Source: an uncultured Desulfobacterium sp. (GTDB lineage: Bacteria > Desulfobacterota > DSM-4660 > Desulfatiglandales > Desulfatiglandaceae). Taken from it: a stretch of 55,603 bases of DNA. How positions within the stretch are numbered: the stretch's first letter is position 1; every line of letters starts with the position of its first letter. The translations under genes and the position numbers were made by a program. The notes under the pieces are model-generated. The model saw only the letters and a program-made list of their open reading frames with translations, searched no databases and was not told where the DNA came from. The stretch is from assembly GCA_900258555.1 (NCBI GenBank), contig LT984855.1, positions 750,533 to 806,135 of the forward strand. Reading direction: 5' to 3'. This document shows, piece by piece, positions 1 to 55,603 of the stretch.

Positions 1-65
1 TGAGGAAAATGGCGCTTTTTCTTTGCACTTTTTAGAGACAAATATACATATAACCAATTAATTTA

Positions 66-224
66 TCAAGTAGTTTTTAGTTTATCAGGAGCCCCTACGT
101 ATTCCGACAACGGATAGTCGTCATTTGAAGATGTCTCGACACACCAAGCCCGATAAAGCTCAACAACTTCTGTTGTCTCAACTAAAATTGAATCTACCGC
201 CTCAGCCGCCTCCCGAAATCTCAT
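66..224 (-). CDS. possible small protein or gene fragment (52 aa)
   Basis: The frame encodes 52 residues of ordinary composition (starting MRFREAAEAVDSILVE and ending in a Lys/Thr-rich tail) and stops with TGA. It stays open for about 55 more bases upstream of the ATG without a better start, and no clear Shine-Dalgarno sequence precedes it. I do not recognise a family. It may be a genuine small gene, the tail of a decayed gene, or a chance frame; the opposite strand also has a roughly 40-codon frame here. Only its amino-acid composition argues for it. Confidence 0.22.
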   Translation of the reverse strand: MRFREAAEAVDSILVETTEVVELYRAWCVETSSNDDYPLSEYVGAPDKLKTT

Positions 225-503
225 CGGAAGCAACTGCTGCTGTGGTGAAGACCTTTTAAAATTTATGCCTAATTATCAGCTTGTTAATTTTTTATACCCC
301 CCGAATAGCGAAAGTCGGGGTAGGAGAGTTCTTAGGCGTTGAACTCCCAAAAGGTTATTATTCACATGAAAATGCATCAAGCGACCAATGACCCTCTTAT
401 TGTATACTGAAAATATCAAGGATTGAGGATCTTACCTCGAATCATTCTTGTCCAAAAACGGTTTTTAGATAAGATTTAAATATTGTTGTAGAGTTAAGGT
501 TCT

Positions 504-532
504 CTTCATTTCAAAAACGTCTTGAAATGAAG
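504..532. repeat. perfect 11-bp inverted repeat downstream of pyrC
   Basis: The arms CTTCATTTCAA (504-514) and TTGAAATGAAG (522-532) are perfectly complementary around a 7-nt loop. Neither strand has a T-run directly after the stem, so it is not a textbook intrinsic terminator. It could still end or stabilise the pyrBC message, which stops at 601 and reads toward it. Confidence 0.5.
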
Positions 533-600
533 GGTGTTAAGCTACGCATTGACTAAAAAGCTAAAGGAATCTGTGACAATAATAAGACTGGTTTTTTCTC

Positions 601-1890
601 TCAACCGTTTCTCTGCCAAACGATCTTCCCTCCAATCATTGTAAGATCATTTCTGCCCTTTAGGGGCTTTCCTATGAAAGGGGTATTTTTGCTTTTTGAA
701 TGAATATCCTTTTCCTGGAGGACATATTCATCATCTGAATCAATAATTGCAAGATCTGCAATTGCGCCTTCAAAAAGATGCCCTCCATCTATACCCAGTA
801 TATTAGCTGGATTGCATGACAGCTTTCTTATCGCCTCGGCTAGCTTCAACACACCTTCCCTCACCAGGTTAAGGGTTAAAGGAAGCGCAGTTTCAAGACC
901 TATAATCCCGAATGAGGCCTTGTCAAACTCAAGGTGTTTTTCAAGCATACTGTGGGGGGCGTGGTCCGTTGCAATCACATCAATTACGCCCTCTTTAAGC
1001 CCCCTTTTTATTTCCTCAACGTCTTTTTCCGTCCTCAACGGAGGGTTCATCTTTGTGTTTGTGTCATATCCGATTACAGCGCTGTGATCCAGAGTGAAAT
1101 AATGGGGGGCTGTCTCTGCAGTGACAGGGATATGGTCTTCTTTGGCCCTCCTGATTAAATCAACAGAATTAGCAGTGCTCACGTGGGCTATGTGAACCGG
1201 GCAGCCTGTCAGCCTGGCAAGGGCTATTTCACGATATACCATGATCTCTTCACTGGCAGCAGGAATACCGGCAAGTCCTATCCTTGTGGACACCGCACCT
1301 TCGTGCATTACTCCACCCGTTGAAAGGGCCGTATCTTCAGAATGTGAGATGACCGCCAGACCTTGGAAACTTGCATACTCGAGACAGCGCCTCATTACCT
1401 CGCTGTTAACTACTGGAAACCCATCGTCCGAGACCGCCTTGGCCCCCGCCCTTTTGAGATCACCAAATTCTGTCAGGGTCTCACCCTTCTGCCCCATTGT
1501 TATTGCTGCAACAGGATATATCCTGCAAAGCCCGGCCTTTTTGGCCTGCTCAATGATAAACTCAGTCACTGACCGGCAATCGTTTGGAGGCAGGGTGTTG
1601 GGCATACAGGCCAAGGCGCTGAATCCGCCGGCAACACCGGCCATTGCCCCTGTGGCAATCGTCTCCTTGTACTCATGGCCCGGTTCTCTTAAGTGGACGT
1701 GCATGTCTACAAGACCGGGGACAATCAGCTTTTTTGAAGCATCAATTATCCTGATATTTGACCTCTTCGGATCAAACGAGCCTTGCGGCACGATTTTTTC
1801 GATAACGCCCTTTTCGATAATCAGATCGGCCTTTTTTACAGTCCCCTTTTCCGGGTCAACCACCTCTCCGTTTTTGATTAACGTGGCCAC
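601..1890 (-). CDS. pyrC: dihydroorotase
   Basis: Third step of pyrimidine synthesis: cyclisation of N-carbamoyl-aspartate to dihydroorotate in the cytoplasm. The 429-aa length and motifs fit the type I, Bacillus-like amidohydrolase class: HVH metal ligands at residues 64-66 inside VDMHVHLREPG, then SDDG, ISHSED, HIAHVST and ATDHAPH toward the C-terminus. The start is GTG behind GGAGG about nine bases away, and it overlaps the pyrB stop by one base, so pyrB and pyrC are translationally coupled. In the class that works with a PyrB partner this subunit may be an active enzyme or a structural partner; the intact HVH and ATDHAPH motifs favour an active one. Confidence 0.96.
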   Translation of the reverse strand: MATLIKNGEVVDPEKGTVKKADLIIEKGVIEKIVPQGSFDPKRSNIRIIDASKKLIVPGLVDMHVHLREPGHEYKETIATGAMAGVAGGFSALACMPNTLPPNDCRSVTEFIIEQAKKAGLCRIYPVAAITMGQKGETLTEFGDLKRAGAKAVSDDGFPVVNSEVMRRCLEYASFQGLAVISHSEDTALSTGGVMHEGAVSTRIGLAGIPAASEEIMVYREIALARLTGCPVHIAHVSTANSVDLIRRAKEDHIPVTAETAPHYFTLDHSAVIGYDTNTKMNPPLRTEKDVEEIKRGLKEGVIDVIATDHAPHSMLEKHLEFDKASFGIIGLETALPLTLNLVREGVLKLAEAIRKLSCNPANILGIDGGHLFEGAIADLAIIDSDDEYVLQEKDIHSKSKNTPFIGKPLKGRNDLTMIGGKIVWQRNG

Positions 1891-2816
1891 TATTTGTATC
1901 CTCCAAGCAAGAGATAGAGCACGGCCATACGTACAGCCACCCCGTTTGTCACCTGATCAAGGATGACGGAACAGGGTCCGTCGGCTACCTCTGAAGTTAT
2001 CTCCACCCCTCTATTCATCGGTCCCGGATGCATGACTATCACATCTTTCCTGGCGACCTTTAGAATCTCTTTTGTAAGCCCAAAAAAAGATGAATATTCC
2101 CGTAGACTGGGAAACAGGACATTGCTCTGCCTTTCCAGTTGGAGTCTAAGCATCATTACAACATCCTTGTCCCTTACCGCCTCAGCCGGATCATAAACCA
2201 CCTTGACCCCGAACAAATCGATCCCGGTTGGAATCATTGTCGGGGGACCGGATACTGTAACCTTTGCCCCCATTTTGGTAAGCCCAATGATGTTTGACCT
2301 CGCCACACGGCTATGAGAGATATCCCCGATAATGGCGATCTCAAGTCCGGAGATCCCTCCTTTTTTCTCCCTTATGGTCAACATATCTAAAAGGGCCTGT
2401 GTCGGATGTTCATTTATTCCATCACCTGCGTTTACGACACCCGCGGAAACCTCCTTTGACAGCATATGGGGGGCACCTGTTGAAGGGTGTCTTAAAACAA
2501 TAATATCAGGGTTCATCGCCTGGAGGTTCCTGGCAGTGTCAATAAGGGTTTCTCCCTTTACACTGCTGCTTCCGGATGCGGTCAGACTGAAAGTGTCGGC
2601 ACTTAAGCGTTTTGCGGCAATATCAAAAGAGGTGCGGGTCCTGGTGCTTGGCTCAAAGAAGTAATTGACAACACTCTTGCCCCTCAAGGTTGGGACCTTC
2701 TTTATATCCCTTGCAGAGATCTCTTTTAACGACTCGGCAGTGTCCAGTATGAGCGTAATGTCCTCAATGGACAGATCTCCCATTCCAAGCAGGTCCTTAT
2801 GGATAAATTCACTCAC
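1890..2816 (-). CDS. pyrB: aspartate carbamoyltransferase catalytic subunit
   Basis: Condenses carbamoyl phosphate with aspartate, the committed step of pyrimidine synthesis. Diagnostic motifs are the carbamoyl-phosphate loop [23 protein letters not shown], and [10 protein letters not shown] near the C-terminus. The longer open frame begins at 2894, but the extra 26 codons run straight through a strong terminator hairpin. A GTG at 2816 lies six bases after AAGGAG and gives 307 aa, the usual PyrB length, so I place the start there. No pyrI follows. Expression is probably controlled in the leader by the terminator at 2836-2877. Confidence 0.95.
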
Positions 2817-2835
2817 CTTACACTCCTTAAAAAAC

Positions 2836-2877
2836 AAAAAAGCCTCCTTGCCGCTAATGCGACAAGGAGGCTTTTTT
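2836..2877 (-). terminator. strong intrinsic terminator in the pyrB leader (candidate attenuator)
   Basis: A 15-bp perfect stem, AAAAAAGCCTCCTTG with its complement, surrounds a 12-nt loop. It ends in a T-run on either strand, so it could terminate in both directions. It ends 20 bases before the pyrB start, directly in front of the Shine-Dalgarno sequence. Its 5' arm contains CCTCCTT, which is also complementary to the real AAGGAG, so an alternative pairing could hide the ribosome site. Confidence 0.8.
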
Positions 2878-2893
2878 GTCTGTCTGATATACA

Positions 2894-2922
2894 ATCATAT
2901 CTTGAACAATTCTTCCTGACTA
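2894..2922 (-). promoter_or_regulatory. candidate pyrBC promoter
   Basis: TAGTCA (2917-2922) and TATGAT (2894-2899) on the minus strand are separated by exactly 17 bases. They lie between the likely rplQ terminator and the pyrB leader hairpin. Transcription would start roughly ten bases before the hairpin, giving a very short leader. The call rests on hexamer similarity and position only. Confidence 0.35.
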
Positions 2923-2933
2923 TAGATTCCCCT

Positions 2934-2962
2934 AAAAAACAAACACCAGCAGAATGTGCCGG
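2934..2962 (-). terminator. probable rplQ transcript terminator
   Basis: On the minus strand a 6-bp stem CCGGCA/TGCTGG (one G-U pair) with a 5-nt loop is followed by a T-rich tract, TGTTTGTTTTTT. It sits about 15 bases past the rplQ stop and would end the long ribosomal transcript before the pyr promoter. The stem is short, so termination may be partial. Confidence 0.42.
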
Positions 2963-2976
2963 AAGCTTTTTTCATG

Positions 2977-3633
2977 TTAGGGCATTTTTTCTGTAGACTC
3001 GCTCCCTCCAGCTTTTTCCTTGACATCCCCATCCGCAGTTTGTAAATCCGCAGAATTTTGGTCCTCATTATCTACAACCGCCTCGTCTTTGGCTTCAATA
3101 GTATCCCCTGCCTTGGCTTCTTCATCAGAGGAGGCCTCTTTTGTTTCTTCGCTCACGGCGGCAAGCTCATGGGTTTCAGGGGCGCTTTCTTCTGCTTTCT
3201 CTTGAACCGCAACGACCGGGGCCTGATCCGCCGTCTTTGGCGCCTTGGGCTTCTTCTTGACAGGTCTCTTTTCCGCCTCTACAGATACCAACTGAACAAT
3301 AGAAACCGGCGCACCATCTCCCTTACGGATACCCTTTTTTACGATCCTTACATAACCGCCCTGTCTGTCAAGATAACCGCCCTTCAGCTCATCGAACAAT
3401 TTATTTGCAACGTCTTTTTCCTGTAAATATGCCAGGGCCTGCCGCCTTGCATGTAGATCTCCCCTCTTGGCAAGGGTAATCATCTTTTCAGTCAATGGTC
3501 TGACAGACTTTGCCTTTGCATCAGTTGTTACTATCTGCCCATGCTTTAACAGGGAAGTCACAAGGTTTCTCAGCAGCGCCTTCCTGTGACTTGAATTGCG
3601 ACTGAGGTGCTTCCACGCTTTCCTATGCCTCAT
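2977..3633 (-). CDS. rplQ: 50S ribosomal protein L17 with long acidic tail
   Basis: The first ~120 residues are canonical L17 (start [10 protein letters not shown], then [10 protein letters not shown] and [10 protein letters not shown]). The protein continues for about 100 further residues rich in Glu, Ala, Asp and Lys, making 218 aa against a usual ~120. The tail is low-complexity, probably disordered, and has no domain I recognise. L17 sits near the peptide exit tunnel, so the tail could reach the ribosome surface. The start overlaps the end of rpoA by 11 bases, the usual coupling at the end of the alpha operon. Confidence 0.96.
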
Positions 3634-4663
3634 TATCCGTATCCTCTTCTATCTCTTCACCTTCATCCGAACTGTCGGCAGGAGGGAAGTTATCCAGTTT
3701 CATCCCCAGAGAAAGCCCCATCTCCTCAAGGATGGCCTTGATCTCGTTAAGAGACTTTCTTCCAAAATTCTTAGTCTTTAACATCTCGGACTCGGTCTTC
3801 TGAACCAACTCTCCAATCAGTGTAATATTTGCATTCTTCAAACAATTTGATGACCGCACCGACAGTTCCAGCTCTGAAACAGACCTGAACAGATTTTCGT
3901 TCAGCTTCTCTTCCCTTGCCTCTTCTTCCTCTTCAACCGGTTCGGGTTCCTCATCGAAGTTGATGAAGGGATTCATGTGTTCTTTTAAAATCTTGGCTGC
4001 AAACGCCACTGCGTCCTCCGGAGTGACACTGCTGTCTGTCCACACCTCAAGGGTCAGCCTGTCATAGTCGGTTACTTGCCCGACCCTGGCGTTGGTAACC
4101 ATATAGTTCACCTTTTCGATCGGTGAGAATATGGCATCCAGAGCAATAGTGCCGATCGGCTGATCTTTGGCCTTATTCCTCTCAGCAGGCACATAGCCTT
4201 TACCGGCCTTAACAACCATTTCCATATCGAGCAAAGCTCCCTTGTTAAGGGTGGCAATGTGCAAATCAGGGTTTAGGACCTCGATAAGGCCATGGGTTTC
4301 TATGTCCCCCGCCATGGCCTCTCCTTCGCCTTCTTTTTTCAAAAATACTACAGCCTCATCCACATCAATGAGCCTCAGTTTAACCTCTTTTAAGTTCAAG
4401 CAGATATCAGTAACATCATCAAGCACACCAGGGATTGTGGAAAACTCGTGGGCAACCCCGTCAAACTTGACCGATACTATCGCCGCCCCCTGGAGTGACG
4501 ATAACAGTATCCTTCTCAGGGCATTGCCTATTGTAATGCCAAAACCCCTTTCGAGCGGCTCACAAATGAATTTTCCGTATGACTTGGTCTGGCTATCTTG
4601 GCTGATCTCGATCCGTTTTGGCCTGATTAGTTCACGCCAATTCTTGCTCTTTAAGTCTACCAA
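3623..4663 (-). CDS. rpoA: RNA polymerase alpha subunit
   Basis: Dimerisation platform of RNA polymerase and contact point for activators and UP elements. The N-terminal domain covers about residues 1-230 ([17 protein letters not shown]). A very acidic linker with repeated Glu follows at about 233-255. The helix-hairpin-helix C-terminal domain ([23 protein letters not shown]) is next, and the protein ends in a second acidic tail. At 346 aa it is slightly longer than the typical ~330. It starts with TTG six bases after GAGGAGG. It is flanked by rpsD and rplQ as expected. Confidence 0.97.
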
Positions 4664-4708
4664 AAAGGCCTCCTCATAATAATAAAGGATTTATGTTTGG
4701 TGTACCGC

Positions 4709-5338
4709 CTATTTTGAATACAGCTCAACGATGAGTTGTTCATGTATCGGTATGGTCAGCTCTTGCCTGTTGGGAAGTGCGACCAACGTCCCCACAAATT
4801 TTTCCTTGTCCACCTCGATCCAGGTTGGGATGCCCCTTCTGACTACAGTTTCCATGGCCTCCACAATCGCAGGAACTTTACGACTGGCCTCTCTTATCTC
4901 AACCTTGTCACCGGATTTCATCTTATAAGAGGGGATATTCACCTTAATGCCGTTAACCAGGAAGTGGTTATGTCTGACCAACTGTCTTGCCTGAGTTCTT
5001 GAGCTTGCAAAACCCATCCTGTATACAGTGTTGTCAAGTCGAGATTCAAGTAAGACCAAAAGGTTTGTACCGGTTATACCCTTCTGTCTCTCGGCCTGGT
5101 AATAGTACCCTCTAAACTGCTTCTCAAGGATACCATATATCCTTTTTACCTTTTGCTTTTCTCTAAGCTGAATCTTGTAATCAGAATATTTCGCCCCACG
5201 CCTTTGTCCATGTTGCCCTGGCCCATAAGCCCTGCGCTCAAACGCGCACTTGCCGCCATAGCAACGGTCTCCCTTTAAAAACAACCTCAGGTTCTCCCGC
5301 CGGCATAACCTGCATGATGACCCGGTATATCTGGCCAA
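4709..5338 (-). CDS. rpsD: 30S ribosomal protein S4
   Basis: Primary 16S rRNA binder that nucleates 30S assembly. Four cysteines (9, 12, 26, 31) give the zinc-binding form of S4, and the S4 RNA-binding domain ([26 protein letters not shown]) follows. I start it at TTG 5338, five to seven bases after GAGGAGGTG. This gives 209 aa and the family's ARYTG start; the six extra upstream codons would include the Shine-Dalgarno itself. S4 commonly represses its own alpha operon, but I did not identify the binding structure. Confidence 0.96.
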
Positions 5339-5395
5339 ACTACACCTCCTCAACAATGTAATAATAATTTAGACTTCTGTACGAATTAGGCGTTA

Positions 5396-5791
5396 TTACA
5401 CCCTTCGCCTCTTAGGAGGACGGCATCCGTTGTGTGGTATCGGAGTAACATCCCTTATCATCGTCACAGTAAAACCATCTACCTGAAGCGCACGGAGTGC
5501 CGCTTCTCTTCCGACACCAGGCCCCTTTACCCTCACCTCGGCAACTCTCATACCATGCTCCATTGCCTGAGTTATTGCGGCTCGCCCGGCGAGCTGGGCG
5601 GCAAAGGGCGTGCTCTTTCGGGAACCCTTAAAACCAACTGCCCCGGCGCTTGACTGAGATACAACATTACCTGCGGTATCAGTAACAGTTACAATGGTGT
5701 TATTAAATGTGGATTGTATATGGACAATACCATTTGGGACATTCTTTTTCTCTTTTTTGGTCCGGATCTTTTTCTTTGCGTTTTTTGCCAT
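5396..5791 (-). CDS. rpsK: 30S ribosomal protein S11
   Basis: S11 lines the platform of the 30S subunit near the mRNA exit. The 131-aa protein has the standard [18 protein letters not shown] core and the basic C-terminus [10 protein letters not shown]. The ATG start and the position between rpsM and rpsD are normal for the alpha operon. Confidence 0.97.
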
Positions 5792-5808
5792 CCTATTCCC
5801 TCAGGCTC

Positions 5809-6180
5809 CTATTTCTTTTTCTTGCCCACGACACCCCTTCGTGGCCCTTTTCTTGTCCTGGCATTTGTGCTGGTCCTTTGCCCCCTGACCGGCAGACCCT
5901 TTCTGTGTCTCAGTCCGCGGTATGCGCCTAAGTCCATAAGCCTTTTGATGTTCATGGAAATATCGCGCCTGAGATCACCCTCGACTTTATGATTTTCATC
6001 AATAATCTTTCGGATGCTGGTAATCTGATCAGCAGAAATGTCATCTGACTTGGCATCCCAGTCTATCCCAGCCTCAGTAAGTATTTTTTGTGAGGTAGGT
6101 CTGCCTATACCATAGATATAGGTCAGAGCGATCTCCATTCTTTTTCCTCTTGGTAAATCAACGCCCGCAATTCTAGCCAA
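5809..6180 (-). CDS. rpsM: 30S ribosomal protein S13
   Basis: Head protein of the 30S subunit that makes bridges to the 50S. The 123 aa carry [13 protein letters not shown] at the N-terminus, the YGIGR helix-two-turn-helix region and the [14 protein letters not shown] tail. The start codon is TTG, seven bases after GAGGAG; no in-frame ATG gives the family N-terminus. Confidence 0.97.
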
Positions 6181-6217
6181 TCTCTAACTCCTCTATTCTT
6201 AGCGACGCTAGTTAAAA

Positions 6218-6331
6218 TTACCCTTGTCTCTGTTTGTGCCGAGGGTTTTCGCAAATTACGCGTATCACGCCTTTACGCCTGATCACCTTGCATTTGTTAC
6301 AAATTTTTTTTACCGATGATCGAACTTTCAT
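6218..6331 (-). CDS. rpmJ: 50S ribosomal protein L36
   Basis: A 37-codon frame encoding [20 protein letters not shown] and a [17 protein letters not shown] tail. Cys11, Cys14, Cys27 and His32 form the CCCH zinc ribbon of the zinc-binding (C+) form of L36. It lies between infA and rpsM, its standard location. Confidence 0.96.
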
Positions 6332-6354
6332 TATTACAATGACCTCCGAAAAAA

Positions 6355-6576
6355 CTATTCCTTGCTTCTGTAAACAATCCGGCCCCGGTTCAAATCATAT
6401 GGGGATAGCTCCACCGTAACCTTATCACCTCGGAGGATCTTTATAAAATGCTGCCGCATCTTTCCGGAAATGTGCGCCAGGATCCTGTGTCCATTCTCCA
6501 GTTCGACCCTGAACATGGTGTTTGGCAATACCTCAACAACAACACCATCCACTGAAATTACATCTTCCTTACCCAT
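6355..6576 (-). CDS. infA: translation initiation factor IF-1
   Basis: Single S1/OB-fold protein that blocks the A site during initiation. The 73 aa match the family's length and landmarks ([47 protein letters not shown]). The gene follows secY by nine bases; in many bacteria adk and map lie between them and both are absent here. Confidence 0.97.
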
Positions 6577-6585
6577 AAAGTAATG

Positions 6586-7890
6586 TTATCTCTTTTTTCC
6601 GAAACCCTTTTTCATGAAACTTTCATAATGCCGGGTCAACAAATGAGACTCTATCTGCCTGGTGGTATCCATAGCAACACCGACCACAATCAAAAGAGAT
6701 GTTCCACCAAAATAAAACGGCAAATGCAATTTATAGATAAAAATCTCGGGCAAGATACAAATTGCCGAGATGTATATAGCACCGGCGAATGTCAATCTTG
6801 CCAAAACCTTATCAATGTATTCGGCTGTATTCTTACCCGGCCTGATGCCTGGGATAAAACCTCCAGATCTCTTCATGTTGTCGGCAACATCTACGGGGCT
6901 GAAATGCACCGCGGTGTAAAAATAGGAAAAGAAGAATATAAAGCCGACATATATAACGGCATGCACAATGCTGCCGGGGTTAAGAGAATTAGCAAAGGCT
7001 TGCAGCCATGGGATTGCAATGAAATTTGCTATAGTCGCTGGAAACATAATTATGGAAGATGCAAAGATCGGGGGTATAACACCGGCAGTGTTTATCTTTA
7101 ATGGCAGATGAGTGCTTTGCCCCCCGTACATCTTTCGGCCCACCATCCTCTTTGCATATTGTACCGGGATCCTCCTCTGACCCCTTTCAATAAATACAAT
7201 TGCACCTACTACAGCAAGCATAATAGCTACAATCAATATAATGAAAAAAACTGAGACCTCGCCCGTGCCAATTAATCTGAAGGTATTTGCTACTGCAACG
7301 GGAAACCCTGCTACTATACCGGAAAAAATTATCAGTGAAATTCCATTTCCAATGCCCTTTTCCGTAATCTGCTCCCCCAGCCACATCAAAAAACAGGTCC
7401 CAGCGCACAATGTAATCATTGTAATGGCCCTAAAGCCCATTCCGCCGGCAGGCACCACCATTACCCCGCCCGGGCTAGTCATGTTCTCCAGGCCCACAGC
7501 AATGCCAAAACCTTGAATCATGCTCAAGATGACAGTACCGTAACGTGTATACTGGATGATTTTTTTTCTGCCCTGCTCCCCTTCCTTTTTCAACCTTTCA
7601 AGATAAGGGACCACAACAGACATCAACTCCAATATAATGGAAGCGCTTATGTAAGGCATAATTCCCAGGGCCACGACAGAAAGGGATCTTAGAGCGCCGC
7701 CTGAAAACATATCAAAGAGGCCGAAAAGTGAGCCCTTTTGTGCATCAAAAAATGCCGATAGAGCAGCACCATCAACACCTGGGGTGGGGACATGACACCC
7801 TATCCTGTATACAGCAAGCATCATCAAGGTAAAAAGCACCTTCTTTCTTAGCTCAGGAACCCTTGGTATATTTTCAAAGCCGCCGATCAA
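6586..7890 (-). CDS. secY: preprotein translocase subunit SecY
   Basis: Channel-forming subunit of the Sec translocon in the inner membrane. The 434 aa contain the expected series of about ten hydrophobic segments, and conserved spots include GVDGAALSAFF (plug region), GIGNGISLIIF and RIPVQYAKRM. The start is TTG, seven bases after AGGTG. It is the last gene of the spc operon; SecE, its partner, is encoded at 31234-31581. Confidence 0.97.
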   Translation of the reverse strand: MIGGFENIPRVPELRKKVLFTLMMLAVYRIGCHVPTPGVDGAALSAFFDAQKGSLFGLFDMFSGGALRSLSVVALGIMPYISASIILELMSVVVPYLERLKKEGEQGRKKIIQYTRYGTVILSMIQGFGIAVGLENMTSPGGVMVVPAGGMGFRAITMITLCAGTCFLMWLGEQITEKGIGNGISLIIFSGIVAGFPVAVANTFRLIGTGEVSVFFIILIVAIMLAVVGAIVFIERGQRRIPVQYAKRMVGRKMYGGQSTHLPLKINTAGVIPPIFASSIIMFPATIANFIAIPWLQAFANSLNPGSIVHAVIYVGFIFFFSYFYTAVHFSPVDVADNMKRSGGFIPGIRPGKNTAEYIDKVLARLTFAGAIYISAICILPEIFIYKLHLPFYFGGTSLLIVVGVAMDTTRQIESHLLTRHYESFMKKGFGKKR

Positions 7891-7912
7891 TTCTTTGCAC
7901 CTATTGCGATGT

Positions 7913-8353
7913 TTAAATGATCTCTACCTTGCCGCCGGCAGACTCTATCTTTTCCTTGGCGGCCCGGCTGACCTTGTGAACCTTAATAAACAGGGGATGA
8001 GAAATATCCCCATCACCTAACAGCTTAATGCCGTCTTTAAGCTTACTGAATAATCCGGCATTCTTCATTGCCTCTATATCCAGAATAGCGTTTGCCTCAA
8101 AACCTGCAAGATCGCTGATATTGACAGCATTGTATTCTTTTTTGAATATATTGGTAAATCCACGTTTAGGCAGACGCCTGTGTAGAGGCATCTGACCCCC
8201 CTCAAACCCGACGCGGGTCCCGCCTCCTGAACGTGATCTCTGGCCCTTATGGCCACGGCAGGCTGTTCCACCGTGCCCGGAACCCTGACCTCTGCCGACT
8301 CGCTTTCTTTTTTTTCTAGCCCCCCTCGCGGGTGAAAGTTCATGAATTTTCAT
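7913..8353 (-). CDS. rplO: 50S ribosomal protein L15
   Basis: The 146 aa begin MKIHELSPARGARKKRKRVG and contain the Gly/Arg-rich SGHGGTACRGHKGQRSRSGG stretch that threads into 23S rRNA. The C-terminal globular half is normal in length. It is followed by secY after 22 bases and preceded by rpmD, as in standard spc operons. Confidence 0.97.
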   Translation of the reverse strand: MKIHELSPARGARKKRKRVGRGQGSGHGGTACRGHKGQRSRSGGGTRVGFEGGQMPLHRRLPKRGFTNIFKKEYNAVNISDLAGFEANAILDIEAMKNAGLFSKLKDGIKLLGDGDISHPLFIKVHKVSRAAKEKIESAGGKVEII

Positions 8354-8368
8354 GTCCGTTTTCCTAAA

Positions 8369-8551
8369 TCAGACGTCTGCCAGTTTTACAAGGGAGGAGA
8401 CTTTGACGATCATCCCCCTTATGGCGGCCGTATTTTCCAGTTCTACCGTTTTATTTAATTTTGTGAGTCCCAAGCCTCTTAGGACCTGGCCGATTTTTTT
8501 ATCCCTGCCTATTGGGCTCTTTACAAGGGTCACCTTAATCTTATCAGACAT
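8369..8551 (-). CDS. rpmD: 50S ribosomal protein L30
   Basis: A 60-aa protein of the bacterial short L30 type: KVTLVKSPIGRDKKIGQVLR, then LGLTKLNKTVELENT. ATG start. It sits between rpsE and rplO. Confidence 0.96.
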   Translation of the reverse strand: MSDKIKVTLVKSPIGRDKKIGQVLRGLGLTKLNKTVELENTAAIRGMIVKVSSLVKLADV

Positions 8552-8572
8552 GACTATATATCTTCCGTTTAT

Positions 8573-9070
8573 TTAACTGAGAACCTCTTCGATTGTCTTG
8601 CCTCTGCGCCGCGCGATTTCATCAGGGCTGAGTAAAGACCTTAAACCTGTAATTGTCGCCTTCACAAGATTATGGGGATTATGTGAACCAAGACACTTAG
8701 TAAGTATGTTCTGGATGCCAGCCGCTTCCAGGACAGCACGCACGGCGCCGCCCGCAATCAGTCCTGTACCAGGGCCTGCCGGCTTCAAAAGCACAGAACC
8801 TGATCCAGAATTCCCTACTACCTTATAGGGGATTGAGGTTTGATTAATATGCACATATTGCATATCCCTCTTGGCCTTGTCTATGCCCTTGCGGATCGCC
8901 TCAGGGACCTGATTGGCCTTCCCCAGTCCACAGCCGACGGTTCCCTTTCCGTCACCAACAACAACGATGGCGCTGAATCTGAATTTTCTTCCACCCTTTA
9001 CAACCTTCGCCACCCTATTTATGTGGACAACCTTCTCTATAAGCTGGACTTCTTCCTCTTCTTTGAACAA
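8573..9070 (-). CDS. rpsE: 30S ribosomal protein S5
   Basis: S5 contributes to decoding accuracy and mRNA unwinding. The 165 aa carry the double-stranded RNA-binding domain ([19 protein letters not shown]) and the C-terminal domain with [13 protein letters not shown] and [12 protein letters not shown]. Two TTG codons could start the frame. I choose 9070 because it is eight bases from GGGGA, whereas 9076 is only two bases away. Confidence 0.95.
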
Positions 9071-9126
9071 TACCAATCTCCCCTAAATTTAAAGCATATT
9101 GCCTTTTACCCGTCGAAACCCCTGCA

Positions 9127-9495
9127 CTAAAATACTAGTCCGTTTTCACGGGCCGCCTCAGAAAGGGCCTTTACACGGCCGTGATACAAAAATCCATTTC
9201 GGTCGAACACAACTTTCTTTATTCCGATCCCTATCGCCTTTTGTGCCATGTCAGCGCCTACCTGCTTGGCCCCTTCCTTATTGCCACCTTTTCCGGAAAT
9301 CTTGTCTCCAAGCCCTTTTGACAGAGATGAGGTTGATATCAACGTTCTGCCGGTGGTATCGTCAATAATCTGTGCATAAATATGCCTGGAGCTCCTGAAG
9401 ACACACAGACGCGGCATGTCGGGAAGACCACGGACCTTCTTTCTGACCCTTTTTTTCCTCTTTATCCTTGCATCGCTCTTCTTAACGGCGCTCAT
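9127..9495 (-). CDS. rplR: 50S ribosomal protein L18
   Basis: 5S rRNA-binding protein of 122 aa. The basic N-terminus ([14 protein letters not shown]) and the core [19 protein letters not shown] are canonical, as is the C-terminal [23 protein letters not shown] start. Confidence 0.97.
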
Positions 9496-9580
9496 GCCAT
9501 AACCTCTTAACTCTTATGCTTTATGTGAATCACCGCCAGAATCATCAGGAAACGACCTGTAGATCTTGACGAAATATTTA

Positions 9581-10120
9581 CTATTTGGCTGCGCCAGCCT
9601 TTCCGGCCTTTCTCCGGATTGTTTCCTCAGCGTATTTGATGCCTTTTCCCTTGTAAGGTTCAGGGCTTCTGAAGCTGCGGATCTTGGCTGCGGTTTTTCC
9701 CAATAATTCCTTGTCAATACTCGATAAGGTAATTTTTGTCTTGTCTACCTTTGCATCAATACCCTTTGGTAATTCAAAATTGATCGGATGCGAATAACCT
9801 AAATGAAATACCGCTATCCTGTCCTTGAGTTCAGCCCTATAACCGACACCTACAATATCAAGCGCCCTCTCAAACCCATTAGTCACACCGGTAACCATGT
9901 TGGCGACCAAAGCCCTGAAAAGGCCATGGCAGGCCCTTGACTCTTTTGTTTGATCTGCCACAGAGGCGACGATACGGCCCGAATCAATATTCAGCGTTAC
10001 ACTGGGGTGGACCCTTCGCTCCAGACTCCCCTTGGGCCCCTTAATTGCGATGATGTCATCTTGTATTTTGACCTCAACACCTTTTGGTATCGTAATAGGC
10101 CTTTTGCCTATGCGTGACAT
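9581..10120 (-). CDS. rplF: 50S ribosomal protein L6
   Basis: Two-domain protein of the 50S stalk base, 179 aa. Landmarks are MSRIGKRPITIPKGVEV, the GVTNGFERALDIVGVGYRA hinge and the C-terminal PEPYKGKGIKYAEE motif. The 85-base gap to rplR holds no gene I can support. Confidence 0.97.
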   Translation of the reverse strand: MSRIGKRPITIPKGVEVKIQDDIIAIKGPKGSLERRVHPSVTLNIDSGRIVASVADQTKESRACHGLFRALVANMVTGVTNGFERALDIVGVGYRAELKDRIAVFHLGYSHPINFELPKGIDAKVDKTKITLSSIDKELLGKTAAKIRSFRSPEPYKGKGIKYAEETIRRKAGKAGAAK

Positions 10121-10193
10121 TCAAAACCTCCGCCATTCCCGACAGACATTCAGGAATATTCGATTATGTAAAGTTCGTGACAAATGATACAAT

Positions 10194-10592
10194 CTACCAC
10201 AAGGAGCAAATAATCTCTCCTCCGATATTTGATTGTCTTGCCTCTTTGTCGGTTATAAGTCCTTTTGAAGTGGAGACGATATTAATCCCGTAACCGTCTA
10301 GGACTTTTGGGATATCCGCACAACCTCTGTAAATGCGACAGCTTGGCTTGCTCACCCTCTTAAGGCCGCTGATAACGGGGAAGCCTTTCTCATCATATTT
10401 TAGAAATATCTTAATATATTTTCGTTCTCCATCCGCGATGACTTTGTAATTCTTTATATATCCTTCCGTCTTAAGGATCTTCGCCAGGTTTATCTTAAGC
10501 CTGGAACTTGGGACATCCGTCTCTTCATGGCCTGCCTTAAGTGCATTCCTGATTCTGGTCAGCATGTCGGCGATTGGATCAGTCATAGTCAT
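10194..10592 (-). CDS. rpsH: 30S ribosomal protein S8
   Basis: Central-domain 16S rRNA binder, 132 aa. It begins MTMTDPIADMLTRIRNA and ends with the GGEIICSLW motif. In proteobacteria S8 represses the spc operon by binding the rplN-rplE region; whether it does so here cannot be read off. A second ATG two codons in (10586) is an equally good start. Confidence 0.97.
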   Translation of the reverse strand: MTMTDPIADMLTRIRNALKAGHEETDVPSSRLKINLAKILKTEGYIKNYKVIADGERKYIKIFLKYDEKGFPVISGLKRVSKPSCRIYRGCADIPKVLDGYGINIVSTSKGLITDKEARQSNIGGEIICSLW

Positions 10593-10637
10593 TATTTTTG
10601 CTCCTCAAAACACATTACCCGTGGCAAAATATAAGTT

Positions 10638-10823
10638 TTACCAACTGGACTTGATAACTCCGGGGATCTCACCCTTTGAGGCCAGGTTTCTGAAACAGAT
10701 TCGGCAGATGCCGAATTTTCTTATATATGCCCTGCTTCGTCCGCAAAGTGGGCATCTCTTATAGTGACGGACTGCAAATTTTTGTTTACTATTGGCCTTT
10801 GCGATAAGCGACTTTTTTGCCAA
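10638..10823 (-). CDS. rpsN: 30S ribosomal protein S14, zinc-binding short form
   Basis: A 61-aa type Z S14 with two CxxC pairs (Cys24, 27, 40, 43) and the GICRICFRN core. The start is TTG about six bases after GGGGGA. The short zinc form, rather than the ~100-aa form of E. coli, agrees with zinc-type S4 and L36 in the same cluster. Confidence 0.96.
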
Positions 10824-10836
10824 AATAATCCCCCTT

Positions 10837-11376
10837 TTAATTTCGGAAAGGCATTCCCAGATATTTTAAGAGAAAGAGTGCCTCGGCATCGGTTTTGGCC
10901 GTTGTCACAATAGTGATATTAAGCCCCTTCATCCTCTCGACCTTGTCATAATTGATCTCGGGAAAGATTATATGTTCTTTGATCCCGATAGTGCAATTCG
11001 CCCTGCCGTCAAAGCATTTGTCAGACAGTCCCCTGAAATCCCTAACTCGTGGCAGTGCCACATTAAAGAGCTTATCCAAAAAATCGTACATCTTTTCACG
11101 CCGCAGGGTTACCATGCACCCAATAGGCATCCCTTGGCGTAGTTTGAATCCTGCGATGGATTTTTTCGCCTTGGTCACCACAGCCTTCTGGCCTGCAATC
11201 GTGGTAAGTTCCTCAACACCTGCATCAAGAACCTTGATGTTCTGGATGGCCTCACCCAATCCCATATTAATGGTGACCTTCTTTATAGCGGGGACGCTCA
11301 TGATGCTCTTGTAACTGAACTCCTTGATCATTGCGGGCACAGCTTCTGAATAATATTTTTCCTTCAGTCGTGACAA
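10837..11376 (-). CDS. rplE: 50S ribosomal protein L5
   Basis: 5S rRNA-associated protein contacting tRNA in the P site. A longer frame begins at 11412, but TTG at 11376 lies five bases after GGAGG and gives [19 protein letters not shown] at the N-terminus and 179 aa, the family's exact length. Later landmarks are [28 protein letters not shown] and [10 protein letters not shown]. Confidence 0.96.
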
Positions 11377-11451
11377 CGAGACCTCCTCTACGGTTACAAT
11401 TTTCATCCCCATAAGACTTTGACGTAACCGTTCACCACCATCATACGTTTA

Positions 11452-11781
11452 TCAATCACTTATCGGTTCACCACATTTCTTGCAGATTCGAACCTTGGAG
11501 CCGTCTTCGAGTCTGCGGGCACCGATCCTTGTAGGTTCCGCGCATTTGTTGCAGACTATTTTCACATTGGAAATATCAAGTGGAGCCTCTTTTTCGATTA
11601 TCCCTTCCTGGCCGGGCTGCCTACCAGCCTTGGCATGCCTCTTTACGATATTGAGCTTTTCGACAACTATCCGCCCCTTTTCAGAATTAACCTTCAGGAC
11701 CTTACCTATCTTGCCCCTCTCTTTTCCTGCAATGATAATAACCTTGTCGTCTTTTTTAATCTTGGGGTGTTTTTTTTGCAC
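11452..11781 (-). CDS. rplX: 50S ribosomal protein L24
   Basis: Assembly initiator of the 50S subunit, 109 aa. The KOW motif spans about residues 10-40 (DKVIIIAGKERGKIGKVLKV), and the C-terminal half has two CxxC pairs (CNKC, CKKC) suggesting bound zinc. The start is GTG about eight bases after GGGAGC. A 125-base spacer separates it from rplN upstream. Confidence 0.96.
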   Translation of the reverse strand: MQKKHPKIKKDDKVIIIAGKERGKIGKVLKVNSEKGRIVVEKLNIVKRHAKAGRQPGQEGIIEKEAPLDISNVKIVCNKCAEPTRIGARRLEDGSKVRICKKCGEPISD

Positions 11782-11906
11782 TTCTACTGCTCCCGATCAT
11801 ACCATCGTTTCAAAATGGGAATTAAAATATACCCTCTGGTGACTGATTAAAGATGCTAGGCACAAGTTCCAAAATTGGCGCTATTTTTCCCGCCTTCATA
11901 AGGGTA

Positions 11907-12275
11907 TTAGAGGACTTCCGGGGCAAGAGAGATTATCTTCATAAACTTCTTGGCCCTTAATTCCCTGGCCACAGGACCAAAGATTCTTGTCCCCACAGGC
12001 TCCTTCTGTTCAGTAATTATCACCGCAGAGTTATCGTCGAATTTAATATAGGACCCGTCAGGTCTGGGAATCTCCTTGATCGTCCTAACCACGACCGCCC
12101 GGGCCACATCACCCTTTTTCACCTTGGAATTCGGCGCCGCTTCTTTAACGGATACAATAATTACATCTCCAACTGTCGCGTATCTCCTTCTGGAACCCCC
12201 CAACACCTTAATGCATGAGACTTCCTTTGCCCCGGAATTATCCGCAACCTTTAATCTTGTCTGCATCTGTATCAT
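11907..12275 (-). CDS. rplN: 50S ribosomal protein L14
   Basis: Inter-subunit bridge protein, 122 aa: [19 protein letters not shown], the [11 protein letters not shown] strand and the GPVARELR segment. It opens the spc half of the cluster and stands alone between two gaps of more than 120 bases. Confidence 0.97.
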
Positions 12276-12377
12276 CTTATCAACTCCGATGACCCCTTAT
12301 TTCCTCAGGCTGAGGGAGGGTTCAAGCGTCCGCTTCAGTCCTGTCAAGTGCCAAAGTCTCAATTCCTGTGCCGCAAT

Positions 12378-12398
12378 CGGTTTAGTCATTCTAAACCG
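12378..12398. repeat. perfect 8-bp hairpin between rpsQ and rplN
   Basis: CGGTTTAG and CTAAACCG flank a 5-base loop in the 133-base gap between rpsQ and rplN. The gap is unusually wide for this cluster. The hairpin could be a processing or regulatory structure at the S10/spc junction; no T-run follows, so it is not a classical terminator. Confidence 0.45.
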
Positions 12399-12408
12399 CA
12401 GCGAGCAT

Positions 12409-12675
12409 CTAACCTTCTATGTCAGCCTTGGCGAGGATTTCAATTATCTGCCATCTCTTCCTCTTGCTGATTGGACGGCTTTCAATAATCCTCACAGTAT
12501 CCCCTATCTGACACTTACCTTGGGGATCATGGGCCATATATTTGGAACGCGTCCTGATGAATTTGTCATATGCTTTATGTCTTGTCAGTCTCTCCACCAA
12601 CACCAGGACGGTCTTCTGCATCTTATTGCTGACGATGGTCCCTGTGAGGGTCTTTCGTAATCCGCGCTCTGTCAT
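12409..12675 (-). CDS. rpsQ: 30S ribosomal protein S17
   Basis: OB-fold 16S rRNA binder of 88 aa (GTIVSNKMQKTVLVLVERLT, then GDTVRIIESRPISKRKRW). A GTG two codons earlier is possible, but ATG 12675 is better spaced from the GAGG motif that overlaps that GTG. It ends the S10 operon. Confidence 0.96.
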   Translation of the reverse strand: MTERGLRKTLTGTIVSNKMQKTVLVLVERLTRHKAYDKFIRTRSKYMAHDPQGKCQIGDTVRIIESRPISKRKRWQIIEILAKADIEG

Positions 12676-12687
12676 TGCCACCTCGTG

Positions 12688-12891
12688 CTATCTGCCTATC
12701 CTGGATAATTCCAGTTCCCTCAGTAAAGTTTTTACACGCGCCAGGTCTTTTTTGGTCTTGGTAATCATGGCGGTATTCGCCAGTTGAGCCGTAGCCTTCT
12801 GGAACCTGAGATTAAACAGCTCCCGCCCCAATTCACCCGACTTTTCCTTAAGCCCTTCCTCAGACAGCTCTCTCAACTCTTTAGCCTTCAT
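12688..12891 (-). CDS. rpmC: 50S ribosomal protein L29
   Basis: Two-helix protein at the exit tunnel, a docking site for trigger factor and SRP. The 67 aa include KELRELSEEGLKEK and the helical LFNLRFQKATAQLANT. It follows rplP by seven bases. Confidence 0.96.
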   Translation of the reverse strand: MKAKELRELSEEGLKEKSGELGRELFNLRFQKATAQLANTAMITKTKKDLARVKTLLRELELSRIGR

Positions 12892-12898
12892 GGGCCTA

Positions 12899-13306
12899 TT
12901 ATCTCCTGCTTACGAATCTAGTGGCAAATGGCAGCTTATGTCCCGCCAACCGGAAGGCCTCCTGAGCCAGTGCCATGTCAACACCTTCCAGCTCATATAG
13001 TATCCTTCCAGGTTTTACTACAGCAACCCATCCCTCCGGTGCGCCTTTACCCTTACCCATTCTGGTTTCAGCAGGCTTCTTGCAAATTGGCTTATCAGGA
13101 AAGACCCTGATCCACATCTTTCCGCCACGCTTTACATGCCTTGTGACTGCTATACGTGCAGCCTCAATCTGCTGCGCACTCATAAAGCCGCACCCAACAG
13201 CCTGTATACCGTAATCACCAAACTGCAAGGTAGCGCCTTTTAACGGCGCACCCTTCATCCTGCCCTTTTGTTTCTTTCGATACTTTACTTTCTTTGGACT
13301 CAGCAT
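12899..13306 (-). CDS. rplP: 50S ribosomal protein L16
   Basis: Contacts A-site tRNA; 135 aa. Landmarks are [16 protein letters not shown], the [19 protein letters not shown] block and [19 protein letters not shown]. Standard S10 operon position. Confidence 0.97.
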
Positions 13307-13315
13307 AAAACGTCC

Positions 13316-13960
13316 CTACTCGTTTTTCTTTCTGTCCGGTAAGATTTCACCCTTGAATATAATGACCTTCACGCCTATAACGCCGTATGTCGTAAATGCC
13401 TCGGCAAAACCGTAGTCAATGTCAGCCCTGATGGTGTGTAGAGGAACCCTGCCTTCCCTGTACCATTCGCGCCTGGCCATTTCAGCGCCACCAAGCCTTC
13501 CGCTACAACTGATCTTGATGCCATGCGCTCCAAGCCTAAGGGCGGATCCGACCGCCTTTTTCATCACTCGCCTAAAGGCCATCCGCCGGACAAGTTGTAA
13601 CGCAACATTTTCTGCAACCAATTGTGCGTCAACCTCCGCCTTTCGTACCTCCTGGATGTCAATAATCACCTCGCGGCGTATTTTGCTTTCCAGGTCTTTT
13701 TTGAGTTTTTCTATTTCAGAACCCTTTTTGCCTATTACAATGCCGGGTCTTGCGACGTGCATGCGTATTCTTATCTTGTCCGCAGCCCGCTCGATCTCTA
13801 TCTTTGAAACGCCTGCCTGCGCAACCTTTTCCTTTAAATACTTCCTGATCCGGAAATCCTCCAAAATAAAGCGACTGTATTCCTTTCCCGCAAACCACCT
13901 GGAATCCCAGTTTTTGTTAATTCCCAGTCTGAAGCTGATCGGATTTACTTTTTGTCCCAA
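13316..13960 (-). CDS. rpsC: 30S ribosomal protein S3
   Basis: mRNA-entry protein and helicase component of the 30S subunit. The 214 aa carry [13 protein letters not shown], the KH domain with [15 protein letters not shown], and the C-terminal [20 protein letters not shown]. The start is TTG, six bases after GGAGG. Confidence 0.97.
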
Positions 13961-14049
13961 TATAGGCCTCCACTACTGATATGTAGTTAGACATTTAACG
14001 AGTATCTGAAAAAATCCTCTCTGTTGACTACGCGGATGAGAATCAGAGC

Positions 14050-14382
14050 CTACATCTCATCCAGGACTACCGTCAGGTGGCTTGTCCTCTTCCTGATTCT
14101 TGTAGCCCGACCCTGCGCTCTAGGAATCCATCTTTTTAACGTTGGTCCCTCATCTGCGTATATTCGTTTTATATAGAGGGCGTCCACATCGACATTCGCC
14201 CTCTGCTCAGCATTGGCCAGTGCAGAGTCAAGCAGCTTCTTCAATATGCGAGCGCCCTTCTGCGGTGCGAATGTGAGCTGGCTTACCGCCTCTCCGATCT
14301 TCTTTCCCCGCACCTGATCCATGACCAGTCTGATCTTGCGGGGGGATATCCTGATGAATCTTGCTGCTGCCCTTGTTTCCAT
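14050..14382 (-). CDS. rplV: 50S ribosomal protein L22
   Basis: 110 aa, with the long beta-hairpin that lines the exit tunnel at RWIPRAQGRATRIRKRTSH. The N-terminal AAARFIRISPRKIRLVMDQV is canonical. ATG start; the 89-base gap to rpsC holds nothing obvious. Confidence 0.97.
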   Translation of the reverse strand: METRAAARFIRISPRKIRLVMDQVRGKKIGEAVSQLTFAPQKGARILKKLLDSALANAEQRANVDVDALYIKRIYADEGPTLKRWIPRAQGRATRIRKRTSHLTVVLDEM

Positions 14383-14415
14383 TTTAGCTCTTCAAACCAA
14401 TAACAACGCTGATCG

Positions 14416-14706
14416 TTATTTCTTCTTGCCCTTTAATTTGGTTTTTTTGTCTCCAGCATGACCGAAAAAAGTCCTGGTAGGAGAGAATTCCCCCAATTTA
14501 TGGCCCACCATATCTTCAGCAACAAATACCGGCAAAAACTTCTTTCCGTTGTGGACGGCGAATGTCAGTCCAACAAACTCGGGTAAGATAGTGGACCTCC
14601 GAGACCATGTCTTGATGATCTTCCTGCTCTGTGTCTCATTTGCCTTCTGCGCCTTTTGTAACAGATGTTCATCAACAAATGGCCCTTTTTTCAGTGACCT
14701 TGGCAA
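14416..14706 (-). CDS. rpsS: 30S ribosomal protein S19
   Basis: Head protein bridging to the 50S subunit, 96 aa ([15 protein letters not shown], then the [14 protein letters not shown] motif). It starts with TTG seven bases after GGAGG. Confidence 0.97.
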
Positions 14707-14774
14707 ATTTACCCCTCCTTTTGCTCTACATCATCAATCGTTGTTTTAAGCAGGCATCCCCAAAAAACCAGCAA

Positions 14775-15605
14775 TCATCTTCCGCCCTTTCGTTTCTTCA
14801 GTATCAGCCTGTCGCTGGTCTTTCTCTTTCTTGTCTTGTAACCCTTAGTGGGTACACCCCAAGGCGTCACCGGATGACGACCTCCGGATGACTTACCCTC
14901 ACCGCCGCCATGAGGATGGTCTACAGGGTTCATGGCCACTCCCCTTACCTTGGGCCTTTTACCCAGCCACCTGTTCCTGCCGGCCTTGCCGATAGAGATA
15001 TTTTCGTGATCAAAGTTTCCCACCTGTCCAATGGTTGCCTTACAGTCCAAAAGGACCATCCTGACCTCACCGGAAGGCAGTTTTATCTGAGCATACTTGC
15101 CTTCCTTGGCCATCAACTTGGCCGATGTCCCCGCGCTCCTCGCCAACTGTCCGCCATGACCTACGTTGAGTTCAACATTGTGGATATTGGTGCCAAGAGG
15201 TATATTTCTCAAGGGGACGGTATTTCCGCTCTTTATCTCCACATCAGATCCGGCAGCGAGGCTGTCTCCAATTTGGACCTTGTTTGGGGCTATGATATAA
15301 CGTTTTTCTCCATCAATGTAATGTAATAGGGCAATATTTGCAGAACGGTTCGGGTCATATTCTACAGATGCCACTTTGGCAGGGATTCCTTCTTTGTCCC
15401 GTTTAAAATCAATCACCCTGTACTTTCTCTTATGGCCTCCGCCCTTATGCCTGGCGGTAACACGGCCAAGTGCATTTCTGCCCCCCGTCTTTTTCACCGG
15501 CCTCAAAAGACTCCTCTCGGGTTTATCCCTTGTAATTTCTTCAAACATAGAGGTAGTCTGGAATCGTCTTCCCGCCGATGTCGGATTATTAGTCTTGATA
15601 CCCAT
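14775..15605 (-). CDS. rplB: 50S ribosomal protein L2
   Basis: Core 23S rRNA binder needed for peptidyl-transferase assembly. The 276 aa include the conserved [20 protein letters not shown] loop with the essential histidine. Length and ATG start are normal; followed by rpsS and preceded by rplW. Confidence 0.97.
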
Positions 15606-15640
15606 TTTTATCTCCGCAAACTCTACACACCCGAGGGCGA

Positions 15641-15937
15641 CTACATCCCTTCAAAAAATTCAACATTTTGACCTGGTGCAAGTGTTACTATAGCCTTTTT
15701 CCAGTCAGATCTCTTACCTATATTCCTTCCAACCCTGCGCTGTTTTCCCAGAACATTCACCACACGCACATTAACGACCTTGGTCTTGAACAGAGTTTCA
15801 ACGCTTCGCCTTATTTCTATCTTGTTTGCGCGCCGGTGGACCTTAAAGGATATCTGATTTGCCAACTTTTTCTGCGCAGTAGCCTTTTCAGTTATATGAG
15901 GCTCTTTGATAACCTGATAAATATCCATTACAAACAC
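15641..15937 (-). CDS. rplW: 50S ribosomal protein L23
   Basis: Exit-tunnel protein that docks trigger factor and SRP. The core [19 protein letters not shown] and the [20 protein letters not shown] loop are typical. A GTG at 15937 is only four bases after AGGAGG, while an ATG at 15928 is 13 bases away; neither spacing is ideal and the N-terminus may be three residues shorter. The GTG start overlaps the rplD stop. Confidence 0.94.
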
Positions 15938-16551
15938 AATGCCTCCTGAATCTTCCCGATGGTGGATTGCTCCAAAAACAGGTGATCATACTTTAAGATA
16001 TCATAGACATTGAGCCCCTGATAACGCATCACTTTCACAGTCGGGATGTTTCTGGATGATTTCTCCAAGCTGTCTACCTTATCCAGAGTTACAATCAAGG
16101 CCTTGTTGACATCAAAGGTCTTCATTATGCCAACGAATTTCTTTGTCTTGATTTCAGGCAGATTAAAATCAGATACTACAAAAAGCTGATCCGTCTTCAC
16201 CTTGTCGGTAAGCGCCATGCAAAGAGCCGCCTTTTTAACCTTCTTTGCGACCTTGTTTTCATATTTTCTCGGCACTGGTCCAAAGGCCGCGCCACCGCCT
16301 CTTCTTGTAGGAGAGGTTGCCGAACCCGCTCTTGCCCGCCCGGTTCCTTTTTGACGATAGAGCTTTATTGTAGAACCCCTGACATCTGATCTGCCTTTGG
16401 CAGCAGCGGTGCCTGACCTGTGGTTGGCCGCCTGGCTTACGACTACCTGATGAAGGACATGCTTTTTTATTGGGACATCAAAGACATTATCATTGAGTTC
16501 CACTTGGGAAATTTTTTCTTTTTGAAGATTATAAACATCCACCACAGTCAT
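15928..16551 (-). CDS. rplD: 50S ribosomal protein L4
   Basis: Exit-tunnel and assembly protein; in gamma-proteobacteria it also represses the S10 operon. The 207 aa carry the [20 protein letters not shown] and [19 protein letters not shown] loop that inserts into the tunnel wall. ATG start. Confidence 0.97.
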
Positions 16552-16607
16552 TTTGCGCCTCTATCTTTCACCATTCTATGCTCTGTAGCAATGGATTATA
16601 CTGGCGT

Positions 16608-17228
16608 TCAGCCCTTTGTTATCTCCAGAAGGCTGTTGGAACTTCCCGGCACAGAGCCCTTGATCACAACCAAATTCATCTCAGGCCTCGCATCAACCAC
16701 CTCAAGATTTTTGATTGTAACGCGATGATTTCCCATCCTTCCCGGCAGCTTTTTGCCTTTCTGAACCCTGCTTGGATAAGCGCTGCATCCTATGGAGCCA
16801 GGAATCCTGTGTGAGCGTGAGCCATGGGTTTTTCGGCCCCCGCCGAATCCCCATCTCTTCATAACGCCGGCAAACCCCCTGCCTTTGCTGATTGCGCATA
16901 CATTGACCAGATCTCCCGCAGTAAAGATATCCACGCTCAATTCGTGTCCTAGTTCGAATTGCTCGGCATCCTCAACCCGAATCTCCTTTAAATGGGCAAA
17001 ACACCCCTGGCCAGATGCTGCGAAATGGCCCTTCATGGGCCTGTTGATCTTGGTATCCTTTATGGGTTCATAACCAACCTGTATGGCATCGTAGCCGTCC
17101 TTTGGCTGGGTCTTTTTTTGTGTCACCACACATGGGCCCACCTTGAGGACAGTAACAGGAACGCTCTTTCCCTCTTCAAGGAAAATCCTGGTCATGCCCA
17201 TTTTTTTTCCAAAAAGCTTATTAATCAT
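16608..17228 (-). CDS. rplC: 50S ribosomal protein L3
   Basis: Early-assembly protein reaching the peptidyl-transferase centre, 206 aa. It carries [15 protein letters not shown], the central [20 protein letters not shown] loop with [16 protein letters not shown], and [16 protein letters not shown]. The Shine-Dalgarno before the ATG is weak. Confidence 0.97.
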
Positions 17229-17271
17229 CGGAAGTCTGCTCCACTCTATTCCGCAATACCCTTAAAGTCTG

Positions 17272-17583
17272 CTACAGCTTGATTTCAACATCCACCCCAG
17301 CAGGCAAATCCAGTTTCATAAGTGCATCAACTGTCTGCTGGGTAGGCTCTACAATAGCGAGCAGCCGCTTGTGTGTTCTTATCTCGAACTGCTCCCTTGA
17401 CTTTTTATTTACATGGGGGGACCTTAGAACGCAGTATTTGTTTATCACGGTAGGAAGCGGAATTGGCCCCGCAATCCCAGCGCCAGTGTCCTTTGCAGTC
17501 TGCACTATCTCCCTGGCCGACTGATCCAGCAGTTTGTGATCATAGGCCTTCAGGCGTATCCGGATCTTCTGGTTGGTTATCAT
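17272..17583 (-). CDS. rpsJ: 30S ribosomal protein S10 (NusE)
   Basis: 30S head protein and NusG-linked antitermination factor. The 103 aa contain [25 protein letters not shown] and [14 protein letters not shown]. It begins the S10 operon only 11 bases after the stop of tuf, so the str and S10 operons are probably read through. Confidence 0.97.
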
Positions 17584-17593
17584 TCCTTTGCAC

Positions 17594-18804
<1,211 letters not shown>

Positions 18805-18861
18805 CGGTTGCTGTATTTCAGGGGTCCTTTTATTCTGTGCGATTATACGTTACCATATGGC

Positions 18862-19332
18862 CTACCAGCGATAATGAGCAAATGCCTTATTGGCCTCCGC
18901 CATCCTGTGTGTATCATCCTTTTTCTTCACCGCAGCTCCCCTGCCGTTTGCAGCGTCCAATAATTCTCCAGCCAGTTTGGCGGCCATTGTCTTTTCTCCC
19001 CTTGATCTTGAAAAGGAGAGAATCCAACGGATGCTGAGAGCCTGCCTCCTTGCCGGCCTGACCTCCTGGGGCACCTGGTAAGTGGAGCCGCCGACCCTCC
19101 TGGACTTTACTTCCACTGAAGGCTTAACATTCTCCACGGCCTTATTGAAGACATCCAGGGGGTTTTCCTTTGTCTTACCCTTTATGATGTCAAAGGAGTC
19201 ATAAAGGATAGTCTGGGCAACACTTTTTTTGCCTTTTTTCATCATGTTATTAATAAATTTTGCTGCCAGTATACTTCTATACTTTGGATCAGGCATCTTG
19301 TCTCTTCTTGTGATTACTCTTTTCCTTGGCAT
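18862..19332 (-). CDS. rpsG: 30S ribosomal protein S7
   Basis: Nucleates the 30S head and lies at the mRNA exit. The 156 aa include [33 protein letters not shown] and the [18 protein letters not shown] loop. In E. coli S7 represses translation of this operon; the downstream order here is rpsG then tuf. Confidence 0.97.
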
Positions 19333-19408
19333 ACATTGTCTCCGGAAAACAATATCTCTTAGGGGCGGTATCAGGTTTTTCCGCCGCCTCGCTGATCAAA
19401 TAATAAAG

Positions 19409-19786
19409 CTATATCTTTTTAGGCCTTTTTGCTCCGTATTTTGACCTGCCCTGCCTACGATTATCAACGCCTGTTGTATCCATGGTGCCCCTCAGGATGT
19501 GATACCTGACCCCAGGCAAATCCTTGACGCGGCCCCCGCGAATCAATACAACAGAGTGCTCCTGCAAGTTGTGCCCAACACCCGGAATATAGGATGTGAC
19601 CTCAATACCATTGGTCAGCCTAACCCTTGCAACCTTTCTTAAGGCCGAGTTTGGCTTCTTGGGTGTTGATGTGTAAACGCGAACACAAACCCCCCTCTTC
19701 TGAGGGCAGCCCTGAAGAGCGGGGGTCTTGGCTTTTTTCTTGGGTTTTTCGCGGCCGCTTCTGATGAGCTGGTTGACGGTCGGCAT
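19409..19786 (-). CDS. rpsL: 30S ribosomal protein S12
   Basis: Decoding-centre protein, 125 aa: [36 protein letters not shown] and [13 protein letters not shown]. Both lysines at which classic streptomycin resistance changes arise (in TPKKPNS and VKDLPG) are the sensitive wild type. First gene of the str operon, after a 136-base gap with promoter-like sites. Confidence 0.98.
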
Positions 19787-19867
19787 AAAAGCTCCTTAAC
19801 TATTGACTCGGCAAAAATATAAAATACGAATTAATTCCGTAAACTTTCAAAATTCAAAAAACCACTC

Positions 19868-19896
19868 TTTTTACGCTCAGGATATCTCTTTGTCAA
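19868..19896 (-). promoter_or_regulatory. candidate str operon promoter
   Basis: A consensus TTGACA (19891-19896) and TAAAAA (19868-19873) on the minus strand are 17 bases apart, between rpoC and rpsL. A second TTGAAA/TATTTT pair with an 18-base spacer lies nearer to rpsL. The gap is AT-rich and longer than most gaps in the cluster, which supports a promoter here. Confidence 0.45.
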
Positions 19897-19922
19897 GATT
19901 TTTTCGCTAACAATGAAAAATT

Positions 19923-22900
19923 TTAGTTGCTCACACCTATGCCTACATCCCTGTAGGTTCTTATGCCGGTGCCGGCAGGGATCAGACGACCCATTATCAC
20001 GTTTTCTTTAAGACCCCGCAGATAATCTATCTTTCCCGCAACAGTGGCATCCGATAAGACCTTGGTGGTCTCCTGGAAAGAGGCAGCGGAGATGAAGCTG
20101 TCTGTGCTAAGAGACGCCTTGGTGATTCCTAGCAGCAGAGGCTCAGCGGTTGCTGGTTTTCCCCCTCCTTCTATTATTTTTCTGTTGGACTCTTCAAAAC
20201 GCCACTTTTCAACATGTTCTCCAATTAGAAAGTTGGTGTCGCCAGGATCAATCACACTGATTTGTCTCAACATCTGCCGAACAATGACCTCAATGTGCTT
20301 GTCGTTTATCTTAACACCCTGGAGGCGATACACTTCCTGGACCTCGTCAACCAGGTATCGGGCGAGATCTTCTAATCCCCTTATCCTTAGTATATCGTGT
20401 GGGTCCGCAGAACCATCCATCAGTGCCTCGCCAGCCCTTACATAATCCCCTTCAAGGACGCTGACATGCTTACCCCTGGGTATCAGATATGTCACAGGCT
20501 CACCCAGTTCAGGGGTGATCGTCATCTTCCTCTTTCCTTTTGTGTACTTACCAAAGGATACGGAACCGTCAATCTCACTTATTATGGCGGTCTCTTTTGG
20601 TTTTCTTACCTCAAAGAGTTCAGCAACACGCGGGAGACCTCCGGTGATATCCTTGGTCTTAGTGGTCTCACGGGGGATCTTGGCCAGGACGGTTCCAGCC
20701 TCAATCTGCTCGCCTTCGTTACACATGATGATGGCCCCAACCGGCAGGTGATACCGGGCCTGGGCCTTTGAACTTCCGGGCAGATTCAATGTCTGGCCGC
20801 TCGCGTCTTTGACTGACACACGGGGTCTGGCCTCAAGATCTCCTGATTCAACGATCATCCTGCTGATCTTTCCTGTGACCTGGTCCCGTTTCTCCCTCAT
20901 GGTGCGGCCTTCTGTGATATCGCCGAATTTAATCGTACCCGCCACCTCTGTGATAATGGGTATTGTAAACGGGTCCCATTCTGCCAGGACCTGGCCTGGC
21001 TTAACCTCTATTCCGTCCTTGACCCTCAGGGTTGCACCATATTGGATCGGGTATCTTTCGACCTCTCTTCCACCCTTACCCAGGATAGCGATTTCTCCGT
21101 TACGGTTCATTACGACCAGTTGACCGTCTTTGTTTTCCACTGTCTTAAGGCTTAAAAACCTTATGTTCCCTTCATTAATAGATTGGATTGTAGACTGCTC
21201 CACCCTCTTGCTCGCGGTACCGCCGATGTGAAAGGTCCTCATAGTGAGCTGGGTCCCGGGCTCGCCTATTGACTGGGCGGCTATGACGCCGACCGCCTCT
21301 CCGATGTTTACCTGATGGCCATGGGCAAGGTCTCTGCCGTAACACTTCCTGCAGATCCCCCATCTGGATTCGCATGCAAGCACAGAGCGGATTTTTACCT
21401 TCTCAATACCTGCGTTTTCTATTATATTCACCTTGTTTTCATCTATCTCTTCGTTAGCCTTTACCAGTAGATCTCCGGTCACGGGGTCGTTAATATCGTC
21501 AAGGGCCACCCTGCCAAGTATCCTGTCTCCGACCCTCTGCAGGATCTCTCCGCCCTCTACCAAGGGCTCCACCCAGATGCCGTCCATTGTGCCGCAGTCT
21601 TCCTCTGTAATTATTGCGTCCTGAGCAACGTCTACAAGCCTTCTGGTCAGATAGCCGGAGTTGGCTGTCTTTAGCGCAGTGTCTGCCAGGCCCTTCCTCG
21701 CCCCATGGGTAGATATAAAATATTGGAGCACTGTAAGCCCCTCACGGAAATTGGACGTAATAGGCGTTTCAATAATCTCGCCCGAAGGCTTGGCCATTAG
21801 CCCCCTCATACCAGCAAGCTGCCTCATCTGGTCTTTGCTGCCCCTTGCACCGGATTCTGACATCATAAAGATAGAGTTAAAGCTTGAGACCGGAATCTTG
21901 CTGCCTTCAGGTCCTATAGCCTCTTTTATAGCCATCTCCTTCATCATTTCCGAGGCCACGTTTTCAGTGGACTGGGCCCAAATATCAACGACTTTGTTAT
22001 ACTTTTCTCCTTCGGTGATCAAACCGCTGGTGTACTGATCATCAATCTTTCTTACCTCATTTTCTGCCTTTATGATGATCTCTTCCTTTTTGGACGGTAT
22101 CTCCATATCCTTAATCGAGATGGAAATGCCGGACTGAGTTGCATATTTGTAACCTACGTCTTTGAGTCTGTCTGCCAGAATGACCGTAGATTTTATCCCT
22201 GCCCTGCGGTAGGATTCATTTATTAATTGACGCAGGGTCTTCTTTGTCATCACCGTGTTTACATTGCTAAACGGCAGGGCCTCCGGCAATATCTCATAAA
22301 GGAGCACCCGGCCCGTTGTAGTGGACTCGGTGTTTCCGTTTATCCTTACCTTTATTGCAGCATGGAGATCCAATTCCCCTGCATCATAGGCTATTCTAAC
22401 CTCTTTGGGGCTGGAAAAGCACTTCCCCTCACCTTTACAGAATGGCTTTTCCCGAGTCATGTAGTAGATCCCCAAAACAATATCCTGACTGGGGACAATG
22501 ATGGGGTCCCCGTTTGCAGGCGAAAGGATGTTGTTGGTGGACATCATAAGGACCCTGGCCTCTATCTGCGCCTCGATGGACAGGGGCACGTGGACAGCCA
22601 TCTGGTCGCCGTCAAAGTCGGCATTAAACGCGGTGCAAACCAAGGGGTGAAGCTGAATGGCTTTCCCCTCAATAAGGATCGGCTCAAACGCCTGGATGCC
22701 AAGTCTGTGTAATGTTGGCGCCCTGTTTAATAGTATACAATACTCTTTTACAACTTCATCAAGGGCGTCAAAAACAGCGGGCTCCTCTCTTTCAACCATC
22801 TTTTTCGCACTTTTAATCGTAGTGACCAGACCCTTTTCATCCAGCTTGGCATATATGAAAGGTTTAAATAATTCCAATGCCATCTTCTTGGGAAGCCCAC

Positions 22901-23996
22901 ATTGATGGAGGCGAAGATCAGGGCCGACAACGATCACCGAACGGCCGGAATAATCAACACGCTTGCCCAAGAGGTTCTGACGAAACCTGCCCTGTTTTCC
23001 TTTAAGCATATCGCTTAAAGACTTAAAAGGTCGTTTATTCGGTCCAGTGACCACCTTACCACGTCTGCCATTATCAAAAAGGACATCCACCGCCTCCTGG
23101 AGCATCCTCTTCTCGTTTCTGATAATGATGTCAGGCGCATTTAACTCCAACAGCCTTTTAAGCCTGTTATTCCGGTTGATCACACGGCGGTAGAGGTCGT
23201 TCAGGTCAGAGGTGGCGAATCTACCGCCATCAAGGGGCACAAGGGGTCTCAAGTCCGGAGGCAGGACCGGAATCACGTCCATGATGATCCATTCCGGTCT
23301 GTTTTGTGATTCCCTGAACGCATCAAGTATCTTGAGCCTCTTGGCAAGCTTTTTCTGCTTCGCAGTAGACTTGGTCTCGCGCATCTCAAGTCTCAGGGTC
23401 TCAGAAAGCTGCACCATATCAATGTCCTGAAGCATCTTTCTGATCGCTTCCGCGCCAATTCCTGCCTCAAAACGATTTCCGTAATCCTCCCTTGCCTGCT
23501 GGAGCTGTTCGTCATTAAGCAGGGTCCCCTTCACAAGCGGCGTGTCCTTGGGGTCAGTAACAATGTAAGACTCAAAATATATGACCCTTTCCAGTGTCTT
23601 GAGAGTCAAATCCAGTAGATGACCCGCCTTTGAGGGCAGGCACCTCATAAACCAGATATGGGCCACTGGGGCGGCCAGTTGGATATGGCCCATTCTTTCG
23701 CGGCGGACCTTGGACTGTATTACTTCAACCCCGCATTTTTCGCACACAATACCCCTGTGTTTCATGCGCTTGTACTTGCCGCAGTTGCATTCATAGTCCT
23801 TGATAGGACCAAATATTTTTGAACAAAAAAGACCGTCTTTTTCAGGCTTAAAGGTCCTGTAATTAATAGTCTCTGGTTTTTTGACTTCGCCATAAGACCA
23901 TTCCTTGATCTTTTCAGGCGATGCTAATGAGATGGCGACCGCGTTAAAGCTGGACGGGTCTTTTGGCTTTGTAAAGAAGCTGTATAATTCTTCCAA
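19923..23996 (-). CDS. rpoC: RNA polymerase beta' subunit
   Basis: Catalytic subunit holding the active-site magnesium through [12 protein letters not shown]. 1357 aa. Two zinc sites are visible: an N-terminal [13 protein letters not shown] cluster at about residues 70-90 and a later [15 protein letters not shown]. The trigger-loop region [19 protein letters not shown] is normal. The start is TTG, about seven bases after GGAG, giving an N-terminus MEELYSFF. It follows rpoB by 50 bases. Confidence 0.98.
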
Positions 23997-24046
23997 TGCC
24001 TTTCTCCTTATTATATTTGGTTAAATCAAGAGCAACCGGTTCAGGC

Positions 24047-27000
24047 CTAGATCTGGCTGTCTTCGTAAAGTTGAAGCTCCAGACCAAGACTCTGTAATTC
24101 CTTTACAAGAACTTTAAATGATTCCGGAAGACCGGGTTCAAGGACATTGTTGCCCTTGACGATCTTTTCATACATCCTGGTCCTTCCGGCCACATCATCC
24201 GATTTGACCGTTAAAAACTCCTGAAGTGTATAGGCCGCGCCATAGGCCTCCATTGCCCATACCTCCATTTCACCAAGCCTCTGACCACCGAATTGCGCCT
24301 TACCGCCCAGGGGTTGCTGGGTCACCAGCGAGTAAGGACCTATGGAGCGGGCATGGAGCTTGTCATCTACAAGATGGTGGAGTTTCATTACATACATGAT
24401 ACCCACGGTAACCTCCTGATCAAAGGGCTCCCCTGACCTACCGTCATAGAGCTGGGCCTGGGCGGAAACCGGCAATCCGGCCTCGTTTAAAAATCTCTTT
24501 ATCTCGTCTTCATCTGCCCCATCAAAGACAGGCGATGCCATGGGTATGCCTGAGGTAAATAGCCTTGCATTGTTAATCAGCTCTTCATCGTTCATGTGAG
24601 CAAAGAAATCCTGGTATTGCTGGTCAGTAAAAATGCTTTTGAATTTTTCCCTCAATTCGCCGGCCTCCTTCATCCTGTCCAGTAACTCCCTGATCTGTTC
24701 TCCCATCTCAATAGAGGTCCAACCCAAATGGGTTTCCAGGATCTGCCCCACATTCATTCTCGAGGGGACACCAAGGGGATTTAAGACAACATCAACGGGC
24801 GTTCCATCTGCAAAATAGGGCATATCTTCAACCGGCAGGATTACTGAAAGCACACCCTTATTTCCGTGTCGGCCGGCCATCTTGTCACCGACAGACAATT
24901 TGCGTTTTACCGCAATGGTGACCTTTACCATTTTGATCACGCCTGGGGCCAGATCATCTCCTGTAGTCAGCGCCTCAACCTTGTCATCAAACTGTTTTGT
25001 ATATTGGGCCAACTTGGCAGAGGCCTTTTCGATAATCGCTTCCACAGCCTCTATATCGTCCATGGATGCCTTTAAATCTGCACCGGTCCATAATTCAATA
25101 GGGATGCGATCAACGTGCTCCGATTTAATGGTCTTGCCCGCGGCTAGGGCAACCTCACCACTGGACTTATCATAGAGATCGGCCTTAAGCTTTTTCCCTA
25201 CCAGGATAGCCTTGAGTCTTTCCCTGACCACAGTGCCGGTGATATTCATTTGATCCTGCAAGTCCTTCTCCAGGCGTTCCACTTCCTTGGTTTCTATCTC
25301 AAGGCTTCGCTTATCCTTCTCAATACCCCTTCTTGAAAACACCTTGGCATCAATTACCGTACCCTGCACGCCGGAAGGAACCCTTAGAGAAGTATCCTTG
25401 ATATCTCCGGCCTTGTCTCCGAATATGGCCCTAAGCAGTTTTTCTTCCGGAGACAACTGGGTTTCACCCTTGGGGGTTATCTTGCCTACAAGGACGTCTC
25501 CTGGTTTCACTTCGGCCCCAATCCTTATAATGCCGCTTTCATCCAGGTTTTTAAGCGCCTCTTCGCCCACGTTAGGGATATCCCTGGTAATCTCTTCCTT
25601 GCCGAGTTTGGTATCCCTTGCAACCACCTCAAACTGCTCTATGTGTATGGAGGTGTATACGTCCTCTTTGACCACCCTTTCACTCATCAGAATGGAGTCC
25701 TCGAAGTTATACCCGCCCCATGACATAAAGGCGACCATCACATTCTGGCCGAGGGCGAGTTCTCCCAATTCAATAGCAGGGCCATCTGCTATAATCTGGC
25801 CCTTCTCAACTCTGTCGCCAACCTTTATAATAGGTTTTTGGGTATAACAGCTATTCTGATTCGACTTCCTGAATTTGGCCAGCTTGTAAATCTCGACCTC
25901 TGGCTCCTCAGACACCCCTTTGGTTCTTATGACGATACGAGAGGCATCCACGTCTTCAACTACCCCGGGCCTCCTTGCAATGACAGAGACACCGGAATCC
26001 CGGGCAATGACGCTTTCCACCCCAGTGCCAATCAAAGGGGCCTTTGGTTTTAAGAGCGGAACCGCCTGACGCATCATATTTGAGCCCATCAGCGCCCTGT
26101 TTGCGTCATCGTGCTCCAGAAACGGGATCAGAGATGACGATATGCTGACCAGTTGGTCAGGAGATACGTCCATATACTTTATGTCCTGGATTGGCGACTT
26201 CTGGGCCTCGCCTTCTATCCTGACAGCGGCCTCTGGCGTGATAAAGCTTCCGTCTTTATCCAGGGGCGCATTGGCCTGGGCAATGGGAGGGGCCTTGGTC
26301 TGCGAGACCGGATCGTAGCTTTCATCAAGTGCTGAAAGGTATTTTATTTCTGTTGTGGCCACGCCATCCCTGACAGTCCTGTAAGGAGTCTCAATAAAGC
26401 CGAACTCATTAACCCTCGCATATGTGCTGAGGGAGACGATCAGGCCGATATTCGGTCCTTCGGGGGTCTCAATAGGGCAGATCCTGCCGTAATGGGTGGG
26501 ATGAACGTCGCGGACTTCAAAGCCGGCCCTTTCTCTGGTAAGACCTCCCGGACCCAGTGCGCTGAGCCTCCTCTTATGGGTGACCTCTGACAAGGGATTT
26601 GTCTGGTCCATGAACTGTGAGAGCTGGCTGGTGCCGAAAAATTCCCTGCACACTGCTGAAACCGGCTTGGAATTGACCAAGTCATGGGGCATTAAGGTCT
26701 CAACCTCCTGAAGGCTCATCCTCTCCTTTATCGCCCTCTCCATCCTGACGAGCCCTATCCTGTATTGGTTTTCGAGGAGTTCGCCTACAGCCCTCACCCG
26801 ACGGTTTCCAAGGTTATCAATATCATCTATCTGTGCCTCAGTTATCTTTAGCATTATCAGTTCCTTAACAGTGGAGATGATATCTTCCCTCCTTAAGGTC
26901 CTGTGCTCAAGTGACACATCGAGTCCCAACCTGTGGTTAAGCTTTAACCTCCCCACCTTTGAAAGGTCATAGGTGTTGATGTTGAAAAACAGGTTATTAA

Positions 27001-28177
27001 AAAATATCTCTGCAACCTCCTGGGTGGGGGGGCTGCTGGGTCGCATTTTTCTGTATATATCGAGGACGGCCTCATCGGTGGACGTGATTTTATCCAGGAG
27101 CATGGTGTCTCTAATGGCAGTGCTTACATCCTGGGCGGAAAGGACAAGGCATTCCACCTCTGAAAATCCCTTCTGTTGAATCAACTCCAGGTGTTCGGAT
27201 GTCAGGGTCTGATTCCCCTCGATCAGGATCTCTCCGGTCTCAGGGTCAATTAAGTCATCGGCGATAACCCGGCCCTCGATATCCTCAAAATTGACAGGGA
27301 TGCGCTCGATGCCTGCAGAGGTCAGGGTCCTGTGCAGTCGTTTAGTGTACTTCTCACCCTTTTTCCCCAGGATTTCCCCGGTTTGTGGATTTTCTATGTC
27401 CCGGGTGAGCTTTTTCTGGTACCAGTTTTCAATCTTTGCCTCTCGCCAGCACCTGTCCTTTTCAATGCCGATAATTTCCGTATCATAGAATATATGCAGG
27501 ACCTCTTTTGTTGAATACCCAAGAGCCTTTAAAAGTATTGTGACAGGAAATTTGCGTCTCCTGTCAATTCGAACGTAGAGTATATCCTTTGGGTCAAATT
27601 CAAAGTCAAGCCATGAACCCCTAAGGGGTATGATCCGTGCTGAATAAAGTAGTTTTCCGCTGGCATGGGTTTTTCCCTTATCGTGATCAAAATACACACC
27701 TGGGGAGCGATGGAGTTGGCTGACAATGGCCCTCTCCGTTCCATTAATAATAAAGGTCCCACGCTCAGTCATGATAGGCAGAGTTCCAAAGTATATCTCT
27801 TGCTCTTTGATGTCCCTGATGCTCTTTGATCCGTCAGCGGAGTCAGTATCAAATACAACCAGGCGGACAGTCACCCTTATGGGTGCCTCATAGGTCATTC
27901 CTTTGTTAAGGCAGTCTTCTTCGTCATATCTGACCTCTTCAAAGGAATATCTTACAAACTCAAGAGAGGCTGTCTCTCCGAAGTCTTGGATAGGAAACAC
28001 GCTGTTGAAGGCCCCCTGCAGCCCGACATCCTGGCGTTTTTCCGGCGGGATGTCCGTTTGCAAAAAAAGCTCATAAGAGGCCTTCTGCATTTCCAGCAAA
28101 CTTGGGATTTCCATTATCTTGTCAATCTTCCCAAAGCTTCTTCGGGCGCGTCTGCCACCACCATTTATTACCGACAT
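24047..28177 (-). CDS. rpoB: RNA polymerase beta subunit
   Basis: Second-largest catalytic subunit, 1376 aa, close to the usual proteobacterial length. The rifampicin pocket ([17 protein letters not shown], then [12 protein letters not shown]) has sensitive-type residues. Other landmarks are [33 protein letters not shown] and the C-terminal [21 protein letters not shown] start. An attenuator lies in the 94-base gap after rplL. Confidence 0.98.
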
Positions 28178-28206
28178 GGTCTCTCCTTCATAAGAGGCAT
28201 CAGATC

Positions 28207-28258
28207 AAAAAAATCGGGGGGTTAGGCCCTGTTTTGATCCATGAAGCCATAACCCCCG
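28207..28258 (-). terminator. attenuator between rplL and rpoB
   Basis: On the minus strand GGGGGTTA and TAACCCCC form a perfect 8-bp stem with a long loop, followed by CGATTTTTTT. It lies between the L7/L12 gene and rpoB. A partial terminator at this site is known from E. coli, where it lowers RNA polymerase output relative to the stalk proteins; the same role is inferred here. Confidence 0.75.
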
Positions 28259-28271
28259 CACCAAGCCAATA

Positions 28272-28655
28272 CTATTTGATTTCGACGGTTGCTCCTGCTT
28301 CTTCGAGTTGCTTTTTGATGTCTTCCGCCTCTTCTTTTGATACCCCTTCCTTAACCTTACCAGGTGCCTCGTCCACAAGCGCCTTTGCCTCTTTTAAGCC
28401 CAGATTGGTTATGGCGCGAACGGTCTTGATAACCTGGATCTTTTTGTCTCCTGCCGCAGCCAGGATTACGTCAAATTCAGTCTGCTCTTTGGCCTCTTCC
28501 TGAGCCCCTGCCACAGGCCCAGCAGCTGCAACAGCAACGGGGGCAGCAGCGCTGACCCCAAATTTATTCTCAAGTTCCTTTACAAGTTCCGACAGTTCCA
28601 GAACCGTCATATTGGCAATAAACTGAATTAAATCATCTTTGGTGATATCTGCCAT
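28272..28655 (-). CDS. rplL: 50S ribosomal protein L7/L12
   Basis: Stalk protein that recruits translational GTPases. 127 aa from ATG 28655 ([20 protein letters not shown]), with an Ala/Gly/Pro hinge in the middle and the C-terminal EKTEFDVIL-like and [14 protein letters not shown] segments. A TTG five codons earlier abuts the GGGAGG motif, so the ATG is preferred although it is about 15 bases from that motif. Confidence 0.96.
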
Positions 28656-28688
28656 TTCTATATATTTCAACCTCCCTAATATGAGGGG

Positions 28689-29216
28689 TTATGCCCCTGC
28701 TTCCTGTTTTTGCTGTTCAATAGCCTTTAAAACATACAGCAATTTGCTCAAAATTCCGCCCAAAACCCTTACAAAACCTGCCGGTACGGCCTGCATTGCA
28801 GACAGAACCTGGGCCAAAAGCACTTCCCTTCCCGGCAACTTGGCCAATTGTCTGACGTCTTCCGCACTGATCTCCTTACCGGAAATCTGGCCGCTTGTGA
28901 TAACCAATTGTCCAAAATCTTTGGCAAAATCAACCAAAGCCTTTGCCGGACCAATTATATCATCGTGAAGGATAGTCACGGCTGAAGGACCTTTCATGTG
29001 GTCATTCAAGGACTCATTACCAGTGCCTCGACTCGCAATCTTCAACAGCCTGTTTTTTACCACTTGAAGTTCGGCGCCGGTATTCCTGAGATCATTTCTC
29101 AGTCTATTAAGGTCGCCCACTTGAAGGCCCTGATAATGCACAAGAAAGGTTCCGCGCGCTATTTCGAGCCGGGCGTGCAGATCTGTTATGAGCTGTTCTT
29201 TCTGTTCCTTATTCAT
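28689..29216 (-). CDS. rplJ: 50S ribosomal protein L10
   Basis: Stalk base that anchors L7/L12 dimers through its C-terminal helix. 175 aa (GTFLVHYQGLQVGDLNRLR, KNRLLKIA, and the C-terminal KLLYVLKAIEQQKQEA helix). The preceding 238-base gap holds an L10 leader, so L10 or the L10-L12 complex probably represses this operon. Confidence 0.96.
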   Translation of the reverse strand: MNKEQKEQLITDLHARLEIARGTFLVHYQGLQVGDLNRLRNDLRNTGAELQVVKNRLLKIASRGTGNESLNDHMKGPSAVTILHDDIIGPAKALVDFAKDFGQLVITSGQISGKEISAEDVRQLAKLPGREVLLAQVLSAMQAVPAGFVRVLGGILSKLLYVLKAIEQQKQEAGA

Positions 29217-29284
29217 TGTTCACCTCCTCTCCGTTTTACGATAAATGTATCAAAGACGGAGGCGTATATAGACCTCAGTAGAAT

Positions 29285-29370
29285 CAGTCTCGGTAGGCCA
29301 GCATCATTAAGCCTGAAGGCCGCCAAAACCTAGGTTTTGCCCGGCAGCCCTGCGGCGCCTACTGTCTTTG
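29285..29370 (-). promoter_or_regulatory. L10 leader RNA (autoregulatory)
   Basis: On the minus strand, AAAGACAGTAGGCGCC is followed 50-60 bases later by TTAATGATGCTGGCCTACCG. GTAGGC pairs perfectly with GCCTAC, and the flanking AGACAG and CCGAGA elements match the ribosomal L10 leader family (kink-turn type). A second hairpin, CAAAACCTAGGTTTTG, sits inside. Located 70-155 bases before rplJ. Confidence 0.75.
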
Positions 29371-29454
29371 ACCAAGTCCAAAAGTTATTTCATGGATACG
29401 CTTTCTGCAATGGGACAGAAGCGAAAAAAATGCAAGGAAGCTTCGACTATGCTT

Positions 29455-30168
29455 TTAAACCTTTTGACTTAACAAATCCTTAATAAACGTGGGATCAATC
29501 CTGATCCCAGGGCCCATAGTCGAGGAAACTGCAATACTCTTGAAATAGGTTCCTTTACTCGCAGGGGGTTTTAGTCTGAGGATCTTATCCACAAAAGCAG
29601 CGATATTTTCTGAAAGCATCTTGACGCCAAAAGAAACCTTGCCCATCGGCGCATGCACTATTCCTGCCTTTTCAACCTTAAAATCTATCTTTCCCGCCTT
29701 AACCTCTTTGACAGCCTTACCTACATCAAAGGTAACTGTACCCAGTTTGGCGTTTGGCATCATACCTCTTGGACCCAAAATACGTCCCAGTTTTCCAACT
29801 GCGCCCATCATGTCGGGGGTGGCAATTGCCTTATCAAACTCAAGCCATCCCTTCTGGATCTTTTCAACCAAATCGTCGGCGCCTGCATAATCTGCACCGG
29901 CCTCCAGTGCCTCTTTTTCCTTTTCGCCTTTGGCGAATACAGCTACACGTACCTCCTTGCCTACACCATGCGGCAATACCACAGTACCCCTGACCATCTG
30001 ATCAGCATGCCTTGGGTCTACACCCAATCTTACAGCGATATCCAGGCCTTCGTCGAATTTTGCATATTTGCTGTCAATCGTCAGTTGTATCGCCTCTTCA
30101 AAATTGTATTTCTTTCTCCGATCAACCTTTTGAAGACTGTTAATAAGCTTTTTCCCTTTTTTGGCCAT
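29455..30168 (-). CDS. rplA: 50S ribosomal protein L1
   Basis: L1 stalk protein that controls the ribosomal E site; 237 aa. Landmarks are [33 protein letters not shown] and [17 protein letters not shown]. In proteobacteria L1 also represses the rplKA message. ATG start. Confidence 0.97.
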
Positions 30169-30182
30169 GTCTGATAACCCCT

Positions 30183-30611
30183 TTAACCCTCTGTTACAAC
30201 AATGCCCATGCTCCTTGCCGTGCCTTCTATGGTCTTGATTGCGCTTTCTATACTAAAGGCATTAAGGTCTTTTATTTTGAGCTTGGCAATATCTTCCACC
30301 TGTTTGCGGGTTACCTCTCCAACCTTTTGCCGGTTGGGTTCACTGGACCCTTTTGCTATCTTTGCAACCTGTTTCAAGAGAACAGAAGCAGGTGGTGTTT
30401 TCGTAACAAATGTAAATGTTCTGTCATCATAAATTGTTATAATGACAGGTATGATTGTCCCCATCTGATCCTGGGTTTTTGCATTATACAACTTGCAAAA
30501 ATCTGCAATATTGACACCGTACTGACCAAGGGCCGGACCGATCGGCGGCGATGGGTTGGCCTGTCCCCCTTTGACTTGAAGTTTAACAGATCCAATAATT
30601 TTCTTTGCCAT
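30183..30611 (-). CDS. rplK: 50S ribosomal protein L11
   Basis: GTPase-centre protein, substrate of the PrmA methyltransferase encoded at 44750-45592. 142 aa with [20 protein letters not shown] and the C-terminal rRNA-binding domain (GTARSMGI). Normal length and ATG start. Confidence 0.97.
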
Positions 30612-30627
30612 AATACAAAAGCCCCTC

Positions 30628-31152
30628 TTACACGGAATTTACCTGTATGAAGTCCAGTTCAACCGGCGTTGAACGTCCAAAAATTGTAATGAGCACCCGA
30701 ACTTTTTCTTTATCAGGTTTCACCTCCTCCACAATTCCGCGAAAATTGCTAAACGGGCCGTCAATGACCATGACCTCGTCGCCTTGTTCGAATTGATGTT
30801 TGGGTTTCGGTCTGCTCACCCCTTCTTCCATCTGACGAATAATCTGGTTTGCCTCTTCCGGGGAAACCGCGGTCGGATTGACCTCTCCTCCCACAAAACC
30901 GATCACTTTTGCGGTGTTCTTTACGGTATGCCAAGTGTCCTTATTTAGGACCATTTGAACCAGGATATATCCTGGAAAAAATTTTCTGGAGGAAGTCTTC
31001 TTCTGACCCTTCTTCAATTCCATCACCTGTTCGGTAGGGACAAGGATCTTTCCAAAAAATTCTTCCTGCTTTGTTGTCTTTATCCTGTCTTCCAGAGTAA
31101 CCTTGACCCTATTCTCAAAACCAGAATAGGTGTGAACTATGTACCATTTCAT
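30628..31152 (-). CDS. nusG: transcription termination/antitermination factor NusG
   Basis: Couples RNA polymerase to the ribosome and to Rho. 174 aa: NGN domain ([17 protein letters not shown]) and C-terminal KOW domain ([18 protein letters not shown]). The frame is open further upstream. A GTG at 31158 has slightly better spacing to AAGGGTG, but the ATG gives the standard N-terminus; the difference is two residues. Confidence 0.96.
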
Positions 31153-31233
31153 GTCCACAATGACACCCTTGATGACGATAAAAGCATATAGCAATTAGTC
31201 TTGTTTTTCAGGCTCATTATTAAAAAAACCCGC

Positions 31234-31581
31234 CTACCGTAGGATGTACTTAATAATTTTTATAAGAGAGGTGTCCACTAGAAAAAAGAAGATTGCCATA
31301 AGAAGAGTCAAAAATATTACGACTCCGGTTGCGGCAAGCATCTCCTTTTTTGTAGGCCACTTAACCTTTTTGAGCTCTACCTTAGCCTCTCTTAAAAACA
31401 TTTTCGCATGTTGTATATAACCTAATACCGGTAACTCACTAACCCCCTTTTTTTCTTGCGCCTTTTTTCGGGGTGTTCGTACTGGATTCTGTTTGACCAG
31501 CTTTTTAGTATTTGGAGTTTTCACATTTGAATTCGCAACAGCATTATTCAACGTGGGATTCTGACTCTTATTATTTTTCAT
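31234..31581 (-). CDS. secE: preprotein translocase subunit SecE
   Basis: Small clamp subunit of the Sec channel. The conserved part is the C-terminal half: FLREAKVELKKVKWPTKKE and one transmembrane helix (GVVIFLTLLMAIFFFLV). The first ~50 residues are Asn/Lys-rich and not conserved. A GTG at 31596 is possible, adding five residues. The partner SecY is at 6586-7890. Confidence 0.94.
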   Translation of the reverse strand: MKNNKSQNPTLNNAVANSNVKTPNTKKLVKQNPVRTPRKKAQEKKGVSELPVLGYIQHAKMFLREAKVELKKVKWPTKKEMLAATGVVIFLTLLMAIFFFLVDTSLIKIIKYILR

Positions 31582-31610
31582 ATTTAAGACACCCACAAAA
31601 ACACCAAAAA

Positions 31611-31687
31611 TGGCAGGCCAGGAGGGATTCGAACCCCCAACACCCGGATTTGGAGTCCGGTGCTCTAGCCGTTAGAGCTACTGGCCT
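31611..31687 (-). tRNA. trpT: tRNA-Trp (CCA anticodon)
   Basis: The minus strand folds into a full cloverleaf with acceptor AGGCCAG/CTGGCCT, anticodon loop CTCCAAA with CCA in the centre, T arm GGGGGTTCGAATCCC and an encoded 3' CCA. It lies between rpmG and secE, its frequent location in bacteria. Confidence 0.95.
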
Positions 31688-31702
31688 GTAAGTTTCCCCT
31701 GT

Positions 31703-31852
31703 CTACTTAGTTTCCTTATGGATCGTATGAGTCCTGCAAAACGGGCAATACTTTTTAAAGGCCAGCTTGTCCGGCGTCTTCCGCTTATTCTTAGTGCCGG
31801 TGTAATTCCTATGTTTACACTGCTCACAGGTAAATGTAATGATATCACGCAT
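31703..31852 (-). CDS. rpmG: 50S ribosomal protein L33
   Basis: A 49-aa protein, [20 protein letters not shown], then [19 protein letters not shown] and a basic tail. Cys9, Cys12, Cys36 and Cys39 form the zinc ribbon of the C+ form. It sits between the second tuf and tRNA-Trp, and GGAG precedes the ATG. Confidence 0.96.
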
Positions 31853-31868
31853 TCTAAGATGATCTCCA

Positions 31869-33079
<1,211 letters not shown>

Positions 33080-33132
33080 TGATCTCAAAGATTTTTAGGA
33101 TTCTATTCCTTAATACCTATCTGACTCTTTAC

Positions 33133-33209
33133 TGGAGCCCACGACCGGGCTTGAACCGGTGAACCTCATCCTTACCAAGGATGTGCTCTACCACCTGAGC
33201 TACGTGGGC
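33133..33209 (-). tRNA. tRNA-Thr (GGT anticodon)
   Basis: Cloverleaf with acceptor GCCCACG/CGTGGGC, anticodon stem CATCC/GGATG enclosing TTGGTAA, TTCAAGC T-loop and encoded CCA. It corresponds to thrT in the E. coli tufB operon. Confidence 0.95.
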
Positions 33210-33254
33210 TCTACCTCGGTATAATTACTTCCTGGCCTTAGCCAAGGTAAACAA

Positions 33255-33331
33255 TGGAGCGGGAAACGGGATTCGAACCCGCGACCCTCAGCTTGGAAGG
33301 CTGACGCTCTAGCCAACTGAGCTATTCCCGC
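33255..33331 (-). tRNA. tRNA-Gly (TCC anticodon)
   Basis: Cloverleaf with acceptor GCGGGAA/TTCCCGC, anticodon loop CTTCCAA, T arm CGGGTTCGAATCCCG and encoded CCA. Corresponds to glyT of E. coli. Confidence 0.95.
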
Positions 33332-33354
33332 CAATCCCTATAAAGGAATAATTA

Positions 33355-33439
33355 TGGTGGAGAGGGGAGGATTCGAACCTCCGAAGGCTTCGCCGGCAGA
33401 TTTACAGTCTGCTCCCTTTGGCCGCTCGGGAACCTCTCC
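33355..33439 (-). tRNA. tRNA-Tyr (GTA anticodon)
   Basis: An 85-base class II tRNA with a long variable arm, acceptor GGAGAGG/CCTCTCC, anticodon loop CTGTAAA, T-loop TTCGAAT and encoded CCA. Corresponds to tyrU of E. coli. Confidence 0.95.
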
Positions 33440-33486
33440 AATCAGAAACATTTCAATTCCGAAACCGCCTCATTTATGCTCACATA

Positions 33487-33562
33487 TGGAGCCAGCGGAG
33501 GGAATCGAACCCCCGACCCACTGATTACAAATCAGTTGCTCTGCCTTCTGAGCTACGCTGGC
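33487..33562 (-). tRNA. tRNA-Thr (TGT anticodon)
   Basis: Cloverleaf with acceptor GCCAGCG/CGCTGGC, anticodon stem ACTGA/TCAGT enclosing TTTGTAA, T arm GGGGGTTCGATTCCC and encoded CCA. First gene of the tRNA-tuf transcript; corresponds to thrU. Confidence 0.95.
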
Positions 33563-33768
33563 CGACGGTTTTTAAAGGCATAACACGTAAGACTATTTTT
33601 TTATAAAATTAAATACAATCCTGAAAATATCTAATAATTTTTAGGATAGGTGGGAAAATCGAGGTTTTTCTCTTAATAATGGCTTTTTTCTTTTATTTGT
33701 TCGATCTTCTCCTTCTATTGGATGCCTCCTGACAATGCACCCCAACTTACGGAAGAATAATAAAAAAT

Positions 33769-33797
33769 AAAATAAAGGTCGGATCTGTCTCTGTCAA
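33769..33797 (-). promoter_or_regulatory. candidate promoter of the tRNA-tuf operon
   Basis: Consensus TTGACA (33792-33797) and TATTTT (33769-33774) on the minus strand with 17 bases between. It is about 205 bases upstream of the first tRNA. A nearer AT-rich site (TTTTCA/TATAAA, 16-base spacer) is the alternative. Confidence 0.4.
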
Positions 33798-33862
33798 TAA
33801 AAATTTTATATGACCTGGAAGGCCGTGTTGGTGCCAGGCAACAAAAATTTTTATCAAAGGAC

Positions 33863-33891
33863 TTGATATGCAACATAGTTTAATATATGGT
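33863..33891 (+). promoter_or_regulatory. candidate promoter of the small membrane protein gene
   Basis: TTGATA (33863-33868) and TATGGT (33886-33891) are 17 bases apart, 50 bases before the ATG at 33941. The surrounding sequence is AT-rich and the gene has a strong AAGGAGG ribosome site. Confidence 0.35.
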
Positions 33892-33940
33892 ATATAGCAA
33901 AATGCTATTAAATCTTTAAAGCTATAAAGGAGGAAATGAA

Positions 33941-34219
33941 ATGGCAGTTTTCGCTGGAGGATTGGCCGCTGTTGTCCTGGGTATCATAGGGATAATCGCT
34001 TGGTGGAGTGACTTTGTTCTCATTTTGAAAGGTGCTATACCTGCCATGTTAATCCTTGGTGGGGGTTTAGCTGCCTATCTTGGCTTCGAAGAGATAAAAG
34101 ATAAAAGGAATGAAGATTCTCTTGAAGACAACAACACTGCCCTCAAACAGGAAGTTGAAAGTTTGAAAGAAGAGATAAAAGAACTAAAGCAGGAGAAAAA
34201 GAGCCCTGAGGGTGAATAA
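33941..34219 (+). CDS. small membrane protein with charged coiled-coil tail
   Basis: 92 aa. Residues ~4-20 and ~28-48 are hydrophobic helices (LAAVVLGIIGIIAWW, GAIPAMLILGGGLAAYLGF), with Trp-Trp at the first membrane boundary. Residues ~50-90 are highly charged with heptad-like Leu/Val spacing, likely a cytoplasmic coiled coil. AAGGAGG lies just upstream of ATG. I do not recognise a named family with certainty. The AWW...KGAIP...LGGG pattern loosely recalls the small two-helix magnetosome protein MamI, but no other magnetosome gene is nearby. Probably a monocistronic gene with its own promoter. Confidence 0.8.
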   Translation: MAVFAGGLAAVVLGIIGIIAWWSDFVLILKGAIPAMLILGGGLAAYLGFEEIKDKRNEDSLEDNNTALKQEVESLKEEIKELKQEKKSPEGE

Positions 34220-34263
34220 CCAGCTTTTGTTTTTTTAATATATACAATATGTTGCTTTGATCG

Positions 34264-34293
34264 GGAGACTCGATTATTATTTATCGAGTCTCC
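34264..34293. terminator. perfect 11-bp hairpin between convergent genes
   Basis: GGAGACTCGAT (34264-34274) and ATCGAGTCTCC (34283-34293) form a perfect stem with an 8-nt loop. It lies between the small membrane protein gene and ndk, which converge. No T-run follows on either strand, so it is a terminator-like structure of uncertain efficiency. Confidence 0.5.
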
Positions 34294-34324
34294 AAAAAAC
34301 TAGAGGCCGACGGGATTGCGTTTC

Positions 34325-34747
34325 TCAGTCGCCTTTCATTTCAAGTGCGTTAAAAAAATAACCAATTTCGAATTCAGCGTTCTCCCTGGAATCAGAGCCA
34401 TGGACAATGTTTTTCTCTATATCGGTCGCATAGATGTGCCTGATAGTTCCTTCTTTGGCCTCCTTATAATTGGTTGCACCCATAATGGCCCTATATTTTT
34501 TAACTGCGTCATCCCCCTCCAGCACCATAACCACACATGGCCCTGATGACATAAAATCCGTGACACTTTCATAAAAGGGTTTCCCCTCATGGACCTTGTA
34601 AAACCCCTTGGCCTGGGCCTTTGTCATCCTTATCATTTTCATGGCGACTATCTTCAGCCCCTCGTCTTCAATACGTTTTAATACAGCCCCGATCAGATTT
34701 TTTGAGACAGCGTCCGGCTTAATTATCCCAAAGGTTCTATCTTTCAT
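34325..34747 (-). CDS. ndk: nucleoside diphosphate kinase
   Basis: Transfers the gamma phosphate of ATP to nucleoside diphosphates through a phospho-histidine. The 140 aa have the family signature at the C-terminal half, NIVHGSDS with the catalytic His, and the N-terminal RTFGIIKPDAV. I start at ATG 34747, ten bases after AAGGAGGA, giving the standard length; the upstream extension would be 12 residues without family support. Confidence 0.97.
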   Translation of the reverse strand: MKDRTFGIIKPDAVSKNLIGAVLKRIEDEGLKIVAMKMIRMTKAQAKGFYKVHEGKPFYESVTDFMSSGPCVVMVLEGDDAVKKYRAIMGATNYKEAKEGTIRHIYATDIEKNIVHGSDSRENAEFEIGYFFNALEMKGD

Positions 34748-34918
34748 GGACAGGTTGTCCTCCTTAAATATTAATTTGACCATAGCCAGCTACACCTGCT
34801 ATAGAGCCGGCAAACATTATTAGTCAAGGAAATTGTCCGGTTAAAATATGTTATATTTGCTGTTTCAGGAAGATGGAACGGACAATGACAAAACACGGAT
34901 CGAATGAAGGATAACATA

Positions 34919-35671
34919 ATGAAGGGATACAACAAAGACATGTCCATAAGGATGGAACCAGACGATCAGTTGCAATTCAATTGCGGCCGCGGCCTTCCAT
35001 GTTTCACCCAATGCTGTCAGGATGTGACCATTGTGCTCACACCTTACGATGTTATGAGGATGAAAAACGCCCTCAGAATACCGGCTGAAGAGTTTATAGA
35101 CAAGTACACCATTGTAATTCAAAAAAAGAGGCGTCTGATCCCCATGGTGGTCCTCAAGATGGATGAGGAAACAAAAAAATGTCAGTTTGTATCTGAAAAG
35201 GGCTGCGCTATTTATGATGATCGTCCCTGGCCTTGCAGGATGTATCCCCTTGACATGCATGACGACGGCACCTTTGGTATTATAGCCGATAAATCGCTCT
35301 GTCAGGGATTTAAACAAGACCAGAAGATAGTGATCTCCGAGTGGCTTCTGGAACAGGGTATTGCAATCTATGACGAAATGAACCATCTTTTCACCCAGGT
35401 GACCGCCCCTCTCCAGGCCCAGGATCTGGACATTGATAATCCCAAGATTTTTCAGATGACCTTTATGGCATTGTATAACCTGGACAAATTCAGGGAATTT
35501 GTATTCAAGAGCACCTTCCTTAAAAGGTTTGAGGTGGACGATATTACAATAGAAAAAATAAAGCGGCGTGATATCGAGCTGTTGAAATTCGCCTTTGACT
35601 GGGTCAAATTCGGTGTCTTCGGCCAAAAGCTTTTTTTCGTAAAGCCTGAGGCAATGCCTAAGGACAAATGA
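34919..35671 (+). CDS. YkgJ-family cysteine-cluster protein, copy 1
   Basis: 250 aa. An N-terminal FNCGRGLPCFTQCC cluster and a later block with CQFVSEKGCAIYDDRPWPC ahead of MYPL fit the YkgJ/CxxCxxCC family, predicted to bind a metal (zinc or iron). The substrate and role are not established. The start at 34919 has AAGGA seven bases upstream; an ATG at 34904 is also possible. The C-terminal ~100 residues (YNLDKFREFVFKSTFLKRF) are shared with the next gene, so the two are tandem paralogues. Confidence 0.85.
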   Translation: MKGYNKDMSIRMEPDDQLQFNCGRGLPCFTQCCQDVTIVLTPYDVMRMKNALRIPAEEFIDKYTIVIQKKRRLIPMVVLKMDEETKKCQFVSEKGCAIYDDRPWPCRMYPLDMHDDGTFGIIADKSLCQGFKQDQKIVISEWLLEQGIAIYDEMNHLFTQVTAPLQAQDLDIDNPKIFQMTFMALYNLDKFREFVFKSTFLKRFEVDDITIEKIKRRDIELLKFAFDWVKFGVFGQKLFFVKPEAMPKDK

Positions 35672-35690
35672 ATCAGGCGACCCATACCCG

Positions 35691-36440
35691 ATGAACGATG
35701 AGATATTCAGGCCGCTTACCGGCAATACATTCCAATTCAGTTGTCATAAGGGCATATCATGTTTTACCGAGTGTTGCGCCAAGCTTCGCCTTGCCTTGAC
35801 ACCATACGATATCCTCCGGATGAAAAACCGTTTGGGGCTTTCCTCTGATCAGTTCCTGGACAATTACACTGAAACGGATCTTACCTTACACTGGCGCTTT
35901 CCCATGGTCAGACTCAATATGAGAGATGACGAAAAAAGGACCTGCCCTTTTGTCACTCCGGATGGCTGTACCATTTATGAAGACCGGCCCGGGGCCTGCC
36001 GCCTGTACCCGGTTGGAAGGGCAGCGCGCCTGGATAATGCAGCAGATGACGACAACCCCAGGGACAAATTTTTTCTTGTAACCGAATCTCACTGCCTCGG
36101 TTTTCACGAAGAGAGGCCCTGGACATTGGAAGAGTGGCTGAATCACGAAGGCGTTAGCAAATACAACGCCATGAATGATAAGTGGCTTAAAATCGTCGGA
36201 TCGAAAAAGGGACTTGGACCTCAAGAGCTGATCCAAAAGAAACTACAGGTCTTTTTCATTGCCTCATATAACCTGGACAAATTCAGGAGTTTTCTCTTTC
36301 AAGGCAGATTCTTTGATAGGGTTGCGGTGGACCAAGGCACAAAACAGGCAATAAAAGATGACGACGAAGCCCTGATGGATTTTGCCCTTGATTGGCTCAA
36401 GTTCAGCCTGTTTGGAGAAAAGACGCTGACAACGAGATAA
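35691..36440 (+). CDS. YkgJ-family cysteine-cluster protein, copy 2
   Basis: 249 aa, clearly paralogous to the preceding gene: FSCHKGISCFTECC at the N-terminus, CPFVTPDGCTIYEDRPGACR followed by LYPV, and the C-terminal YNLDKFRSFLFQGRFFDRV. It begins 19 bases after copy 1 ends and is probably co-transcribed. A metal-binding role is inferred from the conserved cysteines; function is unknown. No good Shine-Dalgarno precedes the ATG, suggesting translational coupling. Confidence 0.85.
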   Translation: MNDEIFRPLTGNTFQFSCHKGISCFTECCAKLRLALTPYDILRMKNRLGLSSDQFLDNYTETDLTLHWRFPMVRLNMRDDEKRTCPFVTPDGCTIYEDRPGACRLYPVGRAARLDNAADDDNPRDKFFLVTESHCLGFHEERPWTLEEWLNHEGVSKYNAMNDKWLKIVGSKKGLGPQELIQKKLQVFFIASYNLDKFRSFLFQGRFFDRVAVDQGTKQAIKDDDEALMDFALDWLKFSLFGEKTLTTR

Positions 36441-36445
36441 CCTAC

Positions 36446-37456
36446 CTATTCATACCCATTAGGATTATTATACTGCCATCTCCACGCATCTGCGCACATG
36501 TCATCAATGCCTCTCGCGGCAGTCCAGTTGAGTTCTCTTCCCGCCAAAGAGGGGTCTGCGTAACATGTAGCCACATCTCCAGGTCTACGCTCCACGATCT
36601 GGTATGGGATATTTCTTCCACACGCCTTCTCAAAGGCCCTGACCATTTCGAGAACACTATAGCCGTTGCCGGTGCCCAGGTTATATGTAACAACCCCGGG
36701 GTTGTCCTTGAGTCTTTCAATGGCCTTTAAGTGTCCGATGGCCAGATCTACAACATGGATATAGTCTCGCACACCCGTCCCGTCAGGTGTGGGGTAGTCA
36801 TTACCGAAGACCGACAAAAATTCCAACTTCCCGACTGCTACCTGTGAAATATACGGAAGGAGGTTATTCGGGATGCCATTCGGATCTTCTCCGATACTGC
36901 CGCTTTCGTGTGCGCCCACAGGATTGAAATAGCGCAGAAGCGCAATATTCCAAGAGGGATCTGACATGTGTAGATCACGCAGGATCTCTTCTATCATCAG
37001 TTTTGTCCTGCCGTAGGGATTTGTAGCAGACAAGGGAAAATCCTCTGTTATGGGCACGCGCTGAGGATCGCCGTATACCGTGGCCGAGGAACTAAAGACG
37101 ATGTCTTTAACATGGTATTTTGCCATAACCTCACAGAGGATCAGGGTTCCTGTTATGTTGTTGTAATAATACCTGAGCGGAATGCTGACCGATTCTCCGA
37201 CCGCTTTTAGACCGGCGAAATGTATGACTGCATCAACGGCGGAGTCTTTAAAAACATCATTTAAAGAAGACCTATTTAAGAGATCAACCCTATGAAAGTT
37301 CAGTGATCTTCCGGCCAGAGTCTGAACCCTTCTTAAGGCTTCCTCCTTACTGTTTGAGAGATTATCTACAACAATTACGTCATAACCATTATTCAAGAGT
37401 TCAAGACATGTATGGCTTCCTATGTAGCCTGCCCCTCCGGTAACTAATATCCTCAT
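36446..37456 (-). CDS. galE: UDP-glucose 4-epimerase
   Basis: Interconverts UDP-glucose and UDP-galactose for envelope polysaccharide synthesis. The 336 aa carry the NAD-binding [16 protein letters not shown] loop, the SSSATVYGD strand and the catalytic YxxxK (NPYGRTK). Standard length. The ATG overlaps the stop of the upstream flavoprotein by four bases (ATGA), so the two are co-transcribed and translationally coupled. It converges on the YkgJ pair with only five bases between. Confidence 0.95.
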
Positions 37457-38727
37457 GGCTTATCCTCATGGTAAATATATTTCATGGCAGATTGCGCCGC
37501 AGCTTTTCCTGCGACCCAGCCGGTGGAAAATGCGGCCTGAAGGTTGTAACCTCCAGTGTCGGCGTCTACATCCAGGATCTCACCTGCAAAATACAGCCCC
37601 CCGATTAAGCGCGATTCCATTGTACGAGGGTCAACTTCTTTCAAATCAACTCCGCCTGCGGTGACAATCGCCTCTGTAAAGGGGCGATGGCCTGTAACTT
37701 TCAAACGGAGATCCTTAAGCCGGCCCCGAAGCCGCTTTCGATCCTCAGCGGTTATCTGGTTGGCAGGCTTACCCTCAGGTATACCTGTCAGGCCTATGCA
37801 GACCGGCACCATCTTCACCGGGAGCAGCCCTTTGAGTATAAGGCGGAAAGGCTCTCTCCCGTATGAATTAAGATCACGTAAAAGGCGTGCATCTAATCTG
37901 GCCTCGTCAAGAGCGGGTTTTAAATCAATTGACAATTCCACACCCTTTCCAGATATAAGGGCATCCACAGCCTTCCTGCTTAAAGTTAGTATGACAGGCC
38001 CTGATACACCAAAAGAGGTAAAGAGCATCTCACCAAAGGCCTCAGCGCGTTTTACCCCGTCTACAAACAAGCGAACCGCTATATTTTTAAGACTCAAGTC
38101 AATGAGCCTTTCAGCAATGTCACCTTCTATCTCAAGCGGGACCAGGGCAGGCCTGATCCGGACAATACTGTGACCCACTGATCGAGCAAGATGGTAGCCG
38201 TCGCCGGTTGAGCCGGTTGCAGGGTAAGACGCCCCGCCCACTGCAATTATTATCGCGCAGGCCTCATAAGCCTGCGTCTCAACCCTGATCCCGACCACCC
38301 GGCCTCCCTCAACAAGAAGCCCCTGCACTTGAGAACCGCTCCGGAAGGTCACCCCACAGCGCTTATTCCATTTGACAAGGGCCGCCACAATGTCCTTGGC
38401 CTTACCGCTTGCCGGAAAGACCCTTCCTCCGCGCTCGGTTACAACAGGGACCCCCAGGTTTTCAAAAAAGGCAATCAGATCGCTGTTAAAGAACCTGGAA
38501 AATGCCTGGCGAAGGAATCGGCCGTTGGGTCCGAAACGGGCGATGGAATCTGATAATGCCCCGATGTTGGTTAGGTTGCATCGCCCCTTTCCTGTAATGC
38601 CAAGCTTTAGGCCCGGACGATTCATCTTTTCAAGGAGCAGGACATCTGCACCGCACAATGCAGCCTGTCCTGCGGCCATCAGCCCCGCCGGCCCCGCGCC
38701 CACAACAATTATCCGCAAGCCGTTCAT
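37453..38727 (-). CDS. BaiN/YhiN-family NAD(P)/FAD-dependent oxidoreductase
   Basis: Flavoprotein of the HI0933/YhiN type. The N-terminal FAD-binding loop is [19 protein letters not shown], followed by [35 protein letters not shown] and a C-terminal [20 protein letters not shown] that closes the FAD site. About 424 aa from ATG 38727; the frame runs 23 codons further upstream but those residues precede the Rossmann strand. Members of this family are mostly uncharacterised; BaiN acts on bile acids in gut bacteria. The physiological substrate here is unknown. Confidence 0.9.
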
Positions 38728-38862
38728 CCGCCCCTGAACTTGAATGGATATTGAGTAGAAGATACTAATGTGATAAGCATTAAGATTCAAGGACATTGTG
38801 CCCTGGATTGTTGCATGATGCCTTTTTAATTAATTTATAGACCATTTTAAAAAGATGATATC

Positions 38863-39447
38863 ATGAATAGCCTAAAAGACCTTATAAAGGATGGTCCTGT
38901 ACATCAACGCAGGTTGGAGTTCAGCACATATGCCCTGACAGACGACCGTATTATTGTAGAAGGCCTACTCAAGGATGACCGGTTCGTCCCAAGGTACCAT
39001 TTGGACGGGAATGTCAGCCCTCCGGGGAAGGTGCACAGAATCTGCGTGCGCCTGCTCATGGGCGGCTGGCCCCTTTCAATCCTTGACGCCGAGGCCCAGA
39101 TGGAGGTAGTCCCTCATGAACAATGTCCCTCGACCGAGGAAACGGTAAAAAAAGTTGTTGGGCTCACTATCACGCATGGTTATGGCGATAAGGTGATTGA
39201 ACGCATTGGCGGAGTAAAGGGTTGCGCCCATATGGTTCAATTGATTATAGCGATGGGAAATGCAAGTCTGCATGGATACTGGTCTCACAGGTTGAGAAAA
39301 CACAGCCCCTTGCCGGGCTCGTTAAAAGAAATTCCTGAACTGGACTATGTAATTGGAAGTTGTCTGCTCTGGAACGAGGGAGGGCCGTTGATTCAAAAAA
39401 TTCAGACGGCCCTGGACCAGCAAAACCTAAAACCGGAAACGGAATAG
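38863..39447 (+). CDS. DUF2889 domain protein
   Basis: 194 aa matching the DUF2889 pattern: an early HQRRLEF segment, IIVEGLLKDDRFVPRYHLDG, the PGKVHRICVRLLM strand, a CPSTEETVKKVVGLTI block and the conserved GGVKGCAHMVQLIIAMG. Function is unknown. It is transcribed away from the flavoprotein gene and stands alone before the TPR lipoprotein gene. Confidence 0.82.
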   Translation: MNSLKDLIKDGPVHQRRLEFSTYALTDDRIIVEGLLKDDRFVPRYHLDGNVSPPGKVHRICVRLLMGGWPLSILDAEAQMEVVPHEQCPSTEETVKKVVGLTITHGYGDKVIERIGGVKGCAHMVQLIIAMGNASLHGYWSHRLRKHSPLPGSLKEIPELDYVIGSCLLWNEGGPLIQKIQTALDQQNLKPETE

Positions 39448-39539
39448 TTTTAAACAAGATGCAGATGGCTAATCCTCCACTTTTTTTTCTTGCAGGCTTC
39501 GGCCTTTAGTATGTCCACCTTAACAGCAATGAGGTCTAT

Positions 39540-41873
39540 ATGAGGCGTTTTCATTTGCTTTATTGCCGTACATTGTTCCCGATGCTCTTGTTGCTTTTTT
39601 GTCTATCCTGCACAAGCAGCCCCTCAGAGGAATGTGCAAGGTTCATGAAGAGGGGAGATGTTTATTTCAGCAGGAAGGAGTTCGGCAGGGCCATACTTGA
39701 ATATAAAAAGGCCATAGGTACAGGGGAAATTGTTGCACAGGCCCATTATCGGCTCGCCCTGTCCTACCTGAGCACTGCCCAAACCAGGCAGGCCCTTCTT
39801 GAGCTTGAAAAGACAATAGAAATTGATCCCCAAAACCTGGATGCCCAAATAAAGACAGGTCAGTTTCATCTTGCGGCGAATAAGACCGAACTGGCGGCGG
39901 CCAAGGCCGCGCTGGTCCTGGAAAAGTCACCGGAAAACATTGAAGCGCTGTTCCTGAATATGGGGGTCCTGCTTCAGCAGGGAAACACAAAAGAGGCCAT
40001 TGAGACCCTCAAGCGAATAACCACCCTGGACCCCAAAAACACCAGGGCCTTTGTCTTGCTTGGCCGCATTGCAGAAATGCGGAAAAATCCTGACGAGGCA
40101 AGGCAAAATTTTAAAAGGGCGATTGAGGCAAGCCCCGATAATCCGGCATTATACCTTGAACTCGCCCGTTTTTATGAACAGAGGGGTGACTTTGAAGAAG
40201 CGGAAAAGGCCCTAAAAGATGCAATATTAAAAGTCCCGGAAGACGCAACCCTGATCCTTAGCCTCGGAAACTACTATGTCCGTCGTGGCAACCCAGAGGC
40301 TGCCGAAGATCTCTTTTTAAAGACCGTTCAAAAGGCCCCGAAACAGGTCGGTCCGATTGTGACACTGGCCGTCTATTATGCCTCCCAGAAAAACTGGCCG
40401 AATGCAATCAAGTGGATGCAACAGGCCATTGATCTCCAGCCTGAAAATCTTGAGATCCAAAATGCCATGGCATCATTTTATTTGGCTCAAGGCGAAACGC
40501 AAAAGGCCCGAACGCTCATAGATCATATCCTTGAAAAGGATAAGACCAATATTCAGACCAGATTTTTGAAAGCCCGCATGCTCTTTGAAAAAAAGGATAT
40601 GTCAGGCGCCAAGGAAATCTTACAAGCCATTGCAAACGAGCAGCAGAACCACTCCGGGGTCTACTACCATCTTGGCCTTATATATTTGGCTGAAAAAAGT
40701 GAGAAAGAAGCAAAGGCTGTACTTCTTAAGGCTGTCGGATACGACCCCGACAACATCAACGCACATATGCTCCTCTCGCAGATATTTCTTAACGAAGGCC
40801 AAGCGGACATGGCGATTGAACAACTGGGAATAGTTCTTGCGATGCAACCGGAACACTACCAGGCTTATATGCTTGCGGCAAAGGCCTATCTATTGAAAAA
40901 CGATCCGAATAGGGCAAGGCAGGCCCTGTTAAATGCGGCAAAAATTCGACCTGATGACCCCGCCGCATACCTTCAGCTGGCAAATATCGAGCTACGGGAA
41001 GGCAAATATGAAAGCGCAATGTCCTATGTGGACAAGGCCCTTTCTCTGAGGGCGGATTATGTTGCAGCCTTGGACGCAAAGGTCTCGGTCTATCTGGCCC
41101 GAAAAGAGCCTGAAAAAGCCCTGACTTTTCTTGATGAACAGATCGGCAAGAATGACGCAAACCAGGTACTTAAGGCCGCCTTATACGAAATGGAAGGGAG
41201 GGTATTTGAATCTACAAAGAGCTACAAGCAGAGCGAGATCAGCTACAAAAAGGCACTGGAATTAAACCCTGATATGGTCGGGCCTTATTTGTCCCTGGCA
41301 GGGATATACATAGAAACAGGCAAAGGCGAGGAGGCGATTGTCCAATATAACGAGATCCTGGAAAAACAGCCCGGCTTCATACAGGCCTATCTTGCCCTGG
41401 CCGCCCTGTACGAGGCCAAGGGAAAAGTGGAAAAGGCAAAGAACATGTGTGAAAAGGCCCTGGCCATTAACCCTGATTTTGCACCCGCCGCCAACAACCT
41501 TGCATGGATCATGCTCCAACAGGGACAAGATCCGGAAAAGGCGCTTACTCTGGCGAAAAAGGCAAAATCTCTCCTGCCGGATGATCCCCGTATTATTGAC
41601 ACTCTGGGACTGGCCCTGATCACAAACCGCCTTTATCCAGACGCAGTATCTGAGCTTAAGACCGGTGTGGATAAGGCCCCTAATAATCCGACAATCCTAT
41701 ACCATCTTGGGCTTGCCCATTGGAAAAACGGGGAGAAGGATCAGGCTGTGGATGCACTGAATCAGGCCCTTAGGACCAAAGATCCATTTGCCGAGAGGCA
41801 GTCTGCCAAAAACCTGCTCGATGAAATCAGAGAAACAACAGGTAATGCGCCTGAGATGTCTTCCGGAGAATAA
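39540..41873 (+). CDS. tetratricopeptide-repeat lipoprotein
   Basis: 777 aa. An N-terminal signal with a lipobox (LLFCLSC, Cys about residue 24) predicts a lipid-anchored envelope protein. The rest is nearly continuous TPR (roughly twenty 34-residue units), recognisable by repeats such as ALLELEKTIEIDPQNLDA and YKKALELNPDMVGPYLSLAG. The overall plan resembles TPR proteins of exopolysaccharide/PEP-CTERM systems (PrsT-like), but no such neighbours are present. It lies three bases ahead of the next gene, so they are probably a unit and the TPR superhelix may be a scaffold for it. ATG is preceded by GAGG. Confidence 0.88.
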   Translation: MRRFHLLYCRTLFPMLLLLFCLSCTSSPSEECARFMKRGDVYFSRKEFGRAILEYKKAIGTGEIVAQAHYRLALSYLSTAQTRQALLELEKTIEIDPQNLDAQIKTGQFHLAANKTELAAAKAALVLEKSPENIEALFLNMGVLLQQGNTKEAIETLKRITTLDPKNTRAFVLLGRIAEMRKNPDEARQNFKRAIEASPDNPALYLELARFYEQRGDFEEAEKALKDAILKVPEDATLILSLGNYYVRRGNPEAAEDLFLKTVQKAPKQVGPIVTLAVYYASQKNWPNAIKWMQQAIDLQPENLEIQNAMASFYLAQGETQKARTLIDHILEKDKTNIQTRFLKARMLFEKKDMSGAKEILQAIANEQQNHSGVYYHLGLIYLAEKSEKEAKAVLLKAVGYDPDNINAHMLLSQIFLNEGQADMAIEQLGIVLAMQPEHYQAYMLAAKAYLLKNDPNRARQALLNAAKIRPDDPAAYLQLANIELREGKYESAMSYVDKALSLRADYVAALDAKVSVYLARKEPEKALTFLDEQIGKNDANQVLKAALYEMEGRVFESTKSYKQSEISYKKALELNPDMVGPYLSLAGIYIETGKGEEAIVQYNEILEKQPGFIQAYLALAALYEAKGKVEKAKNMCEKALAINPDFAPAANNLAWIMLQQGQDPEKALTLAKKAKSLLPDDPRIIDTLGLALITNRLYPDAVSELKTGVDKAPNNPTILYHLGLAHWKNGEKDQAVDALNQALRTKDPFAERQSAKNLLDEIRETTGNAPEMSSGE

Positions 41874-41876
41874 CAC

Positions 41877-43061
41877 TTGAGACGACTTCCATTTCACATA
41901 CTGCTGGCATGCATCTTTTTGCCGCCTATCCTGTATATGTTGTCGCTACAGGCCCTTGAGATATTGGTTCAAAAGAAATGGAAGGCTGAATTACAAGGTC
42001 TCTTGGTGACGGACGGCAGGGCCCTTCTGGAGGGCCGCATCGGCATAGAGGATGAGATCAACCGCAATGTGGAAAAATATATTGCCTCGCGCACAATACT
42101 CAAATGGGGAGTGCTGGCCCAGATCACAGTAAAGACCGGGACGGGCAAGTGGCTTTATCCGGCCTCGGCAAAACAGATGTTATATACATTTAACCCTGAG
42201 AATTATCCACAGGAAAGGCCCTCTCCCGCTCCAACAGAGACCATGAGCATCGCGGAGAACAACCTAAGGGTAATGGATGAGGGGATTGAGCTGTTTTTGT
42301 CTGTACAGATCCCGAGAAACACCTGGATAGCAAACAGCCTTTTGTTTGTATATCTGGCCATATTTACATCCATTCTTTACAACGCCTACCAAAAAAGCTC
42401 AAGAGAGGGTAAGAGACTGGAGAAAAAAAATATCGAGGCACTGGAATCCGCCAACAAAAATCTGTTGGGTGCCCAGGATAGACTCCGTGACGTCACAGCA
42501 AGAGAGACAAGTTACCTGCAGGAGATAGAAAGACTGAAAAAAGATCTCAGCACGGTCAGCGACAGGGTGCGTGAGACAGAGGACGAGGCCCTGGAGCAGA
42601 TGGATCAACTGGAAAAGAGCCTCCGTGAGAGTGTCGGATTAAAGGAGGAGCTGGAGCTTGAGGTCAATCGCCTGTCGAGTGAAATGGAAAAGATTGAGGC
42701 GCAACAGAAGACCCCGATAAAAAAGCAACGCAAGCAGATTGAGACAACGATAAAGAGGTTTAAGACCCTTTACAAAAATCTTGAAATCCAGGAGCGGGCT
42801 GTGGAGGGATTTCTAGATCTTGAAGGCGAATTACAACTCAAGGCAGAGGAACTGATACATAACATGAACGAAGACAGCACCAGGCTCTCTGTAAAAAGAA
42901 AGATTTTTTCGAAAAAAGGTTCAACACCTACTTTCGAATGCGAGTTCGGTTACAGGGGCCGTATATATTTCAGGCCCGGCCCTGGTGCAAGGGTACAGGT
43001 CCTCACAATAGGTACAAAAAATACCCAGACAAAAGATCTGGCATATATAGAAGGAGTATGA
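41877..43061 (+). CDS. two-TM coiled-coil protein with RelE-like C-terminal region
   Basis: 394 aa. Hydrophobic segments at about residues 8-27 and 144-165 flank a ~115-residue extracytoplasmic part. Residues ~170-300 are a long cytoplasmic coiled coil rich in Glu, Leu and Lys. The last ~90 residues (YRGRIYFRPGPGARVQVLTI followed by GTKNTQTKDLAYIE) look like the RelE/ParE toxin fold core, with its R-I-Y-F-R strand and the I-G-x-K-x-x-Q turn. The start is TTG, eight bases after GGAG. No antitoxin gene is adjacent. Function unknown; membrane-tethered RNA- or ribosome-binding domain is one idea. Confidence 0.8.
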   Translation: MRRLPFHILLACIFLPPILYMLSLQALEILVQKKWKAELQGLLVTDGRALLEGRIGIEDEINRNVEKYIASRTILKWGVLAQITVKTGTGKWLYPASAKQMLYTFNPENYPQERPSPAPTETMSIAENNLRVMDEGIELFLSVQIPRNTWIANSLLFVYLAIFTSILYNAYQKSSREGKRLEKKNIEALESANKNLLGAQDRLRDVTARETSYLQEIERLKKDLSTVSDRVRETEDEALEQMDQLEKSLRESVGLKEELELEVNRLSSEMEKIEAQQKTPIKKQRKQIETTIKRFKTLYKNLEIQERAVEGFLDLEGELQLKAEELIHNMNEDSTRLSVKRKIFSKKGSTPTFECEFGYRGRIYFRPGPGARVQVLTIGTKNTQTKDLAYIEGV

Positions 43062-43128
43062 AGGGGAAAGGCTTACGGGTTGCGCGTTACAATTTACGCG
43101 TCAATGCCATTAATTTAAGAGAATATCC

Positions 43129-43218
43129 AATATCCAACAAGGAATTACGAATAAAGAAGTAAGGATAAAAAAATATTCGATTCATTACTTCTACATTCGA
43201 CATTCCTTGTTCGATATT
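43129..43218. repeat. imperfect inverted repeat (34-bp arms)
   Basis: Left arm 43129-43162 and right arm 43185-43218 match with about 5 differences in 34 positions (for example AACAAGGAAT appears in one arm and ATTCCTTGTT in the other). It lies between the coiled-coil gene and the CoA-transferase gene. It could be a mobile intergenic repeat or a long RNA hairpin. Confidence 0.6.
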
Positions 43219-43286
43219 CTGCGGTTCGAAATAATTTCCTTACGTCGATAAACCCGGGTATTGAGTTGCGGGTTGCGAGGTCTGAT

Positions 43287-44621
43287 ATGAATTTCAGCGA
43301 AGAGTACAAAAATAAACTTATTTCCGCAGAAGAGGCGGCTGGACTAGTAAAATCAGGCATGTGGGTGGATTATGGCTCCATATTGAGTTTTCCATCTCTT
43401 GTTGATGAAGAGTTGGCAAAAAGGGTGTCTGCACTTGAAGGGGTCAAGATCAGGAGCTGCCTGTCCCTGAAGGACCCGGAGGTGCTGAAGGCGGACCCTG
43501 ACGGAAATCATTTTATATACAATGAGTGGCACTTATCAGAGCATACCAGAAGACACCATGACAATGGGTGTTGCTCATACATCCCATACAACCTAAGTGA
43601 AGGGGCAAAACTTTACCGCAACAATTACGCCTACAGTCCCGATATCGCCTTTATGGGTGTAACGCCCATGAGCAGGCACGGTTTTTTCAACTTCGGCTCA
43701 ATCGAAAAAAACAAGGCAATATGTGATGCAGCCAGGACTGTAGTACTTGAGGTGAATCCATCAATGCCCTGGCTGACAGGCGGTTTTGATGAGTGCATAC
43801 ACATATCACAGGTGGACTGCATAGTTGAAAACGATAAATACAAAGTCTACGAGAGGTCTCAAGGAGTGTCTTCAAGTGTGGACATCGCAATTGCCGGGCT
43901 GATTGCCGATCTGATAGAGGATGAATCCACAATCCAACTGGGCATTGGGGGCTTGCCTGATGAGGTTGGGAGGCTCCTTATAGAGCGTGGGGCAAAAGAT
44001 TTGGGTGTCCATACGGAGATGTTTACCGAGAGCATGATGGAGATGTTCGAGGCTGGAGTGATTACAAACAGGAAAAAAACGCTCAACCCCGGAAAAGCAG
44101 TCTGCAACTTTGCTGTAGGCTCAAGGCGGCTATATGAATTTGTGGATCACAACGAGATGATAGCGGCATTTCCCGTGGATTACACCAATAACCCGGCAAT
44201 CATCGCCCAGAACGCAAAACAGGTAAGTGTAAACAGTGCCCTGGCAGTAGATCTCCGCGGCCAGGTGTCTTCAGAATCAAACGGTAACCGCCACATAAGC
44301 GGTACTGGAGGTCAGCTAGATTTTACAAGGGGTGCCTTCATGTCGCCAGGAGGCAAATCCATCATATGCCTGTCTTCAACTCACCAGAACAAAAACGGCA
44401 ATGTCATCTCAAGGATCGTGGCAAACCACCCGGCAGGCACTGTAGTCACTGTACCCAGGACTGATGTGTCTAACATTGCAACCGAATTCGGTGTAGTAAA
44501 CCTAAAGGGAAAGACAGTGTGGGAAAGGGCAACAGCCCTGATCGGGATCTCTCACCCTGACTTCAGAGAGGACCTTATGAAACAGGCCAGAGATTTAAAC
44601 ATTATTCCGAAAGGAATATAG
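43287..44621 (+). CDS. acyl-CoA:acetate/acetyl-CoA hydrolase-transferase family CoA-transferase
   Basis: 444 aa of the Cat1/4-hydroxybutyrate/butyryl-CoA:acetate CoA-transferase family, moving CoA between carboxylic acids. The predicted active-site glutamate is in GQVSSESNG, followed by GTGGQLDFTRGAFMSPGGKS; VDLRG and the N-terminal MWVDYGSILSFP are also typical. I start at ATG 43287, six bases after GAGG, rather than at a TTG seven codons earlier. The exact substrate cannot be read from sequence; butyryl-, 4-hydroxybutyryl- or propionyl-CoA are plausible in an anaerobe. Together with the 3-hydroxyacyl-CoA dehydrogenase nearby it suggests C4 acid metabolism. Confidence 0.88.
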   Translation: MNFSEEYKNKLISAEEAAGLVKSGMWVDYGSILSFPSLVDEELAKRVSALEGVKIRSCLSLKDPEVLKADPDGNHFIYNEWHLSEHTRRHHDNGCCSYIPYNLSEGAKLYRNNYAYSPDIAFMGVTPMSRHGFFNFGSIEKNKAICDAARTVVLEVNPSMPWLTGGFDECIHISQVDCIVENDKYKVYERSQGVSSSVDIAIAGLIADLIEDESTIQLGIGGLPDEVGRLLIERGAKDLGVHTEMFTESMMEMFEAGVITNRKKTLNPGKAVCNFAVGSRRLYEFVDHNEMIAAFPVDYTNNPAIIAQNAKQVSVNSALAVDLRGQVSSESNGNRHISGTGGQLDFTRGAFMSPGGKSIICLSSTHQNKNGNVISRIVANHPAGTVVTVPRTDVSNIATEFGVVNLKGKTVWERATALIGISHPDFREDLMKQARDLNIIPKGI

Positions 44622-44749
44622 AATCTGAGCCTTGCAATCGCCCGAAAGTATTTCCTGAAATCCGGAGTAGCAGTTATCTCTTCCTTGACTTTAAGGCTGA
44701 TCAAAGGTTAATAAAGACGGCAAAAAAATAGAAGGGATTTGGGTTAAAC

Positions 44750-45592
44750 ATGAAAACCGGAGAGGTGCCTTACAAAGACCTCTACATCTATCTCCTGAGT
44801 GGCGTGGTAACCGAATGGGAGGAGCAGGATCTTGGGGATGAATTTGTCGGAAACTGGGTGGAGGATGATTGCTCTTTTCTGTTTTTTGGTCGGTCTGCCG
44901 GGGATGACGTTGCAAGGCTCATAAATACCAGGCCGGACCTTGAACTTATCGAGACACATCATTTTACTTATGATCAATGGCAGGGAGGAGGTTTTAGCGG
45001 GCTAAAGGTCGCTGGTTTTGTTATTGCGCCTCCCTGGCAAACCCATGACCCTGATGAGCAAGGGGTTCGGATTGTCCTGGACCCAGGGGTGGTCTTTGGG
45101 AACGGCCTGCATCCAACCACCGGTGACTGCCTTAGGGCCATTGCCCTTGCAAATGAAACTCAACCCCTTATCAGATTGCTTGATCTAGGCACGGGAACCG
45201 GTATCTTAGCCCTCGCGGCCGCACTGTCAGGCGCCCAAAGCGTGCTCGCGGTTGACATCAATCCCCTCTGTGTCAGGACTGCCATCAGAAATGTTAACTT
45301 AAACGGCCTGGGAAACATCATTGAAGTGGTAAAAGGCAGGGCCGAAGACTTTGGCGACGACCTTGCAGACATGGTGGTTGCAAATATCCACCATGAGGTG
45401 ATAAAGAGGCTGGTTGAGGACGGCGGATTTCGCAATGCCCGAAGGCTGATTATCTCAGGGCTCTTAAGAAGCCAGTTTTTTGAAGTAAGGGCGCAGATTG
45501 AAAAGGACCGTTTCAAGGTCCTGCGTCAGTGGGACTATGAGATGACATGGTTTACATTGCTTGCCCAAAGAAAGGGTAATAATCGAAAATGA
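44750..45592 (+). CDS. prmA: ribosomal protein L11 methyltransferase-like protein
   Basis: 280 aa. The C-terminal Rossmann methyltransferase has RLLDLGTGTGILALAAALSG, acidic DIN at the end of strand two, and VANIHHEV in place of the catalytic NPP-like motif, as in PrmA. The shorter N-terminal part matches the PrmA substrate-recognition domain in size. Its likely target, L11, is encoded at 30183-30611. The stop overlaps a possible start of the next gene (ATGA). Confidence 0.85.
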   Translation: MKTGEVPYKDLYIYLLSGVVTEWEEQDLGDEFVGNWVEDDCSFLFFGRSAGDDVARLINTRPDLELIETHHFTYDQWQGGGFSGLKVAGFVIAPPWQTHDPDEQGVRIVLDPGVVFGNGLHPTTGDCLRAIALANETQPLIRLLDLGTGTGILALAAALSGAQSVLAVDINPLCVRTAIRNVNLNGLGNIIEVVKGRAEDFGDDLADMVVANIHHEVIKRLVEDGGFRNARRLIISGLLRSQFFEVRAQIEKDRFKVLRQWDYEMTWFTLLAQRKGNNRK

Positions 45593-45609
45593 ATAAGGGG
45601 GGTTTTTTA

Positions 45610-46254
45610 ATGGAGATTGAACAATTACAAGTAGGGTTTATGGCGGTCTTTTGCTATATTGTCGGATGCCCAAATAAAAAAGAGGCCTTGGTGATTGATC
45701 CGGCCGGTGATGAAGACAAGATTGTGCGCAGGGTAAACAGCAAGGGCTTTCAGTTGAAGTATATTGTCAATACACACGGTCACGGGGATCATACCTGCGG
45801 TAACGCGAGGGTCCAGGAACTGACAGGGGCTAAGATAATCATGCACAAATTGGACGACCAGTTGTTCAACTCCAAAGAGGGCCACGCAATGTCCCGTCAG
45901 TGGGGTTTTACACCCTCCCCTCCGGTGAACATGCTGGTTGCGGACGGGGACAAGATAACAGTCGGAGACGTTTCTTTGGAGGTAATGCACACGCCTGGAC
46001 ACAGCCCCGGAGGAATATGCCTTTACACGCCCGGGCATGTCTTCACAGGAGACACACTATTTGTGGGAGGCATTGGACGCACAGATCTGCCCGGCGCATC
46101 CCTTTCCCAATTCATGAGTGCGATCAAAGACAGGCTTTTGACCTTGCCCGGTGATACTGTCGTGTGGCCTGGACACGATTACGGCTACAGGCCTTCTTCC
46201 ACCATTGATGTTGAAAAAAAGACAAATCCGTGGCTGACAGGGGAGTTTATGTAA
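45610..46254 (+). CDS. MBL-fold metallo-hydrolase (glyoxalase II-like)
   Basis: 214 aa with the metallo-beta-lactamase set: THGHGDHTCG (HxHxDH), HTPGHSPGG, GDTLFVGGIGRTDLPG and PGHDYG. The short form resembles hydroxyacylglutathione hydrolase-like and persulfide-type enzymes. I start at ATG 45610, seven bases after AAGGGGGG; an ATG at 45589 overlaps prmA's stop and would add seven residues. Probably co-transcribed with prmA. Confidence 0.9.
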   Translation: MEIEQLQVGFMAVFCYIVGCPNKKEALVIDPAGDEDKIVRRVNSKGFQLKYIVNTHGHGDHTCGNARVQELTGAKIIMHKLDDQLFNSKEGHAMSRQWGFTPSPPVNMLVADGDKITVGDVSLEVMHTPGHSPGGICLYTPGHVFTGDTLFVGGIGRTDLPGASLSQFMSAIKDRLLTLPGDTVVWPGHDYGYRPSSTIDVEKKTNPWLTGEFM

Positions 46255-46261
46255 AGGGACT

Positions 46262-46318
46262 GTTTACGGTATACAGTACACGGTTTACGGTACAAGGTAC
46301 ACGGTGCAGGGTATGGGG
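46262..46318. repeat. degenerate TACGGTTTACGGTACA tract
   Basis: The space between the MBL hydrolase and pcm is filled by repeated ACGGT/TACAC/GGTAC words (for example GGTTTACGGTACAAGG). Similar low-complexity tracts occur at 43070-43104, 43261-43280 and 48001-48045 in this window. A perfect TTCGAGAAT/ATTCTCGAA hairpin follows at 46341-46362. Confidence 0.55.
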
Positions 46319-46369
46319 TCAGATCAATCGCCGGGGGGGGTTCGAGAATAGCCATTCTCGAAAAGCCCT

Positions 46370-47023
46370 TTATTCTTTCCACCCATGCACGCCGATCAGA
46401 TCAACAAAGCGGCAGCCGCCTAGATTTTCCTTTATGTAATTGCCTTTTTTGTTGGTAACCCTTATCAGCTCCTGCGTGTATTTGTTGCCTACGGGGATAA
46501 GCAGTCTTCCCCCTTCTGCAAGCTGCTCCAGCAAGGGTTGGGGGATCTTCGGCGCCCCGGCGGTCACAATTATGGCGTCATATGGTGAATATTCCTTCCA
46601 CCCCAGGGTCCCGTCAAAGGCCTTAAACAGGATATTGTTATAACCCAGTTCATGGAGTGTCTGACGGGCCTTGACCATCAGTGCCCTGATCCGCTCGATC
46701 GTATAGACCTTTGCCGACAGCTCTGCCAGAATGGCCGTCTGGTAGCCGCTTCCCGTGCCGATTTCCAGGGTACTTTCAACTCCTGCCAGTTCAAGCGCCT
46801 CTGTCATGAGGGCCACGATGTACGGCTGAGATATGGTCTGCTTATGGCCGATGGGTAAGGGATGGTCATTATATGCCTCGCCTACTATGGCCTCGTCCAC
46901 AAACCGGTCCCGAGGAATCTTGCCCATAACCGATAACACCCGCTGGTCAGTTATCCCACGCGGTATGAGTTGGGTTTCAACCATCTTTTTCCTGGCCAGA
47001 TAATAGTCAGGGAATTCGGCCAT
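46370..47023 (-). CDS. pcm: protein-L-isoaspartate O-methyltransferase
   Basis: Repairs isoaspartyl residues in aged proteins using S-adenosylmethionine. 217 aa: the RDRFVDEAIVGEAYNDHPLP block, the SAM site TLEIGTGSGYQTAILAEL and DAIIVTAGAPKIPQPLLEQL are all canonical. Transcribed against the MBL hydrolase gene. Start at ATG 47023. Confidence 0.95.
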   Translation of the reverse strand: MAEFPDYYLARKKMVETQLIPRGITDQRVLSVMGKIPRDRFVDEAIVGEAYNDHPLPIGHKQTISQPYIVALMTEALELAGVESTLEIGTGSGYQTAILAELSAKVYTIERIRALMVKARQTLHELGYNNILFKAFDGTLGWKEYSPYDAIIVTAGAPKIPQPLLEQLAEGGRLLIPVGNKYTQELIRVTNKKGNYIKENLGGCRFVDLIGVHGWKE

Positions 47024-47111
47024 TCAATGCCTCGATAACTGTAATCTATGTAATTAGGCTATCCAAATGATATAATTAGCATAAAACTTATATGACTTCA
47101 ACGATAAGAAA

Positions 47112-47999
47112 TCAAGAAGACGGTTTTCGGTCATAAAATCTGCCGCAGGCAATACTGTCCCCGTTATCTTTCTTGACCATTTCTCTAACCCAAGCAGGCA
47201 TCCGGAATCTCTCTCCAAGTCCATCCGCCATATAATCCGTCACGTCAAGCACCAGGGGAAGGGCATTTAGATAGTCGAGAAGTTCAAATGGCCCCATTGG
47301 ATGCCCGCAACCAAGTCTGGCCCCGATATCCACGTCTTCTATGGAGCCGACATTTTCAGCAACGATGCGGGTTGCCTCCACTACCAGGGCGTTTAAAAGC
47401 CGGTTGACGATAAAACCAGGGCTGTCAGCGGAGACAATCGGGGTCTTTCCCATCGTGATCGCCAGTTGTTTAACCAGGGAAACCGTTTCCTTTGAGGTCA
47501 GTACCCCGCGGACCACCTCAACCAGTTTCATCACAGGGACCGGGTTGAAAAAATGCATCCCTGCCACCTGCTCAGGTCTTTCTGTGGCCGCGGCGATATC
47601 TGTAACGGATAGGGATGATGTATTAGTCAGAATCAGGGCCTCTTTTGAAACCACCAGGTGGTCAATGGTCTTGAATAATTCTTTCTTCGCCTGAATGTCT
47701 TCTAATATCGCCTCAACAACCACATCAGCATCCCGGATGAGCCCAAGATCCGTTCCAAACCTGATCCTCGACAGGATAAGGTCTTTTTCAGCATCAGTGA
47801 TCTTTTCCTTTTCCAACAGCTTTTTTAGATCAGAGTCAATGCTGTTTAGGGCATTATCAATCTGTTTCTTATCAGTATCAACACCATAGACCGTAAAGCC
47901 GCACTGGGCGAATGTCTCTACAATGCCTGAACCAACCTTTCCGATACCGACAATCCTGACTCTTAGCTCTTTACTGATTTGTATCAATCCCTTCCTCAT
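47112..47999 (-). CDS. 3-hydroxybutyryl-CoA dehydrogenase family protein
   Basis: NAD-dependent oxidation of 3-hydroxyacyl-CoA or its reverse. 295 aa: N-terminal RIVGIGKVGSGIVETFAQCG Rossmann loop, the catalytic His in GMHFFNPVPVMKLVEVVRG, and the C-terminal domain GCGHPMGPFELLDY. The frame continues 31 codons further upstream, but those lie in the degenerate repeat tract at 48001-48045, so I start at ATG 47999. The usual C-terminal GKKTGRGFYDY is changed to ACGRFYDRK, so substrate preference may differ. Could serve beta-oxidation or butyrate synthesis. Confidence 0.88.
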   Translation of the reverse strand: MRKGLIQISKELRVRIVGIGKVGSGIVETFAQCGFTVYGVDTDKKQIDNALNSIDSDLKKLLEKEKITDAEKDLILSRIRFGTDLGLIRDADVVVEAILEDIQAKKELFKTIDHLVVSKEALILTNTSSLSVTDIAAATERPEQVAGMHFFNPVPVMKLVEVVRGVLTSKETVSLVKQLAITMGKTPIVSADSPGFIVNRLLNALVVEATRIVAENVGSIEDVDIGARLGCGHPMGPFELLDYLNALPLVLDVTDYMADGLGERFRMPAWVREMVKKDNGDSIACGRFYDRKPSS

Positions 48000-48000
48000 C

Positions 48001-48045
48001 CAGGTTGCGAGTTGTGAGTCACGGGTTACGGGTTGCTGGAGGCCG
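48001..48045. repeat. degenerate GTTGCGGGTT tract
   Basis: Words such as GGTTGCGAGTTGTGAGT and CGGGTTACGGGTTGC are repeated just upstream of the dehydrogenase gene. The same vocabulary appears at 43070-43104 and 43261-43280, also next to gene starts. No open frame or tRNA-like fold is visible. Confidence 0.5.
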
Positions 48046-48211
48046 GATGCATCCTTCCAAGAGGCTTTCAGGGTAAGGCAACCTGTACCCAATCTTGCTG
48101 CGGTCAGATGGTAATATCACTTCCCTAATCAAAATACCATAAAACTGTTCGACAATCAGCAAGATGCTCAACTATAAGTCGTGGTCCTGGACGATGTTAA
48201 GGAATTAATTA

Positions 48212-48258
48212 TTGATTTTTCGTCCTTTTATTGTATTAAGACCCTAAGCGCTGAGGGT
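48212..48258 (+). promoter_or_regulatory. candidate promoter with palindromic operator
   Basis: TTGATT (48212-48217) and TATTAA (48234-48239) are separated by 16 bases. Directly downstream, at 48241-48258, is an 18-bp palindrome ACCCTAAGCGCTGAGGGT with one mismatched pair, covering the expected start point. This is where a repressor would sit. It is 50 bases ahead of the thioesterase gene. Confidence 0.45.
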
Positions 48259-48307
48259 AATTTATGCTAACTTAGCCCGAGCCAAAACAGATACGGAGAA
48301 GTTTTTG

Positions 48308-48697
48308 ATGGAAGTCAACAGGATAAAGGTCAGGGTTTATTATGAAGATACCGATTTCGGAGGTGTTGTTTACTACGCCAAATATTTGCGATACCTGGAG
48401 CAAGGCAGGACAGAATTTTTCAGGGACAGGGGTATAAACCTGGCCGAATGTCAGAAAAAGGGATTCGTCTTTGCCGTGACGGACGTTCATATTCAATACA
48501 AGATCTCCGCAAGATACGATGACCTCCTTGATGTGGTAACCACAGTTTCAGAAGTCAGAAATGCCTCCATGACCTTTGACACCAAAATATACAATCAGGA
48601 AGGCGCGACCCTTGTCACCAGTGAGACCAAGGTCGCATGCATGAACGGCAGGGGAAGGGCCACCAGGATTCCGGCGGAAATTATGGAGAAATTGTAG
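48308..48697 (+). CDS. acyl-CoA thioesterase, YbgC/4HBT family
   Basis: Hotdog-fold thioesterase, 129 aa. The signature YYEDTDFGGVVYYAKYLRYLEQGRTEF holds the catalytic Asp and the substrate loop, followed by DVHIQYKISARYDD. Related to YbgC and 4-hydroxybenzoyl-CoA thioesterase, hydrolysing short acyl-CoA. ATG 48308 lies seven bases after GGAGAAG. It opens a three-gene unit with gaps of 23 and 9 bases. Confidence 0.9.
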   Translation: MEVNRIKVRVYYEDTDFGGVVYYAKYLRYLEQGRTEFFRDRGINLAECQKKGFVFAVTDVHIQYKISARYDDLLDVVTTVSEVRNASMTFDTKIYNQEGATLVTSETKVACMNGRGRATRIPAEIMEKL

Positions 48698-48720
48698 AGT
48701 AAGTGCAGGGAGGGAGCTCG

Positions 48721-49104
48721 ATGAGCATTGACGATATCATGAACTTAAGTGAAGAAGATCTGACCTTGATAGTTGCTGAAATTCAGGGCCACAAAAATCT
48801 ACAATGGATGCCCAATCCCTTTGAAGACAACGGAAGGATGCTAATAGACAGGGACACTAACAAGCCCATATTAAGCCCGGTTGATAATATCCTGGCCGCC
48901 TGGAATCTTTGGCGAGAAATGAACCAGGGTGAGCCCTTTCAGTGGGCCATCTTCGGCAGAAGCGACGGTGAAATCATCATTGAGTATTTCGGAACCGGCG
49001 ATAAAAGGGAACTGAAACAGGGAAGCGGCCTGTGGGCCATAACCGGTCCTGATGCCATTACCATAACACGGGCATATATCATTGCACGGACAGGTGAGGG
49101 GTAA
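48721..49104 (+). CDS. uncharacterised protein (127 aa)
   Basis: 127 aa from ATG 48721, four bases after AGGGAGGGAG. There are no membrane segments. Notable stretches are EIQGHKNLQWMPNPFEDNGRM, then DNILAAWNLWREM and the C-terminal GPDAITITRAYIIARTGEG. The outline vaguely recalls phage DUF2591 proteins (N-terminal NP...GG..I and C-terminal ..ITRAYIA), but I cannot confirm it. It lies in frame between the thioesterase and the methyltransferase with minimal spacing, so it probably belongs to the same pathway. Function unknown. Confidence 0.75.
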   Translation: MSIDDIMNLSEEDLTLIVAEIQGHKNLQWMPNPFEDNGRMLIDRDTNKPILSPVDNILAAWNLWREMNQGEPFQWAIFGRSDGEIIIEYFGTGDKRELKQGSGLWAITGPDAITITRAYIIARTGEG

Positions 49105-49113
49105 CCGGCCTTG

Positions 49114-49902
49114 ATGCTCGTCGCCGATAATATACGGATAACCAACAAAACCATTGAAACGGCAGTAAGCCGGTTTGACCCTGCGGCCATCCAGGATATG
49201 GCAAAAAGGTGCGAGGCCGCAGGCGCTGAGGCTATTGATATCAATTCAGGCCCGCTTACCAGGGAGCCCGAAAAGAAGATGGAATTCCTTGTGGAGGCCA
49301 TCCAGGCGGTCTCATCCCTGCCCATAATTATCGACACCACCAATCCAAAGGCCATTGAGGCGGGGCTTCGTGTAAAGAAAAACAGGGCGATCATAAACGG
49401 TTTTTCCTTGGAACCATCAAAGCTCGATTTTATCCTTCCTCTTGCAAAGAAATATGAGGCGGAAATCATCGGGTACCTCCTCTATCCCAACAGCCATGTC
49501 CCCCCTGACAGCACTGAAAGGCTAAATATCGCTGTTGAACTCTACAAAAAGTACAAAAACGCGGGACTGGAAGACGAACGCCTGATCATTGACCCGATTG
49601 TTGCACCGCTCATCTGGCAGGACGGCAATTTTCAGGACAGGGAGATCCTATATGCGATCCGGGCGCTTCCGGACCTTTTGGGTTTTGATGTTAGGACCAT
49701 AGGGGGCTTATCAAACCTGACGGCGGGAAAAGGCGACAGGCAAAGAAAATTACTCATGGAGCGTGTATATCTTCCCATGCTTCTGGAATCGGGGCTCAGT
49801 ATGGTGCTGATGGACATGTTTCATACAGAAACCATACAGGTTGCCAGGGCATGTAAACCGATCTTGAGCAAAAAGGTCTTCTCGTGGGAGGACGTCCTGT
49901 AG
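49114..49902 (+). CDS. pterin-binding methyltransferase (AcsE/MeTr-like)
   Basis: 262 aa. The TIM-barrel pterin-binding fold of methyltetrahydrofolate:corrinoid methyltransferases and dihydropteroate synthase: GAEAIDINSGPLTREPEKK, LPIIIDTTNPKAIEAGLRV, RAIINGFSLE and DPIVAPL. The DxN and NPKAIEAGL features fit MeTr of the Wood-Ljungdahl pathway (AcsE), which moves the methyl group of methyl-H4folate to a corrinoid protein. TTG at 49111 directly precedes the ATG and may be the real start. Acting with unknown partners; no corrinoid protein is visible in the window. Confidence 0.85.
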   Translation: MLVADNIRITNKTIETAVSRFDPAAIQDMAKRCEAAGAEAIDINSGPLTREPEKKMEFLVEAIQAVSSLPIIIDTTNPKAIEAGLRVKKNRAIINGFSLEPSKLDFILPLAKKYEAEIIGYLLYPNSHVPPDSTERLNIAVELYKKYKNAGLEDERLIIDPIVAPLIWQDGNFQDREILYAIRALPDLLGFDVRTIGGLSNLTAGKGDRQRKLLMERVYLPMLLESGLSMVLMDMFHTETIQVARACKPILSKKVFSWEDVL

Positions 49903-50012
49903 ACCGGCAAAATTCAACCTGCGGATCCGCAAGGCCGACTGCGCGAGTGAATTGAAAGACGAAGGCTTTACTGGCGAATTGAACGCCGGCATAAAAACAC
50001 AAAACAGCTGGT

Positions 50013-51047
50013 TTACCTCCTGATGCTGTAAGCGCCGTTGACTCGAAATTCTTCCCTACCCAATATATCGTGCAGATGAAGGAGCCCTTTTACGCGATGA
50101 TGCCTGTCCACGACCACAAGGTGTGTGATTCCATATAGCTCCATCAGGCCTAAGGCCTCGGCGGTTGTCAACTCCTCGTCAACGGTCTTGGGTGAGCCGG
50201 TCATAAGCTCCTCCACCCTCATGTCATTGACATTTTCATGTTTGGCAAGGGCCCTTCTCAAATCGCCGTCACAGACCATGCCGACAAGCCTTTCCTGCGG
50301 ATCAACCACAAGGGTAGCACCTATCTTTTTTTCATTTATGACCCTTATTGCCTCGCGGATTACCGTACCAACAGGGACAAAGGGTATCCTTTCGCCGGTG
50401 AGCATAAAATCTCTGACCTTGCTTGAGAGCCTCTCCCCCAGGCTACCGCCGGGGTGGAATTTTTTGAAATCATCCCTGCCAAACCTGCGTTGATTGATCA
50501 GGACTACTGCAAGGGCGTCCCCCATTGCCAGGGCGGCAGTAGTGCTTGTGGTGGGGGCAAGCCCCATCGGGCACGCCTCCTTTTCAACGCCGACATCAAT
50601 TACTATGTCAGACGCCTTGGACATGGGGGAATTAAGCCCGCCGGTAAAGGAGATGATTTTTGCACCCATTTCTCTTAAGAGCGGCAGGATCATATTAACC
50701 TCAGGGGTGTTTCCGCCATTTGAAATGGCGATGACGATATCATTTCCTTTCACCATCCCCAGATCCCCGTGGCTCGCCTCAGCCGGATGCAGGAAAAAAG
50801 AAGGGGTGCCTGTGCTGCTGAAGGTGGCGGAAATCTTTCTCGCCACAAGCCCTGACTTTCCCATACCGGTGATGATGACCCGTCCCTTGGCCTTCATGAT
50901 CAGATTGACAGCCTTTTCAAATTCAGGGCCAACCCGTTCCACAAGGCTCAATATCCCCTGCGCCTCTAACCTGAGAACCTCTTTTGCCTCTTCAATAAGC
51001 ATTGCGCAAGACCGTAAGGTGTCTGAACAATCAACCAATTCAGCCAC
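50013..51047 (-). CDS. kdsD: arabinose-5-phosphate isomerase (KdsD/KpsF)
   Basis: Makes D-arabinose 5-phosphate for Kdo and hence LPS or capsule. 344 aa: a SIS domain (RVIITGMGKSGLVARKISATFS, HPAEASHGDLGMV, ACPMGLAPTTSTT) and two C-terminal CBS domains (MLTGERIPFVPVGTVIREA, MTGSPKTVDEELTT). A GTG at 51047 starts the frame without a clear Shine-Dalgarno; an ATG at 50999 would remove 16 residues. It is divergent from the nicotinamidase gene and converges on the methyltransferase gene. Confidence 0.93.
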   Translation of the reverse strand: MAELVDCSDTLRSCAMLIEEAKEVLRLEAQGILSLVERVGPEFEKAVNLIMKAKGRVIITGMGKSGLVARKISATFSSTGTPSFFLHPAEASHGDLGMVKGNDIVIAISNGGNTPEVNMILPLLREMGAKIISFTGGLNSPMSKASDIVIDVGVEKEACPMGLAPTTSTTAALAMGDALAVVLINQRRFGRDDFKKFHPGGSLGERLSSKVRDFMLTGERIPFVPVGTVIREAIRVINEKKIGATLVVDPQERLVGMVCDGDLRRALAKHENVNDMRVEELMTGSPKTVDEELTTAEALGLMELYGITHLVVVDRHHRVKGLLHLHDILGREEFRVNGAYSIRR

Positions 51048-51353
51048 AATTTTTAATTTTTAATTATGAATTTTGAATAGAATGATGAAAACGCAACTTG
51101 TGTAATATATTAAAATAGCTGAGCTAAAGGCTAAAACCTCTTTTGGCCTTATCAGTGGGATATAACATACCATTATCGTCCGCTTTTCTCAAGACGTAAA
51201 TTGATCATACCGGAATATCAGGCGCTTTATCAAATATTTTCGATTTGTTGTGATGAGTTGTGTTAGAATATTCCTGGCCCTTGTTTGCCATGTTCTTACA
51301 AGGGCAATAAGATAGGATGAATAATTTGCCAAGGACTCCAAGGGGGATTTAAA

Positions 51354-51956
51354 ATGTGTTCATCAAAACAAGGTAATGTCGGTCTTACTAAAAGTGACGC
51401 ACTGGTGGTTGTTGACCTCCAGAATGACTTCCTTCCAGGTGGCAGTCTGGCAGTGTCCGGCAGTGACGAGATTATCCCGATAATGAATAAATATATTCAT
51501 CTCTTTCATTCAAATGACCTGCCGATCTTTACAACTCAGGACTGGCATCCGCCGGATCACTGCTCCTTTAAGGAGGAGGGAGGGATCTGGCCCGTGCATT
51601 GTGTTGCAGGCACAATGGGCAGCCTTTTTCCCGAAGACCTCAAGTTGCCTGACTCCGCAATAGCGATCCTAACGGCTACGAACAGGAAAAAGGAGGCCTA
51701 CTCTGGCTTTGAAGGGACAGATCTCAACATTAGGCTCAGATCCGCCAATATTAAAAGGCTTTTTATAGGCGGCATCGCCACGGACTATTGCGTTCTTAAC
51801 ACGGTAAGGGATGCGCTCAAGAATGGTTATGAGGTTATGCTGCTAATTGATGCCATCAGGGCGGTGGATGTGTCTCCTGATGACGGGAAGAGGGCGATAG
51901 CGGAGATGGTCAGCCTCGGCGCTGTAACGATTGAACATAAGAATATTATAATTTGA
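51354..51956 (+). CDS. pncA: nicotinamidase
   Basis: Hydrolyses nicotinamide to nicotinate for NAD salvage. 200 aa with DLQNDF (Asp21), TQDWHPPDHCSF metal-binding region, a KKEAYSGFEGT loop carrying the likely catalytic Lys, and GGIATDYCVLNTVRDAL with the nucleophilic Cys. An isochorismatase-family relative is the only alternative. GGGGG precedes the ATG. Confidence 0.92.
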   Translation: MCSSKQGNVGLTKSDALVVVDLQNDFLPGGSLAVSGSDEIIPIMNKYIHLFHSNDLPIFTTQDWHPPDHCSFKEEGGIWPVHCVAGTMGSLFPEDLKLPDSAIAILTATNRKKEAYSGFEGTDLNIRLRSANIKRLFIGGIATDYCVLNTVRDALKNGYEVMLLIDAIRAVDVSPDDGKRAIAEMVSLGAVTIEHKNIII

Positions 51957-52044
51957 AGTCAGCCGGCAACTTTATGAGCACAGGCAAATATCAACTGGGC
52001 CAAGCGCCGTTTTTGGATGGAAAGATCTTTAAAATCCAATCATG

Positions 52045-52073
52045 TTGAAAAGATAGAAAGATTCATTTAAAAT
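52045..52073 (+). promoter_or_regulatory. candidate promoter of the cysM-cysS fusion gene
   Basis: TTGAAA (52045-52050) and TAAAAT (52068-52073) with a 17-base spacer, each at most one base off consensus apart from the first hexamer's end. Transcription would begin near 52080, giving a ~70-base leader. I saw no T-box or other riboswitch in the leader. Confidence 0.5.
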
Positions 52074-52151
52074 TCCCCGAAATTTATCTGATGGAGTCGG
52101 CCCTATCAATTAATTACCGCCCCTTCAAAAATGAAACCGGAGCAGAATTTA

Positions 52152-54464
52152 ATGAATTCAAAAATAACCAATGTACTGGATCTTATCGGCAAAACACCGG
52201 TACTCCCCATAAACAGACTCAATCAGAACAAGGATGTTGAGATCCTTGCAAAGCTTGAGTCCTGTAACCCGGGTGGCTCTATAAAAGACAGGGCCGCTCT
52301 TTACATGATTGAGGAGGCGGAAAAATCAGGCGAGCTTACAAAAGACAAGATCATCCTCGAGGCCACCAGCGGCAATACAGGCATCGGCCTTGCCCTTGTC
52401 GCGGCAGTAAAGGGCTACCGAATACTCCTGACCATGTCGGAGGCGGTCAGCGAGGAGAGGGTGAAAATCCTGAGGGCAATGGGCGCAGAGGTACATTTCA
52501 CGTCCGCCCGTCTGTCAACCGATGGGGCCATTGAGTATGTCTATAACCTTATCAGGGAAGAGCCTGAGAAATATTGGCTGGCCGATCAGTTCAATAATGA
52601 GGCCAACTGGAAGGCGCATTATTATGGGACCTCCATGGAAATATGGGAGCAGACCGGCGGGGAGCTTGATTGCATTGTGGCGACAATGGGCACCACGGGC
52701 ACCCTTATGGGACTGAGCAGACGCTTTAAGGAACTAAAACCCGAGGTTCACATAGTGGGGGTCGAGCCCTATATGGGGCATAAGATCCAGGGGCTCAAAA
52801 ACATGAAAGAGTCCTACCAGCCGGGAATTTTTGAAAAGGAAAGGCTGGATCGCGTCATCCATATTGACGACGAAGAGGCATATGAAACCGCCAGGCAGCT
52901 TGCCAGAAAGGAAGGCCTTTTTGTGGGGATGAGTTCAGGGGCTGCAATGGCCGCTGCCTTGAGAATTTCAAGAGAAATGGAAAAGGGCCGGATTGTTGTA
53001 ATACTGCCCGATGGTGGAGAGAGATACCTCAGTACATCGCTTTTTGCGACCAAAAAGAGCTCAGGCCTTCTGGTCTACAATAGCCTCAATCGGAAAAAAG
53101 AAGAGTTTGTCCCTATAAAAGAAAATCATGTCACCCTTTACTCGTGCGGCCCGACCCTATGCGAGTTTATCCGTCTGGATCATGTACGGCGCTTCCTTTT
53201 TTCTGATCTGATCAGACGTTATATGGAGTTTAAAGGCTACCAGGTTACCCATGTCATGAATGTTACTGATCTGGACGACAGGACAATCGAAGGGGCTGAA
53301 AAGGCCGGCATGCCTTTAAAAGATTTTACTGATATGTATTATCATGCATTTTTGGATGATACAGACAGCCTCAACATACTGAGGTCCACTGCCTATCCGA
53401 GGTCGAGCGAACATGTGGACAACATGATAGAGCTGACCCAAAAGCTCCTTGAAAAGGGCTATGCCTACGAAAAATTCAGATCAGTCTATTTTGATATATC
53501 GCGCTTCAGGGATTATGGGAGGCTATCTCGAATTGATCTCGATAAAATCAAAATCGGCAAGACCGTAGACCTTGACCAGTATGAAAAAGACAACCCGCGA
53601 GATTTTACGCTCCTTAAAAGATCAACACTCAGCGAACTTAAAAGTGGTATATTCTTTAAGACAAAGTGGGGCAATGTGAGACCTGGTTGGCACCTGGAAT
53701 GCGCTGTTATGGCCATCAAACATTTTGGCGGAAGATATGATATACACACAGGCGGAATAAATCTTGTATTTCCACACCATGAAAACTCAATAGCCATAAG
53801 TCAGGCATTGACAGACAACCTTCCCGCTAATTACTGGCTCCATAACGAAACAGTTACAACAAATGGTGAAAGGACTCCTGATATATCAGTGACAGATCCT
53901 GTTTCATTCAGGGATCTAATCAAAGAGGGTTACACCGGCAGACAGATCCGTTACTGGCTGCTCAGCCGCCACTATAGAAAACCGATCTTTTTTTCACGAA
54001 CAAAACTTGGGGCAGTAAAGAATACAATCAACCATCTTGATAACTTTGTTCAAAAAATTCATCACTGCCGTACTGCAACTGATAATCATGACACGGATCA
54101 GGCGATATATGATCTCAAACGTAAGTTTATTGAATCAATGGATGATGACTTTAACACCGCCGGAGCCCTCGCGGCCCTGTTTCAGTTTACCCACAGACTC
54201 AACAGGATAATGGACAAGGACGGTCTTTCTCCATCCGGAAAAAAGCTTGTCCTCCAGGCCCTGGAAAACATTAATTCCGTCCTGGCTGTCATGGATCTCG
54301 GTTCCTCAGAGTCAGATAAGGAGATTGAAACCCTGATCGCTAAAAGAGAACTGGCCAGGCAGGGCAAGGACTGGCCCATGGCGGACGACCTGCGTAACAA
54401 ACTCAAAGAAATGTCGGTGGAAGTAATTGACACCAAAGATGGGCCCGTGTGGCGAAAGGTGTAA
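52152..54464 (+). CDS. cysteine synthase B-cysteinyl-tRNA synthetase-like fusion
   Basis: 770 aa in one frame. Residues ~1-305 are a complete CysM-type cysteine synthase: PLP lysine 45 in NPGGSIKDRAAL, SGNTGIGLA, and the B-type marker ATMGTTGTLMG with LADQFNNEANWKAHYYGTS. Residues ~315-770 align along the whole CysRS fold (YSCGPT, MNVTDLDDRTIEGA, RPGWHLEC, FPHHENS, MDDDFNTAGALAALF, the C-terminal helical domain). Yet HIGH is replaced by RLDH (341-344), KMSKS by RTPDI (574-578), and the fourth zinc ligand Glu by Ser (546); Cys332, Cys517 and His542 remain. ATP-dependent tRNA charging is therefore unlikely. GGAG lies nine bases before ATG 52152. Confidence 0.93.
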   Translation: MNSKITNVLDLIGKTPVLPINRLNQNKDVEILAKLESCNPGGSIKDRAALYMIEEAEKSGELTKDKIILEATSGNTGIGLALVAAVKGYRILLTMSEAVSEERVKILRAMGAEVHFTSARLSTDGAIEYVYNLIREEPEKYWLADQFNNEANWKAHYYGTSMEIWEQTGGELDCIVATMGTTGTLMGLSRRFKELKPEVHIVGVEPYMGHKIQGLKNMKESYQPGIFEKERLDRVIHIDDEEAYETARQLARKEGLFVGMSSGAAMAAALRISREMEKGRIVVILPDGGERYLSTSLFATKKSSGLLVYNSLNRKKEEFVPIKENHVTLYSCGPTLCEFIRLDHVRRFLFSDLIRRYMEFKGYQVTHVMNVTDLDDRTIEGAEKAGMPLKDFTDMYYHAFLDDTDSLNILRSTAYPRSSEHVDNMIELTQKLLEKGYAYEKFRSVYFDISRFRDYGRLSRIDLDKIKIGKTVDLDQYEKDNPRDFTLLKRSTLSELKSGIFFKTKWGNVRPGWHLECAVMAIKHFGGRYDIHTGGINLVFPHHENSIAISQALTDNLPANYWLHNETVTTNGERTPDISVTDPVSFRDLIKEGYTGRQIRYWLLSRHYRKPIFFSRTKLGAVKNTINHLDNFVQKIHHCRTATDNHDTDQAIYDLKRKFIESMDDDFNTAGALAALFQFTHRLNRIMDKDGLSPSGKKLVLQALENINSVLAVMDLGSSESDKEIETLIAKRELARQGKDWPMADDLRNKLKEMSVEVIDTKDGPVWRKV

Positions 54465-54479
54465 TTTTAATATCGTCTG

Positions 54480-54647
54480 TAAGAATAAACTTAGGGCGTC
54501 GGTTCCATTTCGTAAGTTGATTTAGGACCAACATCCCTTTCACCCATCTGAGTTTCTTCGGGTACCCTTGCCTTCTCCTACACATTACCTCCTTTCCGGC
54601 CCGTGACTGGCCTTTCACCAGTTAGTCAACGACCGTGCCGCTCGCAC
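54480..54647 (-). mobile_element. possible truncated group II intron 5' region
   Basis: Read on the minus strand from 54647 the sequence begins GTGCGAGCGG and continues GGTGAAAGGCCAGTCAC, AAGGAGG and GAAGAAACTCAG. The GTGYG start and the chain of short stems recall the 5' domain of bacterial group II introns. No reverse transcriptase follows, and the block fades out at the fusion gene. The call rests on resemblance only. Confidence 0.25.
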
Positions 54648-54727
54648 CTCCGCAGCCTCCACCGCATACCCGTCAGTTTCATCCACTCACCCGCCACGGC
54701 GGGTTCACTCAATAGCCCCGCCGGCCT

Positions 54728-54818
54728 TGGCATATTTCTGTTCTAATAATAATCCGTTACAGCGGATTCCACTTCGTTCCACCGCTGACCTCGTCATTAC
54801 CAAAACCCAAATATGCCA
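54728..54818. repeat. nested inverted-repeat element (REP/MITE-like)
   Basis: Outer arms TGGCATATTT (54728-54737) and AAATATGCCA (54809-54818) are perfectly inverted. Inside, AATCCG/CGGATT and CAGCGG/CCGCTG (54760-54787) form two mutually exclusive hairpins. There is no open frame. The 91-bp size and nested stems fit a REP or miniature transposable element. Confidence 0.55.
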
Positions 54819-54888
54819 GCTCCCCCCAGCCACCCTCCCTAAAGGAAGAAATCAATTTAATGGCAATTGCGGCTAAAGAGAAAATGAA

Positions 54889-54923
54889 AAAGGCGGCCAA
54901 TGATGATTTCATCAATCGCCTTT
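54889..54923. repeat. two-tier hairpin
   Basis: AAAGGCG (54889-54895) pairs with CGCCTTT (54917-54923), and the loop contains TGATGA/TCATCA. Only a short TTT follows on the plus strand, so terminator function is uncertain. Confidence 0.4.
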
Positions 54924-54982
54924 CATGCTGTTATTATAGCTCATTATGAGTTATTTGATTATTGATGCTCATCCCTAGGTTT

Positions 54983-55258
54983 TTACTTGTCATACTCTTT
55001 CTTTTTACCATGCTCCCTAGTTTCAATTTCGATATCAATTGTTTTGTCAGTCTTATTCTTCAGGAAATATCGCAAATATATGAAGGAGATAATCATGCAA
55101 ATTGATAGCACGATAGAAGTTGAAATATCAGACATGTCCGACAAATTAACACTGTTGTTGATAAGTTTGAAAATAAATCTACCTATATCTACCAAACTTA
55201 TTCCAACAACTACAATAAAACACAGATAGAATAATCGTAGTGCCTTTTTATTAATCAT
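54983..55258 (-). CDS. small two-helix membrane protein
   Basis: 91 aa. Hydrophobic stretches at residues ~7-33 (LFYLCFIVVVGISLV region) and ~47-66 (SIVLSICMIISFIYL), then a charged Lys/Glu tail. AAAGGA lies about 11 bases before the ATG. The DNA is markedly AT-rich compared with the rest of the window. No family recognised; could be an orphan gene in an accessory region or the membrane partner of something beyond the window. Confidence 0.5.
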   Translation of the reverse strand: MINKKALRLFYLCFIVVVGISLVDIGRFIFKLINNSVNLSDMSDISTSIVLSICMIISFIYLRYFLKNKTDKTIDIEIETREHGKKKEYDK

Positions 55259-55603
55259 ATGGACCCAAATCCTTTATATGTCAATTTTGCTAGGATTCTT
55301 TGATGCTATTTTGTTTCATTACCATTCAAATAATGTATTCTCGACTTGCTACTGGAGATAATTAGAGTCAACACTATTTTCCACAGGCACTTGAACCGAC
55401 ACTATTAATGGCTGAATTAGCCATATTTAGGGTATTGTTCATCATGCCATAAGCACCATATGTAGAGCTTAACATTGATGCCGGAGGATACATGGCACTC
55501 TTAATAGTGGGGCATCGCACATTTGTGTGGGTGACCCCAATATGTTGTGGTCATGCATTGATGACCTGGAATGCCGCTGGTTTTCTTCTCGGATAGAGAT
55601 CAA
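55259..55603. other. gene-free right edge
   Basis: No gene is supported here. A 39-codon minus-strand frame (55374-55493, rich in Asn, Ser, Ala and Met) lacks a clear start, and a short hairpin ATGGCT/AGCCAT lies at 55408-55424. The edge of the window may cut a gene starting further right. Confidence 0.5.

Follow-up and report, generated by a model that had tools for sequence, protein, structure and literature searches.

Background

RelE-family toxins that bind the ribosome use a positive patch, and in the toxin HigB the substitution R68A abolishes toxicity, R77A or K95A inhibits it and Q98A has a mild effect (PMC9098466). In RelE the counterparts of R77, K95 and R68 are R61, R81 and K54, the first two of them essential (PMC12620021). 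RelE toxins are normally small free proteins, as had been remarked in a sequence-only reading of the DNA analysed here, and toxins of the TIGR02683/COG3657 type (HI1419-upstream type) are free proteins of ~100 amino acids. The generalisation has a solved exception in Cami1, a CARF-RelE CRISPR effector (PDB 8phb/8phj) in which a sensor protein ends in a RelE domain. In this soluble effector cA4 is sensed by the CARF domain, and we found no description in the literature of a RelE domain fused to transmembrane (TM) helices. A second described system that resembles the locus is the Prs system of PEP-CTERM/exosortase bacteria (PrsT, PrsK, PrsR), in which PrsT is paired with a kinase, a sigma-54 regulator and EPS genes (PMC1569441); floc formation in Aquincola needs prsT (PMC9850573). 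No RelE-like component of a Prs system is described in the literature examined.

The gene studied here lies in a 55,603-nucleotide stretch of DNA (the window) from an uncultured Desulfobacterium sp. Like Cami1 its product ends in a RelE-like domain, which is here joined to a putative periplasmic sensor, two TM helices and a coiled coil (Table 1).

Architecture of the membrane-anchored protein

The gene occupies exactly the coordinates given in the earlier reading, 41877-43061. Orthologs share its start at an M-x-x-[LF]-[PS]-[FY] position, which supports the TTG as initiation codon. This TTG follows the TAA of the TPR lipoprotein gene after three bases, exactly the gap given in the earlier reading. 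Kyte-Doolittle hydropathy of the 394-residue protein has 19-residue maxima of 2.08 at residue 6 and 1.76 at residue 149, bearing out the two hydrophobic segments noticed previously, and residues 171-185 after TM2 contain six K/R against two D/E. Given this basic side and the basic N-terminus, the coiled coil and the C-terminus would be cytoplasmic and residues 29-148 periplasmic under the positive-inside rule, the latter likely forming the putative sensor. In the full-length model a helix of residues 150-278 with one short break and a second helix of residues 281-298 lead into a compact domain; the coiled coil, put at ~130 residues from the sequence, is ~125 residues long in the model. With 29 orthologs the observation exceeds what chance would give. 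Across them the C-terminal domain varies least: 24 of its 102 alignment columns are invariant, compared with 8 of 120 for the periplasmic domain and 4 of 121 for the coiled coil. When the full-length sequence was scanned with Pfam and NCBIfam, coiled-coil noise was all that came back. PADLOC matches to LmuB, JetC, ZorA and DruC were likewise of coiled-coil type, and a link to defence was rejected.

Table 1 Features of the locus and of related loci (window coordinates unless a locus prefix is given)
Feature	Position	Strand	Basis
TPR-repeat lipoprotein, 777 aa, signal peptide with lipobox (..LFCLSC), TPR over most of its length	39540..41873	+	Pfam TPR_19 E 6e-76; NCBIfam TIGR02917 PrsT
GGAG, likely ribosome-binding site of the gene with the TTG start, within the last bases of the TPR gene	41865..41868	+	sequence
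Whole gene, TM1-periplasmic domain-TM2-coiled coil-RelE-like domain	41877..43061	+	394 aa, TTG start
TM1, residues ~6-28, predicted cytoplasmic N-terminus MRR	41892..41960	+	hydropathy; helix 6-42 in model
Predicted periplasmic domain, residues ~29-148, mixed helix/strand	41961..42320	+	between the two hydrophobic segments; modelled secondary structure
TM2, residues ~149-171, then basic stretch on the predicted cytoplasmic side	42321..42389	+	hydropathy
Predicted cytoplasmic coiled coil, residues ~172-298	42390..42770	+	full-length model; weak coiled-coil type Pfam/NCBIfam matches only
RelE-superfamily-fold domain, residues 299-394	42771..43058	+	AF2, Foldseek, VIA-align, hhalign, TIGR02683 matches
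Invariant Arg341-Lys342, strand before core sheet; tentative counterpart of RelE R45/HigB K58	42897..42902	+	alignment
RIYFR strand (362-366); Arg362 (aligned with RelE R61/HigB R77) and Tyr364 invariant	42960..42974	+	hhalign register
IGTKNTQTKD (IGTKNTQ = 378-384); Lys381 (RelE R81/HigB K95), Gln384 (HigB Q98) and Asp387 invariant	43008..43037	+	hhalign register
ExeA-like ATPase-OmpA fusions	L072:4615-6126, L075:7869-9764, L077:7211-8773		3′ of orthologs outside the order

Predicted fold and sequence relatives of the C-terminal domain

AF2 prediction of residues 289-394 with 22 aligned sequences gave a model of mean pLDDT 90.0 and pTM 0.83, with its elements in the order strand-helix-helix-strand-strand-strand-strand-helix. 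The beta-alpha-alpha-beta-beta-beta-alpha arrangement of the RelE fold was found in the model and by both Foldseek and VIA-align. The top nineteen Foldseek matches in the PDB were RelE, YoeB, YafQ, HigB or related toxins, the Cami1 RelE domain among them, and the leading toxin matches mostly had probabilities of 0.97-1.00; almost all of the nearest solved structures are RelE/YoeB/HigB/ParE toxins. VIA-align over ~80 residues gave Z scores of 9-10 for RelJK, YoeB and RelE1, with a maximum of 10.0 over 80 residues (3oei, RelJK), and 9.3 for the Cami1 RelE domain. The matches listed for the protein were taken up by the RelE domain, and none among them fell on the periplasmic domain. The toxin fold proposed earlier for the C-terminus was therefore upheld, the predicted fold being related to that of RelE and not an unrelated one.

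Sequence relatives were found among the TIGR02683-type toxins, which share the core sheet and fold with the domain and are the best that we identified. Eighteen of the 22 members of the domain alignment match TIGR02683 with E-values down to 4e-4, and four weakly match Gp49. The window domain itself scores 12.9 bits with TIGR02683 against a curated cut-off of 62.85, which leaves it outside the family as curated, and the C-terminal domain stays below the cut-off of every Pfam and NCBIfam model. Searched over 394 genomes of the phylum, the domain profile retrieved several small RelE/ParE toxins that score below true orthologs. Alignment of the domain with TIGR02683-type toxins from the same genomes (hhalign) gave a probability of 92% (E 6e-7) over a span of only ~45 columns. 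With two profile-found (circular) members removed and a broader orthologue alignment the values were 95% and 5e-8, while column-shuffled controls all stayed below 2%. Homology was not detected with Gp49/HigB sequences from the same genomes (0.1%) or with the single E. coli RelE sequence (<2%), and PDB sequence searches with the whole protein or the domain profile as query returned nothing real. Since the Gp49 and E. coli RelE matches are non-significant, placement in the RelE/ParE superfamily rests on the fold and on homology to the TIGR02683-type toxins above random controls. We regard the RelE fold and this superfamily placement as near certain.

Conservation of toxin active-site residues

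The RIYFR and IGTKNTQ motifs, which had been taken as characteristic of RelE/ParE-fold proteins, are present in the sequence and fall on the motif positions of the toxins. In the hhalign register Arg362 of RIYF falls on the Arg in the YRxYY strand of the toxins. Lys381, Gln384 and Asp387 of GTKNTQxxD meet their GGxKxxQxxDI; the motif common to both groups can be written E-x(7-9)-R-[IV]-Y ... G-[TDG]-K-x-x-Q-x-x-D-[IL]. Eight residues are invariant in the 29 orthologs (R341, K342, E354, R362, Y364, K381, Q384 and D387), among them the Arg and Lys aligned with catalytic residues of the toxins, whose conservation the sequence-only reading had wished to see checked. The place of RelE K54/HigB R68, position 356, is occupied by D, E, I, V, N, L, Q, A or once H but never by Lys or Arg, and the TIGR02683-type toxins have a basic residue two places after the motif Glu that the window family lacks. 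Of the residues expected in a RelE-type mRNA interferase, the orthologs therefore have the R61/R77 and R81/K95 counterparts and lack the basic K54/R68 counterpart. Compared with M. tuberculosis HigB1/TAC toxin and E. coli RelE the fold is the same and the counterparts of R77/K95/Q98 and R61/R81 are invariant, whereas the K99 counterpart is not conserved and the protein is membrane-anchored and without an antitoxin. The domain has a net charge of about zero (15 K/R, 14 D/E). With one part of the active site kept and another lost, RNA binding by the C-terminal domain appears plausible and full catalytic competence doubtful; the invariant residues may be structural in role.

Gene neighbourhood and comparison with Prs systems

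The TPR lipoprotein had been proposed as an envelope-side partner and is presumed here to be a periplasmic or outer-membrane one. Its gene lies directly upstream on the same strand in 22 of the 26 distinct genomes whose sequence extends far enough, so that the pair is conserved; at L029 one small ORF lies between the two genes. In the window a DUF2889 protein gene is found just 5′ of the lipoprotein gene (38863-39447, +). The next gene 3′ of the RelE-like gene begins 205 bases on and encodes a CoA-transferase, and no antitoxin-like ORF flanks 41877-43061, in agreement with the earlier observation that no antitoxin gene is adjacent; none was seen beside any inspected ortholog either.

The earlier reading had missed a conserved context of regulatory, ATPase or pilus genes beside the pair. 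A single-domain CheY-like receiver lies downstream in 16 of 18 members of the order, the exceptions being the window's own genome and G074. In 12 of the 18 a gene for an FHA-GAF-PAS hybrid histidine kinase accompanies the receiver and in many a sigma-54 activator is found; the window's genome has no full-length match to the FHA-kinase, only partial ones of 28-39% identity. In other families (G458, G174, G240) an ExeA-like AAA ATPase with a C-terminal OmpA peptidoglycan-binding domain is encoded directly downstream. In G443, of a distant lineage (L078/L079, G443:C10), the ortholog is the first in a run of pilus/secretin genes comprising a PilB/GspE-like ATPase, PilM/N/O-like genes (by position and topology) and a secretin.

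These neighbours recall the Prs systems and TIGR03015, in that kinase, sigma-54 regulator or ExeA-like ATPase genes occur beside the pair in relatives and the TPR lipoprotein passes the TIGR02917 (PrsT) cut-off (335 bits against 312.2), a match that is weak evidence of orthology as TPR models cross-match widely. The relatives' neighbouring regulator falls below the PrsR cut-off (302.8 against 502.6 bits) and their ATPase below that of TIGR03015 (254.8 against 324.5). Exosortase genes are commoner in genomes of the order with an ortholog (13 of 23) than in the others (7 of 62; Fisher p 4e-5, not corrected for relatedness). The ten ortholog genomes without exosortase include several drafts and the single-contig genomes G007 and G013, which have the pair. 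We take the cluster to be Prs-like rather than a Prs system, because the regulator and ATPase are below the Prs cut-offs and two single-contig genomes lack exosortase. Three strong exosortase (EpsH) genes are present in the window's genome at a distance from the window (G000:C1:1165256-1166008, C1:1171978-1172727 and C3:584603-585367).

Proposed function and alternative explanations

We propose, with about an even chance of being right, that this RelE/ParE superfamily protein, domesticated and tethered to the membrane, serves as a transmembrane signal transducer with a probably RNA- or ribosome-binding cytoplasmic end and is not the toxin of a toxin-antitoxin module. The outer-membrane TPR lipoprotein, an envelope signal or both would act on the periplasmic domain, and TM2 and the coiled coil would carry the conformational change on to the RelE-like domain. 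This domain would most likely bind RNA (mRNA, rRNA or the ribosome) near the membrane, with cleavage weak, conditional or absent. The receiver, hybrid kinase and sigma-54 activator encoded beside the gene in relatives may belong to the same signalling module. The earlier suggestion of an RNA-binding sensor rather than a toxin is one that we also infer; an RNA ligand is favoured because two basic active-site residues are invariant. The non-basic K54/R68 place and the near-zero charge of the domain speak against RNA, and the lack of receiver and kinase genes at the window locus counts against the module.

The non-basic place and the near-zero charge also speak for a pure protein scaffold, in which the RelE fold docks the receiver, the kinase or the ExeA-like ATPase conserved beside the gene and contact with RNA has been lost. 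Docking alone leaves unexplained why the Arg, Lys and Gln of the toxin active site are invariant across divergent lineages, and we consider a scaffold rather unlikely. The same residues could be those of an active tethered ribonuclease, a membrane-bound counterpart of Cami1 that cuts mRNA or rRNA once an envelope signal lifts inhibition by the coiled coil or a partner. R362 and K381 match HigB/RelE residues needed for activity, Q384 matches HigB Q98, and Cami1 is a precedent for RelE as the C-terminal output in a sensor fusion. The basic residue whose loss in HigB R68A abolishes toxicity is however never present, and with no dedicated antitoxin gene the activity would need self-inhibition; we consider such an enzyme unlikely.

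An ordinary RelE/ParE toxin with an unusual N-terminal extension would fit the homology to TIGR02683 toxins. A type II toxin-antitoxin module has an adjacent antitoxin gene and a small free toxin, and neither was found at the orthologs inspected: full-length orthologs have two TM segments and a coiled coil, they occupy a conserved envelope/signalling operon and share one long architecture with one copy per genome, and no relative was detected in phage and plasmid collections at E 0.01. We regard this explanation as very improbable. A resemblance of fold without common ancestry with RelE toxins, for which the short hhalign match and the failure of Gp49 and E. coli RelE alone to match could be cited, is scarcely credible given that the sequence motif, the order of the fold and the register of the active site all agree and that TIGR02683 matches and VIA-align Z scores point the same way.

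If the proposed transducer is real, a toxin fold has been recruited to serve as output in a membrane signalling protein, opening a possible direct line from the envelope to RNA or the ribosome that bypasses transcription. More tentatively, and somewhat short of an even chance, such proteins may constitute a class of transmembrane receptor with an RNA-acting RelE-superfamily output, through which envelope signals, relayed together with the TPR lipoprotein and a two-component phosphorelay, would influence translation or RNA at the membrane and in which the protein's own regulation would replace the antitoxin. Neither Pfam, NCBIfam nor PADLOC contains a dedicated model for the family, which recurs across the phylum in a conserved gene cluster.

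Distribution and decayed copies

Orthologs were identified in 23 of 85 genomes of the order, remnants being left out of the count. Seven genomes outside the order, among the 394 of the phylum sample (≥90% complete), also carry orthologs, all of the same architecture, and occurrence across the phylum is sporadic. In the tree the window protein groups with L029, L030 and L054 from other families or classes, with support of 100/99 for the four-row set, apart from the main clade of the order. This topology, with the absence of receiver and kinase genes downstream, suggests that the window copy of the TPR/RelE-like pair was acquired horizontally or represents a separate lineage. L025 and L026 look like unrelated coiled-coil proteins of murein-peptidase type and were excluded from the orthologs.

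A number of copies are disrupted. In the remnants L024 (also L057, L063) of G012 and L027 of G056 an internal deletion joins the N-terminal membrane segment to the region of the RIYF strand, the tail of the G012 remnant being in another frame; both are decayed copies or assembly errors. In L022/L028 (G015:C231) a frameshift around residues 342-345 splits the ortholog at the start of the RelE-like core.
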